Position numbers and translations under genes: made by a program. Below the pieces are notes generated by a model. The model was not told the DNA's origin, made no database searches, and worked only from the letters and a program-made list of their open reading frames with translations. Below, in pieces: positions 1 to 64,000 of a stretch of 64,000 bases of DNA. Source of the stretch: Shimia sagamensis (GTDB lineage: Bacteria > Pseudomonadota > Alphaproteobacteria > Rhodobacterales > Rhodobacteraceae); assembly GCF_900182745.1 (NCBI RefSeq), contig NZ_FXTY01000002.1, positions 558,001-622,000 of the forward strand, given 5' to 3'. Each line of letters begins with the position of its first letter. The stretch's first letter is position 1.

Positions 1-246
1 GGCGTCATCCTCATGATCATATGCGCCAGCATGGCCAAAGCTGAACAAGGTTGAGGCCTCGCGCACCGCTCGCGGCCCAAACCGCGCCCCACTGCGCCAT
101 TGCGTGCCAAAATCATAAGGGGCACCCATCACGGCCACATCAGCCTCGATCGCCTCCCAATCCGGCTGATAAGCCCGCTTTCCAAAGGTTGAAATTCCCA
201 CAAACGGCAAATCCAGCCGCCCACCTTCATAGCCATGTCCAGCCAT
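1..246 (-). CDS. Agmatinase/arginase-family ureohydrolase, N-terminal part
   Basis: Only the first 82 codons lie in the window; the gene runs off the left edge. The translation contains GAPYDFGTQWRSGARFGPRA around residues 38-57, the substrate-loop signature of agmatinase, guanidinobutyrase and related manganese ureohydrolases, which release urea from guanidino compounds. The ATG at 246 is preferred because GGGAG lies six bases upstream; an ATG two codons earlier would touch the ribosome site. It is divergent from imuA. The Mn-binding His/Asp residues lie outside the window, so the exact substrate (agmatine, guanidinobutyrate, other) cannot be decided. Confidence 0.85.
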   Translation of the reverse strand, partial: MAGHGYEGGRLDLPFVGISTFGKRAYQPDWEAIEADVAVMGAPYDFGTQWRSGARFGPRAVREASTLFSFGHAGAYDHEDDA

Positions 247-313
247 TGTCATCTCCCTGTTTGCAACGACGGTGACGGATTTTTACCCCGCCGTAAAGCA
301 CGTGCTATATTGA

Positions 314-328
314 GAACGAAAGCGGAAC
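314..328 (+). promoter_or_regulatory. LexA (SOS) box upstream of imuA
   Basis: The sequence GAACGAAAGCGGAAC matches the alphaproteobacterial LexA operator GAAC-N7-GAAC exactly (equivalently GTTC-N7-GTTC on the other strand). It lies 17 bases before the imuA start, where a repressor would block transcription. It implies DNA-damage induction of imuA. It could also affect the divergent ureohydrolase promoter, but it lies further from that start (68 bases). Confidence 0.85.
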
Positions 329-344
329 ATGCTACATTGCCATC

Positions 345-962
345 ATGGCCACCCACCTCCTCAAACGCGCACCGTCCCGCCCGGCAGATGCCCTTTCTCC
401 CTTGCCCGAGGTGGCGCTGATCTTGGCACGCCTACACGAAGCCTGCGGCCCGGCGCGGTACAGCTTTGCTTTGTGGCTGGCACATCAGGCCAAAGGCCCG
501 CTGTTCTGGATTGCCCCGGATTGGGGCGCCGCCCCGCTCCATCCGGCGGGCATGGCGCCTTTTCTCAACCCTGGCAGTGTGACCTTTGTCAGCCCCCGTC
601 GTCCGGAAGAAGTGCTCTGGACCATGGAAGAGGTTCTGCGCGCCGGCACCGTGCCTCTGGTGGTGGCCGACCTGCCCGGCCCGCCTGCACTTACCCCCGT
701 GCGCCGTCTGCATCTGGCCGCCGAAACCGGCGCAAAGGCCAGCGGCATGGCCCCTCTGGGATTGATCCTGACCCCCGGCGAAGGTGGCGCGCAAGGCATC
801 GAAAGCCGCTGGCACATGGCGCAGGATCACCGCGCCAACACAGACGCCTGGTCCCTCACCCGCCTGCGCGCCCGCAACGCGCCCCCACAAAGCTGGCAAC
901 TCACCGGGTTGCCCCATGCTCCCAAGCTGACCTCACGCGGCAGCGATGCCGAGATAGCCTGA
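345..962 (+). CDS. imuA: ImuA-family SOS mutagenesis protein (RecA/SulA-like)
   Basis: This 205-residue protein resembles the short RecA-like ImuA proteins of Rhodobacterales: PEVALILARLHEACGPAR near the start, then a RecA-core-like segment with WIAPDW, and a C-terminal stretch with WxLTRLRARNAPP. ImuA normally works with ImuB and the error-prone polymerase DnaE2 in damage-induced mutagenesis. The perfect LexA box just upstream supports the call. Oddly, imuB does not follow: the next gene is a TetR regulator on the opposite strand whose end overlaps the imuA end by 30 bases. The last nine or so residues therefore come from shared sequence and may be a rearranged tail. No Walker A motif is evident, which is usual for this family. 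Confidence 0.8.
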   Translation: MATHLLKRAPSRPADALSPLPEVALILARLHEACGPARYSFALWLAHQAKGPLFWIAPDWGAAPLHPAGMAPFLNPGSVTFVSPRRPEEVLWTMEEVLRAGTVPLVVADLPGPPALTPVRRLHLAAETGAKASGMAPLGLILTPGEGGAQGIESRWHMAQDHRANTDAWSLTRLRARNAPPQSWQLTGLPHAPKLTSRGSDAEIA

Positions 963-1553
963 CGCCGCCCGCATCACCCGTGCCTGCAACGCGGCTGTAT
1001 CAGTCTCCCCACGCAGCAAAGCACCATCAATCATACCACGACACAGCGACAACAGATCCAGCGCCGCCACCTCCACATCTGTCACCGCATGCCGCCGCAA
1101 CACCCGCTGCAACACGTCCAAAATTGCCGCCGTCAGGGCCGCGCCCTCTTCCGACAACGGCACCAAAGCCGCCGCGCGATCCAAAGCTTGCGACAACTGC
1201 GGCCAACCCTTCTGATGTGCAATGGTCGCCGCCACCAAAGCTGCCAAAGCCTCCGGCAACTCTTCCTCCTGATGCACCACCTCCGCCGCTTGCAACCCGC
1301 TCAACAGCCGCGCCCGCTTAGCCCGCACCATCTCCGCAACGATCGATTCCTTGTTGGGGAAATACTGATAGAGCGATCCCACGGACACACCCGCCCGCTC
1401 CGCCACCGCATTGGTGTTAAACCCTTCAAAGCCCTGCGCCACCAGAATGTGAGCCGAGGCTTGCGTGATGGCATCCACTGTTGCTTGCGCACGCGCCTGA
1501 CGCGGCTTTTTGCGTGGTTTTGCAGGAGGTTGCACAGAAATCTTCACAGGCAT
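933..1553 (-). CDS. TetR/AcrR-family transcriptional regulator
   Basis: A 206-residue repressor-type protein. The N-terminal helix-turn-helix is clear: ATVDAITQASAHILVAQGFE followed by TNAVAERAGVSVGSLYQYFPNKE at about residues 48-70. The C-terminal ligand domain is of the generic TetR kind. The ATG at 1553 is chosen because upstream codons give an implausible Cys-rich leader and the protein then starts with the usual basic tail. It is divergent from an SDR gene with a perfect inverted repeat between them, so it probably represses itself and the SDR. Its ligand is unknown. Its 3' end overlaps imuA tail to tail. Confidence 0.88.
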   Translation of the reverse strand: MPVKISVQPPAKPRKKPRQARAQATVDAITQASAHILVAQGFEGFNTNAVAERAGVSVGSLYQYFPNKESIVAEMVRAKRARLLSGLQAAEVVHQEEELPEALAALVAATIAHQKGWPQLSQALDRAAALVPLSEEGAALTAAILDVLQRVLRRHAVTDVEVAALDLLSLCRGMIDGALLRGETDTAALQARVMRAASGYLGIAAA

Positions 1554-1572
1554 AGCAAAGCGAGTCCAAAAC

Positions 1573-1588
1573 GTGAGCAATAACTCAC
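1573..1588. promoter_or_regulatory. Palindromic operator for the TetR regulator
   Basis: GTGAG-CAATAA-CTCAC is a perfect 5+6+5 inverted repeat in the 72-base gap between the divergent TetR and SDR genes. A TTGACT hexamer at 1592 could be part of the rightward promoter. Size, symmetry and place fit a TetR-family dimer site; binding itself is inferred. Confidence 0.65.
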
Positions 1589-1625
1589 ATATTGACTGAA
1601 ACACGCAGCAACACAAGGCTTACCT

Positions 1626-2363
1626 ATGCCACACTTCGCCCACCACAGTATTCTGATCACTGGCGCCACCGGCGGCATTGGCCGCGCGCTCACCCGCGCC
1701 CTCACAGAGGCCGGGGCATTGGTCATCGCCACGGGCCGCAGCGCGCAAGCTTTGGACCGTCTGACAGGTGCCTCACCGGAAGCACTGAAGAAAATTCAGG
1801 CGGATCTCTCCAATGCCGAGGGACGTGACGCCCTGCTGGCACAAATTCAAGGCTACCATGTCTCCGGCATCATCCACGCAGCGGGCGTGCAGTTTGCCCA
1901 AAACATCCCTGAAGGCCTCACCAAACATCCACGCCAATCCGAGCTGGAACTGGCCCTCAACCTGCAAGCTCCAATCCATCTGACCAGCGCCCTGCTCCCC
2001 ACTCTGGCACAGCACCCCAAACCCTTTGTCTCCGCCATCACCTCGTCACTGGCCCTTGCCCCCAAACGTGACGCCCCCACTTACTGCGCCACCAAAGCAG
2101 GCCTGCGCCACTACTTGCGCGCTCTGCGCTATCAATGTGCCGATGCCATTCCGCAGCTGCTGGTGAACGAAGTTCTGCCCGCACTGGTGGACACCCCCAT
2201 GACCGCCGGGCGCGGCACCGGCAAAGACAGCCCGGACAAAGTGGCCACACAAATCCTACGTGGGCTTGTTGATCAGAAATCAGAAACCTGGATTGGCAAA
2301 GCCCGTCTGCTGCGCGGCATCAATAGGATCAGCCCCTCTTTGGCGGCACGCATTTTGCGATAG
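1626..2363 (+). CDS. Short-chain dehydrogenase/reductase, DltE-like
   Basis: A 245-residue SDR with the nucleotide-binding TGATGGIG at residues 12-19, an NAG-like HAAG segment, and the catalytic YCATK with Tyr153 and Lys157. The unusual C-terminus (IGKARLLRGINRISPSLAARIL) resembles DltE-type SDRs, whose substrates are largely unknown. It starts 72 bases from the divergent TetR gene and is probably repressed by it, so the substrate or a related compound may be the TetR ligand. Intact and of normal length for the family. No convincing ribosome site is seen before the ATG. Confidence 0.85.
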   Translation: MPHFAHHSILITGATGGIGRALTRALTEAGALVIATGRSAQALDRLTGASPEALKKIQADLSNAEGRDALLAQIQGYHVSGIIHAAGVQFAQNIPEGLTKHPRQSELELALNLQAPIHLTSALLPTLAQHPKPFVSAITSSLALAPKRDAPTYCATKAGLRHYLRALRYQCADAIPQLLVNEVLPALVDTPMTAGRGTGKDSPDKVATQILRGLVDQKSETWIGKARLLRGINRISPSLAARILR

Positions 2364-2435
2364 TCACGCGCAAAAACGACACGTCCAAGTCGAATTCCCT
2401 CTAGTCATCGCGTCGCAAACCGCCATGCTGCCCCC

Positions 2436-3695
2436 ATGCGCATGATCATCACCTTCTCGGCCCTGTTCCTCTCGGTCATCCTTTTGCAACTCAGCTCCGG
2501 CGGCGTGGGGCCTCTGGATGCGCTGTCCGGCATCGCGCTGAATTTCACCACAGAACAGATTGGCCTCTTGGGCTCGGCGCATTTTCTGGGGTTCTTCATC
2601 GGCTGTTGGTGGTCACCGCGTTTGATGGGCAGCGTCGGCCACTCCCGCGCCTTTGCCACCTTCACCGCGATGGGGGCTATCGGTCTTCTCGGTCACTTCA
2701 TTGTCGTGGATCCCTACGCCTGGGCACTCATGCGCGTGGCCTCCGGCCTCTGCGTGGCGGGCTGTTTCACCGTGGTCGAGGCGTGGCTGCAATCCAAAGT
2801 CACCAACGAAAACAGAGGCCGCGCCATGGGCACCTACCGCGTGGTCGACATGGTCGCCTCTCTTGGTGCGCAACTGGTGATCAGTGTTTTGGAGCCAGCC
2901 TCTTATGTGTCTTACAACCTGCTTGCTCTGATCTGCTGCGCCGCGCTTTTGCCCATCACGCTGACAACATCTCCACAACCCAAAACCCCCAAAGCCCCGC
3001 GCCTGCGCCCGAAACTGGCGTATGAACGCTCCCCACTGGCGGTTGCCGGCGTGATTGTCGCCGCGCTGAGCTCCGCCTCTTTCCGCATGGTTGGACCTGT
3101 TTACGGCACCGAAGTGGGGCTGCAAATTGGACAAATTGCATGGTTCCTTGCAGCCTTTGTTCTGGGCGGCGCCATTGCCCAATATCCCGTCGGTTGGCTG
3201 GCCGACAAATTTGACCGTCGTTGGGTGCTGATCTGGCTGTCTGCCGCTGCGGTGTTGTCCTGCGCCACCACTGTCACCATGGGCGCCAGCAGCACGGCCA
3301 TGATTATGCTCAATGCAACCTTCTTTGGCTTCACCTCTTTCCCGATCTATTCGGTCTCTGCCGCCCACGCGAATGATTTTGCCACGTCTGAGGAACGGGT
3401 CGAACTCTCCGCCGCACTGATGTTCTTCTTTGCCGTGGGCGCCATTGGCACCCCGCTTTTTGCTTCTGGTCTAATCGAGCGGTTTGGTCCCTCCGCCCTC
3501 TTCATCATGATTGCCGCAGGACATGCGCTTCTGATTGTCTTTGGCCTGACCCGTATGTTGGCACGGCCCACTGCCGAGCGCCGCACGCGATATGTCTACG
3601 CACCGCGTACGTCTTTCACCGTCGGTCGCATCACAAAGCGTCAGCGTGAGAAGCCCAACCGAACCGAAGAAACACCCCAAAAAGACGACAAATAG
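2436..3695 (+). CDS. MFS transporter, YcaD-like
   Basis: A 419-residue integral membrane protein with about 12 hydrophobic segments. GCWWSPRLMGSVGHSRAF in the loop after TM2 and GWLADKFDRRWVL in the loop after TM8 are the paired MFS signature loops. EAWLQSKVTNENRGRAMGTY in the first half is typical of the YcaD branch of putative sugar/drug exporters. The protein ends in a basic, charged 45-residue cytoplasmic tail. The substrate is not predictable. It lies 72 bases after the SDR in the same direction and may be cotranscribed. Confidence 0.88.
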   Translation: MRMIITFSALFLSVILLQLSSGGVGPLDALSGIALNFTTEQIGLLGSAHFLGFFIGCWWSPRLMGSVGHSRAFATFTAMGAIGLLGHFIVVDPYAWALMRVASGLCVAGCFTVVEAWLQSKVTNENRGRAMGTYRVVDMVASLGAQLVISVLEPASYVSYNLLALICCAALLPITLTTSPQPKTPKAPRLRPKLAYERSPLAVAGVIVAALSSASFRMVGPVYGTEVGLQIGQIAWFLAAFVLGGAIAQYPVGWLADKFDRRWVLIWLSAAAVLSCATTVTMGASSTAMIMLNATFFGFTSFPIYSVSAAHANDFATSEERVELSAALMFFFAVGAIGTPLFASGLIERFGPSALFIMIAAGHALLIVFGLTRMLARPTAERRTRYVYAPRTSFTVGRITKRQREKPNRTEETPQKDDK

Positions 3696-3818
3696 ACCTC
3701 AAATTTGCACCTCCGCGATACAGCCGCAATACAGACGCAATACCGACGTGGAAATTCGCCTGTGGAACTGGACTTATCTTTGGGCTAATGGGGTTTGAAA
3801 CAGTTAAGGGACACCCAC

Positions 3819-5534
3819 ATGGCGCGCCATCTGATCACCTCGGCCTTGCCGTATATCAACGGCATCAAACACCTCGGCAACCTTGTTGGCAGCCAGCTGC
3901 CAGCCGATCTGTTCGCCCGCTACATGCGTGCGCGCGGCAACGAAGTGCTGTTCCTCTGCGCCACTGACGAACACGGCACTCCCGCCGAATTGGCCGCTGC
4001 AAAAGCTGGTAAGGATGTCGCCGATTACTGTGCCGAAATGCACGGCGTGCAGACCAAGATTGCCGACGGCTTCCGCCTGAGTTTTGACCACTATGGCCGC
4101 TCCTCCAGCGCGGAAAACCACGCGCTGACCCAACACTTCGCGGGCCGCTTGGCCGACATGGGCCTGATCCGTGAAGTGTCTGAAAAGATGGTCTATTCCA
4201 ATGCAGACGGCCGCTTCCTTCCAGACCGTTACATCGAAGGCACCTGCCCCAACTGCGGCTTTGAGAGCGCACGCGGCGATCAGTGTGACAACTGCACCAA
4301 ACAGCTGGATCCAACCGATCTGATCAACCCCTACTCCACCATTTCAGGTTCCACCGATCTTGAAGAGCGCGAGACCAAACACCTGTTCCTCTGCCAATCG
4401 CAGATGCGTGAGAAACTGCAAGCCTGGATCGACAGCAAAGGTGACTGGCCGATCCTGACCACGTCGATTGCAAACAAATGGCTGAACGACGGCGATGGCC
4501 TGCAAGACCGCGGCATCACCCGCGATCTCGACTGGGGTGTACCCGTTAAGAAAGGCGGCGAAGACTGGCCCGGCATGGAAGGCAAAGTCTTCTACGTCTG
4601 GTTCGACGCCCCCATCGAATACATCGCCTGCGCCCAGGAATGGGTTGCCGCCGAAAAAGGCACCGACTGGGAACGCTGGTGGCGCACCGACAAAGGCGCG
4701 GACGACGTGACCTACACCCAGTTCATGGGCAAAGATAACGTTCCGTTCCACACGCTGTCCTTCCCGGCCACCATTTTGGGTTCTGAAGAACCATGGAAGG
4801 CTGTGGATTACATCAAGTCTTTCAACTACTTGAATTATGACGGCGGTCAATTCTCCACTTCACGTGGGCGTGGCGTCTTCATGGATCAAGCGCTTGAAAT
4901 CCTACCATCCGACTACTGGCGCTGGTGGCTCTTGTCTCACGCCCCGGAAAGCTCCGATAGTGAGTTTACTTGGGAAAACTTCCAGCAATCTGTGAACAAA
5001 GACCTCGCAGACGTGCTTGGCAACTTCGTCAGCCGAGTCACCAAATTCTGCCGCTCCAAGTTTGGCGAAGTAGTGCCCGCGGGTGGCGAACTGGGAGAAA
5101 CAGAACAGGCCCTAATTGCCGAGCTGACCACCCGAATGCGCTCCTACGAAGACCACATGACTGCCATGGAGGTCCGCAAATCAGCGCAGGAACTGCGCGC
5201 GATTTGGGTCGCAGGCAACGAATACTTACAAACTGCTGCACCATGGTCAACTTTCAAGACAGACCCGGAAAAAGCCGCTGCGCAAATCCGTCTCGCCTTG
5301 AATTTGATACGGTTTTACGCGGTGATTTCAGCACCTTTCATTCCCGACGCCTCAGAAACCCTGATGGCTGCAATGCAAACCGAAGACACAAATTGGCCGG
5401 ATGACGTGGCTGCAGCCCTCGAAACGCTGCAACCCGGTCACCCCTTCGCAGTGCCGGATGTCACATTCCGCAAAATCAGCGATGATGAACGCGAAGAGTG
5501 GCAAGAAAAGTTCGCAGGCAAACGCAAAAGCTAA
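3819..5534 (+). CDS. metG: Methionyl-tRNA synthetase
   Basis: A 571-residue class I aminoacyl-tRNA synthetase that charges initiator and elongator tRNA-Met. The HIGH motif appears as HLGN at residues 18-21 and the KMSKS equivalent as FSTSRG at 345-350, the form found in the archaeal-like/type 1 bacterial enzymes. One zinc knuckle is complete (C143, C146, C156, C159). The C-terminal tRNA-binding EMAP domain of some MetRS is absent. The ATG at 3819 has AAGGG eight bases upstream; an earlier in-frame ATG at 3795 has no such site. A strong terminator follows. Confidence 0.96.
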
Positions 5535-5543
5535 CCTACCAAA

Positions 5544-5576
5544 GCGCGGCCCAACAGCCGCGCCTTTTTCTTTTTT
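5544..5576 (+). terminator. Rho-independent terminator of metG
   Basis: GCGCGGC-CCAACA-GCCGCGC forms a perfect seven-pair GC stem, followed by CTTTTTCTTTTTT. It begins ten bases after the metG stop. Confidence 0.9.
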
Positions 5577-5704
5577 GCCGGCCGAAAAATGGCAGCCGTG
5601 TCGATCTATGTGACAAAGATCAAAGTCTCCCCCCTCGACACAGGCTACACCCTCGGACAAGATGAAAGCGTGCAGCCATGTTTGCACCTAAAGGAGATTG
5701 ATCG

Positions 5705-5860
5705 ATGGAAGCCATCCTGAACGTATTCTGGAGCGTTATTGAAGCGCTCCCCCCAGTTGTATCTGCGTCCGTGCTGATGTTGGGCATCAGCGTGTTGGTC
5801 GCCTTGCTTCTGGGATTTATCGTTGCAAGTCTTGCATCTGGCAAAGAAGTCCGGAGCTAG
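5705..5860 (+). CDS. Small single-pass membrane protein (51 residues)
   Basis: An ATG preceded at seven bases by AAGGAGA opens a 51-codon frame. The product has an amphipathic start (MEAILNVFWSVIEALPPVV), one hydrophobic helix at about residues 20-42 and a short charged tail ending KEVRS. The strong ribosome site, clean hydrophobic helix and place between the metG terminator and tRNA-Leu make it a likely real gene. No family is recognised. It could be a regulator or subunit of a membrane complex, but nothing in the context says which. Confidence 0.65.
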   Translation: MEAILNVFWSVIEALPPVVSASVLMLGISVLVALLLGFIVASLASGKEVRS

Positions 5861-5893
5861 AGAGAAAACTACACCCAGTTTTCAGATGGTTAC

Positions 5894-5980
5894 TGGTACC
5901 CGCGACCGGACTCGAACCGGTACGGCCTATACGGCCTAGAGATTTTAAGTCTCCTGTGTCTACCATTCCACCACGCGGGC
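5894..5980 (-). tRNA. tRNA-Leu (anticodon TAA)
   Basis: The 87-base minus-strand sequence starts GCCCGCGTGG and ends CGCGGGTACCA, with a seven-pair acceptor stem (one G-T), the CCA encoded, GGTTCGAGTCC in the T arm and the long variable arm of a type II tRNA. The anticodon loop reads CTTAAAA, giving TAA. Confidence 0.95.
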
Positions 5981-6049
5981 AACCAACACGCCAACCAAAG
6001 TCAGCGGCGCGACAATAGCCGCTTTAGTTCTGGTGTAAAGTGCGGAAGG

Positions 6050-6604
6050 TTAGAGCTTTTCGCCCGGTGCCATATTTGTTGGCGCCGGTTTATACAAACT
6101 GCGTTCGGGCAACCACGGGTTCAGCTCTAACGCTGCCGCAAGGGCATCCTGCCCTTCCGCGGTGCGGCCCAATCCGATCAAGGTTAAGGCGCGGCCAGAC
6201 AAAGCGGCGATGTGCTTGGGCGACAGTGCAATCGCCCTATCCAAATCAGACAGTGCCGCCTCAAAATCCTGACGCAGGAAATTCACAAACGCCCGCTGAT
6301 TGTAGCCCTCTGCGAATTCGGGACAGTATCGAATAAGCCGATCAAAATCTTCGCGCGCACCGAGCAGATCCCACGCGGATCGTTTTTGCATACCTCGGTC
6401 CAGAATTTCTTGTGCAACCTCATCTGGTGCGTCAGTCCAGAACTGCCACATGTCATTGGAAATTTCTTGCGCGGTCTGCTGGTCGTCTGCCTTTTGAACC
6501 CGCGCAATGAGCCTATCGACGGCTGCGGAGTGATCTGGGGCTTTGGGACACTCCGCAGCCGAAGACGTGCCCGCAATCAGGAAAGCGACAACAAAGAGTT
6601 TCAT
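6050..6604 (-). CDS. Exported tetratricopeptide-repeat protein
   Basis: A 184-residue protein with a signal peptide (MKLFVVAFLIAGTSSAA, then ECPKAP). The second half contains about two to three TPR helices pairs, visible as LLGAREDFDRLIRYCPEFAE, then NFLRQDFEAALSDLDRAIAL and TLIGLGRTAEGQDALAAALE. TPRs bind partner proteins or peptides, so this is likely a periplasmic adaptor. ATG at 6604 is preferred over the GTG at 6619 because it begins a normal signal sequence; neither has a good ribosome site. Similar small TPR proteins are common and uncharacterised in Rhodobacterales. Confidence 0.8.
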   Translation of the reverse strand: MKLFVVAFLIAGTSSAAECPKAPDHSAAVDRLIARVQKADDQQTAQEISNDMWQFWTDAPDEVAQEILDRGMQKRSAWDLLGAREDFDRLIRYCPEFAEGYNQRAFVNFLRQDFEAALSDLDRAIALSPKHIAALSGRALTLIGLGRTAEGQDALAAALELNPWLPERSLYKPAPTNMAPGEKL

Positions 6605-6640
6605 ACCAAATGCTGCCACGTGACACGCCGATCAACAAAG

Positions 6641-7114
6641 TCACATCTCCGCGAGCCCAGTCTCCTTTACCGCTTGCATCGCCACATATGTGGAGGTGCT
6701 GGCAACATGTGGCAATGCAGAGATCTTCTCGCCTAAGACATGTCGATAGGCCGCCATATTGGTTGTCCTGACTTTCAGCAGATAGTCAAAATGACTGGCA
6801 ATCATATGTGCCTGCTCGATCTCTGGCACCTCTGCAACAGCGGCATTAAAGGCCCGCAACGCTTTTTCACGTGTTTCTGACAGCTTCACTTCAACAAAAG
6901 CTACGTGATCAAGTCCCAAACGAATTGGGTCCAGCAACGCGCGGTAGCCCGTAATCACGCCATCGCTCTCCAACCGACGCAACCGCGCCTGCGTTGGGCT
7001 TTTGGATAAGCCAATTTCCCGCGCAAGATCCGTGATTGAAATGCGGCCATCTCGCCCCAGCACATCCAGAATCGCACGATCGAAGCGATCCAAATCAGTT
7101 TGCGCGTTTTGCAC
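6641..7114 (-). CDS. putR: Lrp/AsnC-family regulator, probable proline-catabolism activator
   Basis: A 157-residue Lrp-type protein with an N-terminal HTH (RISITDLAREIGLSKSPTQARLRRLESDGVI) and a C-terminal RAM effector domain. It is divergent from putA, as PutR is in Rhodobacter and Agrobacterium, where PutR activates putA in response to proline. The GTG at 7114 is chosen because GGAGG ends six bases before it; the longer frame to 7201 would put the ribosome site inside the coding sequence. Specificity rests on the neighbour and the family. Confidence 0.88.
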   Translation of the reverse strand: MQNAQTDLDRFDRAILDVLGRDGRISITDLAREIGLSKSPTQARLRRLESDGVITGYRALLDPIRLGLDHVAFVEVKLSETREKALRAFNAAVAEVPEIEQAHMIASHFDYLLKVRTTNMAAYRHVLGEKISALPHVASTSTYVAMQAVKETGLAEM

Positions 7115-7219
7115 TGTAATCCTCCAAAACATTTTCCATTTCGGCCAGCCGATCCACAATAATTGGTCAAACGGCCTGCGAATACAAAGGTATACTGACA
7201 CAAACCACAGGAGACATCC

Positions 7220-10200
7220 ATGAGCACTGCGCGCAACTTGATTGACACCAGCACTTATCGCATCGAAGCCCCATTGGTGGAGGAATTGAAAGCGGCCAGT
7301 GCTCTATCTGAGGCGGATCGCAAATCAATCTGCAGCAAAGGTGCCTCCCTCGTACGCGAGATCCGCGAAGAAACCAGTCCGGGAATGATGGAAGTCTTCT
7401 TGGCGGAGTATGGCCTTTCAACCGAAGAGGGCGTGGCGTTGATGTGCCTAGCCGAAGCTCTTCTGCGGGTGCCCGACGCGGATACAATCGATGCCCTGAT
7501 TGAAGATAAAATTGCGCCATCGGACTGGGGCAAGCACCTGGGGCAATCAACCTCCTCACTGGTAAACGCGTCAACTTGGGCGCTATTGCTAACTGGCAAA
7601 GTCATGGACGACCAAAATACAGGTTTAATCGGTTCCCTACGCGGTGCCGTGAAACGCTTGGGCGAACCCGTAATTCGCACGGCAGTTGGTCGCGCGATGA
7701 AAGAGATGGGCCGCCAGTTTGTCCTCGGCGAAACCATCACCTCCGCTATGAAACGTGCGGAAGGTATGGAGAAAAAAGGCTACACTTACTCTTACGACAT
7801 GCTGGGCGAAGCGGCCAAAACTGATGCCGATGCTATGCGCTATCACCTCGCCTACTCCCGCGCGATCACCGCCATTGCCACAGCCTGCAGCAACCATGAA
7901 AGCCGCGACAATCCCGGCATTTCTATCAAGCTCTCCGCACTGCATCCCCGTTATGAAGTGGCGCAACAGGATCGGGTGATGGAAGAGCTGGTACCGCGCT
8001 TGCGCTCTCTGGCTTTGCTAGCCAAGTCCGCAGGCATGGGCCTCAACATCGACGCCGAAGAGGCCGACCGGTTGGCGATTTCCATGGATGTGATTGAAAC
8101 AGTATTGAGCGAACCTGCCTTGGCAGGTTGGGATGGCTTTGGCGTCGTGGTGCAAGCATACGGCAAACGCGCCGGTGCGACGCTGGACTATCTCTATGAA
8201 CTGTCCGAAAAACTGGACCGTAAGATCATGGTCCGCCTTGTAAAAGGCGCCTACTGGGACACTGAAGTAAAACGGGCGCAAGTTGAAGGCATCCCCGGCT
8301 TTCCGGTGTTCACCAATAAGGCGGCAACGGATGTCTCCTACATTGCCAACGCCCGTAAACTGCTCAACATGACGGATCGAATTTACCCGCAATTTGCCAC
8401 GCACAATGCGCATACAGTTGCCGCGATTTTGCATATGGCAGACGACAAATCTGCGTTTGAATTCCAGCGCTTGCATGGCATGGGTGAAGCCCTGCACGAC
8501 ATCGTTCTAAAAGACCAAGGTACGCGGTGCCGGATTTATGCACCGGTTGGCGCACACCGGGATTTGCTGGCCTACTTGGTACGGCGTCTGCTTGAAAACG
8601 GTGCTAACTCGTCTTTTGTGAACCAAATTGTCGACGAAGACGTACCTGCTGAGGCGGTGGCAAGCGACCCGTTTGATCAGGTGCAGTCAACCGAAGGTGT
8701 GTTGCCACGAGGGCCTGAACTTTTTGCACCAGAGCGGGTGAACTCCAAAGGGTTTGATCTGACGGACACCCCAACCCTAAACGCACTGGACACAGCGCGG
8801 GAGTTGTATCGCAACGCGCAATGGCACGCGGCCCCGCTGCTAGCTGCCGAGGCCGCGCCGGAGGCTGCACAGCCGGTAGACAACCCATTCCTGCCAACTG
8901 ACAGCCCTGGCACCGTGGCCCACGCAAGCGCAGCGGATGTGGAGAGCGCCCTGAGCACAACAAAGCCTTGGGACGCGACGCCAGCTGAGCGTGGCGCGAT
9001 ACTGTCCAAAGCAGCAGACCTTTATGAAGAAAACTATGGCGCGCTCTTTGCATTGCTCGCCCGGGAAGCCGGAAAAACCCCCAACGATGCTGTCGCAGAG
9101 CTACGCGAAGCTGTTGATTTTCTACGATACTACGGCGCCAACGCGCCTTCAATCCCACCCGCGGGTGCCTTCACTTGTATCTCACCATGGAACTTCCCGC
9201 TGGCAATTTTCTCCGGTCAGGTGGCCGCCGCTTTGGCCGCCGGTAATGCAGTACTCGCCAAACCGGCTGACCAAACCCCGCTGATCGCTCATGAAGCCGT
9301 GAAGCTGCTGCATGAGGCCGGTGTGCCACGCGACGCCTTGCAATTGCTGCCCGGCTCCGGCGCAACTGTGGGTGCCGCGCTGACCTCAGACCCTCGCGTG
9401 AACGGCGTGGCCTTCACCGGCTCTACGGCAACCGCGCTGCGCATTCGCGCCACCATGGCGGACAACATGGCCCCTGGTGCACCGTTAATTGCCGAAACCG
9501 GCGGTTTGAACGCGATGATCGTCGATAGTACGGCCCTGCCCGAGCAGGCTGTCACTGCTATTGTCGAAAGTGCGTTCCAATCCGCGGGCCAGCGTTGTTC
9601 CGCGCTTCGCTGCCTTTATGTGCAGGAAGACATTGCAGAAAACCTGTTGGAGATGCTGACAGGTGCGATGAATGAGCTGTCGCTCAACGATCCGTGGTTA
9701 TTATCCACCGATAGCGGACCGGTAATTGACGAAGCAGCCCGTCGCGGCATTGCAGATCACATCGCTCAAGCCCAATCCGACGGGCGAGTTCTGTTTCAAA
9801 TGCCGACACCGCAAACTGGGACTTTCATTGCACCAACACTGATCAAAATAAACGGCATTGGTGATCTGGAGCGCGAGATCTTTGGCCCGGTGCTGCATGT
9901 GGCAACCTTCAAATCCAACGAGCTGGATGTTGTGATCGATGCGATCAACGCAACCGGTTACGGCCTGACTTTTGGTCTGCAGACCCGGATCGATGATCGA
10001 GTGCAACATGTTTCTGATCGCGTTAAAGCGGGCAACATATATGTGAACCGCAACCAGATCGGCGCAATCGTTGGCTCACAACCTTTTGGCGGTGAAGGAC
10101 TTTCAGGCACCGGACCCAAGGCGGGTGGCCCACACTACCTTGCCCGGTTTGCGGCTGTGCAAATGGAAGATGCGGGGACATGGGACAGTATTATGCCCGC

Positions 10201-10645
10201 CGACGTGGCGCACGCGGAATTAGACAAGATCAATCGTGAGGGAGGCGAAACCAGCGCCACCACCATTTCTTTGCCCGGCCCAACCGGCGAATCCAACCGG
10301 CTGACCAGTTATGCGCGGGAACCGATGCTGTGCATGGGGCCTGGTGCCGAAACAGCCAAAGCGCAGGCCGAGATTGTTCGTAATCTTGGCGGGCAAGCAC
10401 TTATGACAAGCGGGGCGGTTCCCGAAGAGGCGCTCACAGAATTGAGCGGTTTTTCCGGCGCAATGTGGTGGGGGGATACGGATCGCGCGCGGGCATACGA
10501 CCAGGCTTTGGCACAACGCGATGGACCAATCCTACCGTTGATCACCGGACGGCCAGATACGGCGCGGGTGCTGGGCGAACGGCATGTCTGTGTGGACACC
10601 ACGGCAGCAGGCGGCAACGCGGCGCTTTTGAGCGGGAGCAGTTGA
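7220..10645 (+). CDS. putA: Bifunctional proline dehydrogenase / pyrroline-5-carboxylate dehydrogenase
   Basis: An 1141-residue enzyme that oxidises proline to glutamate. The N-terminal proline dehydrogenase barrel is seen in SIKLSALHPRYE and MVRLVKGAYWDTE; the aldehyde dehydrogenase half has catalytic Cys793 in AGQRCSALR and Glu759 in AETGG, with PWNFPLAIF. There is no N-terminal ribbon-helix-helix DNA-binding domain, so it is not a trifunctional PutA. The extra C-terminal domain of about 100 residues is that of long type B PutAs. AGGAGA lies five bases before the ATG. TATACT at 7191 is a possible -10 box. It is controlled presumably by the divergent Lrp protein. Confidence 0.96.
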   Translation: MSTARNLIDTSTYRIEAPLVEELKAASALSEADRKSICSKGASLVREIREETSPGMMEVFLAEYGLSTEEGVALMCLAEALLRVPDADTIDALIEDKIAPSDWGKHLGQSTSSLVNASTWALLLTGKVMDDQNTGLIGSLRGAVKRLGEPVIRTAVGRAMKEMGRQFVLGETITSAMKRAEGMEKKGYTYSYDMLGEAAKTDADAMRYHLAYSRAITAIATACSNHESRDNPGISIKLSALHPRYEVAQQDRVMEELVPRLRSLALLAKSAGMGLNIDAEEADRLAISMDVIETVLSEPALAGWDGFGVVVQAYGKRAGATLDYLYELSEKLDRKIMVRLVKGAYWDTEVKRAQVEGIPGFPVFTNKAATDVSYIANARKLLNMTDRIYPQFATHNAHTVAAILHMADDKSAFEFQRLHGMGEALHDIVLKDQGTRCRIYAPVGAHRDLLAYLVRRLLENGANSSFVNQIVDEDVPAEAVASDPFDQVQSTEGVLPRGPELFAPERVNSKGFDLTDTPTLNALDTARELYRNAQWHAAPLLAAEAAPEAAQPVDNPFLPTDSPGTVAHASAADVESALSTTKPWDATPAERGAILSKAADLYEENYGALFALLAREAGKTPNDAVAELREAVDFLRYYGANAPSIPPAGAFTCISPWNFPLAIFSGQVAAALAAGNAVLAKPADQTPLIAHEAVKLLHEAGVPRDALQLLPGSGATVGAALTSDPRVNGVAFTGSTATALRIRATMADNMAPGAPLIAETGGLNAMIVDSTALPEQAVTAIVESAFQSAGQRCSALRCLYVQEDIAENLLEMLTGAMNELSLNDPWLLSTDSGPVIDEAARRGIADHIAQAQSDGRVLFQMPTPQTGTFIAPTLIKINGIGDLEREIFGPVLHVATFKSNELDVVIDAINATGYGLTFGLQTRIDDRVQHVSDRVKAGNIYVNRNQIGAIVGSQPFGGEGLSGTGPKAGGPHYLARFAAVQMEDAGTWDSIMPADVAHAELDKINREGGETSATTISLPGPTGESNRLTSYAREPMLCMGPGAETAKAQAEIVRNLGGQALMTSGAVPEEALTELSGFSGAMWWGDTDRARAYDQALAQRDGPILPLITGRPDTARVLGERHVCVDTTAAGGNAALLSGSS

Positions 10646-10676
10646 CCTTCCGCAAAAATCCTCGCAGCTTGGCGCC

Positions 10677-11426
10677 ATGTTTCCAATCCGCGACCACAAC
10701 CCCTCCGGACGCACGCCTTATGTCGTCTATGCGCTGATCCTCCTGAATGTCGGGATCTTCCTGAGTTATCAACCTATTATGGGGGATAACTTTCGTCTGG
10801 CCCAGTTCTTTCAAGACTGGGCCTTACTGCCTGGTGAAGTCACCGAAGGCCGCAAACTGCATGGTCTCGTAACCTCCATGTTCTTGCATGGCGGCTGGAT
10901 GCATTTGTTTGGTAATATGCTATTTTTGTGGATCTTTGGTGACAATCTCGAGGATGAGATGGGCCACGTTGGCTTTCTCACCTTCTATCTGTTGTCCGGC
11001 TTGGGTGCAGATTTTGCCCAAATTTCTGCCGACCCAGATAGCCAAGTCCCGATGGTTGGCGCCTCCGGAGCCATTGCCGGCGTGATGGGCGGCTACCTAC
11101 TACTCTTCCCCAAGGCAAAGGTCGATATCTTGCTGATATTGATCATCATTTTCCGCATTTTTACAGTTCCCGCTTGGATCATGCTGGGGGTGTGGTTTGC
11201 GCTGCAAGTGTTCAATGGCGTTGCAGTGGACACGGCAGGTGGCGGCGTGGCGCATTGGGCGCACGCGGGCGGTTTTATTGTGGGCGCGGTTCTGGCCATC
11301 CCGGTGTGGCTCAAGCGCGGCGGCACTGCCTATTGGTATCAAACCCATGGCCACCCGCCCCACCCTGAGGCCAAGTACAAACTGAGCCAAAGCTCAATCC
11401 CCCGCGTAAGGAGAAAACGGCGATGA
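10677..11426 (+). CDS. Rhomboid-family intramembrane serine protease
   Basis: A 249-residue membrane protein with about six hydrophobic segments. The catalytic pair is present: Ser130 in GASGAIAG and His196 in AHWAHAGGF. HGGWMHLFGNMLFLWIFGD at residues 72-90 is the conserved L1/TM2 region. Rhomboids cut single-pass membrane substrates in the lipid bilayer; the bacterial substrate cannot be inferred. It starts 31 bases after putA, and its end overlaps the following GFA gene by four bases (ATGA), so those two are translationally coupled. A basic tail (RVRRKRR) ends the protein. Confidence 0.92.
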   Translation: MFPIRDHNPSGRTPYVVYALILLNVGIFLSYQPIMGDNFRLAQFFQDWALLPGEVTEGRKLHGLVTSMFLHGGWMHLFGNMLFLWIFGDNLEDEMGHVGFLTFYLLSGLGADFAQISADPDSQVPMVGASGAIAGVMGGYLLLFPKAKVDILLILIIIFRIFTVPAWIMLGVWFALQVFNGVAVDTAGGGVAHWAHAGGFIVGAVLAIPVWLKRGGTAYWYQTHGHPPHPEAKYKLSQSSIPRVRRKRR

Positions 11427-11791
11427 GCCATAAGCTGACCTGCCACTGCGGCTCTGTCGAGTTGCGCGTCACGCTGGTTCAAGATCCCAGCGAGGCCATG
11501 CTGTGTGACTGTTCCTTTTGTCGCCGCCGCGCAGTGCCAAATGTCGACGTAAAACTGGATGACTTAACAATAGTGTCCGGTCACGAATGCCTGACGCTTT
11601 ACACGTGGGGCACGGGCACGGCGAAACACTACTTCTGCCGCAACTGCGGTATCTACACCCACCATCAAAGGCGCTCGAGACCGGATGTCTATGGTGTCAA
11701 TATTGGCGCTCTGGAGGGCGTAAACCCCAGAGACTTTGCGCCTTTTGACTGGGTCGACGGCGTCAATCATCCCTCTGACAAAAAAACCTGA
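11423..11791 (+). CDS. GFA/CENP-V domain zinc protein
   Basis: A 122-residue protein with the GFA zinc ligands: CHCGS at residues 8-12, CDCSFCRRR near 30-38 and FCRNCGIYTHH near 73-83. The fold is that of glutathione-dependent formaldehyde-activating enzyme, but most short members have no proven activity, so a glutathione-thiol role is only a possibility. The start overlaps the rhomboid stop, with AAGGAGA upstream inside the rhomboid gene. A bidirectional terminator begins at its stop codon. Confidence 0.88.
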   Translation: MSHKLTCHCGSVELRVTLVQDPSEAMLCDCSFCRRRAVPNVDVKLDDLTIVSGHECLTLYTWGTGTAKHYFCRNCGIYTHHQRRSRPDVYGVNIGALEGVNPRDFAPFDWVDGVNHPSDKKT

Positions 11792-11809
11792 CCCATTTGG
11801 GCCAGGTTT
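11785..11809. terminator. Bidirectional terminator between GFA gene and phosphatase
   Basis: AACCTG-A-CCC-ATTT-GGG-C-CAGGTT forms a ten-level stem with one A-C mismatch; it is preceded by a run of A and followed by TTCACTATTTC. It sits between two convergent genes and includes the GFA stop codon. Confidence 0.75.
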
Positions 11810-11853
11810 CACTATTTCATAGAGTTGCAAAAGCCGCGTAAGGGCAGCGTACG

Positions 11854-12645
11854 TTAGCCGTTGCGGATGACTTTTGCGAAGGTGGAGAAAATCGGCTCAT
11901 TGGCCACAATCATCTCGCCATCTTCCAGTATGTTACCTTCCGGGTTCATTGGCTCAACCAAAGCCCCGGCTTCTTTGGCAATCAGCAAGCCTGCGGCCAC
12001 GTCCCATGGCTGCAGCTTGCGCTCCCAGAAGCCTTCGTAACGGCCTGCGGCCACATAAGCGAGGTCCAGCGACGCAGCGCCAAAGCGGCGCACACCTGCG
12101 GTGGCGGGCAATACGCGCGCCAGATCTTTCAGGGTCTCAGGCAGGTCGACACGGCCCGCAAATGGCAAGCCTGTTGCAAAGATCGACTCGATCATGCGGT
12201 GACGGGCCGACACGCGCAGGCGCAGGCTGTCGTTGAGCCAGGCACCTTCGCCTTTTTCTGCGTAAAACATCTCGTCTTTGGCGGCGTCAAACACCACACC
12301 CGCAACGATTTCACCCTTGTGTTCCAAGGCGATAGAGATCGCCCAATGTGGCAGGCCATGCAGGAAATTGGTGGTGCCATCCAGCGGGTCGACAATCCAG
12401 CGGCGGGTTGGATCTTTGCCCGCTATCTCGCCACCTTCTTCGGCAATCCAGCCGTACGTCGGACGCGCGCCAAGCAGCTCTGTTTTCAGGATTTCTTCGG
12501 CGGCGATGTCGGCGCGGCTGACAAAGTCGCCTGCCCCTTTGGTCGACACCTGTAGGTTCTCGACTTCCCGGAAGTCTTTGACCAGCGACCGGCCCGCTTT
12601 GCGGGCGGCCTTCATCATGATGTTCAGATTTGCGCTGCCCGGCAT
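11854..12645 (-). CDS. suhB: Inositol-1-monophosphatase family protein
   Basis: A 263-residue Mg-dependent phosphatase with the family motifs EEGGE, WIVDPLDGTTNFLHG and, near the C-terminus, QPWDVAAG. Bacterial SuhB hydrolyses myo-inositol-1-phosphate and also takes part in rRNA transcription in E. coli; here only the phosphatase assignment is supported. The ATG at 12645 follows an AGGAG at seven bases and gives the usual length; the open frame extends upstream to 13026 with unrelated sequence. It is convergent with the GFA gene. Confidence 0.92.
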   Translation of the reverse strand: MPGSANLNIMMKAARKAGRSLVKDFREVENLQVSTKGAGDFVSRADIAAEEILKTELLGARPTYGWIAEEGGEIAGKDPTRRWIVDPLDGTTNFLHGLPHWAISIALEHKGEIVAGVVFDAAKDEMFYAEKGEGAWLNDSLRLRVSARHRMIESIFATGLPFAGRVDLPETLKDLARVLPATAGVRRFGAASLDLAYVAAGRYEGFWERKLQPWDVAAGLLIAKEAGALVEPMNPEGNILEDGEMIVANEPIFSTFAKVIRNG

Positions 12646-12828
12646 GGCACGGCTCCTTTTGACACAGAGCGCGCGTATACGCCTGTAAACCCTTTTTGCC
12701 AAGGCCTTATAGGGGCTCTCACATCGCTTTGGAAACGCCACGTCACAAAAACTGGTTAAAAGCCGCCTACCCTTGCCAGCATGAGGCAAGGAACCCAAGC
12801 TGAGATCGAAGCTTTGGAGGACACCCAA

Positions 12829-13869
12829 ATGACAGAACAAATGCAGCGCATGGTGCTGGCCAGTCGCCCGATAGGCGAGCCGAAGGACGAAAATTTCCGT
12901 TTGGAAACAGTGGACTTGCCGGAACTTGGAGAAGGTGAGGTATTGGTACGCGTGCACTATATGTCGCTGGATCCTTATATGCGTGGGCGCATGGATGAGG
13001 CAAAATCCTATTCCGCGGCGGTGCAAATTGATGAGACCATGGGCGGCGGGGCTGTGGGCGAGGTGATTGCCTCAAACCACAAGGGTTTTTCTACCGGCGA
13101 TTTTGCACTGGGCATGTTTGGTTGGGCCACCCATGGTGTGGCAAAAGGCCATGAAATGCAAAAGCTTAACCCTGATCTGGCTCCGATCACCACGGCGCTT
13201 GGCGTGATGGGCATGCCGGGGTTCACCGGCTGGTACGGCCTCACAGAATTGGGCAAACCCAAAGACGGCGAGACGCTGGTAGTGGGCGCTGCAACTGGAC
13301 CCGTGGGGTCGATGGTTGGGCAGATTGCCAAATCCAAGGGACTGCGCGTGGTTGGCATTGCCGGTGGATCAGAGAAATGTGCCAAGGCAACAGACACTTA
13401 CGGGTTTGATGCCTGTATTGACCATAAGGCATTTGAAACCGCGAGCGAGCTGCGCAAGGCCATGGCCGCGGAATGCCCTCAGGGCATTGATATCTACTTC
13501 GAAAACGTCGGCGGCAAACTTCTGGATGCGGTCCTGCCGCTGATGAACGTCGGCGGGCGGATTCCGCTGTGCGGCATGATTGCCTGGTACAACGCCGGAG
13601 GGCTTGGTGCCGACGCTGAAATGGAAAGCCTATCAGGCCCGCGTCTGTGGCGCTCAATTCTGGTTAACCAGCTGTCAGTGAAAGGTTTTATCATCTCCAA
13701 CCATTACGACCGCTATGGCGATTTTCTGCGTGACGTAGGCCCAAAACTGGCTGCTGGAGAGATCGCATATGGCGAGGATATAGCCGAAGGATTGGAGAAT
13801 GCACCAGCGGCGTTCCGGTCCCTTCTGAAGGGCGGAAACACAGGCAAACAGTTGGTGAAACTGATCTGA
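12829..13869 (+). CDS. NADP-dependent MDR-family oxidoreductase (CurA/YncB-like)
   Basis: A 346-residue zinc-free medium-chain reductase. YMSLDPYMRGRM near residue 45 is the leukotriene-B4/prostaglandin reductase-like signature, GMPGFTGWYGL near 130 and AATGPVGSMVGQIAK near 155 form the nucleotide site, and VGGKLLDAVLPLM follows. Members such as CurA reduce alkenal/alkenone double bonds with NADPH. The ATG at 12829 has GGAGG at eight bases; the earlier ATG at 12781 does not. Standalone gene ending in a strong terminator. Confidence 0.9.
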   Translation: MTEQMQRMVLASRPIGEPKDENFRLETVDLPELGEGEVLVRVHYMSLDPYMRGRMDEAKSYSAAVQIDETMGGGAVGEVIASNHKGFSTGDFALGMFGWATHGVAKGHEMQKLNPDLAPITTALGVMGMPGFTGWYGLTELGKPKDGETLVVGAATGPVGSMVGQIAKSKGLRVVGIAGGSEKCAKATDTYGFDACIDHKAFETASELRKAMAAECPQGIDIYFENVGGKLLDAVLPLMNVGGRIPLCGMIAWYNAGGLGADAEMESLSGPRLWRSILVNQLSVKGFIISNHYDRYGDFLRDVGPKLAAGEIAYGEDIAEGLENAPAAFRSLLKGGNTGKQLVKLI

Positions 13870-13953
13870 TTTCCGGTCGACGCAACGCTACGGCTTAACT
13901 TTTGGCAAAAACCAAAAACCACGTCGGTAAAGCGTCGGTATCACGACTGTTTC

Positions 13954-13986
13954 CCGGAGGTGGGGGTTTTGTGGCCCCGCCTCCGG
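13954..13986. terminator. Strong hairpin between convergent MDR and Hint genes
   Basis: CCGGAGG and CCTCCGG form a seven-pair stem extended inward by GGGG/CCCC around one mismatch, with a GT-rich loop. It lacks a good T-run on either side, so efficient termination is inferred from place and stability. Confidence 0.6.
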
Positions 13987-14007
13987 TTAACACAACGTAC
14001 GTTGCGC

Positions 14008-15042
14008 CTAATGCACCAGAATTTGAGCTTCGTGGGCCTTTAGAGACGGGCGGGCATCTTCGCCGTAAACATGCAATCCTTCGGTCTGCAACTCTGGGAA
14101 CAGTGTATAGATCTCGTCCTGCACGGCCTGCGCCATAGAAGAGAGCCCCTGCTCACCCGGCATAAAGCTTTCGCTGGGAATACCGCCGCCGTAGATGATC
14201 TCGTGACAATCAAACAGCAGATGCAGATACGTCACGGTGCCACCCTCGACCTGCACAACGGTATCGCCATTGATCAAGGCCAGCGCCGGCACCAGCACTT
14301 CGCTTTCGCCAAAGTTCACCTCCACCCGCCAGCCACGCAGCATCATCCGGTGTTGCGGAGACACCATCAACGGCACGTCATTGCCAAGCGCGCCGGGCGC
14401 AAAGCGGATCGGCGCCAAGACACCGCGTGCGGGCACCGTACGACGGCCAACCCAGCGCAGCGGTTGAAAGCCATGATCCATAGTCAGGATCATGTCGCCG
14501 AGCTGCAGTTTTTCGACAGGATGTTCACCGCTCTGCGTGATGATCTTGGTCCCCTCGACAAAACACGGCACGAAGTCCCATTCCTCGCGGCTGGTTGTCA
14601 GCCCGGAGTAGCGGTTGCCCAACAGGCTATCAAGGCTGATCGATTGGATTGGCCCCGCCTCCAGCGCAGCCTGATCCGCGTTGTTGGAAAACTCTGGGGC
14701 AAGATAGGCATTGCCATTGGTGTCCTGAAACAACACCGCAGTGTAGGTCGCCGTGGTGCCATCCACATAGGTGATCGTGGCGTTATAGACGGCGGTGCCG
14801 TCAAAGGACTGCGGGCTACCGCCATCCACAGTGAACTGGTCATTGGGACTGTTATCCATATCGTACGCCGAGCCAACATTGCCAAACGGCGAGACTTCGA
14901 CAAAGTCATTGACCAAGGGATTGCCAGGACCGCCAAAGGTCAACCCTTCGAGCGCGGCGGCATTTTCCGCGCGATTGTTACCTTCGGTGGTGTCGATGTC
15001 GGCCAATTGGCCAACGGAGATCGCATTAAATGTGGTAGGCAT
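14008..15042 (-). CDS. Hint (Hedgehog/intein) domain protein
   Basis: A 344-residue protein. Residues 1 to about 160 are acidic, Asn/Thr/Gly-rich and secretion-like (NDFVEVSPFGNVGSAYDMDN), then CFVEGTKIITQSGEHPVEKL begins the Hint_2 domain with its candidate nucleophile Cys, followed by PLMVSPQHRMML. Hint domains can self-cleave, but many roseobacter members have unknown roles. No classical signal peptide is seen; such proteins often use type I secretion, and no RTX repeats are visible here. ATG at 15042 is preferred over the TTG at 15048. The ribosome site is weak. Confidence 0.87.
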   Translation of the reverse strand: MPTTFNAISVGQLADIDTTEGNNRAENAAALEGLTFGGPGNPLVNDFVEVSPFGNVGSAYDMDNSPNDQFTVDGGSPQSFDGTAVYNATITYVDGTTATYTAVLFQDTNGNAYLAPEFSNNADQAALEAGPIQSISLDSLLGNRYSGLTTSREEWDFVPCFVEGTKIITQSGEHPVEKLQLGDMILTMDHGFQPLRWVGRRTVPARGVLAPIRFAPGALGNDVPLMVSPQHRMMLRGWRVEVNFGESEVLVPALALINGDTVVQVEGGTVTYLHLLFDCHEIIYGGGIPSESFMPGEQGLSSMAQAVQDEIYTLFPELQTEGLHVYGEDARPSLKAHEAQILVH

Positions 15043-15201
15043 AAACAAAACTGGAGCCGCCCGCGCCGCGACCCTGACAGAGGTCTAATGCGCGCTGGGA
15101 GATACTCCACCCCCTAAACTGATGAACCGTTACACAACAACATGGACGCGACAGCCCAGATTGTTCAGGGGGAGAAATACCAGAAAACTCTCACCAGCTG
15201 G

Positions 15202-16113
15202 TTAGGCTGACTGCAACCGCCGTGCTTCTTTGCCCGCCAATTGAATCAAATCCTGCATGTACGGCTTGTTCAAATCGTCGGTGCGGGTGGCGGCAAACAG
15301 CGCCCGCGTAAGACCTTTGTCGGTGATCGGGCGCGTGACATAATCCGAAGAGTATTTCACTTCGCGCACCACCCAATCCGGCAACACCGACACGCCGCGG
15401 TTGGACGCCACCAGCAGCAGGATCACCGCGGTGAGTTCCGCTTGGCGCACAGAGCCGGGTTCCACCTTGGCCGGGGTCAGCAATTGCGAGAACACATCCA
15501 GACGTGAGCGTTCCACCGGGTAGGTGATCAAGGTCTCACCCCGAAAATCTTCCGCTTCGACAAACTCTTTTTGTGCCAGCGGGTGCTGTGACGAGGCCAC
15601 AAACACCGGGGCGTAATCAAACAAATGACTAAAGGAGACGTTGGGCATGTTTTCAGGATCGGAGCTGACGACCAAATCAACTTCTTCTTTTTGAAGCGCA
15701 GGCATGGCGTCAAAGGCCAGACCGGGACGGATATCTACATCTACGTCAGGCCAGTTTTTACGGAACTGCTCCAAGACCGGGAAAAGCCATTCAAAACACG
15801 CATGACATTCAATGGCGATATGTAAGCGACCAGAGCTGCCGTCACGTAGGCCGTTAAATTCCGCTTCAAGTTTTTCCACCTCCGGCAACACCTGATTGGC
15901 AAGGCGCAAAAGCCGCACGCCAGCCGCCGACAATTTCATTGGTTTGGAGCGGCGCACAAAAAGTTCGACCCCGGCCTGCTCCTCCAAACCTTTGATTTGA
16001 TGGGACAAGGCAGATTGGGTGATGTTGAGCTTATCCGCAGCCCGGGCCAGCCCACCACATTCATGGATCGCGCGCACAGTGCGCAGGTGGCGGAATTCAA
16101 TGTGCATCTTCAT
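15202..16113 (-). CDS. metR: LysR-family regulator, MetR-like
   Basis: A 303-residue LysR protein with N-terminal winged HTH (LARAADKLNITQSALSHQIKGLEEQAG) and a C-terminal co-inducer domain containing IECHACFEWLFPVLEQFR, a stretch typical of MetR. MetR uses homocysteine to control methionine genes. It is divergent from metF with 92 bases between the starts; a T-N11-A LysR-type motif at 16133-16145 is a candidate site. ATG at 16113 is chosen, but an ATG two codons later is equally possible because no strong ribosome site separates them. Confidence 0.88.
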   Translation of the reverse strand: MKMHIEFRHLRTVRAIHECGGLARAADKLNITQSALSHQIKGLEEQAGVELFVRRSKPMKLSAAGVRLLRLANQVLPEVEKLEAEFNGLRDGSSGRLHIAIECHACFEWLFPVLEQFRKNWPDVDVDIRPGLAFDAMPALQKEEVDLVVSSDPENMPNVSFSHLFDYAPVFVASSQHPLAQKEFVEAEDFRGETLITYPVERSRLDVFSQLLTPAKVEPGSVRQAELTAVILLLVASNRGVSVLPDWVVREVKYSSDYVTRPITDKGLTRALFAATRTDDLNKPYMQDLIQLAGKEARRLQSA

Positions 16114-16205
16114 GTGCGGCTCATGTCTTTCTTGAGTATTATGAATTTGCGTAAAGATGCCATGTGTGAGACATGAGGACAACCGCAAGTTACAGGATGC
16201 CCGTT

Positions 16206-17072
16206 ATGACCATGCCTCAAGTCTCGTTTGAATTTTTTCCGCCGCAAAACCTGCAGGCGTCATTCCGGCTTTGGGACACTGTGCAAACGCTGGCACCGCT
16301 GAATCCACGTTTTGTTTCCGTGACATATGGCGCTGGTGGCACCACGCGTGACCTAACGCGAGAGGCCGTGGCTACCTTGCACAAATCTTCTGGTCTAAAT
16401 GTGGCGGCGCATTTGACCTGCGTGAACGCCTCCAAGGCGGAAACCCTGGAAATTGCAGACGGCTTTGCGGCGGCTGGTGTGTCTGAACTGGTGGCGCTGC
16501 GTGGTGATCCGCCCAAAGGCAGCAACGGGTTTGAGCCCCACCCTGAAGGTTTTGCCAATTCTTTGGAATTGATTGGCGCACTGGCAGAAACCGGAAAATT
16601 CACCATCCGCGTGGGCGCCTATCCGGAGAAACACCCGGAAGCGGCCGACATGGCGGCAGATGTGGAATGGCTCAAACGCAAGATTGACGCGGGCGCCGAT
16701 GAAGCCATCACACAGTTCTTCTTTGAAGCGGAAACCTTCCTGCGGTTCCGCGATGCCTGTGCCAAAGCGGGCATTGATGCACCAATCCTGCCCGGCGTGC
16801 TGCCAATTGAAAACTGGAAAGGCGTGCGCAAGTTTTCCGAGCGCTGTGGCACCTCTGTGCCAGCGTGGCTGATTGATGCCTTCGAAAAGGCAGAACGTGA
16901 CGGGCGCGAAGACCTGCTGGCCACAGCCGTGTGCACCGAGATGTGCTCTGAACTGCTGGACGAAGGTGTCGACAGCCTGCACTTCTACACAATGAACCGT
17001 CCGGAGTTGACCCGCGATGTGTGCCACGCGCTTGGGGTGACGCCGGCGGTGAATTTGGAAAACGTGGCGTAA
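16206..17072 (+). CDS. metF: Methylenetetrahydrofolate reductase
   Basis: A 288-residue flavoprotein that reduces 5,10-methylene-THF to 5-methyl-THF for methionine synthesis. VSFEFFPPQN at the start, VTYGAGGTT near residue 40, ALRGDPP near 100 and GAYPEKHPEA near 140 are diagnostic, and ITQFFFEAETFLRF follows. AGGA lies eight bases before the ATG at 16206, favouring it over upstream ATGs at 16173 and 16197. MetR control is likely from the divergent arrangement. A hairpin with a T-run follows 37 bases after the stop. Confidence 0.95.
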   Translation: MTMPQVSFEFFPPQNLQASFRLWDTVQTLAPLNPRFVSVTYGAGGTTRDLTREAVATLHKSSGLNVAAHLTCVNASKAETLEIADGFAAAGVSELVALRGDPPKGSNGFEPHPEGFANSLELIGALAETGKFTIRVGAYPEKHPEAADMAADVEWLKRKIDAGADEAITQFFFEAETFLRFRDACAKAGIDAPILPGVLPIENWKGVRKFSERCGTSVPAWLIDAFEKAERDGREDLLATAVCTEMCSELLDEGVDSLHFYTMNRPELTRDVCHALGVTPAVNLENVA

Positions 17073-17109
17073 CAGCCGCTCCACCCCTCTTGAGGTGCAG
17101 ACAGATTTG

Positions 17110-17144
17110 CGGCCTTCTTTAACGTGTTAAGGGAGGCCGTTTTT
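17110..17144 (+). terminator. Terminator-like hairpin that also covers the next gene's ribosome site
   Basis: CGGCC-TTCTTTAA-CGTG-TTAAGGGA-GGCCG folds as a 13-pair stem (two G-T pairs) and is followed directly by TTTTT and then the ATG of the thioesterase gene. The right arm contains AAGGGAGG, the only ribosome site of that gene. It looks like the metF terminator, and when read through it would hide the site. Confidence 0.7.
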
Positions 17145-17639
17145 ATGACCGCACATCACTATGCCGTTTCTGTTGATCAACTGGCCTCGATGGACACCAT
17201 CCTGTCGATGAGCGGATTGGACTTTATGCGTGCAATCATCCGGGGCGAGTTGGCTGGGCCACCCATCGGGCAAACGCTTGGGTTCAAACCAGTTGCAGCG
17301 GACGAAGGCACCGTGACGTTTGAAGGCACACCGGAGTTCGGCACAATGAACCCGATTGGCACGGTGCATGGCGGCTGGTACGGGACCATATTGGACAGCT
17401 GTATGGCCTGTGCGGTGCAAACCATGCTCAAGCCCGGTCAAATCTACACAACCCTAGAATACAAGATCAACATTCTGCGGCCCATTCCGGTGGGCTTGTC
17501 CGTGCATGCGGTGGGCAAAGTGCAACATGTCGGGCGCTCCACAGGGGTTTCCAACGGCGAGGTGCGTGGTGTTGAGGATGGCAAGCTCTATGCCACCGGC
17601 TCCACCACCTGCATCGTGATGGACGGGCCAAAACGGTAA
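17145..17639 (+). CDS. PaaI-family hotdog thioesterase
   Basis: A 164-residue hotdog-fold protein with GTMNPIGTVHGGWYGTILDSCMACAVQT at about residues 68-95, the PaaI/YdiI-type active-site helix, and TLEYKINILRPIP afterwards. Such enzymes hydrolyse acyl- or aroyl-CoA thioesters. The start at 17145 is set by AAGGGAGG eight bases upstream. Its translation start lies immediately after the T-run of a terminator-like hairpin, so it is either made from read-through of metF or from a promoter I cannot see inside the hairpin region. Confidence 0.85.
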   Translation: MTAHHYAVSVDQLASMDTILSMSGLDFMRAIIRGELAGPPIGQTLGFKPVAADEGTVTFEGTPEFGTMNPIGTVHGGWYGTILDSCMACAVQTMLKPGQIYTTLEYKINILRPIPVGLSVHAVGKVQHVGRSTGVSNGEVRGVEDGKLYATGSTTCIVMDGPKR

Positions 17640-17680
17640 GACATGCGGGCGCTGCCTTCGGTACAGAAAAACTGCCCCTC

Positions 17681-17712
17681 ACCCGGGATATTTCTGGAAG
17701 GAGAATAGGAGC
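17681..17712 (+). repeat. CCCGGGATATTT-type intergenic element
   Basis: CACCCGGGATATTTCTGGAA followed by GGAGAATAGG lies between the thioesterase and dtd. A similar string occurs in reverse orientation near 20365-20390. From memory, such elements are scattered between genes in Rhodobacteraceae genomes; their function is not established. Confidence 0.45.
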
Positions 17713-17765
17713 TTGCACCGTGCACACCCTTAGCGCAGGGTCGCGTCCAAAATGAGGAGTCTGTG

Positions 17766-18200
17766 ATGCGGGCGTTGTTGCAACGGGTGAGTGAGGCGCA
17801 GGTGCGCGTGGATGGCGCGGTGATTGGCGAATGTGGGCTGGGGTTGATGGTGCTGGTCTGCGCCATGCAGGGAGACACAGAGGCGCAGGTTGTGAAATTG
17901 GCGGCCAAAGTTTCCAAGTGCCGAATATTTCAGGACGATAACGGCAAGATGAACCAGTCGGTGGCCGATGTTGGCGGCAGCGCCTTAGTGATCAGCCAGT
18001 TCACTCTGGCGGCAGACACCCGCAGCGGCAACCGGCCGGGGTTTTCCACGGCCGCGGCTCCGGATGACGGCAAGCGGCTTTATGAGTTGTTTGCACAAAA
18101 GCTTGGCGAGGTTGTGCCGGTGCAGACCGGAAAATTTGGTGCAGACATGAAGGTCACGCTGACCAATGACGGGCCGGTCACAATCTGGATGGAGGTCTGA
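17766..18200 (+). CDS. dtd: D-aminoacyl-tRNA deacylase
   Basis: A 144-residue Dtd protein that frees tRNA from wrongly attached D-amino acids and glycine. [17 protein letters not shown] at the start, [21 protein letters not shown] in the middle (the SQFTL active-site motif) and [11 protein letters not shown] at the C-terminus (Gly-Pro motif) are clear. GAGGAG ends six bases before the ATG at 17766. Its TGA stop forms part of a terminator hairpin shared with the convergent phnA. The 120 bases before it hold a CCCGGGATATT-type repeat and no gene. Confidence 0.95.
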
Positions 18201-18225
18201 GGCAGGTCTGCCTCAGCTCTTTTTC
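18198..18225. terminator. Shared terminator of dtd and phnA with both stop codons in the stem
   Basis: TGAGGCAG-GT-CTGCCTCA is a perfect eight-pair hairpin followed on the plus strand by GCTCTTTTT. The left arm begins with the dtd TGA and the right arm ends with TCA, the phnA stop on the other strand. Confidence 0.85.
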
Positions 18226-18737
18226 ACAAACTTGGTCAGGATCACAATCCGCTGACTTTCTACCCGGCCTTCGATGTGCTCGGGATTGTCCATCACCAAA
18301 GAGATATTGCGCACCGACGTGCCACGTTTGGCGGTGAAACCCGCGCCTTTGACTGGCAGGTCTTTGATCAGCACAACCGTGTCCCCAGCTGACAGAACCG
18401 AGCCATTGCTGTCACGATGCACCACCGCCTCTTCCGCGTCAGATACGCCTGCCTCGGCCCACGCCAGCACATCGGGCTCCAGATAAGCCATATCAAGAAG
18501 ATCACGCGCCCAAGGGGCCTCAGGCAAAGCTTTCAGCAGACGCCATGCCAGCACCTGCACTGCAGGCTCCGTGCTCCAGATCGCCTCATGCAGACATTGC
18601 CAATGTGGACCATCCTGCGGTCCATCGGTGACCCCTGCGGCACATGCCGTACAAAGGTCGACGGAGACATCCTGCGGCGCAACAGCCGTAGGAGCCACGG
18701 CGCCAGTGGCACCACACAGAGCACAGGAATTGGACAC
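18213..18737 (-). CDS. phnA: PhnA/YjdM-family zinc-ribbon protein
   Basis: A 174-residue protein. The N-terminal zinc ribbon is SNSCALCG with a second pair in CTAC near residue 33, and the C-terminal PhnA domain reads DSNGSVLSAGDTVVLIKDLPVKGAGFTAKRGT. Despite the name, the family is not proven to act on phosphonates. The start is GTG at 18737 with GGAG five bases upstream. Its stop lies in the hairpin shared with dtd. The stretch between ribbon and domain is alpha-helical and longer than in E. coli YjdM. Confidence 0.88.
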   Translation of the reverse strand: MSNSCALCGATGAVAPTAVAPQDVSVDLCTACAAGVTDGPQDGPHWQCLHEAIWSTEPAVQVLAWRLLKALPEAPWARDLLDMAYLEPDVLAWAEAGVSDAEEAVVHRDSNGSVLSAGDTVVLIKDLPVKGAGFTAKRGTSVRNISLVMDNPEHIEGRVESQRIVILTKFVKKS

Positions 18738-18755
18738 GGACTTCTCCAGCTAGGA

Positions 18756-20246
18756 CTACTCGGTCATGGCCAGCGTGGCATTGATGGCCTTCTGCCAGCC
18801 CGCATAGCGCCCTTCGCGCCAGCTGTCATCCCGATTGGGGGTAAACTGGCTTTCTTTCTCCCATGTGGCGGCAAAGCCTGCCATGTCCGGATACGCCCCG
18901 ATCTGCATGCCTGCGAGCCAGGCCGCCCCTTTGGCGGTGCTTTCGGCCACCACAGGACGGTCCACTGGCGCACCCAGAATGTCAGACAGGAACTGCATCG
19001 CCCAATCACTGGCAATCATGCCGCCGTCCACGCGCAACACTGTGTCGCCGGAGAAGTCAAAATCCGCCTGCATCGCTTCAAGCAGGTCTCGGGTCTGGAA
19101 GCCCACGCTTTCCAGCGCCGCACGGGAGAATTCTTTCGGGCCGGAGCCCCGCGTCAGACCAAAGACCGCGCCACGAGCCTCCGGGTTCCAATATGGCGCG
19201 CCCAGCCCAACAAAGGCGGGCACAAGGATCAGCTCCTGACCGGGGTCAGCCGCATCGGCCAGCGCGGCTGTTTCAGAGGCGTCATTGATGATGCCCAACC
19301 CATCGCGCAGCCATTGCACCACAGCGCCGGCAATGAAAATTGCGCCTTCCAGCGCATAGGTGGGCTTGCCATCCAACTGATAGGCGATGGTGGTCAGCAG
19401 GCGGTTTTGCGACGTCACAGGCGAGTCACCGGTGTTCAAAAGCGCAAAACAGCCGGTGCCATAGGTCGACTTCAGCATGCCCGCCTCAAAACAGGCTTGA
19501 CCAATGGTGGCAGCCTGTTGATCGCCTGCCACACCGCGAATGGGGATGGCCGCGCCAAACAAATCAGCATCCGTTTCACCAAAATCGGCAGCGCAGTCTT
19601 TGACCGCTGGCAGCATCGACATCGGAATGCCCAGCAGCGCGCAAATTTCCTTGCTCCAGACACCATTGTGGATGTCATAGATCAGCGTGCGGGCCGCGTT
19701 GGTGGCGTCGGTGGCATGCACCTTGCCGCCAGTCAACTTCCAAATCAGGTAGCAATCCACGGTACCAAACAGCAGATCACCCGCCTCTGCCGCTGCGCGG
19801 GCGCCTTCGACGTTGTCTAAAATCCACTTGATCTTGGTGCCAGAGAAATAGGGATCGAGCAGCAGGCCGGTGGTGGCTTGTACCAGATCCGCGTGACTTG
19901 CCGCCTTGAGCTCTTCACAGATTGTGGCGGTGCGCCGGTCCTGCCAGACAATGGCGTTGTGCACCGGCTCACCGGTCGTCTTGTTCCAAACCAAGGTGGT
20001 TTCGCGCTGGTTGGTGATGCCAATCGCGTCGATGTCTTTGGCTGAGAGTTTCGCGCGGGCCAAAGCGCCGGAGCAGGTTTCCACGGTGGTGACCCAGATG
20101 TCCGCCGGGTCATGCTCCACCCATCCGGACTGCGGGAAGTGCTGCTCAAATTCCAACTGGGCGCTGGCAATCGGGCGGATGTCTCCGTCAAACACAATCG
20201 CGCGGCTGGATGTGGTGCCCTGATCAATGGCGAGAATATGGGTCAT
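18756..20246 (-). CDS. glpK: Glycerol kinase
   Basis: A 496-residue FGGY-family kinase that phosphorylates glycerol to glycerol-3-phosphate. [20 protein letters not shown] begins the ATP-binding fold, GWVEHDP near residue 41 and [16 protein letters not shown] near 77-92 are glycerol-kinase specific, and [26 protein letters not shown] lies near 243-268. Full length and intact. It stands without glpF or glpD in the window. GGGAGGG lies about eight bases before the ATG. No GlpR-like site was recognised. Confidence 0.96.
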
Positions 20247-20359
20247 GTGTCCCCTCCCTGAACTCTGTTGCAGGCACAGTAGGCACGGAAAACTGTTACC
20301 GCAATCAGGAAGGGCGCCGCTTGACGCTGCGCCCTACTATTTTTTTCGTAGATAGCTTT

Positions 20360-20415
20360 CTCATTCCCCCAATATCCCGGGGGTGCGCGTCAGCGAGGGG
20401 GCTGGCCCCCTCCCC
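20360..20415 (-). repeat. CCCGGGATATT-type element with GC hairpin
   Basis: On the minus strand a perfect GAGGGGG-CCAG-CCCCCTC hairpin is followed by GCACCCCCGGGATATTGGGG. The hairpin could also end transcription of the acyl-CoA synthetase gene, although it lacks a T-run. The second half matches the element at 17681 in inverted orientation. Confidence 0.5.
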
Positions 20416-20426
20416 TTTGCGCTGGA

Positions 20427-22325
20427 TCAGGCCGCCGATTCGTCTTTGGTCCATTCCCAAGGACGGACAAAATCACCCAGCACTTTGCCCACTTCTGCGT
20501 CAGACGCATCGCCGGATTTCTTAATCTGCGCCACCAAGCCACGCTTTTTGTCGTCGAGCACAAAGTCGACCTGAGCCGGCACGCCGGCCTTATCCAATGC
20601 CGCATTGTAAATGCGGGTAATGGCGGCTTTGCGCAGGTCCGGCTTGAAGATTTTGCCCACAGCGGTTTTAGGAAGCTCCGGCATGATCTCCACATATTTT
20701 GGATGCGCAGCGCGTTCATGCACGTGCACCTTTGCGTGGCTCATCAGGTCCTCAACCGTCACCCTCGCGCCTTCCACCAGCTCGACATAAACACAAGGGA
20801 CTTCGCCGGCGTGGCTGTCTGGCTGACCAATTGCACCAGCAAAGGCCACATCGTGATGCGCCAGAAGCGCCTCCTCGATCTCCGCCGGATCAATGTTGTG
20901 ACCACCACGAATGATCAGGTCTTTGGCACGACCAGTGATCCAGAGATAGCCGTCTTCATCCAGACGTCCTAAGTCGCCGGTGCGCAGGTGCGTGCCGTAG
21001 TGGAACAGGTCCACGTTTTTGTCCGCTTCGGTGTAGGTGTTGCCCGCATAAACACCGGGGTTGGAGACGCAAATCTCGCCCACCTCGTCCGCCGCACATT
21101 CCACCGGACCGTCAGGCGTGTTTTTGATGATGCGCACGTCGGTGTAGGGGAACGGCAGGCCGACAGAGCCTACCTTTTTTGCTCCCGAAGGCGGGTTGCA
21201 GGACACAAGACAGGTGGCCTCGGTCAGGCCGTAGCCTTCGACAATGTCGACGCCACAGGTGCTTTCGAAACGCTTGAAAAGCTCCATTGGCATCGGTGCC
21301 GAGCCCGAGAAGGCGGTTTTTACAGAAGAAATATCCGCATCCACCGGGCGCTGCATCAGAGCAGACACCGCCGTTGGCACGGTGATGATAAAGGAGATTT
21401 TCCAGCGTTCGATCAGCTTCCAGAAGTTGTCAAACACCCCATCGCCGCGATAGCCCGCCGGGGTTGGGAAGACCACATGGGCGCCGGATTTGATTGCCGC
21501 CTGCATGATCACATGCACTGCAAACACGTGGAACAGCGGCAGCGGGCACATGATGTTGTCTTCTTCGGTGAAGAGCAGACGATCGCCTAGCCAGCCGTTG
21601 TAGATCATGCCGGAATAGAGGTGCTGTGCAACCTTTGGCATGCCGGTGGTACCGCCGGTGTGGAAGTAGGCCCCCACGCGATCGCCATCACTGTCGGCAA
21701 ACTGCAAGGTGGTTGCGTGTTTCGCCAGCTCCTTGTTGAAGTCTTTGAAGTCCGCGTGCTGCGGGCCGGAAACCTTGGGCCGGATCAGCGGTACAATCCA
21801 GGATTTTGGCGGGGTCAGGTATTTGACCAGATCAATTTCCAGAACCGTGTGCACATGTGGGGCGTGGCGCACGGCTTCGGCCACTTTTTGCGCCACATCG
21901 GTTTTTGGGAAGCCTTTGAGGGTCACCACCACTTTGGCATCGGTTTCGCGCAGGATGGCGGCGATTTGTTCCGGCTCCAGCAGCGGGTTGATCGGGTTCA
22001 CAATGCCCGCAACCATACCGCCAAGCAGAGCATACATGGTCTCGTTACAGTTTGGCAGCACAAAGGCCACGGTGTCTTTCTCACCCACGCCGAGATCGCG
22101 GAACATATTGGCCGCTTGGGTGGTCTTGGCGTGCAGCTCGGACCAGGTGACGGTCTCAGCTTTGTCTTTGGGGCCAGAGAAGATCTGATAGCTGACCGCC
22201 GGACGGTTCGGAAACTTGTCCTTGGTGTTGGTCAGCATTTCATAAATCGTGGTTGGGTTGCCCCGTTCATCCCACGTTTTTTCGTTCTCGATGGCTTTTA
22301 GGTCTGCCAAAGATTCAAAGCTCAT
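20427..22325 (-). CDS. AMP-forming acyl-CoA synthetase
   Basis: A 632-residue ANL-superfamily ligase. The phosphate-binding motif is FHTGGTTGMPK near residues 215-225, the A5 motif is EGYGLTEATC near 372-381 and the hinge/A8 region is RTGDLGRLDEDGYLWITGRAKDLIIRGGHNIDP. It forms an acyl-AMP then an acyl-CoA; length and overall pattern fit medium/long-chain fatty acid ligases, but the acyl group is not certain. The protein starts MSFESLADLKAIENEKTWDE and has a GGAGA-like site before it. Standalone between glpK and an ABC exporter. Confidence 0.9.
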   Translation of the reverse strand: MSFESLADLKAIENEKTWDERGNPTTIYEMLTNTKDKFPNRPAVSYQIFSGPKDKAETVTWSELHAKTTQAANMFRDLGVGEKDTVAFVLPNCNETMYALLGGMVAGIVNPINPLLEPEQIAAILRETDAKVVVTLKGFPKTDVAQKVAEAVRHAPHVHTVLEIDLVKYLTPPKSWIVPLIRPKVSGPQHADFKDFNKELAKHATTLQFADSDGDRVGAYFHTGGTTGMPKVAQHLYSGMIYNGWLGDRLLFTEEDNIMCPLPLFHVFAVHVIMQAAIKSGAHVVFPTPAGYRGDGVFDNFWKLIERWKISFIITVPTAVSALMQRPVDADISSVKTAFSGSAPMPMELFKRFESTCGVDIVEGYGLTEATCLVSCNPPSGAKKVGSVGLPFPYTDVRIIKNTPDGPVECAADEVGEICVSNPGVYAGNTYTEADKNVDLFHYGTHLRTGDLGRLDEDGYLWITGRAKDLIIRGGHNIDPAEIEEALLAHHDVAFAGAIGQPDSHAGEVPCVYVELVEGARVTVEDLMSHAKVHVHERAAHPKYVEIMPELPKTAVGKIFKPDLRKAAITRIYNAALDKAGVPAQVDFVLDDKKRGLVAQIKKSGDASDAEVGKVLGDFVRPWEWTKDESAA

Positions 22326-22532
22326 AATCTATTCTCCCCCCTTGGGTTGCTTGCCCCAATCCGCCGGACCTCCGCCAGTCCGACCCACGTTGGACGCGTT
22401 CCGTCAAGATGATCCCAAAAACACCCTGCGCCCCGTTCAAAGCCAGCCGAACCTAAGGTCAAGCGGGCCTGGAACGTTACGTCAGATTAACCGTAAAAGG
22501 GATGCAGTCCACCTGAAAATCAGCCTGTGGTC

Positions 22533-22553
22533 GCGTGGCCAATCCAGCCACGC
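22533..22553. terminator. Hairpin downstream of the ABC exporter
   Basis: GCGTGGC-CAATCCA-GCCACGC is a perfect seven-pair stem with a seven-base loop, 12 bases after the exporter stop. No T-run follows on the minus strand, so termination is uncertain. The remaining 200 bases to the acyl-CoA synthetase start show nothing else. Confidence 0.5.
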
Positions 22554-22565
22554 TCCTTTACTGAT

Positions 22566-24359
22566 TTAGGCAGCGCCAGCGGTGAATTGAAGGCGTGCCA
22601 GTTTGGCATACAGACCATCTTCGGCGACCAGATCGTCATGGCGGCCTTGGGCGACGATGCGGCCCTCCTCCATCACGATGATACGGTCGGCTTTTTTCAC
22701 GGTCGCCAAACGGTGCGCAACAATGATGGTGGTCCGGCTTTTTGCCAGCTCATCCACAGCCGCCTGCACCAAGCGTTCGCTCTCTGCATCAAGAGCCGAG
22801 GTGGCCTCATCCAACAGCAGTACTGGCGCGTCGCGCAAGATAGCACGGGCGATGGCGATGCGTTGCTTCTGACCACCCGACAACATCACTCCACGTTCAC
22901 CCAGTGGGCTGTCATACCCTTCCGGCAAGGCGGTGATGAAGTCATGTGCGGCAGCGGCTTTTGCCGCGGCTTCAACCTCGGCGTCCGTTGCGTCCAAGCG
23001 GCCAAAGCGGATGTTTTCCCGTGCGCTGCTGGCAAAGATCACCGGATCTTGCGGCACCAATGCAAGGTGTTGGCGGAAGTCGTCACGCTGCATTTCCTGC
23101 AACGCTTTGCCATCCAGCGTCACCTGACCTTTGACAGGGTCATAAAAGCGTTGGATCATTTGAATGATGGTGGTTTTCCCAGCCCCAGACGGGCCAACAA
23201 GCGCGACAGTTTCACCGGGTTGAATGGTGAGATTAACCGCATCCAGTGCCGAAACATTTGGGCGCGACGGGTATTGGAAAGACACATCTTCAAAGCTGAT
23301 TTCACCTTTGACCGGCGCGGGCAGTGCCTTGGGCTGGGCCGGATCGTTCACACTGTCTTCGGTATACAGCAGCTCTACCAGACGTTCGGTGGCACCTGCG
23401 GCGCGTTGCAGTTCGCTCCAGATTTCGGACAAGGCCCCCACGGCCCCGGCCACCATCACGGAATAGATCACAAACTGCACCAACACACCGACGCTCATGC
23501 CGCCAGCGCGCACGTCTCGCGCGCCCATCCAGAGCACCACAACCACACCGGTGAAGATCAGGAAAATCACAATCATGGTCAGCAGCGCACGTGTATTGAT
23601 CCGGCGCATTGCGGCACTTAATGACAGGTCTGTCACGCGATCAAAGTTAGAGCGGGTTTGGGCCTCGTGGGTAAAGGCCTGCACCGTTTGCACCGACAAA
23701 AGCGCCTCGGACGCATTGCCGGAGCTCTCTGCAATCCAGTCCTGGTTCTCGCGGCTGAGTTTGCGCAAACGGCGGCCCAACACCATAATGGGCACAATCA
23801 CCATTGGCACCACCAGCAGCACCATCAAGGTAAGCTTGGTCGAGGTGAACAGCATCAACACCAGACCACCAAGGAACAGCAGCACGTTGCGCAGGGCAAT
23901 GGAGATCGACGAGCCAATCACCGATTGGATGACGGTGGTGTCGGTGGTGATGCGGCTCAGCACCTCACCGGTCATGACATTCTCAAAAAACGCCGGGCTC
24001 ATGTTGATGACACGCGCAAACACAGCCTTGCGGATGTCCGTGACAACCAGCTCGCCCAGACGTGTGACCAACAGGTAGCGCAGCGCGGTACCCACAGCGA
24101 GCATCGACGCGATACCAAGGGCCGCAAGGAAGTATTTGTCCAACAGGGCGTCACTCTCGGTGCCAAAGTTGTCCACCACGCGGCGCACCGCCACGGGCAA
24201 CATCAGCGACACAGAGGCCGTCAGCGTCAGGGCACAAAGCGCCAGAAACACGAGGAAACGGTACGGGGTCAAAAACGGGCGCAATCCCTTTAGGGCGCCA
24301 ATATTTTTGCTTTTCTCACGGTCTTGCTCAGTATTCGCATGCTGTGGCTGTCTGGCCAT
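22566..24359 (-). CDS. ABC-type exporter half-transporter
   Basis: A 597-residue fused permease/ATPase of the MsbA/multidrug type. Six hydrophobic segments span about residues 35-330, then comes a nucleotide-binding domain with Walker A GPSGAGKTT (Lys395), signature LSGGQKQR, Walker B VLLLDEATSALD and the H-loop VAHRLATV. It should work as a homodimer that exports lipids or hydrophobic compounds. The hydrophilic N-terminus (about 25 residues, NTEQDREKSKNIG) is cytoplasmic. No partner genes are near, so the substrate is open. Confidence 0.93.
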   Translation of the reverse strand: MARQPQHANTEQDREKSKNIGALKGLRPFLTPYRFLVFLALCALTLTASVSLMLPVAVRRVVDNFGTESDALLDKYFLAALGIASMLAVGTALRYLLVTRLGELVVTDIRKAVFARVINMSPAFFENVMTGEVLSRITTDTTVIQSVIGSSISIALRNVLLFLGGLVLMLFTSTKLTLMVLLVVPMVIVPIMVLGRRLRKLSRENQDWIAESSGNASEALLSVQTVQAFTHEAQTRSNFDRVTDLSLSAAMRRINTRALLTMIVIFLIFTGVVVVLWMGARDVRAGGMSVGVLVQFVIYSVMVAGAVGALSEIWSELQRAAGATERLVELLYTEDSVNDPAQPKALPAPVKGEISFEDVSFQYPSRPNVSALDAVNLTIQPGETVALVGPSGAGKTTIIQMIQRFYDPVKGQVTLDGKALQEMQRDDFRQHLALVPQDPVIFASSARENIRFGRLDATDAEVEAAAKAAAAHDFITALPEGYDSPLGERGVMLSGGQKQRIAIARAILRDAPVLLLDEATSALDAESERLVQAAVDELAKSRTTIIVAHRLATVKKADRIIVMEEGRIVAQGRHDDLVAEDGLYAKLARLQFTAGAA

Positions 24360-24504
24360 TTTTCGGTCCTTGGCTGTCGTGTTAGCCGTTAGTGACCGCA
24401 GCGTGCTGCCGGGTCAAGACGTCAGATATGCATAAGCCACATGCAACCCTGCGACATGGGATAGCACCCGTGCAGACATATGCAATTTATGGGAGGTTTG
24501 ACGT

Positions 24505-24578
24505 TGGAGCGGGCGACGGGAATCGAACCCGTATCATCAGCTTGGAAGGCTGAGGTCTTACCATTACACAACGCCCGC
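24505..24578 (-). tRNA. tRNA-Gly (anticodon TCC)
   Basis: The 74-base minus-strand sequence starts GCGGGCGTTGTGTAATGG and ends CGCCCGCTCCA with CCA encoded. The anticodon loop is CTTCCAA, giving TCC, and the T loop is GGTTCGATTCC. It marks the left edge of a region rich in accessory and decayed sequence, although that region lies on its 5' side rather than the 3' side usually used for integration. Confidence 0.95.
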
Positions 24579-24873
24579 TCATCTGATTCAGTTCCTATTT
24601 CATTGAAATTTGGAGGTCAAGGCAACTATTGAACATGGGGCGCGATCCTTGAAAAAACATTGCGCGAGGTCTGATGTTCCCCAGTTGATACCTTACAGAA
24701 ATCCCAATAATTGAGACTAGCAGTCTCGCCACTACCGTCGCCTCAGAGACGCCACCAATTACGCCCCAGCCATACCGAAAATCTGGCCAAGATGTAGGTT
24801 CACAGGTTCCACGGCTGAGAGCCTTCCCCTTTGAAGTGGTCCTCCCTAAAATTTGGGTTAGCGAGGCCCCTAA

Positions 24874-25080
24874 GTGGCGACTAAGAAACCCAAGCCCGCA
24901 GCAGCCACTAAAGGACGGAGCGTGCATTTAGTAACCGGGCATCCACCGCTCACCCCCAAGGCGACGGCACTGCCGGACCTGGCGGGCTTTTGCGCCGGTT
25001 GCTCCAAGGATTGCGTCCCGGAGCGGGGCAAAAGCGATCACGTGTGCCCACTAAAACTTGAATGCGTTTTGTCCACGCAA
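24874..25080 (+). pseudogene. Small Cys-rich ORF cut by an IS5-family end
   Basis: A GTG with GAGG seven bases upstream opens a frame reading MATKKPKPAAATKGRS, then FCAGCSKDCVPERGKSD and CPLKLEC: five cysteines in about 27 residues, suggesting a metal-binding protein. After about 69 codons the reading frame passes directly into the IS5-like end GGGCTTTGTTGCAC, so the true C-terminus is lost. I do not recognise the family. It may equally be a chance frame; the ribosome site and Cys spacing favour a real gene that was interrupted. Confidence 0.4.
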
Positions 25081-25291
25081 GGGCTTTGTTGCACAAGTCC
25101 CGTCAGGGATTCACTGCGAGAATCCAAGATGATAGTTGGAAAGTATGAGCAGTTGGGCACCCACGAAATACAAGACCACGAACTGGTCGTCTTACAATGA
25201 CAGCTTGAGGCAGCGCGGATCGTTGGCAATCTGGTTTGATCCTGAGATGACTTGGACACCACCGCCGACGGGCAGGCGAGATCGCCCGTAA
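25081..25291 (+). mobile_element. IS5-family element remnant (left end and transposase start)
   Basis: GGGCTTTGTTGCAC at 25081 matches the left end of many IS5-family elements. From ATG 25145 the frame reads SSYNDSLRQRGSLAIWFDPE and TWTPPPTGRRDRP, the N-terminus of IS5-type transposases, then stops at 25289-25291 after 48 codons. The remaining roughly 250 residues, including the DDE catalytic core, are missing. It is a dead fragment; the right boundary is not visible. Recognition is from memory of the family. Confidence 0.8.
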
Positions 25292-25707
25292 AGGCGACCA
25301 CAGCATTCCAAAATTGCGCCGCATACGAAGCAGCATACTTGCCGATTTGTCGGAGTTTGATGTCAAAAATACAGCATAATAAGTGCTCTGGAACGGAACT
25401 TTAGGTCGAAAATGTACGACCAGCCGGAGTTTTGGATGACCTCAGCCAAATGGGAATGAAACGCAAATTCAGTGCTCCAGCCGCAGGGCTTTCTCATTTA
25501 GCAACGAAATGGGAGCATGCTTCGAAATCGGCTCAAAGAAATGTCCGCCAACTGCCAAGCCCCCGCCAATGCTTTTTGTTCCGTTCTGATCAGGCTCCAG
25601 CTTGTCCCTGTATTCACAGGCATCAAAGGGCGTAGCCTTCATTCCTTCGTTAACAGAGCTCCCATTCAATCAAGTTTGGTTAGCACTGACTTCAATTGCG
25701 TAAAAAA
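25292..25707. other. 416-base stretch without a convincing gene
   Basis: The stretch between the IS5 fragment and the hybrid kinase stop contains only short frames. One on the minus strand (25469-25642, 57 codons from an ATG, CEYRDKLEPDQNGTKSIGGG inside) reads coherently but has no good ribosome site. I see no terminator for the kinase gene and no recognisable homology. It looks like decayed or mobile-element-derived DNA. Confidence 0.4.
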
Positions 25708-28700
25708 CTAAATCGCGCGTTCAATTGCCGTTGACAGATCCGCCTTGGAAAAAGGCTTATGAATCAGGTTTTGCGCCGGTGCTGCAAAACCCTCACCGTT
25801 CTCTTGCTCACTTTGGTAGCCAGTCATCATGACAATTGGCAAGGTTGGGTGCTCCTGCCTGACTTTGTCGGCCAACTGGATGCCATTCATGCCGCCAGGC
25901 AGGCCGATGTCCGTCAACATCAGATCAATGTCAGCTTCCATTTCCAGAATTTCCAATGCTTTAAAAGAGTCTTCTGCAGCAAGAACTGAATAACCGAAAG
26001 AGGCCAACATCTCGGTGATGACGCTTCGCACTTCTACATCATCTTCCACGACCAGAACCTGTAGCCTGCCTTTCGCGCCCGTGCTAGTTTTGGCCTCGAC
26101 AGAGGTTGCGACCACCGCGTCCTGGTCAGATGCTTTCAGGTAAAGGGTCATTGTTGTCCCTTTACCCAACTCACTCTCACAGCTGATGTGCCCTTTTGAC
26201 TGTTTGATGAACCCATAAATCATACTGAGGCCCAAACCAGTTCCTTTCCCCATCTCCTTAGTGGTGAAGAACGGTTCAAAGATCCGATCTTGAACGTCTT
26301 GCGACATGCCGGTGCCGTTATCTTTAAATGAAATCGCCACATATTCGCCGGGATCGACCTCATCGTTATCCGCCAGGTCAGTTTCGGAAAGAGTGACGTT
26401 TGAAGTTGCTACTCGCAGCTCCCCAGACGATTGCAATGCGTCACGGGCATTCACCGCCAGATTTAGAACTGCGCTTTCAAGTTGGTTGGCATCAATATGG
26501 CCAAGCTTCAACTTTGGATCTGGCTCCCAGACAATCTTGACCTCCTCTCCGAGGGTCCTGCGAACCAGAGAAATCATGCCTTCTACTAGATTGTTTATGT
26601 CGGTCGCTTCTGGTCGTAGGGGTTGCTTCCTGGCAAATGCGAGGAGCCGTTGTGTCAGACTTGCCCCTTTGGACGCTGCGGCCAATGCTTTGTCTACATA
26701 ACGTCTTGGCTTGGCGCTTTTGTCCGGGACCTCGTCAAGCAACAGCTCCAAGTTGCCATGAATCACGGCGAGTAGATTGTTGAAATCATGAGCAATTCCG
26801 CCAGTTAGCTTGCCAATCGCATCCATCTTCTGAGAACGTCGTGCTTGCTCTTCGTGCAGTTTTAACTCGGTGCTATCAATCCAAACTTGGATCGCGCCGC
26901 CATCTTCTAGTGCCGTCTCATTCAGTTGAAGCCAAGTGTCATCGTTCAATCGTACTTCAAGAGGGGCGCCAGGATGATTGTGGTTCTGCATGAGGGTGTC
27001 GAAAAACTGATCGCGTTCAACGCCATCAATAAACGAGATACTTGGTACTAGTGCGTCACGGATGTGCTCTTTGTAGCTCATCCCCACTGAGATGTTTTTG
27101 CGCAGCTCATCCAATTTCTGATGCTCAGCTAAATGAGAGAAGACCAAGTGGTTATCAGAGTCAAAAACAAGAATGGAGGCATTTGCGCTTTCAATGGCTC
27201 TCTTAAGTCGATTTTCAGCGGCTTGCGCGCCTTCAATGGCCCTAACAACGTCGGTGACGTCCTTGCCGGTTCCCATGTAGCCGAGGAACTCGCCATCTTC
27301 TGAGTAAATAGGATTGCCATTGCCAAGTATGACCCTTGGCGTGCCTCCCGCGACCGCGAGCTCAAACTGAAAATCTCGAAATGGCATATTTTTATCGATC
27401 TCACTTCTGTGATCTACCCACTTCGCAGTATTGGTGTCTTCAGATGTGACATCCCATCGGGTCTTGCCATACACGTGTTCAGGAGTGATCCCAGTGGCTT
27501 CCTGGAACTGGTCAGACATCCAGATGATTTTGTGATCCTTGTCCGTTTCAAAGAAATAATCAAAGGCCGTTTCCGCAATGTCACGCGTGCGTTCCTCGCT
27601 TTTAGCGAGTGCCTTGGTTGATTCCACAACTGCTTGGAGAATGCGAAGTCGCCAATAGGCCACCGCAATCAACAAACCGAAACTTGCCAATAATAAGAAT
27701 GTGATAAACCACCAACGTTGCCACCAGGCCGGGATGACGTTGACTCTGACCCTAGCACCAGATGTCCATTTTCCTTCCTGTTGTGAACCTTGCACCACGA
27801 GAAAATAACTGCCACCTGGAAGGCTTGTGTAACGTCCGTACAATGTGTTGCTGGGCGTATTCCACTCGGTTTCATAGCCCTCCAGTTTGTACCGAATTCT
27901 CTTTCGTACTTCGTGGGAATACCCAAGCACCGATGCATTAAAATCGAACGAGGCATCTGGGCCATGCACGTCAAACTCGCGCACGCGTTCAATTGCGGAA
28001 TTCGACTGAATTGGTTGTCCGTTGACGGTAAACCTAGTGAACAAAACCAAAAGATTTTCCGGCACCTCTGAAAATTTATCCAGTGCAATCATGCTTACTC
28101 CGGAAAGAGATCCAACGAAGAGCTCTTGGGCAGACGTCATCAGTGTTCCAGATGGCCAAGTTAGGCTGCTGTTTGTATGAAGATTGTCTCTGTCGGTGAA
28201 GCGCCTTTCAACTTGTTTGGTACGGGGGTTGAACAGATAGACGCCTTCATTTGTCGCGAGCCAAAGGTTGCCAACTCCGTCAATTTCAATTGCCAGTACG
28301 TTGCTTGTCTGCAATCCGGCTTCGGCCCCAAAAGTTTCAAATGTTTTGGTCACTTGGTCAAAAACGCTTAGACCGCCTTCCATTGTGGCCACCCACATCT
28401 GGCCCGCAGAATCAAACTCGATGTCGTTCACAAAAGAACTCCCCAAAGATCCGGGGTTTTCAGGCTCATGCAAATATTGCTCTACGACCTTCTCGTTGTC
28501 GAAAAACAAGACACCCTGCCCATCGCTTGCGAGCCACAATCCAGAAGATTCTGCAGGAGCAACTTTGGCGATAAAGCTGGTTTCAATTCCGGCTTCAGGG
28601 TTTGTGCTGGAGTTATAAAACCTAAATTCCCCCGTTTTGGTGTCCACGCGACCCAATCCACTTGTCTGAGAACCAAACCAGATAAGGGATGGATCGTTAA

Positions 28701-30147
28701 CATCGTAGGTACCGCCCCAGGCCCCAAACGCTCTCTGGTCAGTCCGATGCCGCTTAAGAACTTTCTTTTCTTGGGTGTCGACTAAGCTGAACGTGGAATC
28801 CACTTCTCCAATCCAGAGTAAGCCTGGTCCCGCGGGCAAAATTGTATTTACTTCGTTGAATGTGAGCGTCTGATCTTCTGGGTTTGCTGCATCGCTTTCT
28901 GGCTGCCATCGTTCATAGCTGCCGGTATCTCGGTCGTAGAGTTTGAGGCCTCCAACACCTCCAATCCAAACTTGGCTATCAGCATCTTCCGCAACGGCGA
29001 GAACTGGCTCGGTGTGGATACTTTGGGCCGTAGGGTTCTTGAAGCGCACTTGCTGAACCGGCCCCGGTTGCACCATGCGATAGAGGGGACCGGTGTTGTA
29101 AGGCAGCCATACCGTACCGTCGTGACCGACGAAGGCAGACATAATCATTTCCGTGGTGTCTGGGCTGGCTGTGTCCGGGTTGCGCAGGTGGACATGAAAA
29201 TGTCCGGTTTCTGGATTGAATTCTTCGATACCAACAGCGACGGAAAAACGGCGCCCAATCCACAAATTTCCAGTTGCGTCAATTTCCAGAGAGTAAATCT
29301 CATTGTGAGCCAGACTGTCGTCGTTTTCAGGATTATTCTGGTAGCGTTTAAAAGCGCCCGCAGCGACATCCAGCCGCGCGAGCCCGCCGGAGTGAGAACT
29401 TACCCAGATAACGCCTGGTTGTGCTGCCAACACATCAGACAATTTTCCAGCTGGGAGGCTTTCAGGGTCGTTGGGATCGTGGCGGTAGTTTGTAAATTCT
29501 CCTGTCGTTGTATCCATGGCACTCAAGCCGTTGTCCGTTGCAATCCACACTTGGCCGTCTTGATCAACTTCCACCGCGTGAATGTTGTTTCCGGCGAGAG
29601 ATCGGTTGTCGTTTTGACTGTGCAGATAGTGGGTAATCTGTTCCCCATCTTCTGAAACGCGATTTAGGCCATTGGTGGTGCCGATCCACACATCACCGTC
29701 TCCAGTCTGTTGGATCAGGTGTGGAGCCCAATTCAGGCTATTTGTGGACAAACTATTCGGCTCACCAGGTGAGTGTTTAAGGGTCCGAAACGAATTGTCA
29801 CGTTTGTCGTAAACCACCACCCCACCTGATGCCCGACCAAACCACAGTTTACCATCAGCGGCTTCGAAGATCGAACCTACGCGGGACAACCGCGTTCCAT
29901 TTCCAGTTTTTAAGTACTGTGTGTCTACACCGTTGTATCGGAGCGGCCCAATTGCAGTGGCCAACCATATGATACCGTCGCTGTCTTCTAGTCCGCCAAC
30001 GGTAACGGAACCGCTGTCCAGCTCGTACTTCGGAAAAACCTGTGTCTCGGAAGCTGAGGTTACTGAATAAGTACATAGCGACAATGCGAGACACAAAATC
30101 AGTTTTGAAGCAAAAAGAAGTCCATTGGGGTACCGCACAAATGACAT
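25708..30147 (-). CDS. Giant hybrid sensor histidine kinase with two-component propeller sensor
   Basis: A 1479-residue membrane sensor. A signal peptide (to about residue 31) precedes a periplasmic region of about 680 residues made of repeated Reg_prop blades (GIIWLATAIGPLRYNG, GDVWIGTTNGLNRV, GQVWIATDNGLSAM, GNLWLATNEGVYLF), then a Y_Y_Y-type beta domain (RIRYKLEGYETEWN) and one TM helix near 810-835. The cytoplasmic part has a PAS domain (DYFFETDKDHKIIWMSDQFQ), a second PAS-like region, HisKA with His1120 in GGIAHDFNNL, an ATPase with DNGTGM and GTGLGLS, and a receiver with Asp1413. Unlike Bacteroidetes hybrid regulators it has no DNA-binding output, so phosphate must go to another protein; the divergent receiver at 30864 is a candidate. 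GGAGG lies six bases before the ATG. Confidence 0.93.
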   Translation of the reverse strand: MSFVRYPNGLLFASKLILCLALSLCTYSVTSASETQVFPKYELDSGSVTVGGLEDSDGIIWLATAIGPLRYNGVDTQYLKTGNGTRLSRVGSIFEAADGKLWFGRASGGVVVYDKRDNSFRTLKHSPGEPNSLSTNSLNWAPHLIQQTGDGDVWIGTTNGLNRVSEDGEQITHYLHSQNDNRSLAGNNIHAVEVDQDGQVWIATDNGLSAMDTTTGEFTNYRHDPNDPESLPAGKLSDVLAAQPGVIWVSSHSGGLARLDVAAGAFKRYQNNPENDDSLAHNEIYSLEIDATGNLWIGRRFSVAVGIEEFNPETGHFHVHLRNPDTASPDTTEMIMSAFVGHDGTVWLPYNTGPLYRMVQPGPVQQVRFKNPTAQSIHTEPVLAVAEDADSQVWIGGVGGLKLYDRDTGSYERWQPESDAANPEDQTLTFNEVNTILPAGPGLLWIGEVDSTFSLVDTQEKKVLKRHRTDQRAFGAWGGTYDVNDPSLIWFGSQTSGLGRVDTKTGEFRFYNSSTNPEAGIETSFIAKVAPAESSGLWLASDGQGVLFFDNEKVVEQYLHEPENPGSLGSSFVNDIEFDSAGQMWVATMEGGLSVFDQVTKTFETFGAEAGLQTSNVLAIEIDGVGNLWLATNEGVYLFNPRTKQVERRFTDRDNLHTNSSLTWPSGTLMTSAQELFVGSLSGVSMIALDKFSEVPENLLVLFTRFTVNGQPIQSNSAIERVREFDVHGPDASFDFNASVLGYSHEVRKRIRYKLEGYETEWNTPSNTLYGRYTSLPGGSYFLVVQGSQQEGKWTSGARVRVNVIPAWWQRWWFITFLLLASFGLLIAVAYWRLRILQAVVESTKALAKSEERTRDIAETAFDYFFETDKDHKIIWMSDQFQEATGITPEHVYGKTRWDVTSEDTNTAKWVDHRSEIDKNMPFRDFQFELAVAGGTPRVILGNGNPIYSEDGEFLGYMGTGKDVTDVVRAIEGAQAAENRLKRAIESANASILVFDSDNHLVFSHLAEHQKLDELRKNISVGMSYKEHIRDALVPSISFIDGVERDQFFDTLMQNHNHPGAPLEVRLNDDTWLQLNETALEDGGAIQVWIDSTELKLHEEQARRSQKMDAIGKLTGGIAHDFNNLLAVIHGNLELLLDEVPDKSAKPRRYVDKALAAASKGASLTQRLLAFARKQPLRPEATDINNLVEGMISLVRRTLGEEVKIVWEPDPKLKLGHIDANQLESAVLNLAVNARDALQSSGELRVATSNVTLSETDLADNDEVDPGEYVAISFKDNGTGMSQDVQDRIFEPFFTTKEMGKGTGLGLSMIYGFIKQSKGHISCESELGKGTTMTLYLKASDQDAVVATSVEAKTSTGAKGRLQVLVVEDDVEVRSVITEMLASFGYSVLAAEDSFKALEILEMEADIDLMLTDIGLPGGMNGIQLADKVRQEHPTLPIVMMTGYQSEQENGEGFAAPAQNLIHKPFSKADLSTAIERAI

Positions 30148-30863
30148 ATTGCCTCCAATTCAAATCGAGCGACAGCATTGATCAACGAACGTTTTGAACT
30201 CCACAATTCAGCATTGAATATTCAAGCGTCGTGTCGCGGTCATTTCCAGAACGATGGCGCATTTCGCGTCCTAGCGGGTGTCCATGAGACCTTGCGCCGG
30301 CACTCACACAACGGCTTCGCAACAAAAGCAAAGCGCAATTTCCCTCTATTCTTTGGTGATCATCCAACGAAAAGGGCTTCTTTGTTTAAACACTAGATCC
30401 CACCAAGTGCTGCTGACAAGGAATACTTCGTCAATCTACCCGTTTGGTATAACTGCGGCATTTCGCGTCAAATGACTGGAGCTCCTTGGAGGTGAGGGCT
30501 TACTCCCTGGTTTCATCGCTGGTCCAGAGAAGTGGCTTTGGCAGCTTGCCCGACGTCAGAAAGGGCCACCTTCCTAAAGTTCCGAAGCACCTCGCGGCGG
30601 CACCGGTAAGCCATGATGCACGTGTCGGCTCCCCCCGAACCAACCATTTGATTTGACCCGACATTTGCTTCGCAGGTTGCTGGCGGCGCGACGCGTTTCT
30701 CTTTTGGCGTGCATTTGGCTCATTGTAGCGTGTCAACCCATCAAAAAAATTGACATCGATCATTCTGAACGGCCACTATTTGATTAAGAATAGCCTCAAT
30801 CCAAGCGAGATCAAACGGGTCAAGCCTCAGAGCAAAAGGATTGATCAGGGAAAGGTTGACCGG
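30148..30863. other. 716-base divergent intergenic region
   Basis: The gap between the hybrid kinase and the receiver protein must hold both promoters. The frames in it are short and lack ribosome sites. No repeats, tRNA or transposase pieces were recognised. Its length is unusual for a simple divergent promoter and it may contain decayed sequence. Confidence 0.4.
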
Positions 30864-31250
30864 ATGAGACAGCTTTACATCGCTGACGACAATGAAGATT
30901 TTGCAGAATTTATTGCCACTGTTGCAGAGCGTGAAGGCTGGAGCGTAAAAACCTGCATCAACGGCGTGGAACTTTTGGACGCGGTAATGTCCAATGATGG
31001 CCCAGCTCTTTTGCTCATTGATGTGAATATGCCAGAGATGGATGGGATCGAATCCATCAAAGCACTGGTAAACGTTCAGCGACCGCTGCAAATCCACTTT
31101 ATGACTGGCGGACCAGGCTCAACAATTGACGCAGCAGAAACGATCGCAAAGGGATACGGGCTATCCGTCGGTGGCAATATCATTAAACCAGTTACCAAAC
31201 AGGCTCTAATTTGGATGCTGAAGCAGGAAGCGTCGCTATGTGAGCATTAA
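30864..31250 (+). CDS. Stand-alone response-regulator receiver protein
   Basis: A 128-residue single receiver domain: acidic pair in YIADDNEDF, phospho-acceptor Asp53 in LLIDVNMPEMDG, Thr in FMTGG and Lys in NIIKP. There is no output domain, so it should act by protein contact or as a phosphate shuttle. The ATG at 30864 has AAAGG eight bases upstream; the longer frame from 30750 lacks a site. It is divergent from the hybrid kinase, a natural phosphodonor, though the C-terminal receiver of that kinase could also feed elsewhere. The 212 bases after it contain nothing recognisable. Confidence 0.9.
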   Translation: MRQLYIADDNEDFAEFIATVAEREGWSVKTCINGVELLDAVMSNDGPALLLIDVNMPEMDGIESIKALVNVQRPLQIHFMTGGPGSTIDAAETIAKGYGLSVGGNIIKPVTKQALIWMLKQEASLCEH

Positions 31251-31462
31251 TGGACGTGTCATGCTTTAGTGCCAGCCCAAGTGAACGTTTAAGCCACCTT
31301 TCGTTCGAAGGCTGCACCAAAGGAGAAGACCTCTGGCAATGACTGTACTATGAGCCGTAGCCTGGCGCGTTTTGACCGCATCCCATAAATCTTGGGCAAG
31401 ATCTGCAGTTGGGACAAGTCTTCAAAAACCCACTCTTTCGGAGGATTACCGACCTAAATGCA

Positions 31463-32542
31463 TCAAAGCCGCCCATAGAGCGCGACCAATTCAATTTGAC
31501 TGCGCACTTGGGTTTTTTGATACACAAGTTTCAAACGTTGGCGCACGCTGGCGGGTTTCAGGCTCAGGAGGTTGGCGATCATATCCGGGGTTTTTCCTTC
31601 GGCCAATAACGCAACGGTGCTGATCTCCTTTTGCGACAGATCATATGTTTCCCGCAGTTCTCGCTGCTTGATCGCCAAGGTGGCGCTGCATTGTGTGCGG
31701 ATGGCGCACGCTTTGAACTGCATAAAAAAATGCCGAAGGGTCGGCGGGATCTGAATGACCAACACGTTGATCAACTGCATGTCTTCTTGGAATTGATACG
31801 CCTTGCTTAGGGACATGCCCGGGTCGCTTGTCAGGACGTCTTTAAACTCATTTGCGAGGGTTTCGCCAATCTCCTTGGGTAGTAAAGAGCTGAGCTTGCG
31901 GGTTGGTTGGGTGCGCCCGGTGGCGTCGACGTTAAAGCATTGCTTCCCATCCGCATCAAAAATGAGGACTTCGGATTCCGTTCCGCGGAAAAACTGCGCA
32001 AAGTCGTATATTCGTTGATGGGCGATTTCAGCCGCACGTTTGGCCGCCTCTTCAAACATCGTTTGAATAACTTTGATCAGCTCAATATCGTGTTCTGTGA
32101 GCGGCGGATGATCATTGCCAAAATGCAGCGTCATCGGCCAATAGCCATTGGGGGTGAGGATGCGAATGAGGCAGACGTTCCCAAAGTTCAGAGGGCGAAG
32201 GAAGTCACGATAGAAGGGTATTTTGGCTCTTGCTTCGCGGTCTGGGAAAATCTGATCGTCGGTGGCATACCCATGATCAAACATCATTTGTGTCAAACCT
32301 TCGCGGGGGTCCCGTAGGTTCCAGCGATCAGACACATATTCTGCCAATGCAGCCTTCATGTTCTGCGTTCCAGACACCCAAACACCGCGAAAATGCGGAT
32401 TGGACGGCGGAAGCAGAGCACCGGTTGCGCCAAACAAGTCCACAACAATATCACATGCCACATCCCATTGTTGTGCATCTGTTGTGGCCAATTCTAAGGT
32501 GGCTTTGAGTTTTTCTAGACCGGTTTCTGTGTTGGCATTCAT
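31463..32542 (-). CDS. LuxR-family transcriptional regulator
   Basis: A 359-residue cytoplasmic protein. The C-terminal 60 residues form a LuxR/FixJ helix-turn-helix: YDLSQKEISTVALLAEGKTPDMIANLLSLKPASVRQRLKLVYQKTQVRSQIELVALY. The N-terminal part, about 290 residues, resembles the sensor portion of roseobacter LuxR-type regulators with a GAF/PAS-like centre (SEVLIFDADGKQCFNVDATGR) and is not an evident acyl-homoserine-lactone domain. It starts 336 bases from the giant repeat protein gene on the other strand and is the closest regulator for that locus. Ligand unknown. Confidence 0.87.
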   Translation of the reverse strand: MNANTETGLEKLKATLELATTDAQQWDVACDIVVDLFGATGALLPPSNPHFRGVWVSGTQNMKAALAEYVSDRWNLRDPREGLTQMMFDHGYATDDQIFPDREARAKIPFYRDFLRPLNFGNVCLIRILTPNGYWPMTLHFGNDHPPLTEHDIELIKVIQTMFEEAAKRAAEIAHQRIYDFAQFFRGTESEVLIFDADGKQCFNVDATGRTQPTRKLSSLLPKEIGETLANEFKDVLTSDPGMSLSKAYQFQEDMQLINVLVIQIPPTLRHFFMQFKACAIRTQCSATLAIKQRELRETYDLSQKEISTVALLAEGKTPDMIANLLSLKPASVRQRLKLVYQKTQVRSQIELVALYGRL

Positions 32543-32878
32543 GGCTGTAGTTCGCCTTCTTCATTACGCATGACTGCGATTTTTGTGTTTATTTCAACAG
32601 CGGCTGCAACGCCTTACAGATGGGCAGCTGGTCGAATAAGTGTCTGTTAAAGAAAAAGAATAAACAGATTTTTTGAACCCGCCAGTCTTAACTCCCAAAA
32701 CAGAGGTAGGGCATTCCGTAGTTTTTTGGGCAAAATCCAAAAACTTCGCGATCAATACCCACATGGTAGTTTTTCGGATTTCATATCCCGCCTACGACGG
32801 CCTTTGATTTGCTCCTTTGGTCCGGGTTGCGCTGTGCAATCTGGCTGTAGGGGACCTGACTAGCCTGGGGAAAATACT
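32543..32878. other. 336-base regulatory gap between LuxR regulator and giant protein
   Basis: AT-richer than its surroundings, with TTTTTTGGGC and several T-runs. It must carry divergent promoters, but I could not pick unambiguous -35/-10 pairs. GGGGAAAATACT directly precedes the ATG at 32879 and contains the ribosome site. No gene is visible. Confidence 0.5.
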
Positions 32879-35800
32879 ATGCGTCGTTTGTCGATCGGTC
32901 TTCTTGTTTGCGGCGTGACCGTCCTTATGAATTTTACATCTGCACATGCGCAGAACTACTTTACGGGTGGCGATTTTGAGGCCCCAGTGATGCCGCATGT
33001 GGGTGACAATGTCTTGCAGATGCCCGCACCTTGGGTTGCCTCGACGCAGTATTCCCAATCGACGCAAGCGCATGTCTTTTCTCCGCTGTCCATCGTGCGT
33101 GTCGAAGGCCCAAATGGGACGGTTCCGACAGCAGATCCCACGATGCCGGGTGGCAATGCTTTGCTACAGGCCTTGCCCCTTTCCGACGCCTCGAACACGC
33201 CGACCGGACAATATGCGCGGTCTACGCAACCGAGTTCCCAGGGCAGTCGTCATGGTCAGCGCATAGAGCTGCCGAATGATGGATGCGTGAAATTCAGTGG
33301 AAAATTTTCGAATGGAAATGCGTCCAATACGCCCTTTGGCATCGCTGTGTTCGAACAGAGTCCGAGTTTTCTCGCGAACCTTCAAAACAACCCGCTAATG
33401 AATCATTTTGATCCATATGTTGGTCAAAACTACTCTGGGGCTTCTGTTTCTGAGTTTCTGTATCTCGATGCGGGTGATGTGTGGAAAGAACATGCTGTTC
33501 GCCTGCCAGTTACGGCCAATGAAACATATTCGTTTGCACTAATGCTTGTTGGTGGCGTTGCCGTTGATGATCTTGTGGCTGAGTATGTTGCCTTGGAGCA
33601 ATGTGACCCAAATTGGACACCACCGAGCTTTGATCCAACGGAGATTGCGCTTGAGAAAACCTGTGATGCGCCGGTAAGCGCCATGCACGATGGCGAGTTG
33701 GGGCAGATGTGGAACTGTCGGGCGCTGGTGACGGTCCCCGAGGCGCCCTTTGGGGGCACACTGGAGGTCACGGATGTTTTCACGCCGACGTCAACCACCG
33801 CGAGTGAAATCCTTTCCTCGACGTCGGCTTCCGGCAACTTTGACTGTGTGTCTGGCGCGACCTGTTCCATTGCGGGGGCTGACTTTGATGCAGGTGGAAC
33901 CGAGATACTCGACTATTCGGTTTTTGTGTCTTCTACAGCGTTGCAAAATGACTATCCGATGCGAAACTGTGTTCAGGGCTCCTATGATGATGCAGCCGGT
34001 GGTGTAACGCCCCTCCCTGGAAACTGTGTTTCGGCACAATGGAATCCACGCACGTCGATCACCAAAACCTGCGACCCGCTTGTCGCTGTCATCTCCGGCC
34101 CAATGACCCTGAATTGTCAGATCGAGGTTACGGGCACGGATCTGACCACCGATAGCTTCGTTATGGCGGGGGATGCCTTTGCCGCCTTGCCGCCAATGAC
34201 CGCGACAATCGCCGGTTCGATGATGAACGTCACCTCCACCGAGCCGTGGTCCTGTACAGATGCAAACTTAAATGCGCCTGGTTCCATTGGCCTGTGTGAG
34301 CTTTCCGCGGCAGATATGTTTGCGGCGGGGGGCACGTCAACTATCCAGGTCAGCTTCCAATTTACGGCGGACCAAAACAGCGGTCAGGTTGCCAATTGCC
34401 CAATGACGGACATTTTGCCGACCTCCTACATTGATACGCTTGGCATGCGCAGCAGTCAGCCGCCAATGCGTAGCCCGCAATCCAATGCAACAGCCGGTTT
34501 GCCAGACAATTGCGTGATCTTAGAGTTGCCACAAAGCCAGATGACGCCAAAACTGGAAAGCGTAGACGTTGAGAAGGTCTGTGAAACACCAGAGCTTGCA
34601 ACGGTCCAGGGGGCCCTGGGTTACACGTGGGATTGTCGCGCGGAAATCACCGTCACGCCAACCCCGTTTGCGGGCACATTTACCTTTGACGATGATGCGT
34701 CAAATATCTCCATCGGGTCGGCACAGTTTGTCAGCGTATCAGAGCCAAATTGTACGGGTCTAACCACAGATCACCTTCAGTGTCAGCTTGACGGAACAAC
34801 AATGACGGCTCCGCATGTTGTGACCTATCAGTTGTTCACCGAAGTGGTTGACCCGAACCAGCCCATCGAATGGAAAAACTGCGTGGAAGGTGCTGCCCAA
34901 ACGGCTGCTGGCACCTATCCAGTTAACCCGCATTGTGTCGACACGGTTATCAAGCCAGACGTGCCAACCGACCCTGACGCCAAAGAGATCACGATTGAAA
35001 AATCGTGTGGCCGTGCCTTTGAGGAAGAGTTTGACGGTGCCCAAGGCATTGGCTGGGACTGTGAAATCACTATTACGGCTGCGCCTGCGCCGTTTAATGG
35101 TGTGTTTACCTTCACAGAAGACGCCTCCGCGGTGAGTGGTAGCAGCAACGCCGCCATCGTTGATATCGTGCAGCCGGGCAACGATTGGACCTGTACGCCT
35201 GCAGTGCCAACCTCTTTGACCGAGTGTTCAATTGCAGGCAGTGATTTTGATGCAAGTGGGGTTGAAACACTTAGCTTCCACCTGTTTGCGGAAACAGGGG
35301 ACGCGCCAGTCGACTGGCGCAACTGTGTGAGCGGGACCTATACAGCTGTTTCTGGCAAGCCGCGTGATGTGAAAGGCAACTGCCAAGGCATCACTTGGAA
35401 ACCAGACACGACTCCGACGTTCTCGTTGAAAAAGGGCTGTCGTCTTGCGGGTGTCGAAAATGAAAACGCGCTTTATGCTTGTTCGATTTACATCACTCAG
35501 ACCGGCGGTAGCCCGATCTCTGCAGCGCTGACTTTTGATGAGTTGTTTTCCACCATCTCAGGCGCCCCTGCCACGCAGTACATACTCAACTTGCTGGGCA
35601 CTCCCGCGATGCCAAACGGTTGGAACTGTGGACAGTCGCCATATACAAACGGTGCCAGCTGTACAATTTCAGCCGCAGATTTTAACGGCAACACCGGCCA
35701 CCGAATTGATGCCTACTTGTCCATCCCCACCTCGGTTTTGGGCAAAGACGATTTCCAAAACTGCGCGCAGGTGCGGATTGGCGATCAGGTTGTTGGCGCG

Positions 35801-38386
35801 GCTGCGTGTTTGACCTTAGAAGAACCCGATCACGCGACCGCTTTTGATGTCGAGAAAACCTGCAAAGCCAACGGCGAGCGTATGGTTATGGGCACAAATA
35901 TCTGGGTGCAACCTTACCAATGTACACTTGTTGTGACCACAAACGGTGTGCCGTTCACCGGGCCGCTGTGGATCATGGAAGACCTGCATTTTGGCCAAAA
36001 CCCGGGCAATGCGTCGATCCAGAATGTCACCTCGGCTGATCCATGGGATTGCGCGTCGCCGCCTTACGGTCCAGCCGGACAGGGCAACATGCCGTACTGT
36101 GGCATTCAGGGCGCTCAGTTCCCGGCGTCTGGCACCTCAACCTTGACCGTTGATATGATGATGAACGGTTCCATGGATGCATTTGGCGCGGAAAACTGTG
36201 TGGAAATTTCCGTGGGCCCACTCACCGCCGCTGGGCTGCCAGCCCCGACCGCCAGTGATTGTTTTGAAATCGCACCTTCCCCTGTTGGTGGAGATGACCC
36301 TGTTTTGGAGGTTGTCAAAACCTGTGATGCCCCCACACGTCGGCCAGATGGGAAATGGGATGTGAGTTGTGAAGTCACCGTGAGTGGCGCCAATTTACCG
36401 CCAAACACCCCGATCCGGGTGACAGATGACATGCTTCATGCCGGACCAATGCAAGTTGTGAATTCGACACTCAGCACGCCTGGAGGGGGCGCACAAACGG
36501 GCTGCTTTGGCTCTCCTGTATCGGCAACCGGCGACAGCAGTGTGTGTTACATCCAGACCAACCAAGTTGGGCCAGATGGATTAGGCCCGCAAGGCGGAAG
36601 CTACACCTTTGGATTTAACGGGATATACAGCGGTCCGGGCGGCCAGCTTCTCAATGGACCACGTGCACAAAACTGCGTCAGTGCGTTTGTTCAAGGGACA
36701 AACATCCGTGCGCCTCAAGGCCCTCTTGGCACTGAGAAATATTGTGTGCCACTGGACTTCAAGCTCTCCACTATCACTGGTCCGATTATTGGCGTGCCCG
36801 TTGATCCTACGGGGCCTGTAATCAGCACCGGTCCTGCAATTGCGACGGGCAGCATTGGGGTGCCAGCCTTTCAAATTCCTTCAGCAACACTTGAAAAAAT
36901 CTGTGAACCACTGGTGTTTGCTCCTGGGGCCCAAACCGCTGATGCAGTTTGCTATTTACACATCACCACGCAAAACCTTGTGCCGGGGCAGCTTGTTAAA
37001 CTTGAGGATGCGTTGACCATCGGGAACGCCGCGCCAAACGTCCCCATACAAGGCCCGTTTATGACGGTGGTGAATTCGCCGCTCTGGGCTTGTGCAGATG
37101 CCCAACCAGCCGGCGCTAGCGCTGGGCAATGTTTGATGACAAGCGATGGTTTGATGTCGTTGGGGTCCCCGCTCACGGTCACCTGGACCGCGACCTTACC
37201 ACGTGACAACATCAACCAACATCGCGGGCTGAAAAACTGTGCAACGCTCACCTTTGGTAACGGGACTCCCGTGACGTCCTGTGCGGAATTTGAGGCCGTT
37301 TATGAAAACAAAGCCCCAGACACTACAGGCAACACAAACGCTGCACCAACCCTGCCAGTGCCTGCAACTTCGTTGGCGATTGTCAAAACGCAAACATCGG
37401 ATTGCATGGCCAACCGTAAGACCCAAACTTATGAGTGCGGATTCCGTCTGTTGGTAACCAATACGGGGCATTCCTCTTATCAGGGCCAGCCCTTGATCTC
37501 AGATACAGTTGGTCAGCCGGGGGCAAAATCTGCGTCGTTGCTTTCCGGAGCGGGATGGACCTGCGCAGGGCCCGTTGGCAATGGTCTATCTTGTACCAAC
37601 CCGACGGTGAACTTGGCCGCCGGTGCCAGCACACATCTTGACTTGAGCATGCGTGTAAAAGCGCTTCGCAAAGGGGGGCAGGTGCAAAATTGTGCGGCTG
37701 TTGGCATTCCAAACAACCGCATGCAGCGTGTGGCCGCCATCCAGCACGTGATGAACGCTCGCGGACTTAATGCAGGGCCTGTGGATGGGATACCTGGCCG
37801 GAAAACCTACGCCGCACTGGCAAAATTGCAAACCTCGCTTGGGCTTCCTGTCAGTCGGGATTTTGATGATCGCCTGTTCGCGACCCTCGGAATGCCCCTG
37901 CAAACTGCAGGGACAAAAAGCTGTGTTGTTGCGCAGCTTCCGCCCATGCCCGCGCCGCCGTTGCAGTGCAATCTGACAACCACGGTGAAATCCGGGGAAA
38001 GCTGCCTCTGTCGATTCGACAATATGGAGCGCCGCAATGCGACGTCCTGCCAATGTGGCGGTGGCTTTCGTCTGATCAAAGGCAAAGGCTGTGTTCGCGA
38101 AGCGGTGCCAACGCCCGAACCTGTGCCCAACATTTCGCCATTGTCTTGTGAAAAAGCATCGACGCGTAAGAGTGGGGATCAATGTGTTTGCCTGGATCAA
38201 AAGAACGCCAAAAAAGTGTCGCCAACCCAGTGCCGCTGCAGCAATGGCTTGCCGATGATTGGCGGGACATGTCTCGCAATTGAGATCACACCATCGATGC
38301 CAAGAACAGACACCCCTGCCCCCTCGGATGACATTGACGCTCCTGCGAAATGTAAGATCAGATTGAATGGGTTATGTATTAAATAA
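32879..38386 (+). CDS. Giant exported Cys-rich repeat protein with peptidoglycan-binding domain
   Basis: An 1835-residue protein. A signal peptide ends at TSAHAQ (residue 25). Residues 26-255 look like a jelly-roll (NYFTGGDFEAP, FALMLVGGVAVDDL). Residues 256 to about 1613 hold nine diverged units of 110-180 residues, each opening with an (I/V)EKTC-like strand (IALEKTCDAP, VDVEKVCETP, ITIEKSCGRA, FDVEKTCKAN, LEVVKTCDAP, TLEKICEPLV) and closing with an NCV...C pair, in the manner of DUF11-type immunoglobulin-like repeats. A PG_binding_1 domain follows at 1615-1672 (MNARGLNAGPVDGIPGRKTY), then two Cys-rich EGF-like modules (SGESCLCRFDN; SGDQCVCLDQ) to the end. Probably a disulphide-bonded envelope or surface protein. 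No autotransporter, LPXTG or RTX signal is visible. Function unknown. Confidence 0.88.
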   Translation: MRRLSIGLLVCGVTVLMNFTSAHAQNYFTGGDFEAPVMPHVGDNVLQMPAPWVASTQYSQSTQAHVFSPLSIVRVEGPNGTVPTADPTMPGGNALLQALPLSDASNTPTGQYARSTQPSSQGSRHGQRIELPNDGCVKFSGKFSNGNASNTPFGIAVFEQSPSFLANLQNNPLMNHFDPYVGQNYSGASVSEFLYLDAGDVWKEHAVRLPVTANETYSFALMLVGGVAVDDLVAEYVALEQCDPNWTPPSFDPTEIALEKTCDAPVSAMHDGELGQMWNCRALVTVPEAPFGGTLEVTDVFTPTSTTASEILSSTSASGNFDCVSGATCSIAGADFDAGGTEILDYSVFVSSTALQNDYPMRNCVQGSYDDAAGGVTPLPGNCVSAQWNPRTSITKTCDPLVAVISGPMTLNCQIEVTGTDLTTDSFVMAGDAFAALPPMTATIAGSMMNVTSTEPWSCTDANLNAPGSIGLCELSAADMFAAGGTSTIQVSFQFTADQNSGQVANCPMTDILPTSYIDTLGMRSSQPPMRSPQSNATAGLPDNCVILELPQSQMTPKLESVDVEKVCETPELATVQGALGYTWDCRAEITVTPTPFAGTFTFDDDASNISIGSAQFVSVSEPNCTGLTTDHLQCQLDGTTMTAPHVVTYQLFTEVVDPNQPIEWKNCVEGAAQTAAGTYPVNPHCVDTVIKPDVPTDPDAKEITIEKSCGRAFEEEFDGAQGIGWDCEITITAAPAPFNGVFTFTEDASAVSGSSNAAIVDIVQPGNDWTCTPAVPTSLTECSIAGSDFDASGVETLSFHLFAETGDAPVDWRNCVSGTYTAVSGKPRDVKGNCQGITWKPDTTPTFSLKKGCRLAGVENENALYACSIYITQTGGSPISAALTFDELFSTISGAPATQYILNLLGTPAMPNGWNCGQSPYTNGASCTISAADFNGNTGHRIDAYLSIPTSVLGKDDFQNCAQVRIGDQVVGAAACLTLEEPDHATAFDVEKTCKANGERMVMGTNIWVQPYQCTLVVTTNGVPFTGPLWIMEDLHFGQNPGNASIQNVTSADPWDCASPPYGPAGQGNMPYCGIQGAQFPASGTSTLTVDMMMNGSMDAFGAENCVEISVGPLTAAGLPAPTASDCFEIAPSPVGGDDPVLEVVKTCDAPTRRPDGKWDVSCEVTVSGANLPPNTPIRVTDDMLHAGPMQVVNSTLSTPGGGAQTGCFGSPVSATGDSSVCYIQTNQVGPDGLGPQGGSYTFGFNGIYSGPGGQLLNGPRAQNCVSAFVQGTNIRAPQGPLGTEKYCVPLDFKLSTITGPIIGVPVDPTGPVISTGPAIATGSIGVPAFQIPSATLEKICEPLVFAPGAQTADAVCYLHITTQNLVPGQLVKLEDALTIGNAAPNVPIQGPFMTVVNSPLWACADAQPAGASAGQCLMTSDGLMSLGSPLTVTWTATLPRDNINQHRGLKNCATLTFGNGTPVTSCAEFEAVYENKAPDTTGNTNAAPTLPVPATSLAIVKTQTSDCMANRKTQTYECGFRLLVTNTGHSSYQGQPLISDTVGQPGAKSASLLSGAGWTCAGPVGNGLSCTNPTVNLAAGASTHLDLSMRVKALRKGGQVQNCAAVGIPNNRMQRVAAIQHVMNARGLNAGPVDGIPGRKTYAALAKLQTSLGLPVSRDFDDRLFATLGMPLQTAGTKSCVVAQLPPMPAPPLQCNLTTTVKSGESCLCRFDNMERRNATSCQCGGGFRLIKGKGCVREAVPTPEPVPNISPLSCEKASTRKSGDQCVCLDQKNAKKVSPTQCRCSNGLPMIGGTCLAIEITPSMPRTDTPAPSDDIDAPAKCKIRLNGLCIK

Positions 38387-38518
38387 CAAGGTGTTAGCCG
38401 ATTTGTATCGAATATCACGCCGCTGATATCTCCAAAATCCAAAAGATGAGTCAGCAGATGGGAGCCAGTCGAATTGGCACATAACTTAGTTGATAAAATG
38501 AAAGAACAGGATTGTACC

Positions 38519-38776
38519 ATGTTTGCTAAACACACGTTTCTGACCGCAGCGGCAACGCTCACATTGGCTCTTGCGTTGGGGGCGGTCCCCGCGAGCGCAC
38601 TGGGTGGGGATGATCCCATTGAGGGCATCGATATTATCATCAAGGGCCTGCCAGACAGCCGGCCAATTGCGCCAGTATCCGTTGGCGATGATGAAAAGGA
38701 GTCTGCGGAGTTGAAGCGGAAACCAAAGAAGATCTGGATCTTACCTGACCCAAAACTTCAAAAATCTTCGAATTGA
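38519..38776 (+). CDS. Small secreted protein
   Basis: An 85-residue protein with a clear signal peptide (MFAKHTFLTAAATLTLALALGAVPASA) and a charged mature part: GGDDPIEGIDIIIKGLPDS, then a KRKPKKIWILPDPK tail. The ATG at 38519 has a weak AGG site eight bases upstream and gives a textbook signal sequence, so it is preferred over the 38474 start. It lies 132 bases after the giant protein and in the same direction. I do not recognise a family; the context suggests an envelope partner. Confidence 0.7.
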   Translation: MFAKHTFLTAAATLTLALALGAVPASALGGDDPIEGIDIIIKGLPDSRPIAPVSVGDDEKESAELKRKPKKIWILPDPKLQKSSN

Positions 38777-38879
38777 ATGCCGGTTTGGCATGCCGTCGCT
38801 TCTCTTGAGGCAAGGCTGACTGCCCACATGATTTGACCAACCCTTCATCAAAAACACACACTTAGAAAAGGAATACTTT

Positions 38880-39302
38880 GTGACTATTATAAAAAAGAAA
38901 GCTTTCATGGGGGTCGCTGTCGCTGCGACCAGCCTGATGATGTCAATGAGCTCAGCCTGGGCGATTAGTAGCTGCTGGCAGGCTTCTGACCCTCCCGGCT
39001 GTTGGTTGCAATGTACCTTCGGCGGTCCTTGCCAACTGGACAGTGTTTCAAGCAGCGGCTCCGCAATTCAGGCCGAGTTGCCCAACGCCAAAGCCGAGGT
39101 CTCTCAGAAGTTTACAGCAACGCTGAAAAATCTGGGCAAGGCGGACGTCGAAGGTTTCAAAAAATCCCGTGACGCTTACCGTGAGATTGGTGGCCAGACC
39201 TGTAAACCTGAACAACTTGTTGCGGTTATGACCGATGCCGTGGGGCAGGAAAAAGGCCACATGGCAGCGGCAAACACAGTTGCTAAGACCTGCTTCAAAT
39301 AA
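38880..39302 (+). CDS. Secreted Cys-containing protein
   Basis: A 140-residue protein starting GTG with AAAAGGA eight bases upstream. The signal peptide ends near MSSAWA; the mature start is ISSCWQASDPPGCWLQCTFG with four cysteines, followed by an amphipathic helix region (AELPNAKAEVSQKFTATLKN) and a C-terminal pair in QTCKPEQ and KTCFK. Six cysteines suggest three disulphides in the periplasm or outside. No known family. It is the third exported product in a row in the same direction and may work with the giant protein. Confidence 0.72.
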   Translation: MTIIKKKAFMGVAVAATSLMMSMSSAWAISSCWQASDPPGCWLQCTFGGPCQLDSVSSSGSAIQAELPNAKAEVSQKFTATLKNLGKADVEGFKKSRDAYREIGGQTCKPEQLVAVMTDAVGQEKGHMAAANTVAKTCFK

Positions 39303-39373
39303 ATGATTAGGCGTAAGGCGCGCGCCCTTTGTGGGCCTTACACCACCTTTCCTGTTTCCGATTGAGTGTGCAA

Positions 39374-40516
39374 ATGACCCCATTCCCCCAAACCCACCTC
39401 GCAATCGCTGCGCTTACAACTGCCCTGTTTCTTTCAGGCGCAAGCGCCTCGGCAGACATGATGGAAGTTGTTGATATCGCGGATGGAGATACGCTCAATC
39501 TACGTACCGGACCTGCCGCGTCCTTTCCTGATGTCGGGGATTTGTCGGAGCATATGCATGTTGATGTTTTGGCGTACAATGAGGACGGAAAGTGGGCACA
39601 AATTCTGCGCCAAGGCCGGATCTATTGGGTTGCCGCTCGTTATCTGACTGCTCCAAATTCAAGGGATGAATCCGGTACTGCCATGTCTTCGCCGACAGTT
39701 GGACCAAATGTCGTGATGGGCATCGCGGTGGATGATGTGGATGGGGGGCTTGTTGTTCGGAGTGGTGCGGGCACATCCTTTGGCCGGCTGGGAGTTTTGC
39801 CCAACCACACGGCGGTCCACGTCATTCAATTTGACAGGCATAGCGACTGGGCCATGATTGATTTTGGCTCTGATGTTGGCTGGGTCAGCACAGCCTATCT
39901 TGCCGCGATGGCATCGTCTCCCCAACCAATGCCGGATGCCTCTCCGGGTATTGCCCCGGATGGTGGCACATTGCCCGCCGTGTTTTCGGTCACTGGCGTC
40001 TCGTCAGGAGACGTTCTTTGGGTCCGTGATGCGCCACAGCCAAATGGTGCTCAGCTGGGCAGTCTCAATCCGGGGGCAGTTGTGAACGTCAATGGGCGTT
40101 CCTCAGGAAACTGGGGCCAAATCACGCTCAACGGGCAAATTGGCTATGTCAATATGAGTTTCCTGACACGGAAGGCTGACACTGCTCACGCCACAACCGC
40201 AAATGGCTTTCCCTTGGGGCTGACGTGTCGCGGTACAGAGCCTTTTTGGACCCTGACAATTGGCGAGGACCGCAGTTTTCAATACACGTCGTTGATTGAT
40301 GGCCAGGATCCAATTCGCCATTTGGCGATTGCGACGCCAGCATTGACAGGGGGGTATCCGTATAGGTTCAAAGCACAGTCGTTGACCGGGATGATTGACC
40401 AGCAAGCCTGCTCTGATGGCATGTCTGATGTCTCCTACACAATGACGATCCAGCTTCGTCGTCCTTCAGGAAGTGGTGTGAACGTAGAAAACCTATTCGG
40501 GTGCTGCGATAGGTAG
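39374..40516 (+). CDS. Exported protein with three SH3b domains and a COG3650-like end
   Basis: A 380-residue protein. After a signal peptide (ending GASASA) come three bacterial SH3 domains, each with the TLNLRTGPAASFPDVG-type core: residues about 27-90, 115-175 and 200-265 (LVVRSGAGTSFGRLG; VLWVRDAPQPNGAQLG). The last 100 residues contain TCRGTEPFWTLTIGEDRSF, typical of an uncharacterised periplasmic domain (COG3650). SH3b domains bind peptidoglycan peptides, matching the PG-binding domain of the giant protein three genes upstream. ATG at 39374 is chosen because the earlier start would ruin the signal sequence. Confidence 0.82.
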   Translation: MTPFPQTHLAIAALTTALFLSGASASADMMEVVDIADGDTLNLRTGPAASFPDVGDLSEHMHVDVLAYNEDGKWAQILRQGRIYWVAARYLTAPNSRDESGTAMSSPTVGPNVVMGIAVDDVDGGLVVRSGAGTSFGRLGVLPNHTAVHVIQFDRHSDWAMIDFGSDVGWVSTAYLAAMASSPQPMPDASPGIAPDGGTLPAVFSVTGVSSGDVLWVRDAPQPNGAQLGSLNPGAVVNVNGRSSGNWGQITLNGQIGYVNMSFLTRKADTAHATTANGFPLGLTCRGTEPFWTLTIGEDRSFQYTSLIDGQDPIRHLAIATPALTGGYPYRFKAQSLTGMIDQQACSDGMSDVSYTMTIQLRRPSGSGVNVENLFGCCDR

Positions 40517-40525
40517 ACTGCTTCC

Positions 40526-40723
40526 CTATGTCTCCGCCATAAAACCGCGCGAACCCAAGGTATTGTCAGCAGTTTTGACCGGACAAGCGGTGGCCTCGTG
40601 GTTTACGCCGTCGATCATGCCCCGTAGAGCAGCCACGTTTGTTGTGTCATCGGCCGAAATCAACATGCCTGAATGCTCACCAAAGCCCGCTACCTCGGTG
40701 CTGGGTGCGCTTGTGTGGGCCGA
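40526..40723 (-). pseudogene. Short coherent frame, possible gene remnant
   Basis: In the 575-base gap before the GST gene, a minus-strand frame stays open for 66 codons and reads naturally: AGFGEHSGMLISADDTTNVA, then GVNHEATACPVKTADNTLGS. From its first ATG (40666) it gives 46 residues. No ribosome site precedes it and a TAG closes the frame upstream, so it may be the tail of a decayed gene. No family recognised. The rest of 40517-41091 shows nothing else I can support. Confidence 0.3.
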
Positions 40724-41091
40724 CTAGAACCTGCCCCTTCGCCACCGGATCGCTTGGTCAGTCTTGAAACCAGGGGCGACCAACTCTCAGTAGCACCCCA
40801 ACTAATCCTTCGTGCCTGCAAAGCTGCGCGGGTTGCTCATATGGATGTGGGCGCGGCAGGTGGTCAAATGTATGGGAGGGAGATGCAATGAGCTGAAAGT
40901 GTGAGTTCGCAGTGCCCAGGCCCAGCGGAAGAGATGCGAGGAAAACGCGCTTTGCAAAGTGCATTGCTGACGTTCCCCGCGAGGGCAAATTTCAGAACTG
41001 GCGGAACTTACGGTCTGAGGACAAAGCACGACTGCGCTGCAGATGCACCGGTCGCTGTCTTTGCAGTCAGCATCTGCTGCCAGAAAGCGAT

Positions 41092-42135
41092 CTACAGCGG
41101 CTCAGCATCGGTAAAATGGCTCAATTCTGGATGACGATAAGCTTCGGGATATCTCATCGGCATTTTTGGCCCCAAAGGCACCACGCCATTCCATGACCGT
41201 CCAAAGTAGCCCTGACGGCAATGGATCAAAGATCCCGCGTTCGCTATGCCATCCAGCATAAAGGCTCGACACAGCCACCGCCACAGATACGGGTAGTCGA
41301 GGATGCGCGCTCCGTTTAGTTTCATTCGAACATAGTAGACCGGATCGTGGCGATAGAGCGTGGGAAAGAGGCGCAGGTCGGCCTCTGTGAACTGCTCGCC
41401 CGTCAGGAATAGGCGTCCATCGGACAGCCGGTCCTCCAACTTCTCAAGTGTGTCGAAATAGGCGCCAAACGCCGCTTCGTATATTGTTTGATCAGATGAA
41501 AATCCCGCTTTGTAAGCGCCGTTGTTGATCGTCGTGTAGATCGTTTCGTTGAGGTCGTGAATGTCTTGGCGCAGAACAACGTCATCGGGGTAGAGCTGTA
41601 CGCGCCTGACCGACGCGGTCCGGCTGCCAAGCGCTTTGGCGTGTCGGTCCAGCATCCGGATGATCTCGGCACTCTCGTTGTTCACGATGCGGCCAGCGAT
41701 TTTATCATACAGGATTGGGACGGATTGTTCGTCGGAACCTTCGCGTTGGTAGATTTCTTTGGCCAAGCGCAATCTTTCGCCAGTTCCGGTTTCCAGTGTG
41801 CATTCCGGCAGCACTGCCCCCGTCAGCGACGCAATCCGGTGAGGCGTAAATTCCCACAGATTCGCGCCAGCGGAGTCGAGCTCATTTGTGCGATTGGGAA
41901 AGGCCACATCCATTGTGATGCTGTCCTGCAATCCCAGAACGGCCCGCGCCAAGGTCACGCGATGGCACCACGGGCAATTCAGCGCCACGAACAGGTGATA
42001 CCGCCCCGGCTGGGGTGGAAACTCCGGATCACCGATTGCATGCCGAAAGCGGCTAACGCCGCGCACAAATTCACCTCGTGCGCGGCGCTCCTTGGCTTTG
42101 GATTGGTCTTCTTCAGTCGCAGCATTTTTGGCCAT
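41092..42135 (-). CDS. Glutathionyl-hydroquinone reductase-like glutathione S-transferase
   Basis: A 347-residue Xi-class (YqjG/ECM4-type) GST. The catalytic NCPWCHRVTLARAVLGL near residues 53-69 carries the active Cys, and PHRI, SVPILYDK, NNESAEIIRML and EADLRLFPTLYRHDPVYY follow in the expected order. These enzymes use glutathione to reduce glutathionyl-hydroquinones. Full length. It lies ten bases after the hemerythrin gene in the same direction, probably cotranscribed, hinting at a joint redox or oxygen-stress role. Confidence 0.9.
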   Translation of the reverse strand: MAKNAATEEDQSKAKERRARGEFVRGVSRFRHAIGDPEFPPQPGRYHLFVALNCPWCHRVTLARAVLGLQDSITMDVAFPNRTNELDSAGANLWEFTPHRIASLTGAVLPECTLETGTGERLRLAKEIYQREGSDEQSVPILYDKIAGRIVNNESAEIIRMLDRHAKALGSRTASVRRVQLYPDDVVLRQDIHDLNETIYTTINNGAYKAGFSSDQTIYEAAFGAYFDTLEKLEDRLSDGRLFLTGEQFTEADLRLFPTLYRHDPVYYVRMKLNGARILDYPYLWRWLCRAFMLDGIANAGSLIHCRQGYFGRSWNGVVPLGPKMPMRYPEAYRHPELSHFTDAEPL

Positions 42136-42145
42136 GTATAACCCT

Positions 42146-42712
42146 TCACCCTCTCAGCCGGTGATGCAAGATTATTGGCACAGCCAGCTCTTCCTCATCA
42201 ACAAGATGGCGTTTCAGAAAAGCTTCGATCACCTCACTGGCGTGATGCACGCCTGCCACTTCTTCACGCGATTGCGCTTCATCCAGATGCGCCAACTTGA
42301 GGGCACGGTTGGCTTGCCGGGTGAAATCATCCAGCACCCGATCCAGATCGGTATGGTCCCTCTCCAGCACCTCCAACCCCGCATCAAAGCGCGGGTCGGC
42401 CGCAGACAACTCCGGAAAGTAACTATGATCTTCCCAGCCATGGTGGCCATGCAAGTTCCCAACCAGATTACCGCCGTAGTAGGACAACCGCCCGGCATAG
42501 TCGTCGAGCGCCATATCCTTGTTTAAGAGCGCTTCAGCGTCCAGCTTCACCCGCTCAGAGACCCGGCGGAACATCTGATGCGCACCCAACCAATGGCGGG
42601 TCTTCTCTTTGAAGCCAGGATGCGCATCCCAGGCATCGCGCGGGTATTGATCCAAGAGAAACCGCATCTCTTGGGGCATGTCGTCATGGCGAATGGTATA
42701 TGAATCAAACAT
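42146..42712 (-). CDS. Hemerythrin HHE domain protein
   Basis: A 188-residue four-helix protein with the di-iron ligands expected of hemerythrin: HHGWEDHSYFPEL near residues 89-101 (H, H, E), ERDHTDLDRVL near 117-127 and FLKRHLVDEEELAVPIIL near the end. It may bind O2 or NO or sense redox. AAGGAGA lies seven bases before the ATG. It is the first gene of a two-gene set with the GST. Typical single-domain length is shorter (about 130-150), so the N-terminal 50 residues are extra. Confidence 0.88.
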   Translation of the reverse strand: MFDSYTIRHDDMPQEMRFLLDQYPRDAWDAHPGFKEKTRHWLGAHQMFRRVSERVKLDAEALLNKDMALDDYAGRLSYYGGNLVGNLHGHHGWEDHSYFPELSAADPRFDAGLEVLERDHTDLDRVLDDFTRQANRALKLAHLDEAQSREEVAGVHHASEVIEAFLKRHLVDEEELAVPIILHHRLRG

Positions 42713-43298
42713 TTGATTTCTCCTTTCGGATCAAAGGTGGGAGGTATGATTGCCGCCCACCAGTGCGCCAAAACGCACAGCAGATCTGCGTCATCGAACA
42801 CTGGAAAAACGAATACCGCTCAAATCTTCGATCTCGCGCTTGCATGTGGTGATATCGCAGGGCGTGAAGTCGGTTGGCTGTCGTGACCAGTCGCGGGCCA
42901 ACACCTGCATCTGATCCAACTTGCTACAAAATACCGTGACTGCTTTTACAATCTGTTCAAAAATCCATGTGGTTGACTGAACTTACCCGATACCATCCCC
43001 CAGCTCTCCGAACGGGCACATAACGTTGACCACGACCCGAAAGGCGGCTCAATCCACTCAGTGGCTGCTCATGTGTTAGACGTATATTTGAAAGTCGGGC
43101 AAAGGGTTGTTGAGGTTTGATCACCCCCCACCCTTGTCAGTTTACAGCTGGCCAGCAGCTGAACACTTACGGCACCACATCAAACAACAACCCTATCTCC
43201 AACTCCGGTCATATTCGAAACACAGCTACGTTATGGGGTGCGAATTACCCGCATTCGGCAGGATCCGGGGAAGGATCCAAACCGCTCGCGGGGTCGCC
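42713..43298. other. 586-base gap with a short open remnant
   Basis: A minus-strand frame at 42791-42982 is open for 64 codons and reads VFCSKLDQMQVLARDWSRQP, then FTPCDITTCKREIEDLSG, with three cysteines; its first ATG is at 42910. It has no ribosome site and is probably a decayed gene or chance. The rest holds no recognisable feature besides the hemerythrin promoter. Confidence 0.35.
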
Positions 43299-43901
43299 TC
43301 ATTCACATTTCATGTACGTCTTCAGGAGCCGCCCTACTGCCCCGAGAAACGACAACTCACCGGTTACCATCAGGCCAGGTGCCAGTTCCAGATCCTGGGC
43401 CGGAAGCGCCAATAAACCTTCATAGCCATACCCCTCGCGTTCAAAGACTTTTACAACTCTCTGTTCGAACTGCCCCAAATCCATCTCACCTGAGGAACTC
43501 CTTCGCACTATGGGGTGAGACCTCGGGCCATGCGCAAACACATTCTCAGCATCTCCCTTTTTCTTTTTAGTTTCTTTTATTGTTTCGGGTGAAGCAGGCC
43601 GCAGGTTCAGGCGGCAGTGTGTTGCAGGGGGAGCGGAAACAGGGTTCCGGCCGGTACGAAGCCTTGCGCGCGGTTTGCGCTCAGCCAACAGAGTATTTTG
43701 CCTCAACTTGCTCACGGAAAATATTAGGAACTGATTGCGTGAACGTAGAGTGATGCGAAACCGTTTTACGGCACCGCGTTCCTCCAACTCTTTGAAAGCG
43801 CTACGGACGCTCCGCTCGGAAAAACCCGTTTCTTCGGCGAGCTCAACGGCTGACGGATCACACCGGCCAGTTTTGGTGTTCTGACGATCCAAGAGCCTCA
43901 T
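43299..43901 (-). CDS. Winged-HTH protein, plasmid/phage replication-like
   Basis: A 200-residue protein with an N-terminal helix-turn-helix (LLDRQNTKTGRCDPSAVELA, then ETGFSERSVRSAFKELEERGAV), the style of HTH_36 proteins of phages, plasmids and integrative elements. The centre is basic and low in order (KKKKGDAENV); the C-terminus is hydrophobic-helical. The frame reads GVAVL just before the ATG, which fits the domain, but a TAA closes it at once, so the N-terminus seems cut short. The ATG overlaps the stop of the upstream gene (TGATG), implying coupling. It may be a relic of a mobile element. Confidence 0.6.
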   Translation of the reverse strand: MRLLDRQNTKTGRCDPSAVELAEETGFSERSVRSAFKELEERGAVKRFRITLRSRNQFLIFSVSKLRQNTLLAERKPRARLRTGRNPVSAPPATHCRLNLRPASPETIKETKKKKGDAENVFAHGPRSHPIVRRSSSGEMDLGQFEQRVVKVFEREGYGYEGLLALPAQDLELAPGLMVTGELSFLGAVGRLLKTYMKCE

Positions 43902-44305
43902 CAGTACAGCAACCCCTTATTGTATTCACGGGTCTGTTGCGGCTGTTTAGAATTCTCGGCTATCGGCAGCTTTGGACCATCCAAGACCTCTGCCACATCG
44001 CCAGTCAACGCGAACCAAAGCCTATCTGCGCCAAGCGTTGATTTTGTTCGCTCGTCCAGATCGAAGCACCCGTCAACATTGATCTCTTCAGGTAGTGGGA
44101 GTTCACCATTCTCACTCAATCTCGGGAATGCATCCGGGGAAATCCAAGAGAAACAACCCCCTTCCAGCCCATCCTCAGCAATGCAGATTACCCAACCTTC
44201 TTTGGCCGCCCGCCAGGCCACTTGCGCAGACATAAAAACGAAACCGATGAAAGGATCCGCGTCCCCCCCATAGTTCTTATGGTCCAGTAAGGCTGGGTTG
44301 GCCAA
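43901..44305 (-). CDS. Hypothetical protein upstream of the HTH gene
   Basis: A 134-residue acidic protein starting with TTG at 44305; an in-frame ATG 24 codons later is the alternative start. It contains WISPDAFPRLSENGELPLPE and LDERTKSTLGADRLWFALTG. No signal peptide, TM helix or known motif is seen. A stop codon just before the TTG and the lack of a ribosome site suggest its 5' end may be lost. Its stop overlaps the HTH start by one base. Confidence 0.5.
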   Translation of the reverse strand: MANPALLDHKNYGGDADPFIGFVFMSAQVAWRAAKEGWVICIAEDGLEGGCFSWISPDAFPRLSENGELPLPEEINVDGCFDLDERTKSTLGADRLWFALTGDVAEVLDGPKLPIAENSKQPQQTREYNKGLLY

Positions 44306-44467
44306 GAGCCGCGGTTAAGTTGAGACGACGAATGATCGCTCTTGGCCACAAACGTCGAAGATGCACAGTCCAGAACAGGTGAAGGCACGACGGTTCGCAG
44401 AAACGCGGGCTGTAATTGTCGTGCTACAAAACTGCCAAAAATGCTGGAAAGAACTGCATTCCCAATC

Positions 44468-46927
44468 TCAACATTTGATACGTTCCATAGAGGGATCAAG
44501 CATTGGCTTGATTGAAGCACTCGCCGGAACAGCCTGGCCAGCCACGTCTATTTCCCAGTTTCCATTCTGCACCGTGGCAAGAGACACCGGCACATCCAGA
44601 GAGACAAAGCCAATTCCGACCGCGCCGCCCAGCGTGTGACCATATCCGCCAATCTGCAAGTGACCAACTTCAACACCATCAAGATAAACAAGCTCATTTC
44701 CATAAAGCAGCGGTTCAGGGTCCTGAAGCAGAAACTGCAGCATTCGGGTTTTGGGAACACCCCGCGCTTTTATGTCCGCCAGTGCATCATGGCCAATAAA
44801 CCCACCGGGTTTGTCCAGCTTCACGGCAAAGCCAAGCCCCGCTTCAATCGGGTTGTCAGTGTTGTCCACATCCAGCCCAAAGTCGCGATAGGCCTTTTCC
44901 AAACGCAGTGAATTGAGGGTCTGCATGCCTGCATCGCGCAGGCCAAACGCGCGGCCCACTTCTTTCAGCAGATCATACACCTGAACTGCAGCATATGAGG
45001 GCACCTGAAGCTCCCACCCAAGCTCGCCAACAAAAGTGACCCGGAAGGCTTTCACCATCCAATAACCGACGTCTATGTCCTGACAAGTCATAAACGGGAA
45101 CGCCTGATTGGACATATCTGTGCTGGTGACCTTTTCCATCAACTGGCGCGCTTTGGGACCGTGAATATTGATCTGAGTGATACCCGGCGTTACGTCCGTA
45201 ATCACCGCAATTTCGCCGGATTTGATGTGGCGGCGCATACGCATTTCGGTGTGGCCGTGGCTGTTTTCGCCAACCACCACCATAAATTTGTTTTCGCCCA
45301 GCCGGGTTACGGTCAGATCGGCTTCAAACCTGCCTTTCTCATTGACCCACGCGGTATAGACCAGACGGCCGTGGGGAACATCAACTTCGTTGCAGCTCAG
45401 TCGGCTCATCAGTGCAAGCGCATCGGGGCCTTCGACAACAAACTTGGACATGGCAGACATGTCCATGATGATCACATCCTCACGGGCGGCGCGGTGCTCT
45501 TCGGCGTGCCAATCAAACCAGTTCTGCCGGAACCAGCTGTATTTTTCTACCTTTGCCTGATCGGGTGTAGGGGCAAACCAGTCGGGCATTTCCCAGCCAT
45601 GCCCCTCAGCAAAGAATGCGCCTGAGGCCACCAGCCGGTCGTGTAGGGCTGAGCGTTTCATATCACGGGCGGTTTCATAGCCTTCGTTGTGATAGTGCTG
45701 GCCAAACATTTTCCCCAATAGTTCTGGTCCACGATCCCGGCGAAAGGCGCGGGTGGCGTGGTGACGGGTGAACCGGTTTACGTTGATGCCGGTGACATCG
45801 ATCGGTGGGTGTCCATCGACAATCCAATGTGCAAGCACATTGCCAGTGCCCGCACCGTTCAGAATTCCAAGGCTGTTCAAGCCACAGGCCACAAAACAAT
45901 TGCGCAGTTCCGGGGTTTCGCCAACCAAGGGGGCAAGGTCAGGCGTAAAGCTTTCAGGCCCGCAAAACAGCTTGCGCACCCCGACATTCAGGGTTGAGGG
46001 TACGCGCGAGTATGCGGTTTCCAGATGTGGTGCCACGCGGTCCCAATCCGGTTCAATCTCGCCAAACGCAAAATTTTCCGGGATACCGTCAAGCTTCCAA
46101 GGGGCTGCACCTGGCTCAAACAGCCCAAGCATCAGCCCTCCCACTTCTTCCCGGTAGTAGGTGTAGGTGGATGGATCCTCAAGGACCGGCAAGTCGCGGC
46201 TTAAACCGTCGATGTTTTCCGTGATCAGATAATAATGCTCGGCTGCTTGCAGGGGCAAGTTGATCCCGGCGCTGGCGCCCAGTTGCCGTGACCACATACC
46301 CCCGCAAATCACAACGTTTTCGGTCGTGATGGCCTGGCCATCAGAGGTGCGCACGCCGGTTGCGGTGCCGTTTTTGGCCATGATTTCGGCGACAGTGACG
46401 CCTTCGAAGATTTGTGCGCCACGCATACGGGCGCCTTTGGCCAGTGACATGGTCACATCCACCGGATTGGCGCGACCGTCCTCTGGCGTATAGAAACCCG
46501 CCAGCACGTCAGACATATCGCCAATCGGGAACAGGCTTTGGCACTCCTGAGGGGAGATTTCGTGGATATTGATGCCATGGCGGCGCATGAAAGGCGCCAC
46601 GCGGCGCATTTCGTGAACGCGTTCTTCGTTGTTGGCGATTTGCAGATAGCCAACGTCGCGAAATCCGGTGGTAAGGCCTGTTTCCTGTTCAAGAGCCGCG
46701 TAGAGGTCGCGCCCGTGAGTGTAGATTTCACACTCGGCCTCGGTTGTCAGCAATCCCCCCACAATTAGTCCGGCTGCGTGCCACGTGGTGCCAGACGTGA
46801 GTTGGTCGCGTTCCAGCACCACCACATCTGTCATGCCCAGCTTTGCCAGGTGGTAGGCGGTGTTGCAGCCAATTGAGCCGCCACCAATGATCACGGTCTG
46901 CGCGTGCGTGGGAAGAGGTTTGGTCAT
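44468..46927 (-). CDS. FAD-dependent dehydrogenase with GcvT domain (dimethylglycine/sarcosine dehydrogenase-like)
   Basis: An 819-residue two-domain enzyme. VIIGGGSIGCNTAYHLAKLG at the start is the FAD dinucleotide fold, and TSGTTWHAAGLI carries the His that binds FAD covalently in this family. From about residue 430 the folate-binding GcvT/aminomethyltransferase domain follows (MDMSAMSKFVVEGPDAL, ending with GAVGIGFVSLDVP). Such enzymes demethylate N-methylglycines and pass the C1 unit to tetrahydrofolate. The exact N-methyl substrate cannot be read off. It is divergent from a BetI-like TetR. ATG 46927 is preferred over 46939; neither has a strong ribosome site. Confidence 0.88.
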   Translation of the reverse strand: MTKPLPTHAQTVIIGGGSIGCNTAYHLAKLGMTDVVVLERDQLTSGTTWHAAGLIVGGLLTTEAECEIYTHGRDLYAALEQETGLTTGFRDVGYLQIANNEERVHEMRRVAPFMRRHGINIHEISPQECQSLFPIGDMSDVLAGFYTPEDGRANPVDVTMSLAKGARMRGAQIFEGVTVAEIMAKNGTATGVRTSDGQAITTENVVICGGMWSRQLGASAGINLPLQAAEHYYLITENIDGLSRDLPVLEDPSTYTYYREEVGGLMLGLFEPGAAPWKLDGIPENFAFGEIEPDWDRVAPHLETAYSRVPSTLNVGVRKLFCGPESFTPDLAPLVGETPELRNCFVACGLNSLGILNGAGTGNVLAHWIVDGHPPIDVTGINVNRFTRHHATRAFRRDRGPELLGKMFGQHYHNEGYETARDMKRSALHDRLVASGAFFAEGHGWEMPDWFAPTPDQAKVEKYSWFRQNWFDWHAEEHRAAREDVIIMDMSAMSKFVVEGPDALALMSRLSCNEVDVPHGRLVYTAWVNEKGRFEADLTVTRLGENKFMVVVGENSHGHTEMRMRRHIKSGEIAVITDVTPGITQINIHGPKARQLMEKVTSTDMSNQAFPFMTCQDIDVGYWMVKAFRVTFVGELGWELQVPSYAAVQVYDLLKEVGRAFGLRDAGMQTLNSLRLEKAYRDFGLDVDNTDNPIEAGLGFAVKLDKPGGFIGHDALADIKARGVPKTRMLQFLLQDPEPLLYGNELVYLDGVEVGHLQIGGYGHTLGGAVGIGFVSLDVPVSLATVQNGNWEIDVAGQAVPASASIKPMLDPSMERIKC

Positions 46928-46955
46928 AACTGGGTCCATTCCGGGAGATTCGGTA

Positions 46956-47017
46956 TTTGATCAAATCTTTGATTGACGCTGTCAAAAAATCAAGTCATTG
47001 ATTGAACAGCCATTCAA
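46956..47017. promoter_or_regulatory. Repeated TTGATTGA / TTGAA-N6-TTCAA operators
   Basis: The divergent gap holds TTTGATCAAA (46956-46965), TTGATTGA at 46969-46976 and again at 46998-47005, and a perfect TTGAA-CAGCCA-TTCAA inverted repeat at 47002-47017. Clustered repeats between a TetR gene and its neighbour suggest cooperative repressor sites. Confidence 0.6.
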
Positions 47018-47030
47018 TGGATGGAAGTTT

Positions 47031-47663
47031 ATGGTTGAAATAAAACAGAAAAGATCTCGCACTGCATCACCTGAAATCAGGAAAAAGCAGATCATTGACG
47101 CGACAATTGCATCGATTGGCAAACACGGAATTTCAGGCACAACCATGGCATCGGTTGCCAGGTTGGCAGGGCTGTCTGCGGGGCTTGCGAACTTTCATTT
47201 CAGGAGCAAAGACGCACTGCTGGAAGAAACGTTGCGCTGTTTGGCAATAGAGCATCGTGAGCAGTGGCTAACGCGACTTCAGGCTCCGGACCTAGATGCA
47301 CCGGCAAAAATTGTCGCGGTCATTGACGCTCAGTTTCACACATCAATTTGCAATCGGAAAAAACTGGCAGTTTGGTTTGCCTTCTTTGGAGAGGCTGCTT
47401 ATCGAAAATCTTATCGCCGCATCACCACTTCAATCGACGCAGAGCGGCTCGATGTTTTGGCAGACTTGTTTGATGAGATCATACAAGACGAAGAGAGCGC
47501 TTTGGACCCAAAAGGGGTGGCACGCACGCTGGAAAGCCTGTTTGACGGGTTTTGGTTGAATATGCTGATGTACCCCGATCAGTTTTCGCGAGAGATGGCA
47601 AAGGCCCAGATATTCGACTATTTGCACACCAGTTTCCCACGCCATTTCGCTCCTTTGTCATAG
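47031..47663 (+). CDS. TetR-family regulator, BetI-like
   Basis: A 210-residue regulator. The HTH is IIDATIASIGKHGISGTTMA followed by SVARLAGLSAGLANFHFRSKDALLEETLR, and the C-terminal domain (HREQWLTRL, FWAFFGEA-like VWFAFFGEAAYRKSY) is BetI-type (TetR_C_6). BetI represses choline/betaine genes; here the likely target is the divergent FAD/GcvT dehydrogenase. ATG at 47031 is chosen because the earlier start falls inside the operator repeats. Convergent with the SDR at 47713. Confidence 0.87.
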   Translation: MVEIKQKRSRTASPEIRKKQIIDATIASIGKHGISGTTMASVARLAGLSAGLANFHFRSKDALLEETLRCLAIEHREQWLTRLQAPDLDAPAKIVAVIDAQFHTSICNRKKLAVWFAFFGEAAYRKSYRRITTSIDAERLDVLADLFDEIIQDEESALDPKGVARTLESLFDGFWLNMLMYPDQFSREMAKAQIFDYLHTSFPRHFAPLS

Positions 47664-47712
47664 CGAAACCGGTATTTTATTTGACGGTGGCTGGCTCCCT
47701 CACAGGTTTGTG

Positions 47713-48504
47713 TCAGCCTTTTGCGTACCATCCGTTGTCCACATAGGTGGCGTTTCCGTTTACAAAACTGGCTTCATCCGAGGCCAGAAAAACCACCGCT
47801 GCAGCCACTTCTTCCGGGTAACAAATGCGTCCTTGCGTGGCTGCCATTCCGGACTCTTCCCACTCCTGTCCCGCAGCATCCAATTCCGCGATTTCTTTCA
47901 ATCCATGGGCCGTTTCAACAAATCCCGGACAGACAGCGTTACAGCGAATACCTGCGTCGCGGTATTCGGTGGATATGGTGCGTGCCAACTGAAGAACCGC
48001 GCCTTTGGACATGCAATAGACCGATTCAAGCGCATAGCCCAGTTCAGCGGCAATAGAAGCGGTGATGACAATTGAGCCGCCACCGTTGGCGCTCATGTCC
48101 TTGACCGCGCGGCGACACGTCAAGAAGGCCGATTTCACGTTCACGTCCATCAGCCAGTCGTATTCGGCCTCAGTGGTTTCATGCATCGCTTTCACAATAA
48201 TTGTGCCTGCGTGATTGAACAGAACATTGTAAGGGCCAAAGGTATCCAACGCCGCGTCAAAGGCTAGGTTGATCTCAGCATCTTTGGTCACATCCGCATG
48301 AAAAAATGCGGCATCACCACCAGCGTCACGTATCATGCCGACGGTCTTTTGCCCTTCTTCATCCTGAATGTCGAAGATGCTGACTTTGGCGCCTTCTTCG
48401 GCAAAGGCCAGCGCGGTTGATCGCCCCATACCGGTTGCGCCACCGGTGATCACAGCCACTTTGCCAGCCAAACGGCCGTTTGGGGATTTTATGCTATTGG
48501 TCAT
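47713..48504 (-). CDS. Short-chain dehydrogenase, classical
   Basis: A 263-residue SDR, last gene of the transporter operon. VAVITGGATGMGRSTALAFA carries the TGxxxGxG motif; NHAGT replaces the usual NNAG; the active site is Ser-Ile then YCMSKGA with the Tyr and Lys. CNAVCPGFVETA and the C-terminal YVDNGWYAKG are typical. NAD preference is suggested by the Asp in FDIQDEEG at the end of strand 2. ATG at 48504 has GGAGA seven bases upstream. The substrate is presumably a product of the compound brought in by the transporter. Confidence 0.9.
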   Translation of the reverse strand: MTNSIKSPNGRLAGKVAVITGGATGMGRSTALAFAEEGAKVSIFDIQDEEGQKTVGMIRDAGGDAAFFHADVTKDAEINLAFDAALDTFGPYNVLFNHAGTIIVKAMHETTEAEYDWLMDVNVKSAFLTCRRAVKDMSANGGGSIVITASIAAELGYALESVYCMSKGAVLQLARTISTEYRDAGIRCNAVCPGFVETAHGLKEIAELDAAGQEWEESGMAATQGRICYPEEVAAAVVFLASDEASFVNGNATYVDNGWYAKG

Positions 48505-48526
48505 ACTGATTTCTCCAAACAGAAGT

Positions 48527-49324
48527 TTAAATACACTCCCCGCCATCAATGACCAGCGCATGGCCGGTCATGAAGGTGGACATGTCAGACGCGAGAAACA
48601 GGATCGAATCCGCCATTTCGCCGGTTGTTCCCCAACGTCCCATTGGAATGGTTTTGGAAACGTAGCGCTCCAATTTTTCGCGCCCGCCCATTTGCGTCTC
48701 AAAGCCAGCGTTAAAAGGCGTGTCGATGAACCCAGGGCACAAAGAGTTGAAGCGGATGTTGTCTTTGGCATAGTCAGCCGCCATCTGACGTGTCATCGCC
48801 ACAACCGCATGTTTGGTTGTGGCATAGGCAATCATCTCGCGGTCATATTGCACACCTGAATTGGACGAGGTGATGATAACACTGCCGCCACCGTGTGCGC
48901 GCATATGTCCAACAACCGCGCGCGCAGCGACAAAATGCGACCTGACGTTCAGCTTCCAGGACAAGTCCAAACCCTCAAGGGGAACTTGCTCCAAATTGCC
49001 TTCGACCTGGTAGCCCGCATGGGAGTGCAGCACGTCAATGTGGCCGTAGGTTTTGACGGTTCTGTCAATCTCTGCAGAAACGGCTTTGTCATCAGTCACA
49101 TCAAGGCCTGCTGATGTGGCGCTTACGCCTTCGGATTTCAGCGCCTCGACCACTTGCGCGGCCTTGTCGGCATCAAGGTCTGTCACAACCACCTTTGCCC
49201 CGTGGCGCGCCATGGCCATGGCTCCTGCACGTCCAATGCCGGATCCTGCGCCGGTGACCAGTGCGACTCTGCCCTTAAGGGTTGGGAAATGGGGAGCAGA
49301 AAATGGGGTCTCAGCGAGGGTCAT
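48527..49324 (-). CDS. Short-chain dehydrogenase, classical
   Basis: A 265-residue SDR with VALVTGAGSGIGRAGAMAMA, a VTDLDAD motif that favours NAD, HSHAGYQ in place of NNAG, and YATTKHAVV as active site. Its ATG overlaps the stop of the second permease gene (ATGA), so it is translationally coupled to the transporter, and a second SDR follows 22 bases later. Two consecutive SDRs fused to an import operon suggest successive oxidations of an imported hydroxy compound or amine-derived alcohol. Confidence 0.9.
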   Translation of the reverse strand: MTLAETPFSAPHFPTLKGRVALVTGAGSGIGRAGAMAMARHGAKVVVTDLDADKAAQVVEALKSEGVSATSAGLDVTDDKAVSAEIDRTVKTYGHIDVLHSHAGYQVEGNLEQVPLEGLDLSWKLNVRSHFVAARAVVGHMRAHGGGSVIITSSNSGVQYDREMIAYATTKHAVVAMTRQMAADYAKDNIRFNSLCPGFIDTPFNAGFETQMGGREKLERYVSKTIPMGRWGTTGEMADSILFLASDMSTFMTGHALVIDGGECI

Positions 49325-50139
49325 TTTGGTTTTTTGCCTCCGCGTTGAAGCAGTAATTGAGCCGTGATTAGCATCAAAAGGGATACAATCAGCACCATTG
49401 TGCCGATCGCATTGATCTCTGGCGTGACGCCTCGACGGATCGAGGAAAACACATAAATCGGCAGAGTGGTTTCGGACCCGGCGACAAAGAACGCGATGAT
49501 AAAATCGTCAAAGCTGAAGGTGAAGCTGAGCAGAAAACCCGCCAGGATGGCCGGAAATATCATCGGCAGGGTCACCTGTCGAAATGTCGCCATTGGCGTT
49601 GCGTACAAGTCTGAGGAAGCTTCTGTCAAAGCACGATCCATGCCGGCCAGCCGGGCCCGTACGATGATTACCACCAACGCCATTAGAAACATCGTGTGGG
49701 CCGCAATCAGTGAGCCCATCCCCATTTGTAGCTTTGGCGGCGTCAGCCCATTTGGCCAAATCGCTGCGATCATCGGGTTCAGTTGATCAAAAACGGTGAC
49801 CAATCCAATCAATGTGGCAATGCCAATCACGATGCCGGGGATCATAACCGCTACATAGATCAGCAGATCAAATGCGGTACGCACCGGCCCCTTGATCCCT
49901 TGCAGCGCAACCGCAGCCATGGTGCCAAAAACGCTGGCACATAAGGCGGAGGTAAAGGCCACGATCAGGCTGGTCTCCAGGGCATCCATGACAAAGGGAT
50001 TGGAAAGCGCCTTGCCGTACCACTTGGTCGAAAAGCCCTGTAGCTGGCTTGCATGACGCCCGGCATTAAAGCTGAAAAGCGCGATCACGCCAATCGGGAT
50101 GTACAGAAACAGGTAAACGCAAACTGCATAAGCTCTCAT
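49321..50139 (-). CDS. ABC transporter permease, PotC-like
   Basis: A 272-residue inner-membrane protein with six hydrophobic segments and the EAA loop ASSDLYATPMATFRQVTLPMIFPAI at about residues 175-200. The C-terminal SFTFSFDDFIIAFFVAGSETTLPIYVFS is typical of PotC/YdcV subunits of polyamine or opine-type importers. AGGTGACCC precedes the ATG. It overlaps the next SDR by four bases and follows the PotB-like gene by nine. Confidence 0.92.
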   Translation of the reverse strand: MRAYAVCVYLFLYIPIGVIALFSFNAGRHASQLQGFSTKWYGKALSNPFVMDALETSLIVAFTSALCASVFGTMAAVALQGIKGPVRTAFDLLIYVAVMIPGIVIGIATLIGLVTVFDQLNPMIAAIWPNGLTPPKLQMGMGSLIAAHTMFLMALVVIIVRARLAGMDRALTEASSDLYATPMATFRQVTLPMIFPAILAGFLLSFTFSFDDFIIAFFVAGSETTLPIYVFSSIRRGVTPEINAIGTMVLIVSLLMLITAQLLLQRGGKKPK

Positions 50140-50148
50140 TGGGTCACC

Positions 50149-51000
50149 TCACATGATCGACACGTCTTCGCGGCTGGCGCCAAGACGAGTGATTAGCCGC
50201 ATGTAGACCGTGACGGCGATCAGCATGACAACCACCAGCGTGACTGCCACCGCTGAGCCATAGGCCCAATTGCGGGATTGCAAGAACAGGTCGACCAACG
50301 CATTGCCGACGAAGAATACTTTGCCTCCGCCCAGTAGAGCCGGGATCAGATATTCCCCCATCAATAGGATGAAGACGAGCATGCATCCGGTTGCGATGCC
50401 GGGGATAGAAAGCGGAAGGGTAATCTGAAGAAACGTGCGCCAGGGTTTGGCACCAAGATCGGACGAAGCCTCGAGCAGCCGTTTGTCCAGTTTGTCGAGG
50501 CTGACAAAAATCGGAAAAACCATCAGCGGCAGGTATCCGTAAATGATCCCGATCAGCACCGCAAACGGCGTGTTGATCAGGCGGACACCTTCGATCCCGA
50601 CCCAATCCAAAAGGGCGGGAATGCCGCGGCCGCCCAACAGAAAAATCCAAGCGTAGCTGCGGATCAGGATTGAGGTCCAGAACGGCACAATGACCAGCAC
50701 CAAAAGGATCGTTTTCCATTTTGGGCTGCTTTTGACCGCCAAATAATAGGCCAACGGGTAAGCAATCAGCAGCGCTGATAAAGTGCCAATTGGCGCCAAT
50801 GTCATTGTGTTCTTGAACGCAGCCCAGCGGGCCGGGAGATTGGCGTATTGCTCAAATGTGAAAGCGGGTACCACGCCACCGGCGGGTGCCCGCTCCCCAA
50901 AGCTGAAGATGAAAACAACAGTCAACGGAATGATCAGCATCACCAGGAACCAGGCCCCGGCCGGGGCCAAAAGCAACCAATTGCGCGTACGTGCCGTCAT
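50149..51000 (-). CDS. ABC transporter permease, PotB-like
   Basis: A 283-residue membrane protein with six segments; PFWTSILIRSYAWIFLLGGRG and the EAA loop EASSDLGAKPWRTFLQITLPLSIPGI are hallmarks of PotB subunits. It pairs with the PotC-like permease to form the channel. It starts 21 bases after the binding-protein gene. Confidence 0.92.
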   Translation of the reverse strand: MTARTRNWLLLAPAGAWFLVMLIIPLTVVFIFSFGERAPAGGVVPAFTFEQYANLPARWAAFKNTMTLAPIGTLSALLIAYPLAYYLAVKSSPKWKTILLVLVIVPFWTSILIRSYAWIFLLGGRGIPALLDWVGIEGVRLINTPFAVLIGIIYGYLPLMVFPIFVSLDKLDKRLLEASSDLGAKPWRTFLQITLPLSIPGIATGCMLVFILLMGEYLIPALLGGGKVFFVGNALVDLFLQSRNWAYGSAVAVTLVVVMLIAVTVYMRLITRLGASREDVSIM

Positions 51001-51021
51001 CGTGTTTTCACCTTTGTTGGC

Positions 51022-52179
51022 TTAGGCTGATTTGAAGCGCGCCATCAATTCGGCACGGTTCGGGTCGGTCAATGTCGCGGCTGCACCAAACTCAAGCGGT
51101 GTCAGAAGCTCCTGCGCAGGGAAGAGGATTGGATCGTTCTTCAGGGCTTCGGGCAGAAGTTCAAAGGTACGGGCATCCGCTGTGGGATATCCGTGCGCCA
51201 GCACCTCCTTGGCATTGACTTTAGGATCCAACAGGAAGTTGATCAGCGCATAAGCCGCGTTCATATGGGGCGCACCTTTGGGAATGGCATAGTAATCACT
51301 CCAGATCTCCCCCCCCTCACGACCCAGCACGTAGTGAATTTCAGGCATGTCAGTGTTGAGCTGTTTGCCATCGCCGGACCAGCAGATTGTCAGCCAGGCA
51401 TCACCATTGCGCATCGAAGGTTGATAATCGGACGTGATCGCAAAGAGGTGTGGTTTTACATCAATCAGCAGCTTTTCAGCATCGGCCAATTCTGCTTCGT
51501 CGACCGAATTGAACGAATACCCATAGTAGTTCAAGGCGCTGCCGATGGTTGTCAGTTGATAGTCATGCACCATGGCGCGGCCGGTGAATTTGTCCCGCGC
51601 AATGTCAAAGAACTCTTTCCAGGAGGCAATTGGCTTGCCGTCATTGTGCTTGGTGTTCACCGCCATTCCGGTGGAACCCCAGTTTTTGGGCACCGCATAA
51701 AGCGAACCATCAACAGATCCTGCCTCGGCATAGCGGGCATCAAAGGCAGCCCCGTCGTAGTTCGGGAGCTTAGAGGTATCCAGTGGTTCAATCAGGCCTT
51801 CATCGACATAGGTCGAGATCGTGTAGTTGGTGGGCACATATACGTCCCATCCGGTTGCGCCAGCTTGCAACTTGGCCAGCATTTCCTCGTTTGAACCAAA
51901 GACGTTGACCTGCACATGGGCCCCGGTGGCTTCGGTAAAGGCCTCGAAGTTTTCGGGATCATGATAATTGGGCCAGGTCGCTAAAACCACGCGATCACCA
52001 ATGTCACCCGCAAACGCAGGACTAGGGCGCAAACCCGGAACGGCGGTGCCCACAACGGCTGCTGCGGCGCCAAGCCCGGTTACATTGAGAAAATGGCGTC
52101 GTGTAATGGACCCTTTTCTGTAACTCTCCAACTCTTGCATGAACTTCTGTTTGGAGATGTAGTCGATGTCTCTGGTCAT
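51022..52179 (-). CDS. Periplasmic binding protein, PotD-like, Tat-exported
   Basis: A 385-residue binding protein. A twin-arginine signal (SITRRHFLNVTGLGAAAAVV, ending SPAFA near residue 56) sends it folded to the periplasm. The mature part carries VVLATWPNYHDPENFEAF and the family pattern YVPTNYTISTYVDEGLIEPL; NPIGAPH-like IPKGAPHMNAAYALINFLLDP is near the end. PotD/PotF-type proteins bind polyamines, but members also bind other amines or opines. The ligand-binding Asp/Trp set cannot be resolved without a structure alignment. Confidence 0.9.
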   Translation of the reverse strand: MTRDIDYISKQKFMQELESYRKGSITRRHFLNVTGLGAAAAVVGTAVPGLRPSPAFAGDIGDRVVLATWPNYHDPENFEAFTEATGAHVQVNVFGSNEEMLAKLQAGATGWDVYVPTNYTISTYVDEGLIEPLDTSKLPNYDGAAFDARYAEAGSVDGSLYAVPKNWGSTGMAVNTKHNDGKPIASWKEFFDIARDKFTGRAMVHDYQLTTIGSALNYYGYSFNSVDEAELADAEKLLIDVKPHLFAITSDYQPSMRNGDAWLTICWSGDGKQLNTDMPEIHYVLGREGGEIWSDYYAIPKGAPHMNAAYALINFLLDPKVNAKEVLAHGYPTADARTFELLPEALKNDPILFPAQELLTPLEFGAAATLTDPNRAELMARFKSA

Positions 52180-52209
52180 TCCCTTTACTCCCTACGGTTG
52201 CTGTGTGTT

Positions 52210-53331
52210 TTAGTTTCGGTCGAGGATAAGTGCTGCGCTGTCTTCCCAGGACACAAATGCTGTGTCGCCAACGGTAAAAGCGCCTTCGGTTTGTTCAGAT
52301 TGTCGTGGTGAAAGAACCAGAAAATCACCAAGCGTTTCATGGTTCACCAAATACTCGGTGTGTTCTCCCAGAAATATCCGGTTGCGCACCTCCACTGTCA
52401 GCCCCTCACCTTGACGTTGCAGGGTCATTTGTTCGGGGCGCACGCTGACGGATACGTCTTCACTATTGCTCATTTCTTCGGTGGGGGTTCCCCGCATGAT
52501 CATCCCGTTGCTGAGACGCACGGACGTCAATGGGCCGGGCTGTTCGACAACGGTGCCATCAAAGAAGTTAGAAGTGCCAACAAAATCAGCCACATACTTG
52601 GAGTTCGGTCGATCATACAGCTCTTGGGGACTGCCGACCTGGACAATGCGCCCCTCGCGCATGATGCAAATACGATCGCTCATCGACAGGGCTTCTTCCT
52701 GATCGTGAGTCACAAGGACAAAGGTGATGCCCAACTGACGTTGCAAATCCTGCAATTCGATCTGCATCTCTTTGCGCAACTTGCGATCCAAGGCCGCCAT
52801 CGGCTCATCCAGCAACAGAAGCTTGGGCTCGTTGATGATTGCACGTGCCAAGGCGACGCGCTGCTGCTGCCCGCCAGACATTTCCCAGATTTTGCGGTCC
52901 TCGAACCCGCCGAGCTGAACAATGTCCAAGGTCTTGTCGACCTTTTCCGCGATCTGCGCTTTGGGTAGCCGTGGGCGACGCTGACGCAACCCGTAACCAA
53001 TGTTCTGGGCAACGGTCATATGTGGAAATAGAGCGTATTGTTGAAACACCATATTGACGGGACGATGGTGCGCTTCCAGTGCGTTGACCACCTCGCCATC
53101 AAGCAGCACGTCACCTTCGGTTGGCGTCTCAAACCCTGCCAACATTCTAAGAGCGGTGGTTTTTCCGCAACCCGACGGCCCAAGGAAAGACAGGAATTCA
53201 CCTTCCGTGATTGTCAGATTTAGATCGCTGGCTGCGAGCACATCTCCAAAACGTTTGGACACACCCCGTAACTCGGCAATGGCTTTGCCGTCCGCTGGAG
53301 TGAAAGCCTCAATATATCCCCTGGATTCCAT
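52210..53331 (-). CDS. ABC transporter ATPase, PotA-like
   Basis: A 373-residue ATPase, first gene of the import operon. Walker A GPSGCGKTTALRMLAGFE near residue 52, Q-loop MVFQQYALFPHMTV, signature MSGGQQQRVALARAI and Walker B LLLDEPMAALD are all present; the last 130 residues form the TOBE regulatory domain. It powers the two permeases. The start at 53331 is 121 bases from the divergent LuxR-type gene. Confidence 0.93.
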   Translation of the reverse strand: MESRGYIEAFTPADGKAIAELRGVSKRFGDVLAASDLNLTITEGEFLSFLGPSGCGKTTALRMLAGFETPTEGDVLLDGEVVNALEAHHRPVNMVFQQYALFPHMTVAQNIGYGLRQRRPRLPKAQIAEKVDKTLDIVQLGGFEDRKIWEMSGGQQQRVALARAIINEPKLLLLDEPMAALDRKLRKEMQIELQDLQRQLGITFVLVTHDQEEALSMSDRICIMREGRIVQVGSPQELYDRPNSKYVADFVGTSNFFDGTVVEQPGPLTSVRLSNGMIMRGTPTEEMSNSEDVSVSVRPEQMTLQRQGEGLTVEVRNRIFLGEHTEYLVNHETLGDFLVLSPRQSEQTEGAFTVGDTAFVSWEDSAALILDRN

Positions 53332-53452
53332 TTATTGCTATCTTTTTCCGGTTTGGTGAATACTATCCAATTTGGAAAAACAGTAAGAAAAACTCCATTC
53401 GATGTATATACCACGTTTTTAGTATAACAATCGTAGTAGCGAGGTTTGGCAT

Positions 53453-54247
53453 ATGAAAACCGTGATCACCGCGACCGGAACCCTGATCGATGCGATCGGA
53501 ACTGAGCGCTTTGCACAAACCATGTCTGACACCCTCAAAGGCATAGCCGCATTCGATTACACGGTCGTTTTCGGATATCTCGGTGCAGCCAGCCCAAAAG
53601 ATCTGTTCGATGACTTTCCGACAAGTAAGCGCAAGATTTTTGTAGAGGACTATCAGGAAGGGCCGTATCTGCTGGATCCCTTCTTTTTGGCCTGCGGTAA
53701 TCAAGTCGAACCCGGCCTGTATCGGATCAAAGATCTGGCACCGGACAGGTTCTTTCAGGGTGAGTATTTCCGAAACTACTACGCCCGTACAGGTTTGGCT
53801 GAAGAGATAGGCTATTTCATCGAAATGCCTGGGAATACCATTGTGGTTCTTTCGCTAATGCGTGCCGAAAAGGCGTTTTCCGCAAAGGATTTCCGGCAAC
53901 TACGCGAGTTCTGGCCAGTTGTGCGCGCAACTTGTCAACGCCACTGGGGTGATTTGTCAGCGCAGTTTGGAGCGGATGCCAAAGGGACGTTAAGTGGGGG
54001 GCTGCATCACAGTGTAGAACTTGCTTTTACAAACTTTGGCGAGGGTCAATTAACGCCAAGAGAAAGGCAGGTCGTAGAGTTCACTCTCAAAGGTCACTCA
54101 GCTGATGCCGTTGGGCGCATTCTTGAAATCTCACCAGGCACGGTTCGTATCCACAGGCGGAATGTGTATTCCAAGCTTCAGATCAGATCACAGGGTGAGC
54201 TTTTTTCCAAGTTTATCGAAACTTTGGTGTCGGGTGAGAGTCCTTGA
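53453..54247 (+). CDS. LuxR-family transcriptional regulator
   Basis: A 264-residue protein with a C-terminal LuxR HTH (LTPRERQVVEFTLKGHSADA, then VGRILEISPGTVRIHRRNVYSKLQIRSQGELF). The N-terminal domain of about 190 residues is a roseobacter-type sensor (FDYTVVFGYLG, LLDPFFLACGNQVEPGLYRIKDLAPDRFFQGEYFRNYY) and lacks the conserved Trp/Tyr/Asp set of AHL receptors as far as I can see. It is divergent from the importer operon and most likely controls it. Confidence 0.88.
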   Translation: MKTVITATGTLIDAIGTERFAQTMSDTLKGIAAFDYTVVFGYLGAASPKDLFDDFPTSKRKIFVEDYQEGPYLLDPFFLACGNQVEPGLYRIKDLAPDRFFQGEYFRNYYARTGLAEEIGYFIEMPGNTIVVLSLMRAEKAFSAKDFRQLREFWPVVRATCQRHWGDLSAQFGADAKGTLSGGLHHSVELAFTNFGEGQLTPRERQVVEFTLKGHSADAVGRILEISPGTVRIHRRNVYSKLQIRSQGELFSKFIETLVSGESP

Positions 54248-54259
54248 TACGGTACGGTT

Positions 54260-55085
54260 TGACCTGCTCTTCTGAGAGACCGTTATTTTGGGTTAATTCT
54301 GTTCAGGTTTTGGTTTTCCTTCGACTGACTAACATTTTCTGCGGGTGTCAGGCCGCGAGACTGGAATGCGGGCCGTGGTGGTTAAAATCATTGCGCCATG
54401 CCATCACCAGATTGCGGGCATGGCGAAGGTTGTCAAACAGATGCTCGTTGAGGCATTCATCCCGCATCCGGCCATTGAGCGACTCCACGAAGCCATTTTG
54501 CATTGGCTTGCATGGTGCAATGTAGTGCCACTCAATGTTCCGGTCTTCTTGCCATTTCAGGATGGCATTACTGGTCAGCCTGGTCCCATTGTCACTGACC
54601 ACCAAGTATGGTTGTCCACGTGTCTCGGCGATCCGATCCTGCTCTCATGTATCGCGGAGGCCTGACAATGACGTGTCAACGACAGCAGCCAAACACTCCC
54701 GGCTAAAATCGTCGATCCCGTTCAGAATTCGGAAACGACGACCACAGGACAGGCTGTCAGAAACGAAGTCGAGGCTCCAGCGTTGGTTTGGACCCTGAGG
54801 GATCGTCATCGGCGCTCTGGTGCCCACTGCGCGCTTACGCCCGCCCCGTTTTCGGACGGTTAACCCTTCTCCACGGTAGATCCGATAAAGCTTCTGACCT
54901 GCCCCCTAAACCAACTTGCCAACTCGCTGACCGTTTCTTCGCCTTTCAAGACTTCCAACGCCACCTTGGCCTTGAACTCTGGATGATTTTGCGTCCGTTC
55001 CGACATTCCCGATCTCTATCGGGTTGAAGGTCAGCAGACAATAAATCGTAAATTACGTCAGTGTCCGATTTTCAGGGGCAGCTCA
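54260..55085 (-). mobile_element. Internally deleted IS3-family element
   Basis: The ends TGACCTGCTCTTCTGAGAG (54260 rightward) and, reversed, TGAGCTGCCCCTGAAAATC (ending 55085) match at 10 of the first 12 positions and fit IS3-family terminal repeats starting TGA-CTGC. Between them lie the start of orfA and most of orfB. The 826-base length is about 400 short of a full element. No flanking direct repeat is clear. Confidence 0.8.
54283..55006 (-). pseudogene. IS3-family transposase orfA/orfB relic
   Basis: From ATG 55006 the frame reads MSERTQNHPEFKAKVALEVL and then breaks near EETVSELASWF, where sequence jumps into orfB (KRAVGTRAPMTIPQGPNQRW, LDFVSDSLSCGRRFRILNGI, DDFSRECLAAVVDTSLSGL). Frameshifts follow near 54650 and 54350; the last frame gives SQSKENQNLNRINPK to the TAA at 54283. 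The DDE residues of the orfB integrase core are present in pieces ([21 protein letters not shown]), but the protein cannot be made. Confidence 0.85.
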
Positions 55086-55227
55086 AACGTCGCGGGACAA
55101 GCTGTTGCAATACTGCTAGCCGCGCATGATGCTTGGAATTGTAATGTGCAAAGTATGGCAACACAGGGCAATTAGCTATGCACCGGACCACCCGCAGATT
55201 GGGGACGTTGCAAATCGAACGAGCGTT

Positions 55228-56145
55228 TCATGTCATCATGTCAGATGAGGTAGCAGACACTGCTTGTTTCAGGTGTTGAATAAACAGGCGCAGCGGCACC
55301 AAAGCGCGATACTCTTGGGGGAAATAGATGTTCACCCCGGGCATGCAAACCCGATGGTCACTCAGTATTTCAACAAGCTCGCCAGTGTTGAGGGCGTCGG
55401 CGCTAAACTCGCGGAATGTATAGCCAACACCTAAACCGCGCGTTGCCAGTCCAACCGCCACAGGCAAGGAGTTGGCAATCACACTACCCCGCACATCGAC
55501 CGGATAATCACCGTCGACACCGGAAAAGATCCATGGCGCCAAGAGCCCGGAACTTGGGAAACGGTAGTGAAGACAGTTGTGCTCCAGTAAATCCGTGGGG
55601 TGCTTAGGCGTGCCGTGTTTCTCAAGATAGGCCGGGCTTGCTACCACTGCCGCTGTCATGGGGTCGGTCAAGCTGACGGCGACCATATCCTGTGCAATCA
55701 AACCACCAAGCCGAAACCCCGCATGCAGCCCCTCCTTAAGGATGTCCGACCACGCATCAGCCAGCACAAGCTCAATCTCGATTTCCGGATAGAGCTCCTG
55801 AAAGGTCAGCAAAGGCTCGCAGATCAACAGGTGATATACGAATTCTGGAATGGCGAGCTTTAGCGTGCCGCGTGTGCTTTGGCCCGCAGTGCGAGCGTTC
55901 TCAAGCCCATGGGCGAGCTGCTCAAATGCCGGAGCGGAGTTTTGGGCTAAGGCCCTTCCCGCTTCGGTCAGGCTGATCGACCGGGTTGTTCGGATGAACA
56001 AAACGGTGCCAATCCTATCTTCAAGACTCTTCAACTGATGGCTTACTGTGGACCGTTTGATGCCAAGCGTCAAAGCCGCCGCGCTCAGACTGCCCTCTTG
56101 AACGATAGCATTGAACACTTCCAGTGTGGCTAATGGCAGTCTCAT
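55228..56145 (-). CDS. LysR-family regulator
   Basis: A 305-residue LysR protein of the small CrgA/DsdC-like branch: LEVFNAIVQEGSLSAAALTL, GIKRSTVSHQLKSLEDRIGTVLFIRTTRSISLTEAG, and a C-terminal substrate domain with HYRFPSSGLLAPWIF, a pattern seen in LysRs that regulate quinone-reductase-like genes. It is divergent from such a gene with 104 bases between starts. The IS3 relic ends 143 bases from its stop codon. Confidence 0.9.
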   Translation of the reverse strand: MRLPLATLEVFNAIVQEGSLSAAALTLGIKRSTVSHQLKSLEDRIGTVLFIRTTRSISLTEAGRALAQNSAPAFEQLAHGLENARTAGQSTRGTLKLAIPEFVYHLLICEPLLTFQELYPEIEIELVLADAWSDILKEGLHAGFRLGGLIAQDMVAVSLTDPMTAAVVASPAYLEKHGTPKHPTDLLEHNCLHYRFPSSGLLAPWIFSGVDGDYPVDVRGSVIANSLPVAVGLATRGLGVGYTFREFSADALNTGELVEILSDHRVCMPGVNIYFPQEYRALVPLRLFIQHLKQAVSATSSDMMT

Positions 56146-56249
56146 TGTCTCATTTCCTACACCAGAGAAGTTAGATTTCGGTCAATTGTTGGCGTGGTTT
56201 GACATAGTTATGTTTGGCTAACTTGTAAACACAGCCTCCGAGGCCCTTG

Positions 56250-56813
56250 ATGAACACTCTTGTCTTATCCGCTCACCCCAATCTCGCAACATCCACCGCC
56301 AACCGGACATGGTTTGATGCACTTTCAAATACCGCTGGTGTCACCCCGCGCGACCTCGCCTCTGTGGGCGGGGCAGAAATGCACTTTGATGCGGCACAAG
56401 AACAATCATTCCTTCAGACCGCTGATCGCATCGTTCTGCAATTTCCGTTTTACTGGTATTCGTCGCCACCCGTTTTGAAAGCCTGGCTCGATCAGGTCTT
56501 GCTGTTCGGATTCGCCTATGGTCCCGGAGGCACACAGCTGCACGGCAAAGAGTTGGGACTGGCCATCACCACAGGTGGCCCTGCTGCCAGTTTTCAATCC
56601 GGTGCTTTCAACAACTTTTCGATGGCTGAGTTTCTGGTCCCATTTCAGCAGACCGCGCGGATGGTTGGCATGACTTACTTGCCTCCCTTTGTGTTGCATA
56701 GTGCCATGAGCCGTGATCACTCCGCGCTCAATGCCAGCATTCCTGCGTTGATTTCCTACGTCACCGCGCCGCGACACGCCATTGCCGCCAAAGCGACGCG
56801 CTCAGCCGGATAA
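56250..56813 (+). CDS. NAD(P)H-quinone oxidoreductase-like flavoprotein (KefF/NQO1 family)
   Basis: A 187-residue flavodoxin-like protein. VLSAHPNLATST carries the FMN phosphate-loop (HPxxxxS), and FQFPFYWYSSPPVLKAWLDQVLLFGFAYGPGG at about residues 70-102 is the family signature; ITTGGP follows. It reduces quinones by two electrons with NAD(P)H. ATG at 56250 is preferred over the TTG at 56247; GAGG is upstream. The divergent LysR is its likely regulator, with an SDR gene following 79 bases later. Confidence 0.87.
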   Translation: MNTLVLSAHPNLATSTANRTWFDALSNTAGVTPRDLASVGGAEMHFDAAQEQSFLQTADRIVLQFPFYWYSSPPVLKAWLDQVLLFGFAYGPGGTQLHGKELGLAITTGGPAASFQSGAFNNFSMAEFLVPFQQTARMVGMTYLPPFVLHSAMSRDHSALNASIPALISYVTAPRHAIAAKATRSAG

Positions 56814-56892
56814 CCCCCCCCCAATAACAACCAACCCAACAGGTGACGCCTCGACAGAGACCTCGCCGCCCCTTCAGCCTTAGGAGAAGATC

Positions 56893-57630
56893 ATGGAAAA
56901 TTTCGAAAACAAAGTTGTGCTTGTCACTGGTGGCGGAAGCGGCATCGGTAAAGCAACCGCCGCAGCTTTTGTCGCCAGCGGCGCGAAAGTTGTTATTACA
57001 GGCCGGAGAAAGGCCGTGCTCGAGAAAACCGCTCAAGAACTTGGATCACAAGTGCATTTTATTGCCGCTGATGTATGCGAAACGGGTGAACCAGCTCGGA
57101 TTGTCGAAGAAACCATCGGTAAATTTGGGCGCTTGGATGTTTTGGTGAACAATGCTGGAACCGGAACAATGGGGCCGCTGTCTGCCACCAGTGACACCGA
57201 CATTGAAAGCACATACCGGATTAACGTATTCGCCCCTTTGGCGTTTGTCCGCGAAGCAATTCCGCACCTTGCAACGACCAAAGGGGCGGTTGTCAATATC
57301 TCATCCGTCACCGCGCGTGGAACATTGCCTGCAGTTGTGGCCTATGCGTCATCGAAAGCAGCTGGAGAGCACGCGGTTAGATTGTTGGCCGCGGAACTTG
57401 GTCCAATGGGCATTCGCGTCAACGCAGTCGCGCCTGGATTCACCGACACGGACGCATTGGCCTACGTCAAATCGAATGAAGAAATGATGGGAATGATTGT
57501 TGCTCAAACGCCAATGGGCCGATTAGGGAAGCCCGAGGATATTGCCAGCGCGGTTCTGATGCTCGCCGGTGATCGCGCCGCGTGGGTTACAGGACAATCA
57601 GTGCAAGCTGGCGGTGGTTATATGCTGTAG
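56893..57630 (+). CDS. Short-chain dehydrogenase
   Basis: A 245-residue classical SDR: VVLVTGGGSGIGKATAAAFV at residues 8-27, TGRRKAVL (Arg-Arg at the end of strand 2 suggests NADP), NNAGTG, Ser-Ser then YASSKAAGE as active site, and NAVAPGFTDTD. AGGAGA lies six bases before the ATG. It follows the flavoprotein gene and may be cotranscribed; the LysR at 57804 is convergent. Confidence 0.9.
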   Translation: MENFENKVVLVTGGGSGIGKATAAAFVASGAKVVITGRRKAVLEKTAQELGSQVHFIAADVCETGEPARIVEETIGKFGRLDVLVNNAGTGTMGPLSATSDTDIESTYRINVFAPLAFVREAIPHLATTKGAVVNISSVTARGTLPAVVAYASSKAAGEHAVRLLAAELGPMGIRVNAVAPGFTDTDALAYVKSNEEMMGMIVAQTPMGRLGKPEDIASAVLMLAGDRAAWVTGQSVQAGGGYML

Positions 57631-57803
57631 CGGGTCTAAAGTTCAGCGATGCGCAGAGCAATGCGCGTCGCTGGTGTTGCGATACCAATTGGCGCGCTCC
57701 GTGCCAGTTCTGGGATGGCATCGAAAAGCATCGGAGCAGGCCCAAGGCGAAATCTATCGGGACTGGCGATTGCAGAATGGGGCATGGCAAAACCCGGCAA
57801 CAT

Positions 57804-58673
57804 TTAGGTCCAGTCAGCTTGAACCAAAAGATTGGAAAAAGTTTCAAGCAAATTTGGAAAACGTGCGCGCTGACTCAACAGCAGAGAAACAGTGCGTCGC
57901 TGAGTTATGCCATCTATGGGTCGAAAAACGAGCTCGTCGGGCAAGGCGCGAGCAACACTTTTTGGCAAGATGGTCACCCAATTGTTTGTTCGTGTCATCG
58001 CAATCAAAGAGTGTGTGTTGTGCACCACTATATGGGCTCCTTCCGAGGCGGATCTGACTGCGTCCAGATCCAATTGGCTGCACAAATTGTTGCTCATAAA
58101 TGCATAGGAGAAGATGTCGTCGAGGGTTGGCGGAGACGTAACTTTGGCCAGCGGATGTTCAGCTCCGCAAAGTAAACCAAACGCGTCTTCAAAAAGCGTG
58201 ACACAATCCACTCCGTTGAGAGATTGACTGCCTGAAGCGATGCCAATATCCGCCTCTCCATGCAAAATGGCCTCGGCCACCATCGCACTGTCCATGTCTC
58301 TTAGTTCGACCTTTAGATGCGGGTGCTGTTCCATCATTGTGGAAATAGCTTGAGGCAATGCTAGCCCCGTCGCCGACGGAATCGACGCAATTTTTATCAA
58401 CCCCTGAGGCGCATTTGCTGCATTCTCGATTGAGGTCACGGTGTCGTCAAACTGACGAAGCTGTGATTGAGCAATGCGAAAGACCTCCTGACCGAGGGGT
58501 GTCAGCTTGTTTTTCCGCTCCGTTTCAAACAGGCGCGCCCCAAGATGGCCTTCAAGTTGTTTCAGCGACATTGAGAGTGCAGACGGGGTGCGCCCCAATC
58601 GTGTTGAAGCCTCCATCAAACTTCCAAACTGCGCGACCGTGCTAAAGCACCGCAACATATCGATTTTGATCAT
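57804..58673 (-). CDS. LysR-family regulator of the aldehyde dehydrogenase operon
   Basis: A 289-residue LysR regulator. HTH: CFSTVAQFGSLMEASTRLGR then TPSALSMSLKQLEGHLGARLFETERK; effector domain IASIPSATGLALPQAIS and beyond. It is divergent from the five-gene operon starting at 58789 with a 115-base gap containing AT-rich LysR-like motifs, so it probably controls that pathway. The co-inducer is presumably the substrate. Intact. Confidence 0.9.
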   Translation of the reverse strand: MIKIDMLRCFSTVAQFGSLMEASTRLGRTPSALSMSLKQLEGHLGARLFETERKNKLTPLGQEVFRIAQSQLRQFDDTVTSIENAANAPQGLIKIASIPSATGLALPQAISTMMEQHPHLKVELRDMDSAMVAEAILHGEADIGIASGSQSLNGVDCVTLFEDAFGLLCGAEHPLAKVTSPPTLDDIFSYAFMSNNLCSQLDLDAVRSASEGAHIVVHNTHSLIAMTRTNNWVTILPKSVARALPDELVFRPIDGITQRRTVSLLLSQRARFPNLLETFSNLLVQADWT

Positions 58674-58788
58674 ACTTCAATTTTTCTGTAATTTGATTAA
58701 GAAGTTTAAGTTTGACTGATGTGACACCGAGAGTCCACGATATCTCATCAAACTTTGGCCATTTTGGCCAGCGCGTAAGGGACACGGC

Positions 58789-60240
58789 ATGTCAAACATC
58801 AATTGCAATTTTGTGGCGGGGCAATGGGTCACTGGGGATCAGGAAATTGAAAACCGGAACCCCTCGGACACAAGTGACCTGATTGGCCGGTATGCGCAGG
58901 CCAGCCGGGGCCAGTTGGACGAGGCACTGGAACAGGCGCAACGCGCGCAAGCTGTGTGGGCCACTTATGGAATGGAGCGCAAGCAGGCCGTTCTGATGAG
59001 CATCGGTAATGAATTGATGAGCCGTGCCGACGAGCTTGGCCGGTTGCTTAGCCGAGAAGAAGGCAAGCCCTTCGCGGAAGGGCGTGGAGAGGTTTTTCGC
59101 GCAGGACAGTTCTTCACCTACTACGCAGCAGAATGTCTGCGTCAACTGGGCGAAAATGCCGACAGCGTGCGCGAAGGTGTTGAAATTGATGTCCGCCGCG
59201 AGCCCGTTGGTGTGGTGGCCATTGTCTCCCCTTGGAATTTCCCAACTGCCACAGCGTCTTGGAAGATCGCACCCGCATTGTGTTACGGCAACGCCGTGGT
59301 CTGGAAGCCAGCAAATGTCACGCCAGCGTCAGCCGTTGCACTGACTGAGATCATCTCCCGACAGGACATTCCAGAGGGGCTGTTTTCTCTGGTAATGGGC
59401 GCAGGCAGCTCGATCGGTCAGCATCTTGTTGAACACCCCTCCGTCGATGCAATTTCCTTCACTGGCTCCGTGCCTGTAGGCAAAGGTATCGCCACCGCCG
59501 CCATTCAGAACCTGACCAAGGTTCAGATGGAAATGGGCTCCAAAAATGCACTGGCTGTTATGGATGACGGAGACCTCGATCTCGCTGTGTCCGTTGCCCT
59601 CGGTGGTGCCTTTGGCGGCACAGGTCAAAAATGCACAGCCTCTTCGCGGCTTATCGTTCATGCGTCAGTGCATGATGCGTTTGTGGACAAACTGGTTGCT
59701 GGCGCAAAGGCAATGAAAGTGGGCCACGCATTACACGACGGCACCCAAATGGGGCCGGTTGTGAGCGCCCAACAACTTCAGGAAAACCTCGAATATGTCG
59801 CGTTTGGGCAAGCCGAAGGCGCCGAACTTGCCTGCGGCGGGGTCAGATTGGAGATGCCGGAGGATGGGTTTTATATGTCGCCGGGCATCTTTTTGAACAC
59901 CACAAACGATATGCGCATCAATCGTGAAGAGATGTTTGCGCCTTTGGCTTCTGTGATCAAGGTCGACAGCTATGATCAAGCCCTGGCAACAGTAAATGAC
60001 ACCAACTTTGGGCTTACGTCTGGCATCGTCACCCGTGATCTGGCACGCGCGACGCATTTCCGGAGACACGCGCGAACAGGTGTTGTAACGGTCAATTTGC
60101 CTACGGCGGGAACCGACTACCACGTGCCGTTTGGTGGTCGTGGTGACAGTTCTTATGGGCCACGCGAGCAAGGTCGGGCGGCTGCGGAATTCTACACCAC
60201 GGTCAAAACAGCCTACATCAGCGCGGGGGTGCCTTCCTGA
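58789..60240 (+). CDS. NAD(P)-dependent aldehyde dehydrogenase (semialdehyde dehydrogenase-like)
   Basis: A 483-residue ALDH with PWNFPTATASWKIAPALCYGN, catalytic Cys282 in GQKCTASSRL and general base Glu248 in QMEMGSKNAL. GNAVVWKPANVTPASA and FAPLASVIKV agree. The sequence resembles 2-oxoglutarate semialdehyde and similar semialdehyde dehydrogenases, but the specificity is inference. It is the first gene of an operon: its TGA overlaps the start of the dipeptidase gene by one base (TGATG). Confidence 0.9.
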   Translation: MSNINCNFVAGQWVTGDQEIENRNPSDTSDLIGRYAQASRGQLDEALEQAQRAQAVWATYGMERKQAVLMSIGNELMSRADELGRLLSREEGKPFAEGRGEVFRAGQFFTYYAAECLRQLGENADSVREGVEIDVRREPVGVVAIVSPWNFPTATASWKIAPALCYGNAVVWKPANVTPASAVALTEIISRQDIPEGLFSLVMGAGSSIGQHLVEHPSVDAISFTGSVPVGKGIATAAIQNLTKVQMEMGSKNALAVMDDGDLDLAVSVALGGAFGGTGQKCTASSRLIVHASVHDAFVDKLVAGAKAMKVGHALHDGTQMGPVVSAQQLQENLEYVAFGQAEGAELACGGVRLEMPEDGFYMSPGIFLNTTNDMRINREEMFAPLASVIKVDSYDQALATVNDTNFGLTSGIVTRDLARATHFRRHARTGVVTVNLPTAGTDYHVPFGGRGDSSYGPREQGRAAAEFYTTVKTAYISAGVPS

Positions 60241-61217
60241 TGCGCATTGACGGCCTTCAATACGCCAATTGGTCTGAAAAGATCTTCCGGCAACTGCGCG
60301 AAGGCCGTGTTGATGCGGTGCATGTCACGATCGCCTACCACGAAACCTTCCGTGAAACGGTTTTGAATTTCGAACGATGGAACCGCTGGTTTGAGACCTA
60401 CAGTGATCTGATTTTAAAGGGCACATCAGCCCGAGATATCGACATTGCCCGCAAAACAAATCGCACAGCCATCTTCTTTGGCTTTCAAAATCCCAGTCCG
60501 ATGGAAGACGACATCGGGCTGATAGAAATCCTGCACACGCTTGGCGCGCGCTTTATGCAGCTGACCTATAACAATCAGTCTTTGCTCGCCACGGGGTGCT
60601 ACGAGGCTGAGGACTCTGGCATCACCCGCATGGGCAAACAGGTCATCAAAGAAATGAACCGGGTTGGTCTCGTGGTCGACATGAGCCATTCCGCAGACCG
60701 TTCGACGATTGAGGCGGCGGATATCTCGGAACGGCCAATTGCCATCACCCATGCCAATCCGTTTGAGTGGTCTCCGGCGCTTCGCAACAAGAAAGACGAC
60801 GTCATCCAAGCGGTCACGCAAAATGGAGGCATGATAGGGTTTTCGCTATATCCTCACCACTTAAAGGACAAATCGGCCTGCACGCTTCAGAGTTTCTGCG
60901 AGATGGTTGCCCGCGCCGCGGACACATATGGGGTCACCCATTTGGGCATCGGATCAGATCTTTGTCAGGATCAGCCCGACAGCGTTGTGGAATGGATGCG
61001 CACAGGTCGTTGGAGCAAAGAGATCGACTTTGGAGAAGGGTCTGCCGCTTCGCCCGGTTTTCCTAAAATGCCCAGCTGGTTCCAAGACAATCGTGATTTT
61101 GACAACTTGGAAGCCGGATTGCGGGACGTCGGCATGAGCGCTGACGAGGTTGCCGCGATCATGGGCGGCAATTGGTACCGTTTCTTTGACGATAACTTTG
61201 GCGCAAGCGTCCCATGA
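60240..61217 (+). CDS. Membrane-dipeptidase family (peptidase M19) protein
   Basis: A 325-residue TIM-barrel metal hydrolase. Conserved M19 elements are seen in MQLTYNNQSLLATGC, GLVVDMSHSADRSTIEAAD, PIAITHANPFEW and THLGIGSDLCQDQ, with His/Glu ligands for two zinc ions. The first zinc pair, usually near HxD at the N-terminus, is replaced by VHVTIAYHE, so activity may differ from true dipeptidases. Such enzymes cleave dipeptides or other amide bonds. It is coupled on both sides by overlapping stop/start codons. Confidence 0.88.
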   Translation: MRIDGLQYANWSEKIFRQLREGRVDAVHVTIAYHETFRETVLNFERWNRWFETYSDLILKGTSARDIDIARKTNRTAIFFGFQNPSPMEDDIGLIEILHTLGARFMQLTYNNQSLLATGCYEAEDSGITRMGKQVIKEMNRVGLVVDMSHSADRSTIEAADISERPIAITHANPFEWSPALRNKKDDVIQAVTQNGGMIGFSLYPHHLKDKSACTLQSFCEMVARAADTYGVTHLGIGSDLCQDQPDSVVEWMRTGRWSKEIDFGEGSAASPGFPKMPSWFQDNRDFDNLEAGLRDVGMSADEVAAIMGGNWYRFFDDNFGASVP

Positions 61218-62899
61218 TCACAGATACGCCGCATATCAAAAGGCGCCCTCCTTCGGAGGTGATGCGATTGGAGCGACTGGGCTCTTTGCATCAGAGTCGA
61301 TTGAGTTTTATGCGGGTGTTGTTACGGCGGTTGGCCGGTGACAACTGGGAGTTTTCTCGGCCACAATTTGAGATTGACGAAACCGGCGTTGGCTTTGCCG
61401 TTTACACGGCGACGGGGCCAGAACGCAGCTATTCTCTGGTCGCTTTTGCCCATGATCTACCGGATGAAATGCGCTCGGATCGGGTGATTGCCGAAGCGTG
61501 GGACGCCACCTTTACACTGTTTGATGGTGTGCCAAGTGATGCGGATATCGACCGGTTGAAACAAAACGTGCCGCTGCAAGAAGCAGGGCGGATCAGCGAA
61601 AAAGAGCTGTCGTTGTCTCGGGCCAACCGCTCAGTGCGACTTTGGGAGCATGTCGTGTCCGCTCTGGCCAAAGGGCATCAACCTGACACCAACATGATTG
61701 ATCAGGTTGGCTACCTCATGCGGACCACGGCGGTTTATGGATCGGGAAAATTTGGCGCTGCGGATCGCGAGACCATTTCGGATCGCGAGGAGTTGTACCC
61801 GCCTTTTCAAGTCGAAATGCTGTCTGTGTACCTCACTCGGGCCTTTGTTCTCGATCTGGTTCAGCACATGGCGCAAATGAAGGGTGGCACAACAACGGCA
61901 ATCCTGGATCCGTCAATTGCGCGGGACCTGGGCATTGGAAACTCCACTGGTTTGGGCATGGCGCCGTTTGTGATCAACCACCCAGTTTTGTTCAACAATT
62001 GGATTATGGCGCGGGAGGAGGCCATCCGTCAGGTACGGCTGATTGCGTCGGCGTCCGAAGATGTCACGGGTGTTTTTAAGAATCGCCTGAAACGCAGCGC
62101 CATTTCAGTTTCCCGATGGGCATCCAAACATCCTCTGCAGATTGAGAAAATCGACGCCTTGAAAAGCGACTTGGAGCGTCTGAGTTCACGGGTTGAGGAA
62201 GACGATTTTCAAACACCCTATCCATGGAACCAATTGATGGAATGGGCGGCCACACATCTTAGTACCGAAGGGCAGGAGCTACTGGCGTCGCTGATATTGG
62301 AACCCTATCCAGATTTGGTGGATCCGCTTGTCACCAGCATGGCGGACGCCAGCCCTGCCGTGACCACCATCGACGGCGCGATGCCGATTGGTGACGTGAA
62401 CAGCCTTCTTGAGCAAAGTTTCGGTTGGGCGTTTGAGTATGATTGGCAGTCCCCCCGCAACTGTGCACGCGCTTGGTATGTGTCCGAAGAAAAGCTGGAG
62501 CCGCGACTGGGAGAACGGTTTGAAGAGCCGATTGCCCCCTATGAGCAACCTTTGGCACCAGCCCGTGATGCGGCACAGGCCTACAACGCATTGAAAAATT
62601 GGCCTGAGACGTCCGAGATAGCCGAATTCCTGCAACGTCACCCTGAACACCGCCATACCATACGACGCGCGCAACTGAGCCAAAGTGCCCCCTATGGCGA
62701 AATTCGCGACAACACGATCGCAGTCGATGTGCTGCCAATTGACATGCTGCGCGCAAAACTCTCTTTTTTTGGCGCAACACATTTTGACCCAAGGTCAGAC
62801 CGCTGGGTCCGAATTTGTATGTTCGCCGGTGCCCCATATCCCGAGACCCTGTCTGAAGCCAACGCCGATGATTGGGTGTATCCGGAGTTGGCCCCATGA
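61214..62899 (+). CDS. 561-residue protein of unknown function
   Basis: I do not recognise a characterised family. The protein is soluble, mixed charge, with no signal peptide or TM helix. Notable parts: RRPPSEVMRLERLGSLHQSR at the start, DQVGYLMRTTAVYGSGKFGA, PPFQVEMLSVYLTRAFVLDL, LDPSIARDLGIGNSTGLGMA, then WAFEYDWQSPRNCARAWYVS. The GNSTGLGMAPF stretch looks like a nucleotide- or cofactor-binding loop. It overlaps the dipeptidase by four bases and the DUF3726-like gene by four, so all are made together and probably act as one pathway or complex. Confidence 0.75.
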   Translation: MITDTPHIKRRPPSEVMRLERLGSLHQSRLSFMRVLLRRLAGDNWEFSRPQFEIDETGVGFAVYTATGPERSYSLVAFAHDLPDEMRSDRVIAEAWDATFTLFDGVPSDADIDRLKQNVPLQEAGRISEKELSLSRANRSVRLWEHVVSALAKGHQPDTNMIDQVGYLMRTTAVYGSGKFGAADRETISDREELYPPFQVEMLSVYLTRAFVLDLVQHMAQMKGGTTTAILDPSIARDLGIGNSTGLGMAPFVINHPVLFNNWIMAREEAIRQVRLIASASEDVTGVFKNRLKRSAISVSRWASKHPLQIEKIDALKSDLERLSSRVEEDDFQTPYPWNQLMEWAATHLSTEGQELLASLILEPYPDLVDPLVTSMADASPAVTTIDGAMPIGDVNSLLEQSFGWAFEYDWQSPRNCARAWYVSEEKLEPRLGERFEEPIAPYEQPLAPARDAAQAYNALKNWPETSEIAEFLQRHPEHRHTIRRAQLSQSAPYGEIRDNTIAVDVLPIDMLRAKLSFFGATHFDPRSDRWVRICMFAGAPYPETLSEANADDWVYPELAP

Positions 62900-63534
62900 C
62901 CATGTACTTGACTGTGTCCCTAAACGAGGTCGAAGCAACCGCGAAGAAAGCTGCACGCGGCGCGGGTTTCACCTGGGGCATGGCAGAAGAGGCCGCCAAG
63001 GCCACGCGCTGGCTTTGTGGAAACGGGGTCAACGGTTGCGCGGAACTCTCCCGACTGTTGTCGATCAAAGAGCGCAACATTGAGCGCACTCCAATTAAAG
63101 AGGCCGGGGTTTGGGAAGCCGCTTCTGGACCTCTCTGCCCTATAAACGTGGGCGCGTGTATGGCTGATCAAGCGCATGAAATAAGTGCGGAAGGTTGGCA
63201 AGTGAACGATGTCGCTTGCCCTGCCTTCCTGATGCCTTTTGTGGCCGACATTGCCGCAAAGACAGGACAAACTGTCGGTCTGGTGGGGCAAGAATTCACT
63301 TTGGTGACCGACGGTAATCACCAGCACCTCACCGGAAAGGTGCCTGCTCATGGTGTCTCGATGGTCATCCGACCAACCCAAAAGACGGTACTCCCCAGTG
63401 GCGGCTTCACCCGCGTCACGTCCACAGAAGCAGATTGGGCCGTGCTGCAAACACTGGCGTATCGCACCTATGCACCAGCAACCGAAGCGTCTCGTATGAC
63501 GGGCGCGGGCGCGGGAATTACTGACAACGACTAG
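62896..63534 (+). CDS. DUF3726-like protein
   Basis: A 212-residue soluble protein: VSLNEVEATAKKAARGAGFTWGMAEEAAKATRWL at the N-terminus and a hydrophobic DVACPAFLMPFVADIAAK centre. It resembles the family annotated DUF3726, which has no assigned function. ATG at 62896 overlaps the previous stop (ATGA). Three more cysteines (CGNG, GCAEL, LCPI) precede the centre, possibly a metal site. The last gene follows after 14 bases. Confidence 0.72.
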   Translation: MTMYLTVSLNEVEATAKKAARGAGFTWGMAEEAAKATRWLCGNGVNGCAELSRLLSIKERNIERTPIKEAGVWEAASGPLCPINVGACMADQAHEISAEGWQVNDVACPAFLMPFVADIAAKTGQTVGLVGQEFTLVTDGNHQHLTGKVPAHGVSMVIRPTQKTVLPSGGFTRVTSTEADWAVLQTLAYRTYAPATEASRMTGAGAGITDND

Positions 63535-63548
63535 ACGAGGACACCAAC

Positions 63549-64000
63549 ATGGAAACCAGAACGCTAAGCCTTGCTGAAATCGAAGATTTAAGCCTGCGTG
63601 CATTGGTGGCCGCTGGCACCTCAGTTGAAAATGCCCGCCCCCTTGCGGTGGCCACCGCGGCAACCGAGGCTGACGGGATATCCAGTCATGGTCTGGCCTA
63701 TATTCCAATATACTGCGAGCACGTGATTTGCGGCAAAGTAGACGGCCAGGCAACACCGAAGCGTGAAACCACGGCTCCCTCTGTCATCACCGTCGATGCC
63801 GCAACAGGATTTGCCCACCCGGCAATCGACTTAGGTTTTGATGCCTTGGTCCCACTTGCCCGGACACAGGGAATAGCGGCACTGGCAGTAAACAATAGCT
63901 ATAATTGTGGTGTTCTTGGGTATCACACACAGCAACTGGCCAAAGCGGGCCTGGTGGGACTTGGATTCACCAATGCGCCAGCCTCAATTGCACCCTCAGG
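63549..64000 (+). CDS. Ldh-family (malate/L-lactate) dehydrogenase, N-terminal part
   Basis: Only the first 150 codons lie in the window; the gene continues past the right edge. TEADGISSHGLAYIPIYCEHV and AVNNSYNCGVLGYHTQQLAKAGLVGLGFTNAPASIAPSG are typical of the Ldh_2 family, which includes malate, ureidoglycolate and delta1-pyrroline/piperideine-2-carboxylate reductases. The conserved His in SSHG is the catalytic base in the family. GAGGACACC precedes the ATG. Last known gene of the operon. Confidence 0.9.
   Translation, partial: METRTLSLAEIEDLSLRALVAAGTSVENARPLAVATAATEADGISSHGLAYIPIYCEHVICGKVDGQATPKRETTAPSVITVDAATGFAHPAIDLGFDALVPLARTQGIAALAVNNSYNCGVLGYHTQQLAKAGLVGLGFTNAPASIAPS

Follow-up and report, generated by a model that had tools for sequence, protein, structure and literature searches.

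A LysR-linked operon of Shimia sagamensis and its probable role in homarine catabolism

Homarine (N-methylpicolinate) is a nitrogen compound from algae, and knowing its catabolic genes lets metagenomes report the flow of carbon and nitrogen. A hom operon study of 2026 reportedly describes homABCDE plus R, that is, five structural genes and one regulator. Our literature search did not find homABCDER and found DUF3726 in no paper; genes of homarine catabolism surfaced only in PMC13390433, which cites the hom operon work (Nat Microbiol 2026, doi 10.1038/s41564-026-02313-7) and gives the gmaS-mgsABC-mgdABCD genes of R. pomeroyi as SPO1548-1588. This species, in its strain DSS-3, is a known homarine consumer and, according to PMC12817926, strips the compound almost wholly from diatom lysates within 10 hours. 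DpkA, the family of the solved structure 1wtj, is described in two papers as an N-methyl-L-amino acid dehydrogenase (PMC6110843, PMC6775277).

Architecture and conservation of the locus

The window, i.e. the whole stretch of 64,000 nt that was analysed, covers positions 558,001 to 622,000 of contig NZ_FXTY01000002.1 of Shimia sagamensis. Close to its end, five genes follow each other on the + strand: an aldehyde dehydrogenase (ALDH; 58789..60240; Pfam Aldedh, E 5.5e-153), a protein of the membrane dipeptidase (M19) family (60240..61217; Pfam Peptidase_M19, E 2.9e-70), a 561-aa orphan (open reading frame at 61214..62899), a DUF3726 protein of 212 aa counted from the ATG at 62896 (62896..63534; Pfam DUF3726, E 1.6e-20) and an Ldh_2-family, imine-reductase-like protein (63549..64000; Pfam Ldh_2, E 2.7e-91). 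The last gene runs off the window; in the whole-genome reading its end corresponds to position 64556, and a BCCT transporter of 611 aa comes next (64615-66450), outside the sequence on which the earlier note was based. ALDH and M19 overlap by 1 base, M19 and orphan by 4, orphan and DUF3726 by 4, and 14 bases separate DUF3726 from Ldh_2. A LysR-family regulator, candidate homR, lies divergently in front (57804..58673, − strand; Pfam LysR_substrate, E 2.8e-30). An earlier note had described this coupled order, its 1-, 4- and 4-base overlaps and the divergent LysR, all of which are confirmed; its reading of the five genes as a single catabolic operon, tightly coupled and linked to the LysR regulator, is supported.

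The region between regulator and operon (58674..58788) was examined by comparison of divergent LysR/ALDH pairs. The element TTTGACTGA is kept in 28 of 34 such pairs, the window among them, and adjoins an inverted repeat resembling CTTCA-N7-TGAAG, which is perfect in 10 of the 34 pairs and degenerate in the window.

Gene order was then counted in the 80 best named loci, some of which end at contig ends, the operon partners being found with profiles. The earlier note had taken the five genes lying apart in most genomes as an argument against the operon, and the outcome is divided: M19, orphan and DUF3726 share a strand and span no more than 6 kb in 75/80 loci, whereas all five genes are found together in only 30/80 (the trio plus ALDH in 54/80). 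The M19-orphan-DUF3726 trio is the conserved core of the operon. Spacing is tight: orphan and DUF3726 lie at most 60 bases apart in 78 of 79 detected pairs, ALDH and M19 at most 200 bases apart in 53/55, DUF3726 and Ldh_2 likewise in 34/35, and M19 and orphan in 60/75. Twelve of these 75 M19-orphan pairs carry an insert of 1.7-2.0 kb, which holds a BCCT-family ORF in nine cases and an unassigned ORF in three.

The core was also found in one genome of 2,753,527 bases and in others that measure 1.2-1.4 Mb and whose GC content, over the stretch read, is 28-36%; this occurrence fits the SAR11/SAR116 distribution that the abstract of the 2026 hom paper is said to report. L218 and L219 (genomes of 1.2-1.3 Mb) have all three core genes, the rest of the operon being absent from the stretch read. 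Sinorhizobium, Bosea and Variovorax likewise keep the trio together in their versions, and a paralogous trio sits on pSymB of Sinorhizobium meliloti with genes for a class-III aminotransferase, a succinate-semialdehyde dehydrogenase and RidA; with such other partners, the core probably acts on several substrates. A plasmid of Phaeobacter inhibens DSM 17395 carries the orphan gene. For R. pomeroyi DSS-3 the search covered the megaplasmid, which gave no match.

Features of the five proteins

For the ALDH, the top NCBIfam models are C5 2-oxo-semialdehyde dehydrogenases (2,5-dioxovalerate or alpha-ketoglutaric semialdehyde dehydrogenase), and the protein stays below the curated cut-off of every model among the 25 listed of 45 matched. 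The Ldh_2 protein has as its nearest solved structure 1wtj, a delta1-piperideine-2-carboxylate reductase (DpkA; E 2.5e-59). The earlier idea of an imine-reducing enzyme is supported in this respect; a proline- or hydroxyproline-derived substrate is not.

The ligands of the binuclear metal site of M19 proteins, known from renal dipeptidase, are an N-terminal HxD and a bridging Glu. The operon's protein retains His150, His171 and Asp240; its Gln83, invariant in 11 members, aligns with the Glu of GliJ, and its N-terminus reads IDGLQ where HxD is absent, as judged from the sequence itself, since the GliJ alignment begins at residue 34. Judging from these residues, the protein would be without the binuclear site of membrane dipeptidases, N-terminal HxD and bridging Glu both apparently lost, and a role as an ordinary dipeptidase was set aside because of the missing ligands. 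The nearest solved structure, the M19-family amidohydrolase 2i5g (E 3.9e-51), shares with it IDGL at the start and GFQN in place of the GIEG of GliJ.

The orphan matches no Pfam family at E up to 1, and a search of solved structures (PDB) with its predicted model gave no match. Across 25 diverse members, 49 positions are invariant; Arg accounts for 13 of these and Gly for 10, and none is His or Cys. The DUF3726 protein is predicted from its model to adopt a reduced version of the Ldh_2-type fold that lacks the catalytic His. The first 27 of the Foldseek matches listed are Ldh_2 proteins, with query TM up to 0.54 and a best E of 9.6e-4, the sole one under 0.001 among those listed. Aligning the two families with hhalign covers 45 N-terminal columns (E 3.6e-4, at a probability of just 37%); two of three type-B small proteins meet Pfam Ldh_2 at E 0.0054 and 0.025, below the cut-off, and neither DUF3726 protein scanned matches this family. 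His47, the catalytic His of the SHG motif, is invariant in 15 aligned Ldh_2 rows, and no His column is conserved above 60% across 68 DUF3726 rows. Since the orphan is without invariant His or Cys and DUF3726 without a conserved His, the two proteins do not have the appearance of classical metal enzymes.

The family libraries that were searched describe no reaction for the three core proteins and, in agreement with the earlier note, assign no role to two of the five proteins. The pathway itself has probably been published already (Nat Microbiol 2026). New here are the predicted reduced Ldh_2-type fold of DUF3726, an orphan model without a structure match, an M19 protein apparently without the standard metal ligands and the paralogous trio on pSymB. 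Soil and symbiotic bacteria carry the trio too, next to other partner genes, so that working out its chemistry would account for several uncharacterized clusters together.

Substrate and proposed pathway

The neighbourhood of the operon in related genomes points to the kind of compound degraded. Transporters in or beside it belong to the BCCT family, and a plasmid of Aminobacter has a glycine-betaine ABC system directly downstream, which was counted as evidence. An OpuAC binding protein beside one locus (L085) was not counted as a homarine transporter, because its best solved relative is 7yle, a DMSP-binding protein. Ruegeria sp. TM1040 and Phaeobacter inhibens 2.10 possess an unbroken block of soxBDAG-like, AraC, LysR, ALDH, M19, BCCT, orphan, DUF3726 and Ldh genes, and SoxA-like genes occur in 5/80 named loci (L064, L080, L085, L090, L093). 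BCCT carriers together with adjacent genes of N-methylglutamate-dehydrogenase type suggest an N-methylated, betaine-like compound whose degradation ends in N-methylglutamate.

The SoxA-like proteins of TM1040 and Phaeobacter show 74% identity to a member encoded 8 kb from gmaS. In 18 of the 40 genomes that carry gmaS and their clade (clade I), the two are no more than 20 kb apart, and clade I is on this ground regarded as the N-methylglutamate dehydrogenase clade. Calls of gmaS used TIGR03105 (gln_synth_III), assumed here to represent gmaS, at E 1e-100; 60 of the 62 genomes counted exceed the cut-off of this model, and the search was also positive in 8/14 control genomes, one of them above the cut-off. 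The link was then assessed on a set of 198 genomes, each from a different genus. Among those without gmaS, and with distant-orphan genomes left out, clade I is present in 14/37 genomes with a close operon versus 4/86 without the operon (odds ratio 12.5, p 8e-6); the other 23 of these 37 are without both. Of the 30 close-operon genomes that carry both clade I and the orphan, 4 have them at most 10 kb apart. The distant orphan group displays no significant link (clade I in 9/29 versus 20/108, p 0.20; without gmaS, 1/13 versus 4/86, p 0.51) and was dropped as a homarine pathway for this reason. The linkage is thus found in relatives and not in the window's own genome, where the TIGR03105 search detected no gmaS and the SoxA homologues, at 54% and 44%, fall outside clade I.

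We consider that the operon serves homarine catabolism and is most likely the homABCDE plus R set reported in 2026, with a probability of roughly 0.8; the substrate, every reaction and the joint action of the three core proteins are what we infer. Under the control of LysR, a BCCT carrier would import homarine, a betaine-like zwitterion; the M19-orphan-DUF3726 core would jointly open the pyridinium ring and shed one carbon; ALDH would oxidize the resulting C5 2-imino semialdehyde, and the Ldh_2 enzyme would reduce its C=N bond to yield N-methyl-L-glutamate. A sarcosine-oxidase-type N-methylglutamate dehydrogenase, whose gene adjoins the operon in some genomes, would then release glutamate; in other genomes its gene may lie at another locus, or a related enzyme may take its place. 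Against this reading, Pfam detects no known oxygenase domain among the operon's proteins, whereas the net cleavage of homarine that yields N-methylglutamate requires oxidation; the absence of gmaS and clade I from the window's own genome, the ALDH scores below the cut-offs and the finding of all five genes in just 30/80 loci also weigh against it.

Tentatively, and at somewhat less than even odds, M19, orphan and DUF3726 may form a single multi-subunit enzyme of a hitherto undescribed kind that opens N-heteroaromatic rings. It would unite a protein of new fold, a subunit derived from a dehydrogenase but inactive in appearance, and an M19 barrel poor in metal ligands, the plasmid trios of Sinorhizobium, Bosea and Variovorax performing the same chemistry on other heterocycles. 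A different view of the mechanism, which lies inside the homarine reading and whose odds are not to be added to those of the other explanations, is that M19 alone hydrolyses, the orphan and DUF3726 being accessory (assembly or scaffold). It would suit a dehydrogenase-like DUF3726 model with no conserved His and an orphan devoid of invariant His or Cys; it is rather doubtful, as the trio stays together in L218, L219, Sinorhizobium, Bosea and Variovorax and the orphan's invariant positions are numerous.

The operon might instead degrade another N-methylated heterocycle or betaine, such as trigonelline, with either N-methylglutamate or methylamine and 2-oxoglutarate as end products. The carriers are not homarine-specific, and the pSymB trio keeps other partners; however, the N-methylglutamate dehydrogenase link and the C5-semialdehyde-type ALDH agree with a C5 product whose carboxylate neighbours the nitrogen, as in homarine, whereas the Acinetobacter trigonelline route ends in succinate semialdehyde, so that such a substrate seems improbable. 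Finally, the earlier proposal of a proline-, hydroxyproline- or amide-linked compound, by which M19 would cleave a peptide or amide bond, Ldh_2 would act on a cyclic imine and ALDH would carry out the last step, could draw on the Ldh_2 relative and on the ALDH models (2-oxoglutarate-semialdehyde dehydrogenase activity ends hydroxyproline and sugar-acid routes), but was set aside as very improbable given the apparent M19 ligand losses, neighbours that are N-methyl-amine genes instead and the lack of any proline-pathway gene among the annotated genes that flank the operon in TM1040, P. inhibens and Aminobacter.

Relation to known systems

With the N-methylglutamate pathway of methylamine users (gmaS-mgsABC-mgdABCD), the loci of TM1040 and P. 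inhibens have in common mgd-type genes and an AraC-type neighbour; they differ in the annotated surroundings of the operon, which include neither gmaS nor mgs genes, and in the proposed substrate. The trigonelline degradation of Acinetobacter baylyi (tgn genes) likewise starts from an N-methylpyridine carboxylate and includes an aldehyde dehydrogenase step, but employs a flavin-dependent two-component oxygenase, a domain that Pfam does not detect in the operon described here. With the 2026 hom operon, to which it probably belongs, the locus would share five structural genes and one regulator (a count taken from the operon's name), the occurrence in marine Alphaproteobacteria and the link to N-methylglutamate dehydrogenase.

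Layout and putative control region of the operon

The five open reading frames and the divergent LysR gene are located as the earlier note described, the frames overlap by 1, 4 and 4 bases in our reading, and the family names proposed there are borne out by Pfam, in which the 561-residue protein (hereafter the orphan) has no match; searched against NCBIfam, the latter returned a single chance-level match (E 0.099). A gap of 14 bases separates the DUF3726 gene from the Ldh_2 gene, which ends 556 bases beyond the window, on the continued contig, and is followed 58 bases later by the start of a transporter gene of the BCCT (betaine/carnitine/choline) family. The LysR–operon gap holds a conserved element, TTTGACTGA, shared by 28 of the 34 divergent pairs of LysR and ALDH genes, including that of the window. 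It sits just beyond an adjoining repeat of the type CTTCA-N7-TGAAG, perfect in 10 of the 34 pairs and degenerate in the window. As background, 678,746 bases of whole loci, both strands counted, contained the perfect repeat 12 times and TTTGACTGA 35 times.

A conserved core of three proteins

The M19, orphan and DUF3726 genes occur together in 75 of the 80 named loci retained, i.e. the best 80 of at least 572 relatives. The ALDH accompanies them in 54 and all five genes are found in 30, although some loci end early and profiles may overlook divergent partners. The sources of these best 80 include Shimia, Ruegeria, Phaeobacter, Leisingera and Roseovarius, among others, together with some metagenome bins labelled Granulosicoccaceae or Acidimicrobiales. 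Within the family (one genome per genus), the orphan is present in 92 of 198 genomes: 61 with a close operon (54% identity or more), 29 with a distant copy (41–53%) and two set aside (one at 32% identity, one a marginal match at 6e-4). At class level it was found in 53 of 385 genomes, from which 20 further loci were chosen. In 14 of these loci the M19 gene immediately precedes the orphan in the same orientation; a BCCT gene stands between the two in L226, M19 is divergent in L224 and downstream, in the type-B order, in L230, and no such arrangement was observed in L228, L229 and L231. Genomes of 1.2–1.4 Mb, with 28–36% GC over the part read, are represented among these loci, as is one of 2,753,527 bases; we take them to resemble SAR11, HIMB59 and SAR116. 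Among plasmids, 168 of 72,556 records matched the orphan, mostly from Sinorhizobium (64) and Phaeobacter (58).

Several of the distant copies (L038, L039, L042, L043, L045, L046, L050 and L053) share a recurring chromosomal setting, with genes resembling truA or tRNA synthetases (named by eye) and, in the maps, no ALDH next to the trio. Separately, one in-frame stop lies inside the orphan match in genomes G015, G001 (second copy) and G035 (TGA), and in a G160 fragment (TAG).

Paralogous trios (type B) also exist. On pSymB of Sinorhizobium meliloti, an orphan of 26% identity in strain R28 belongs to a cluster (L184, 11941–22324) of IclR, orphan, 242-residue protein, M19, ABC transporter, class-III aminotransferase and succinate-semialdehyde dehydrogenase, followed by a pair of RidA genes; Bosea (31%) and Variovorax (30%) carry the orphan, a 236-residue protein and M19. 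The small protein matches the DUF3726 profile weakly (probability 5%, E 0.008), and its weak Pfam Ldh_2 matches in two of three cases (E 0.0054 and 0.025) independently support a relation between DUF3726 and Ldh_2. The predicted DUF3726 model (pLDDT 92.6) retrieved only Ldh_2-family proteins among its first 27 Foldseek matches, one of them below E 0.001, in agreement with a weak N-terminal profile match. DUF3726 is approximately 120 residues shorter than Ldh_2 and is devoid of any conserved histidine, whereas His47 is invariant in the 15 Ldh_2 rows.

For the orphan, the predicted model (pLDDT 89.3, pTM 0.91) matched neither the solved structures of the PDB (best E 0.58) nor BFVD (best E 0.15), and the sequence has no relative in the PDB (best E 3.2). 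Judged against PDB and BFVD, the model offers a lead towards a new fold. Across 25 members, type-B paralogues among them, 49 positions are invariant, including 13 arginines and no histidine or cysteine; His218 and His256 are conserved with the exception of a single member. This pattern speaks against a His-ligated metal oxygenase, without excluding one. In the M19 protein, IDGLQ occupies the site of the N-terminal HxD, a metal-ligand motif of the family, and Gln83 replaces the bridging Glu of GliJ, the protein used for comparison; Gln83, His150, His171 and Asp240 are invariant across 11 aligned members. The Ldh_2 protein is closest to the solved 1wtj, and the top NCBIfam models for the ALDH are C5 2-oxo-semialdehyde dehydrogenases, their cut-offs not being reached.

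A probable link to N-methylglutamate

Our best reading of the operon is the catabolism of homarine (N-methylpicolinate) via N-methylglutamate to glutamate. Five of the 80 named loci (L064, L080, L085, L090, L093) carry sarcosine-oxidase-like genes close to the operon or adjoining it. The same holds for Ruegeria sp. TM1040 and for Phaeobacter inhibens 2.10, in both of which an AraC-type regulator (HTH and DJ-1 domains verified in the TM1040 copy) stands between these genes and the operon. PMC13390433 describes mgdABCD adjoining the AraC-type TmaR in R. pomeroyi, a linkage also reported there for strains without the upstream methylamine genes.

By identity to the L085 protein, at least three groups of SoxA homologues can be told apart: clade I (57–100%), clade II (about 49–56% among the matches listed) and clade III (about 44%). 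Clade I is linked to gmaS, lying at most 20 kb from it in 18 of the 40 genomes with both, and the SoxA-like proteins of TM1040 and Phaeobacter share 74% identity with one clade I member that lies 8 kb from gmaS. TIGR03105 (gln_synth_III), which we equate with gmaS, matched 62 of 198 genomes (60 above cut-off), as well as 8 of the 14 control genomes (one above cut-off).

Clade I was detected in 30 of 61 close-operon genomes versus 20 of 108 without (p 4.5e-5), with the 29 distant-orphan genomes left out and both set-aside genomes placed in the group without; the border of clade I is drawn by identity, and p values are not adjusted for kinship between genera. As gmaS is itself commoner with the close operon (24/61 versus 22/108, p 0.011), the comparison among gmaS-free genomes matters, and there clade I was found in 14 of 37 versus 4 of 86 (p 8e-6). 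The distant group displayed no significant link, either overall (9/29 versus 20/108, p 0.20) or among gmaS-free genomes (1/13 versus 4/86, p 0.51).

Counting against the homarine reading, neither gmaS nor clade I SoxA was found when the window's own genome was searched. Were that genome to produce N-methylglutamate, a clade II protein or some other demethylase would have to process it. Clade II SoxA is a possible alternative: its gene (G000:C2:545025-547931, region L164; 54% identity to the L085 protein) lies approximately 72 kb upstream of the orphan, clade III being on another contig. In five of the six regions read (L164 and similarly L167, L170, L175 and L176), clade II has as its neighbours genes identified by eye as dnaG- and rpoD-like, with antisense frames there in the sixth; a glutamate-dehydrogenase-like gene, also named by eye, occurs near soxB in L167, L170, L175 and L176. 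Another candidate is the 830-residue open frame on the minus strand at 44468–46960, which combines DAO, FAO_M and GCV_T domains as in proteins of the dimethylglycine/sarcosine dehydrogenase type. It stands near polyamine-type ABC transporter genes, and relatives of 30–43% identity occur in five fetched operon loci (L102, L118, L129, L180, L234). Four minus-strand genes at 49321–53331 resemble a spermidine/putrescine-type ABC importer (ATPase, binding protein and two permeases, named by eye).

Proposed ring opening and comparison with the hom operon

By our own arithmetic (C7H7NO2 + 3 H2O + O = C6H11NO4 + CH2O2), the conversion of homarine to N-methylglutamate and formate is a net two-electron oxidation. 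Since the redox steps of the ALDH and Ldh_2 would cancel out, the ring-opening step would have to supply this oxidation. No known oxygenase domain was found by Pfam among the operon proteins; thus the oxidation may be performed by the core in an undescribed way, or by an enzyme encoded elsewhere. Three named loci (L057, L102 and L103; domains verified in L057 only) have molybdenum-hydroxylase-type (molybdopterin) genes at the flanks of the operon, and prior hydroxylation by such an enzyme is possible.

A 2026 paper on homarine reportedly names an operon homABCDER, is said to describe its distribution in SAR11 and SAR116, and reportedly gives N-methylglutamate as the product. Of greater interest in the operon described here is how the three core proteins act chemically; its five structural genes and regulator fit the name homABCDER, and we accordingly take it to be, in all probability, a further example of this already reported type of homarine pathway.
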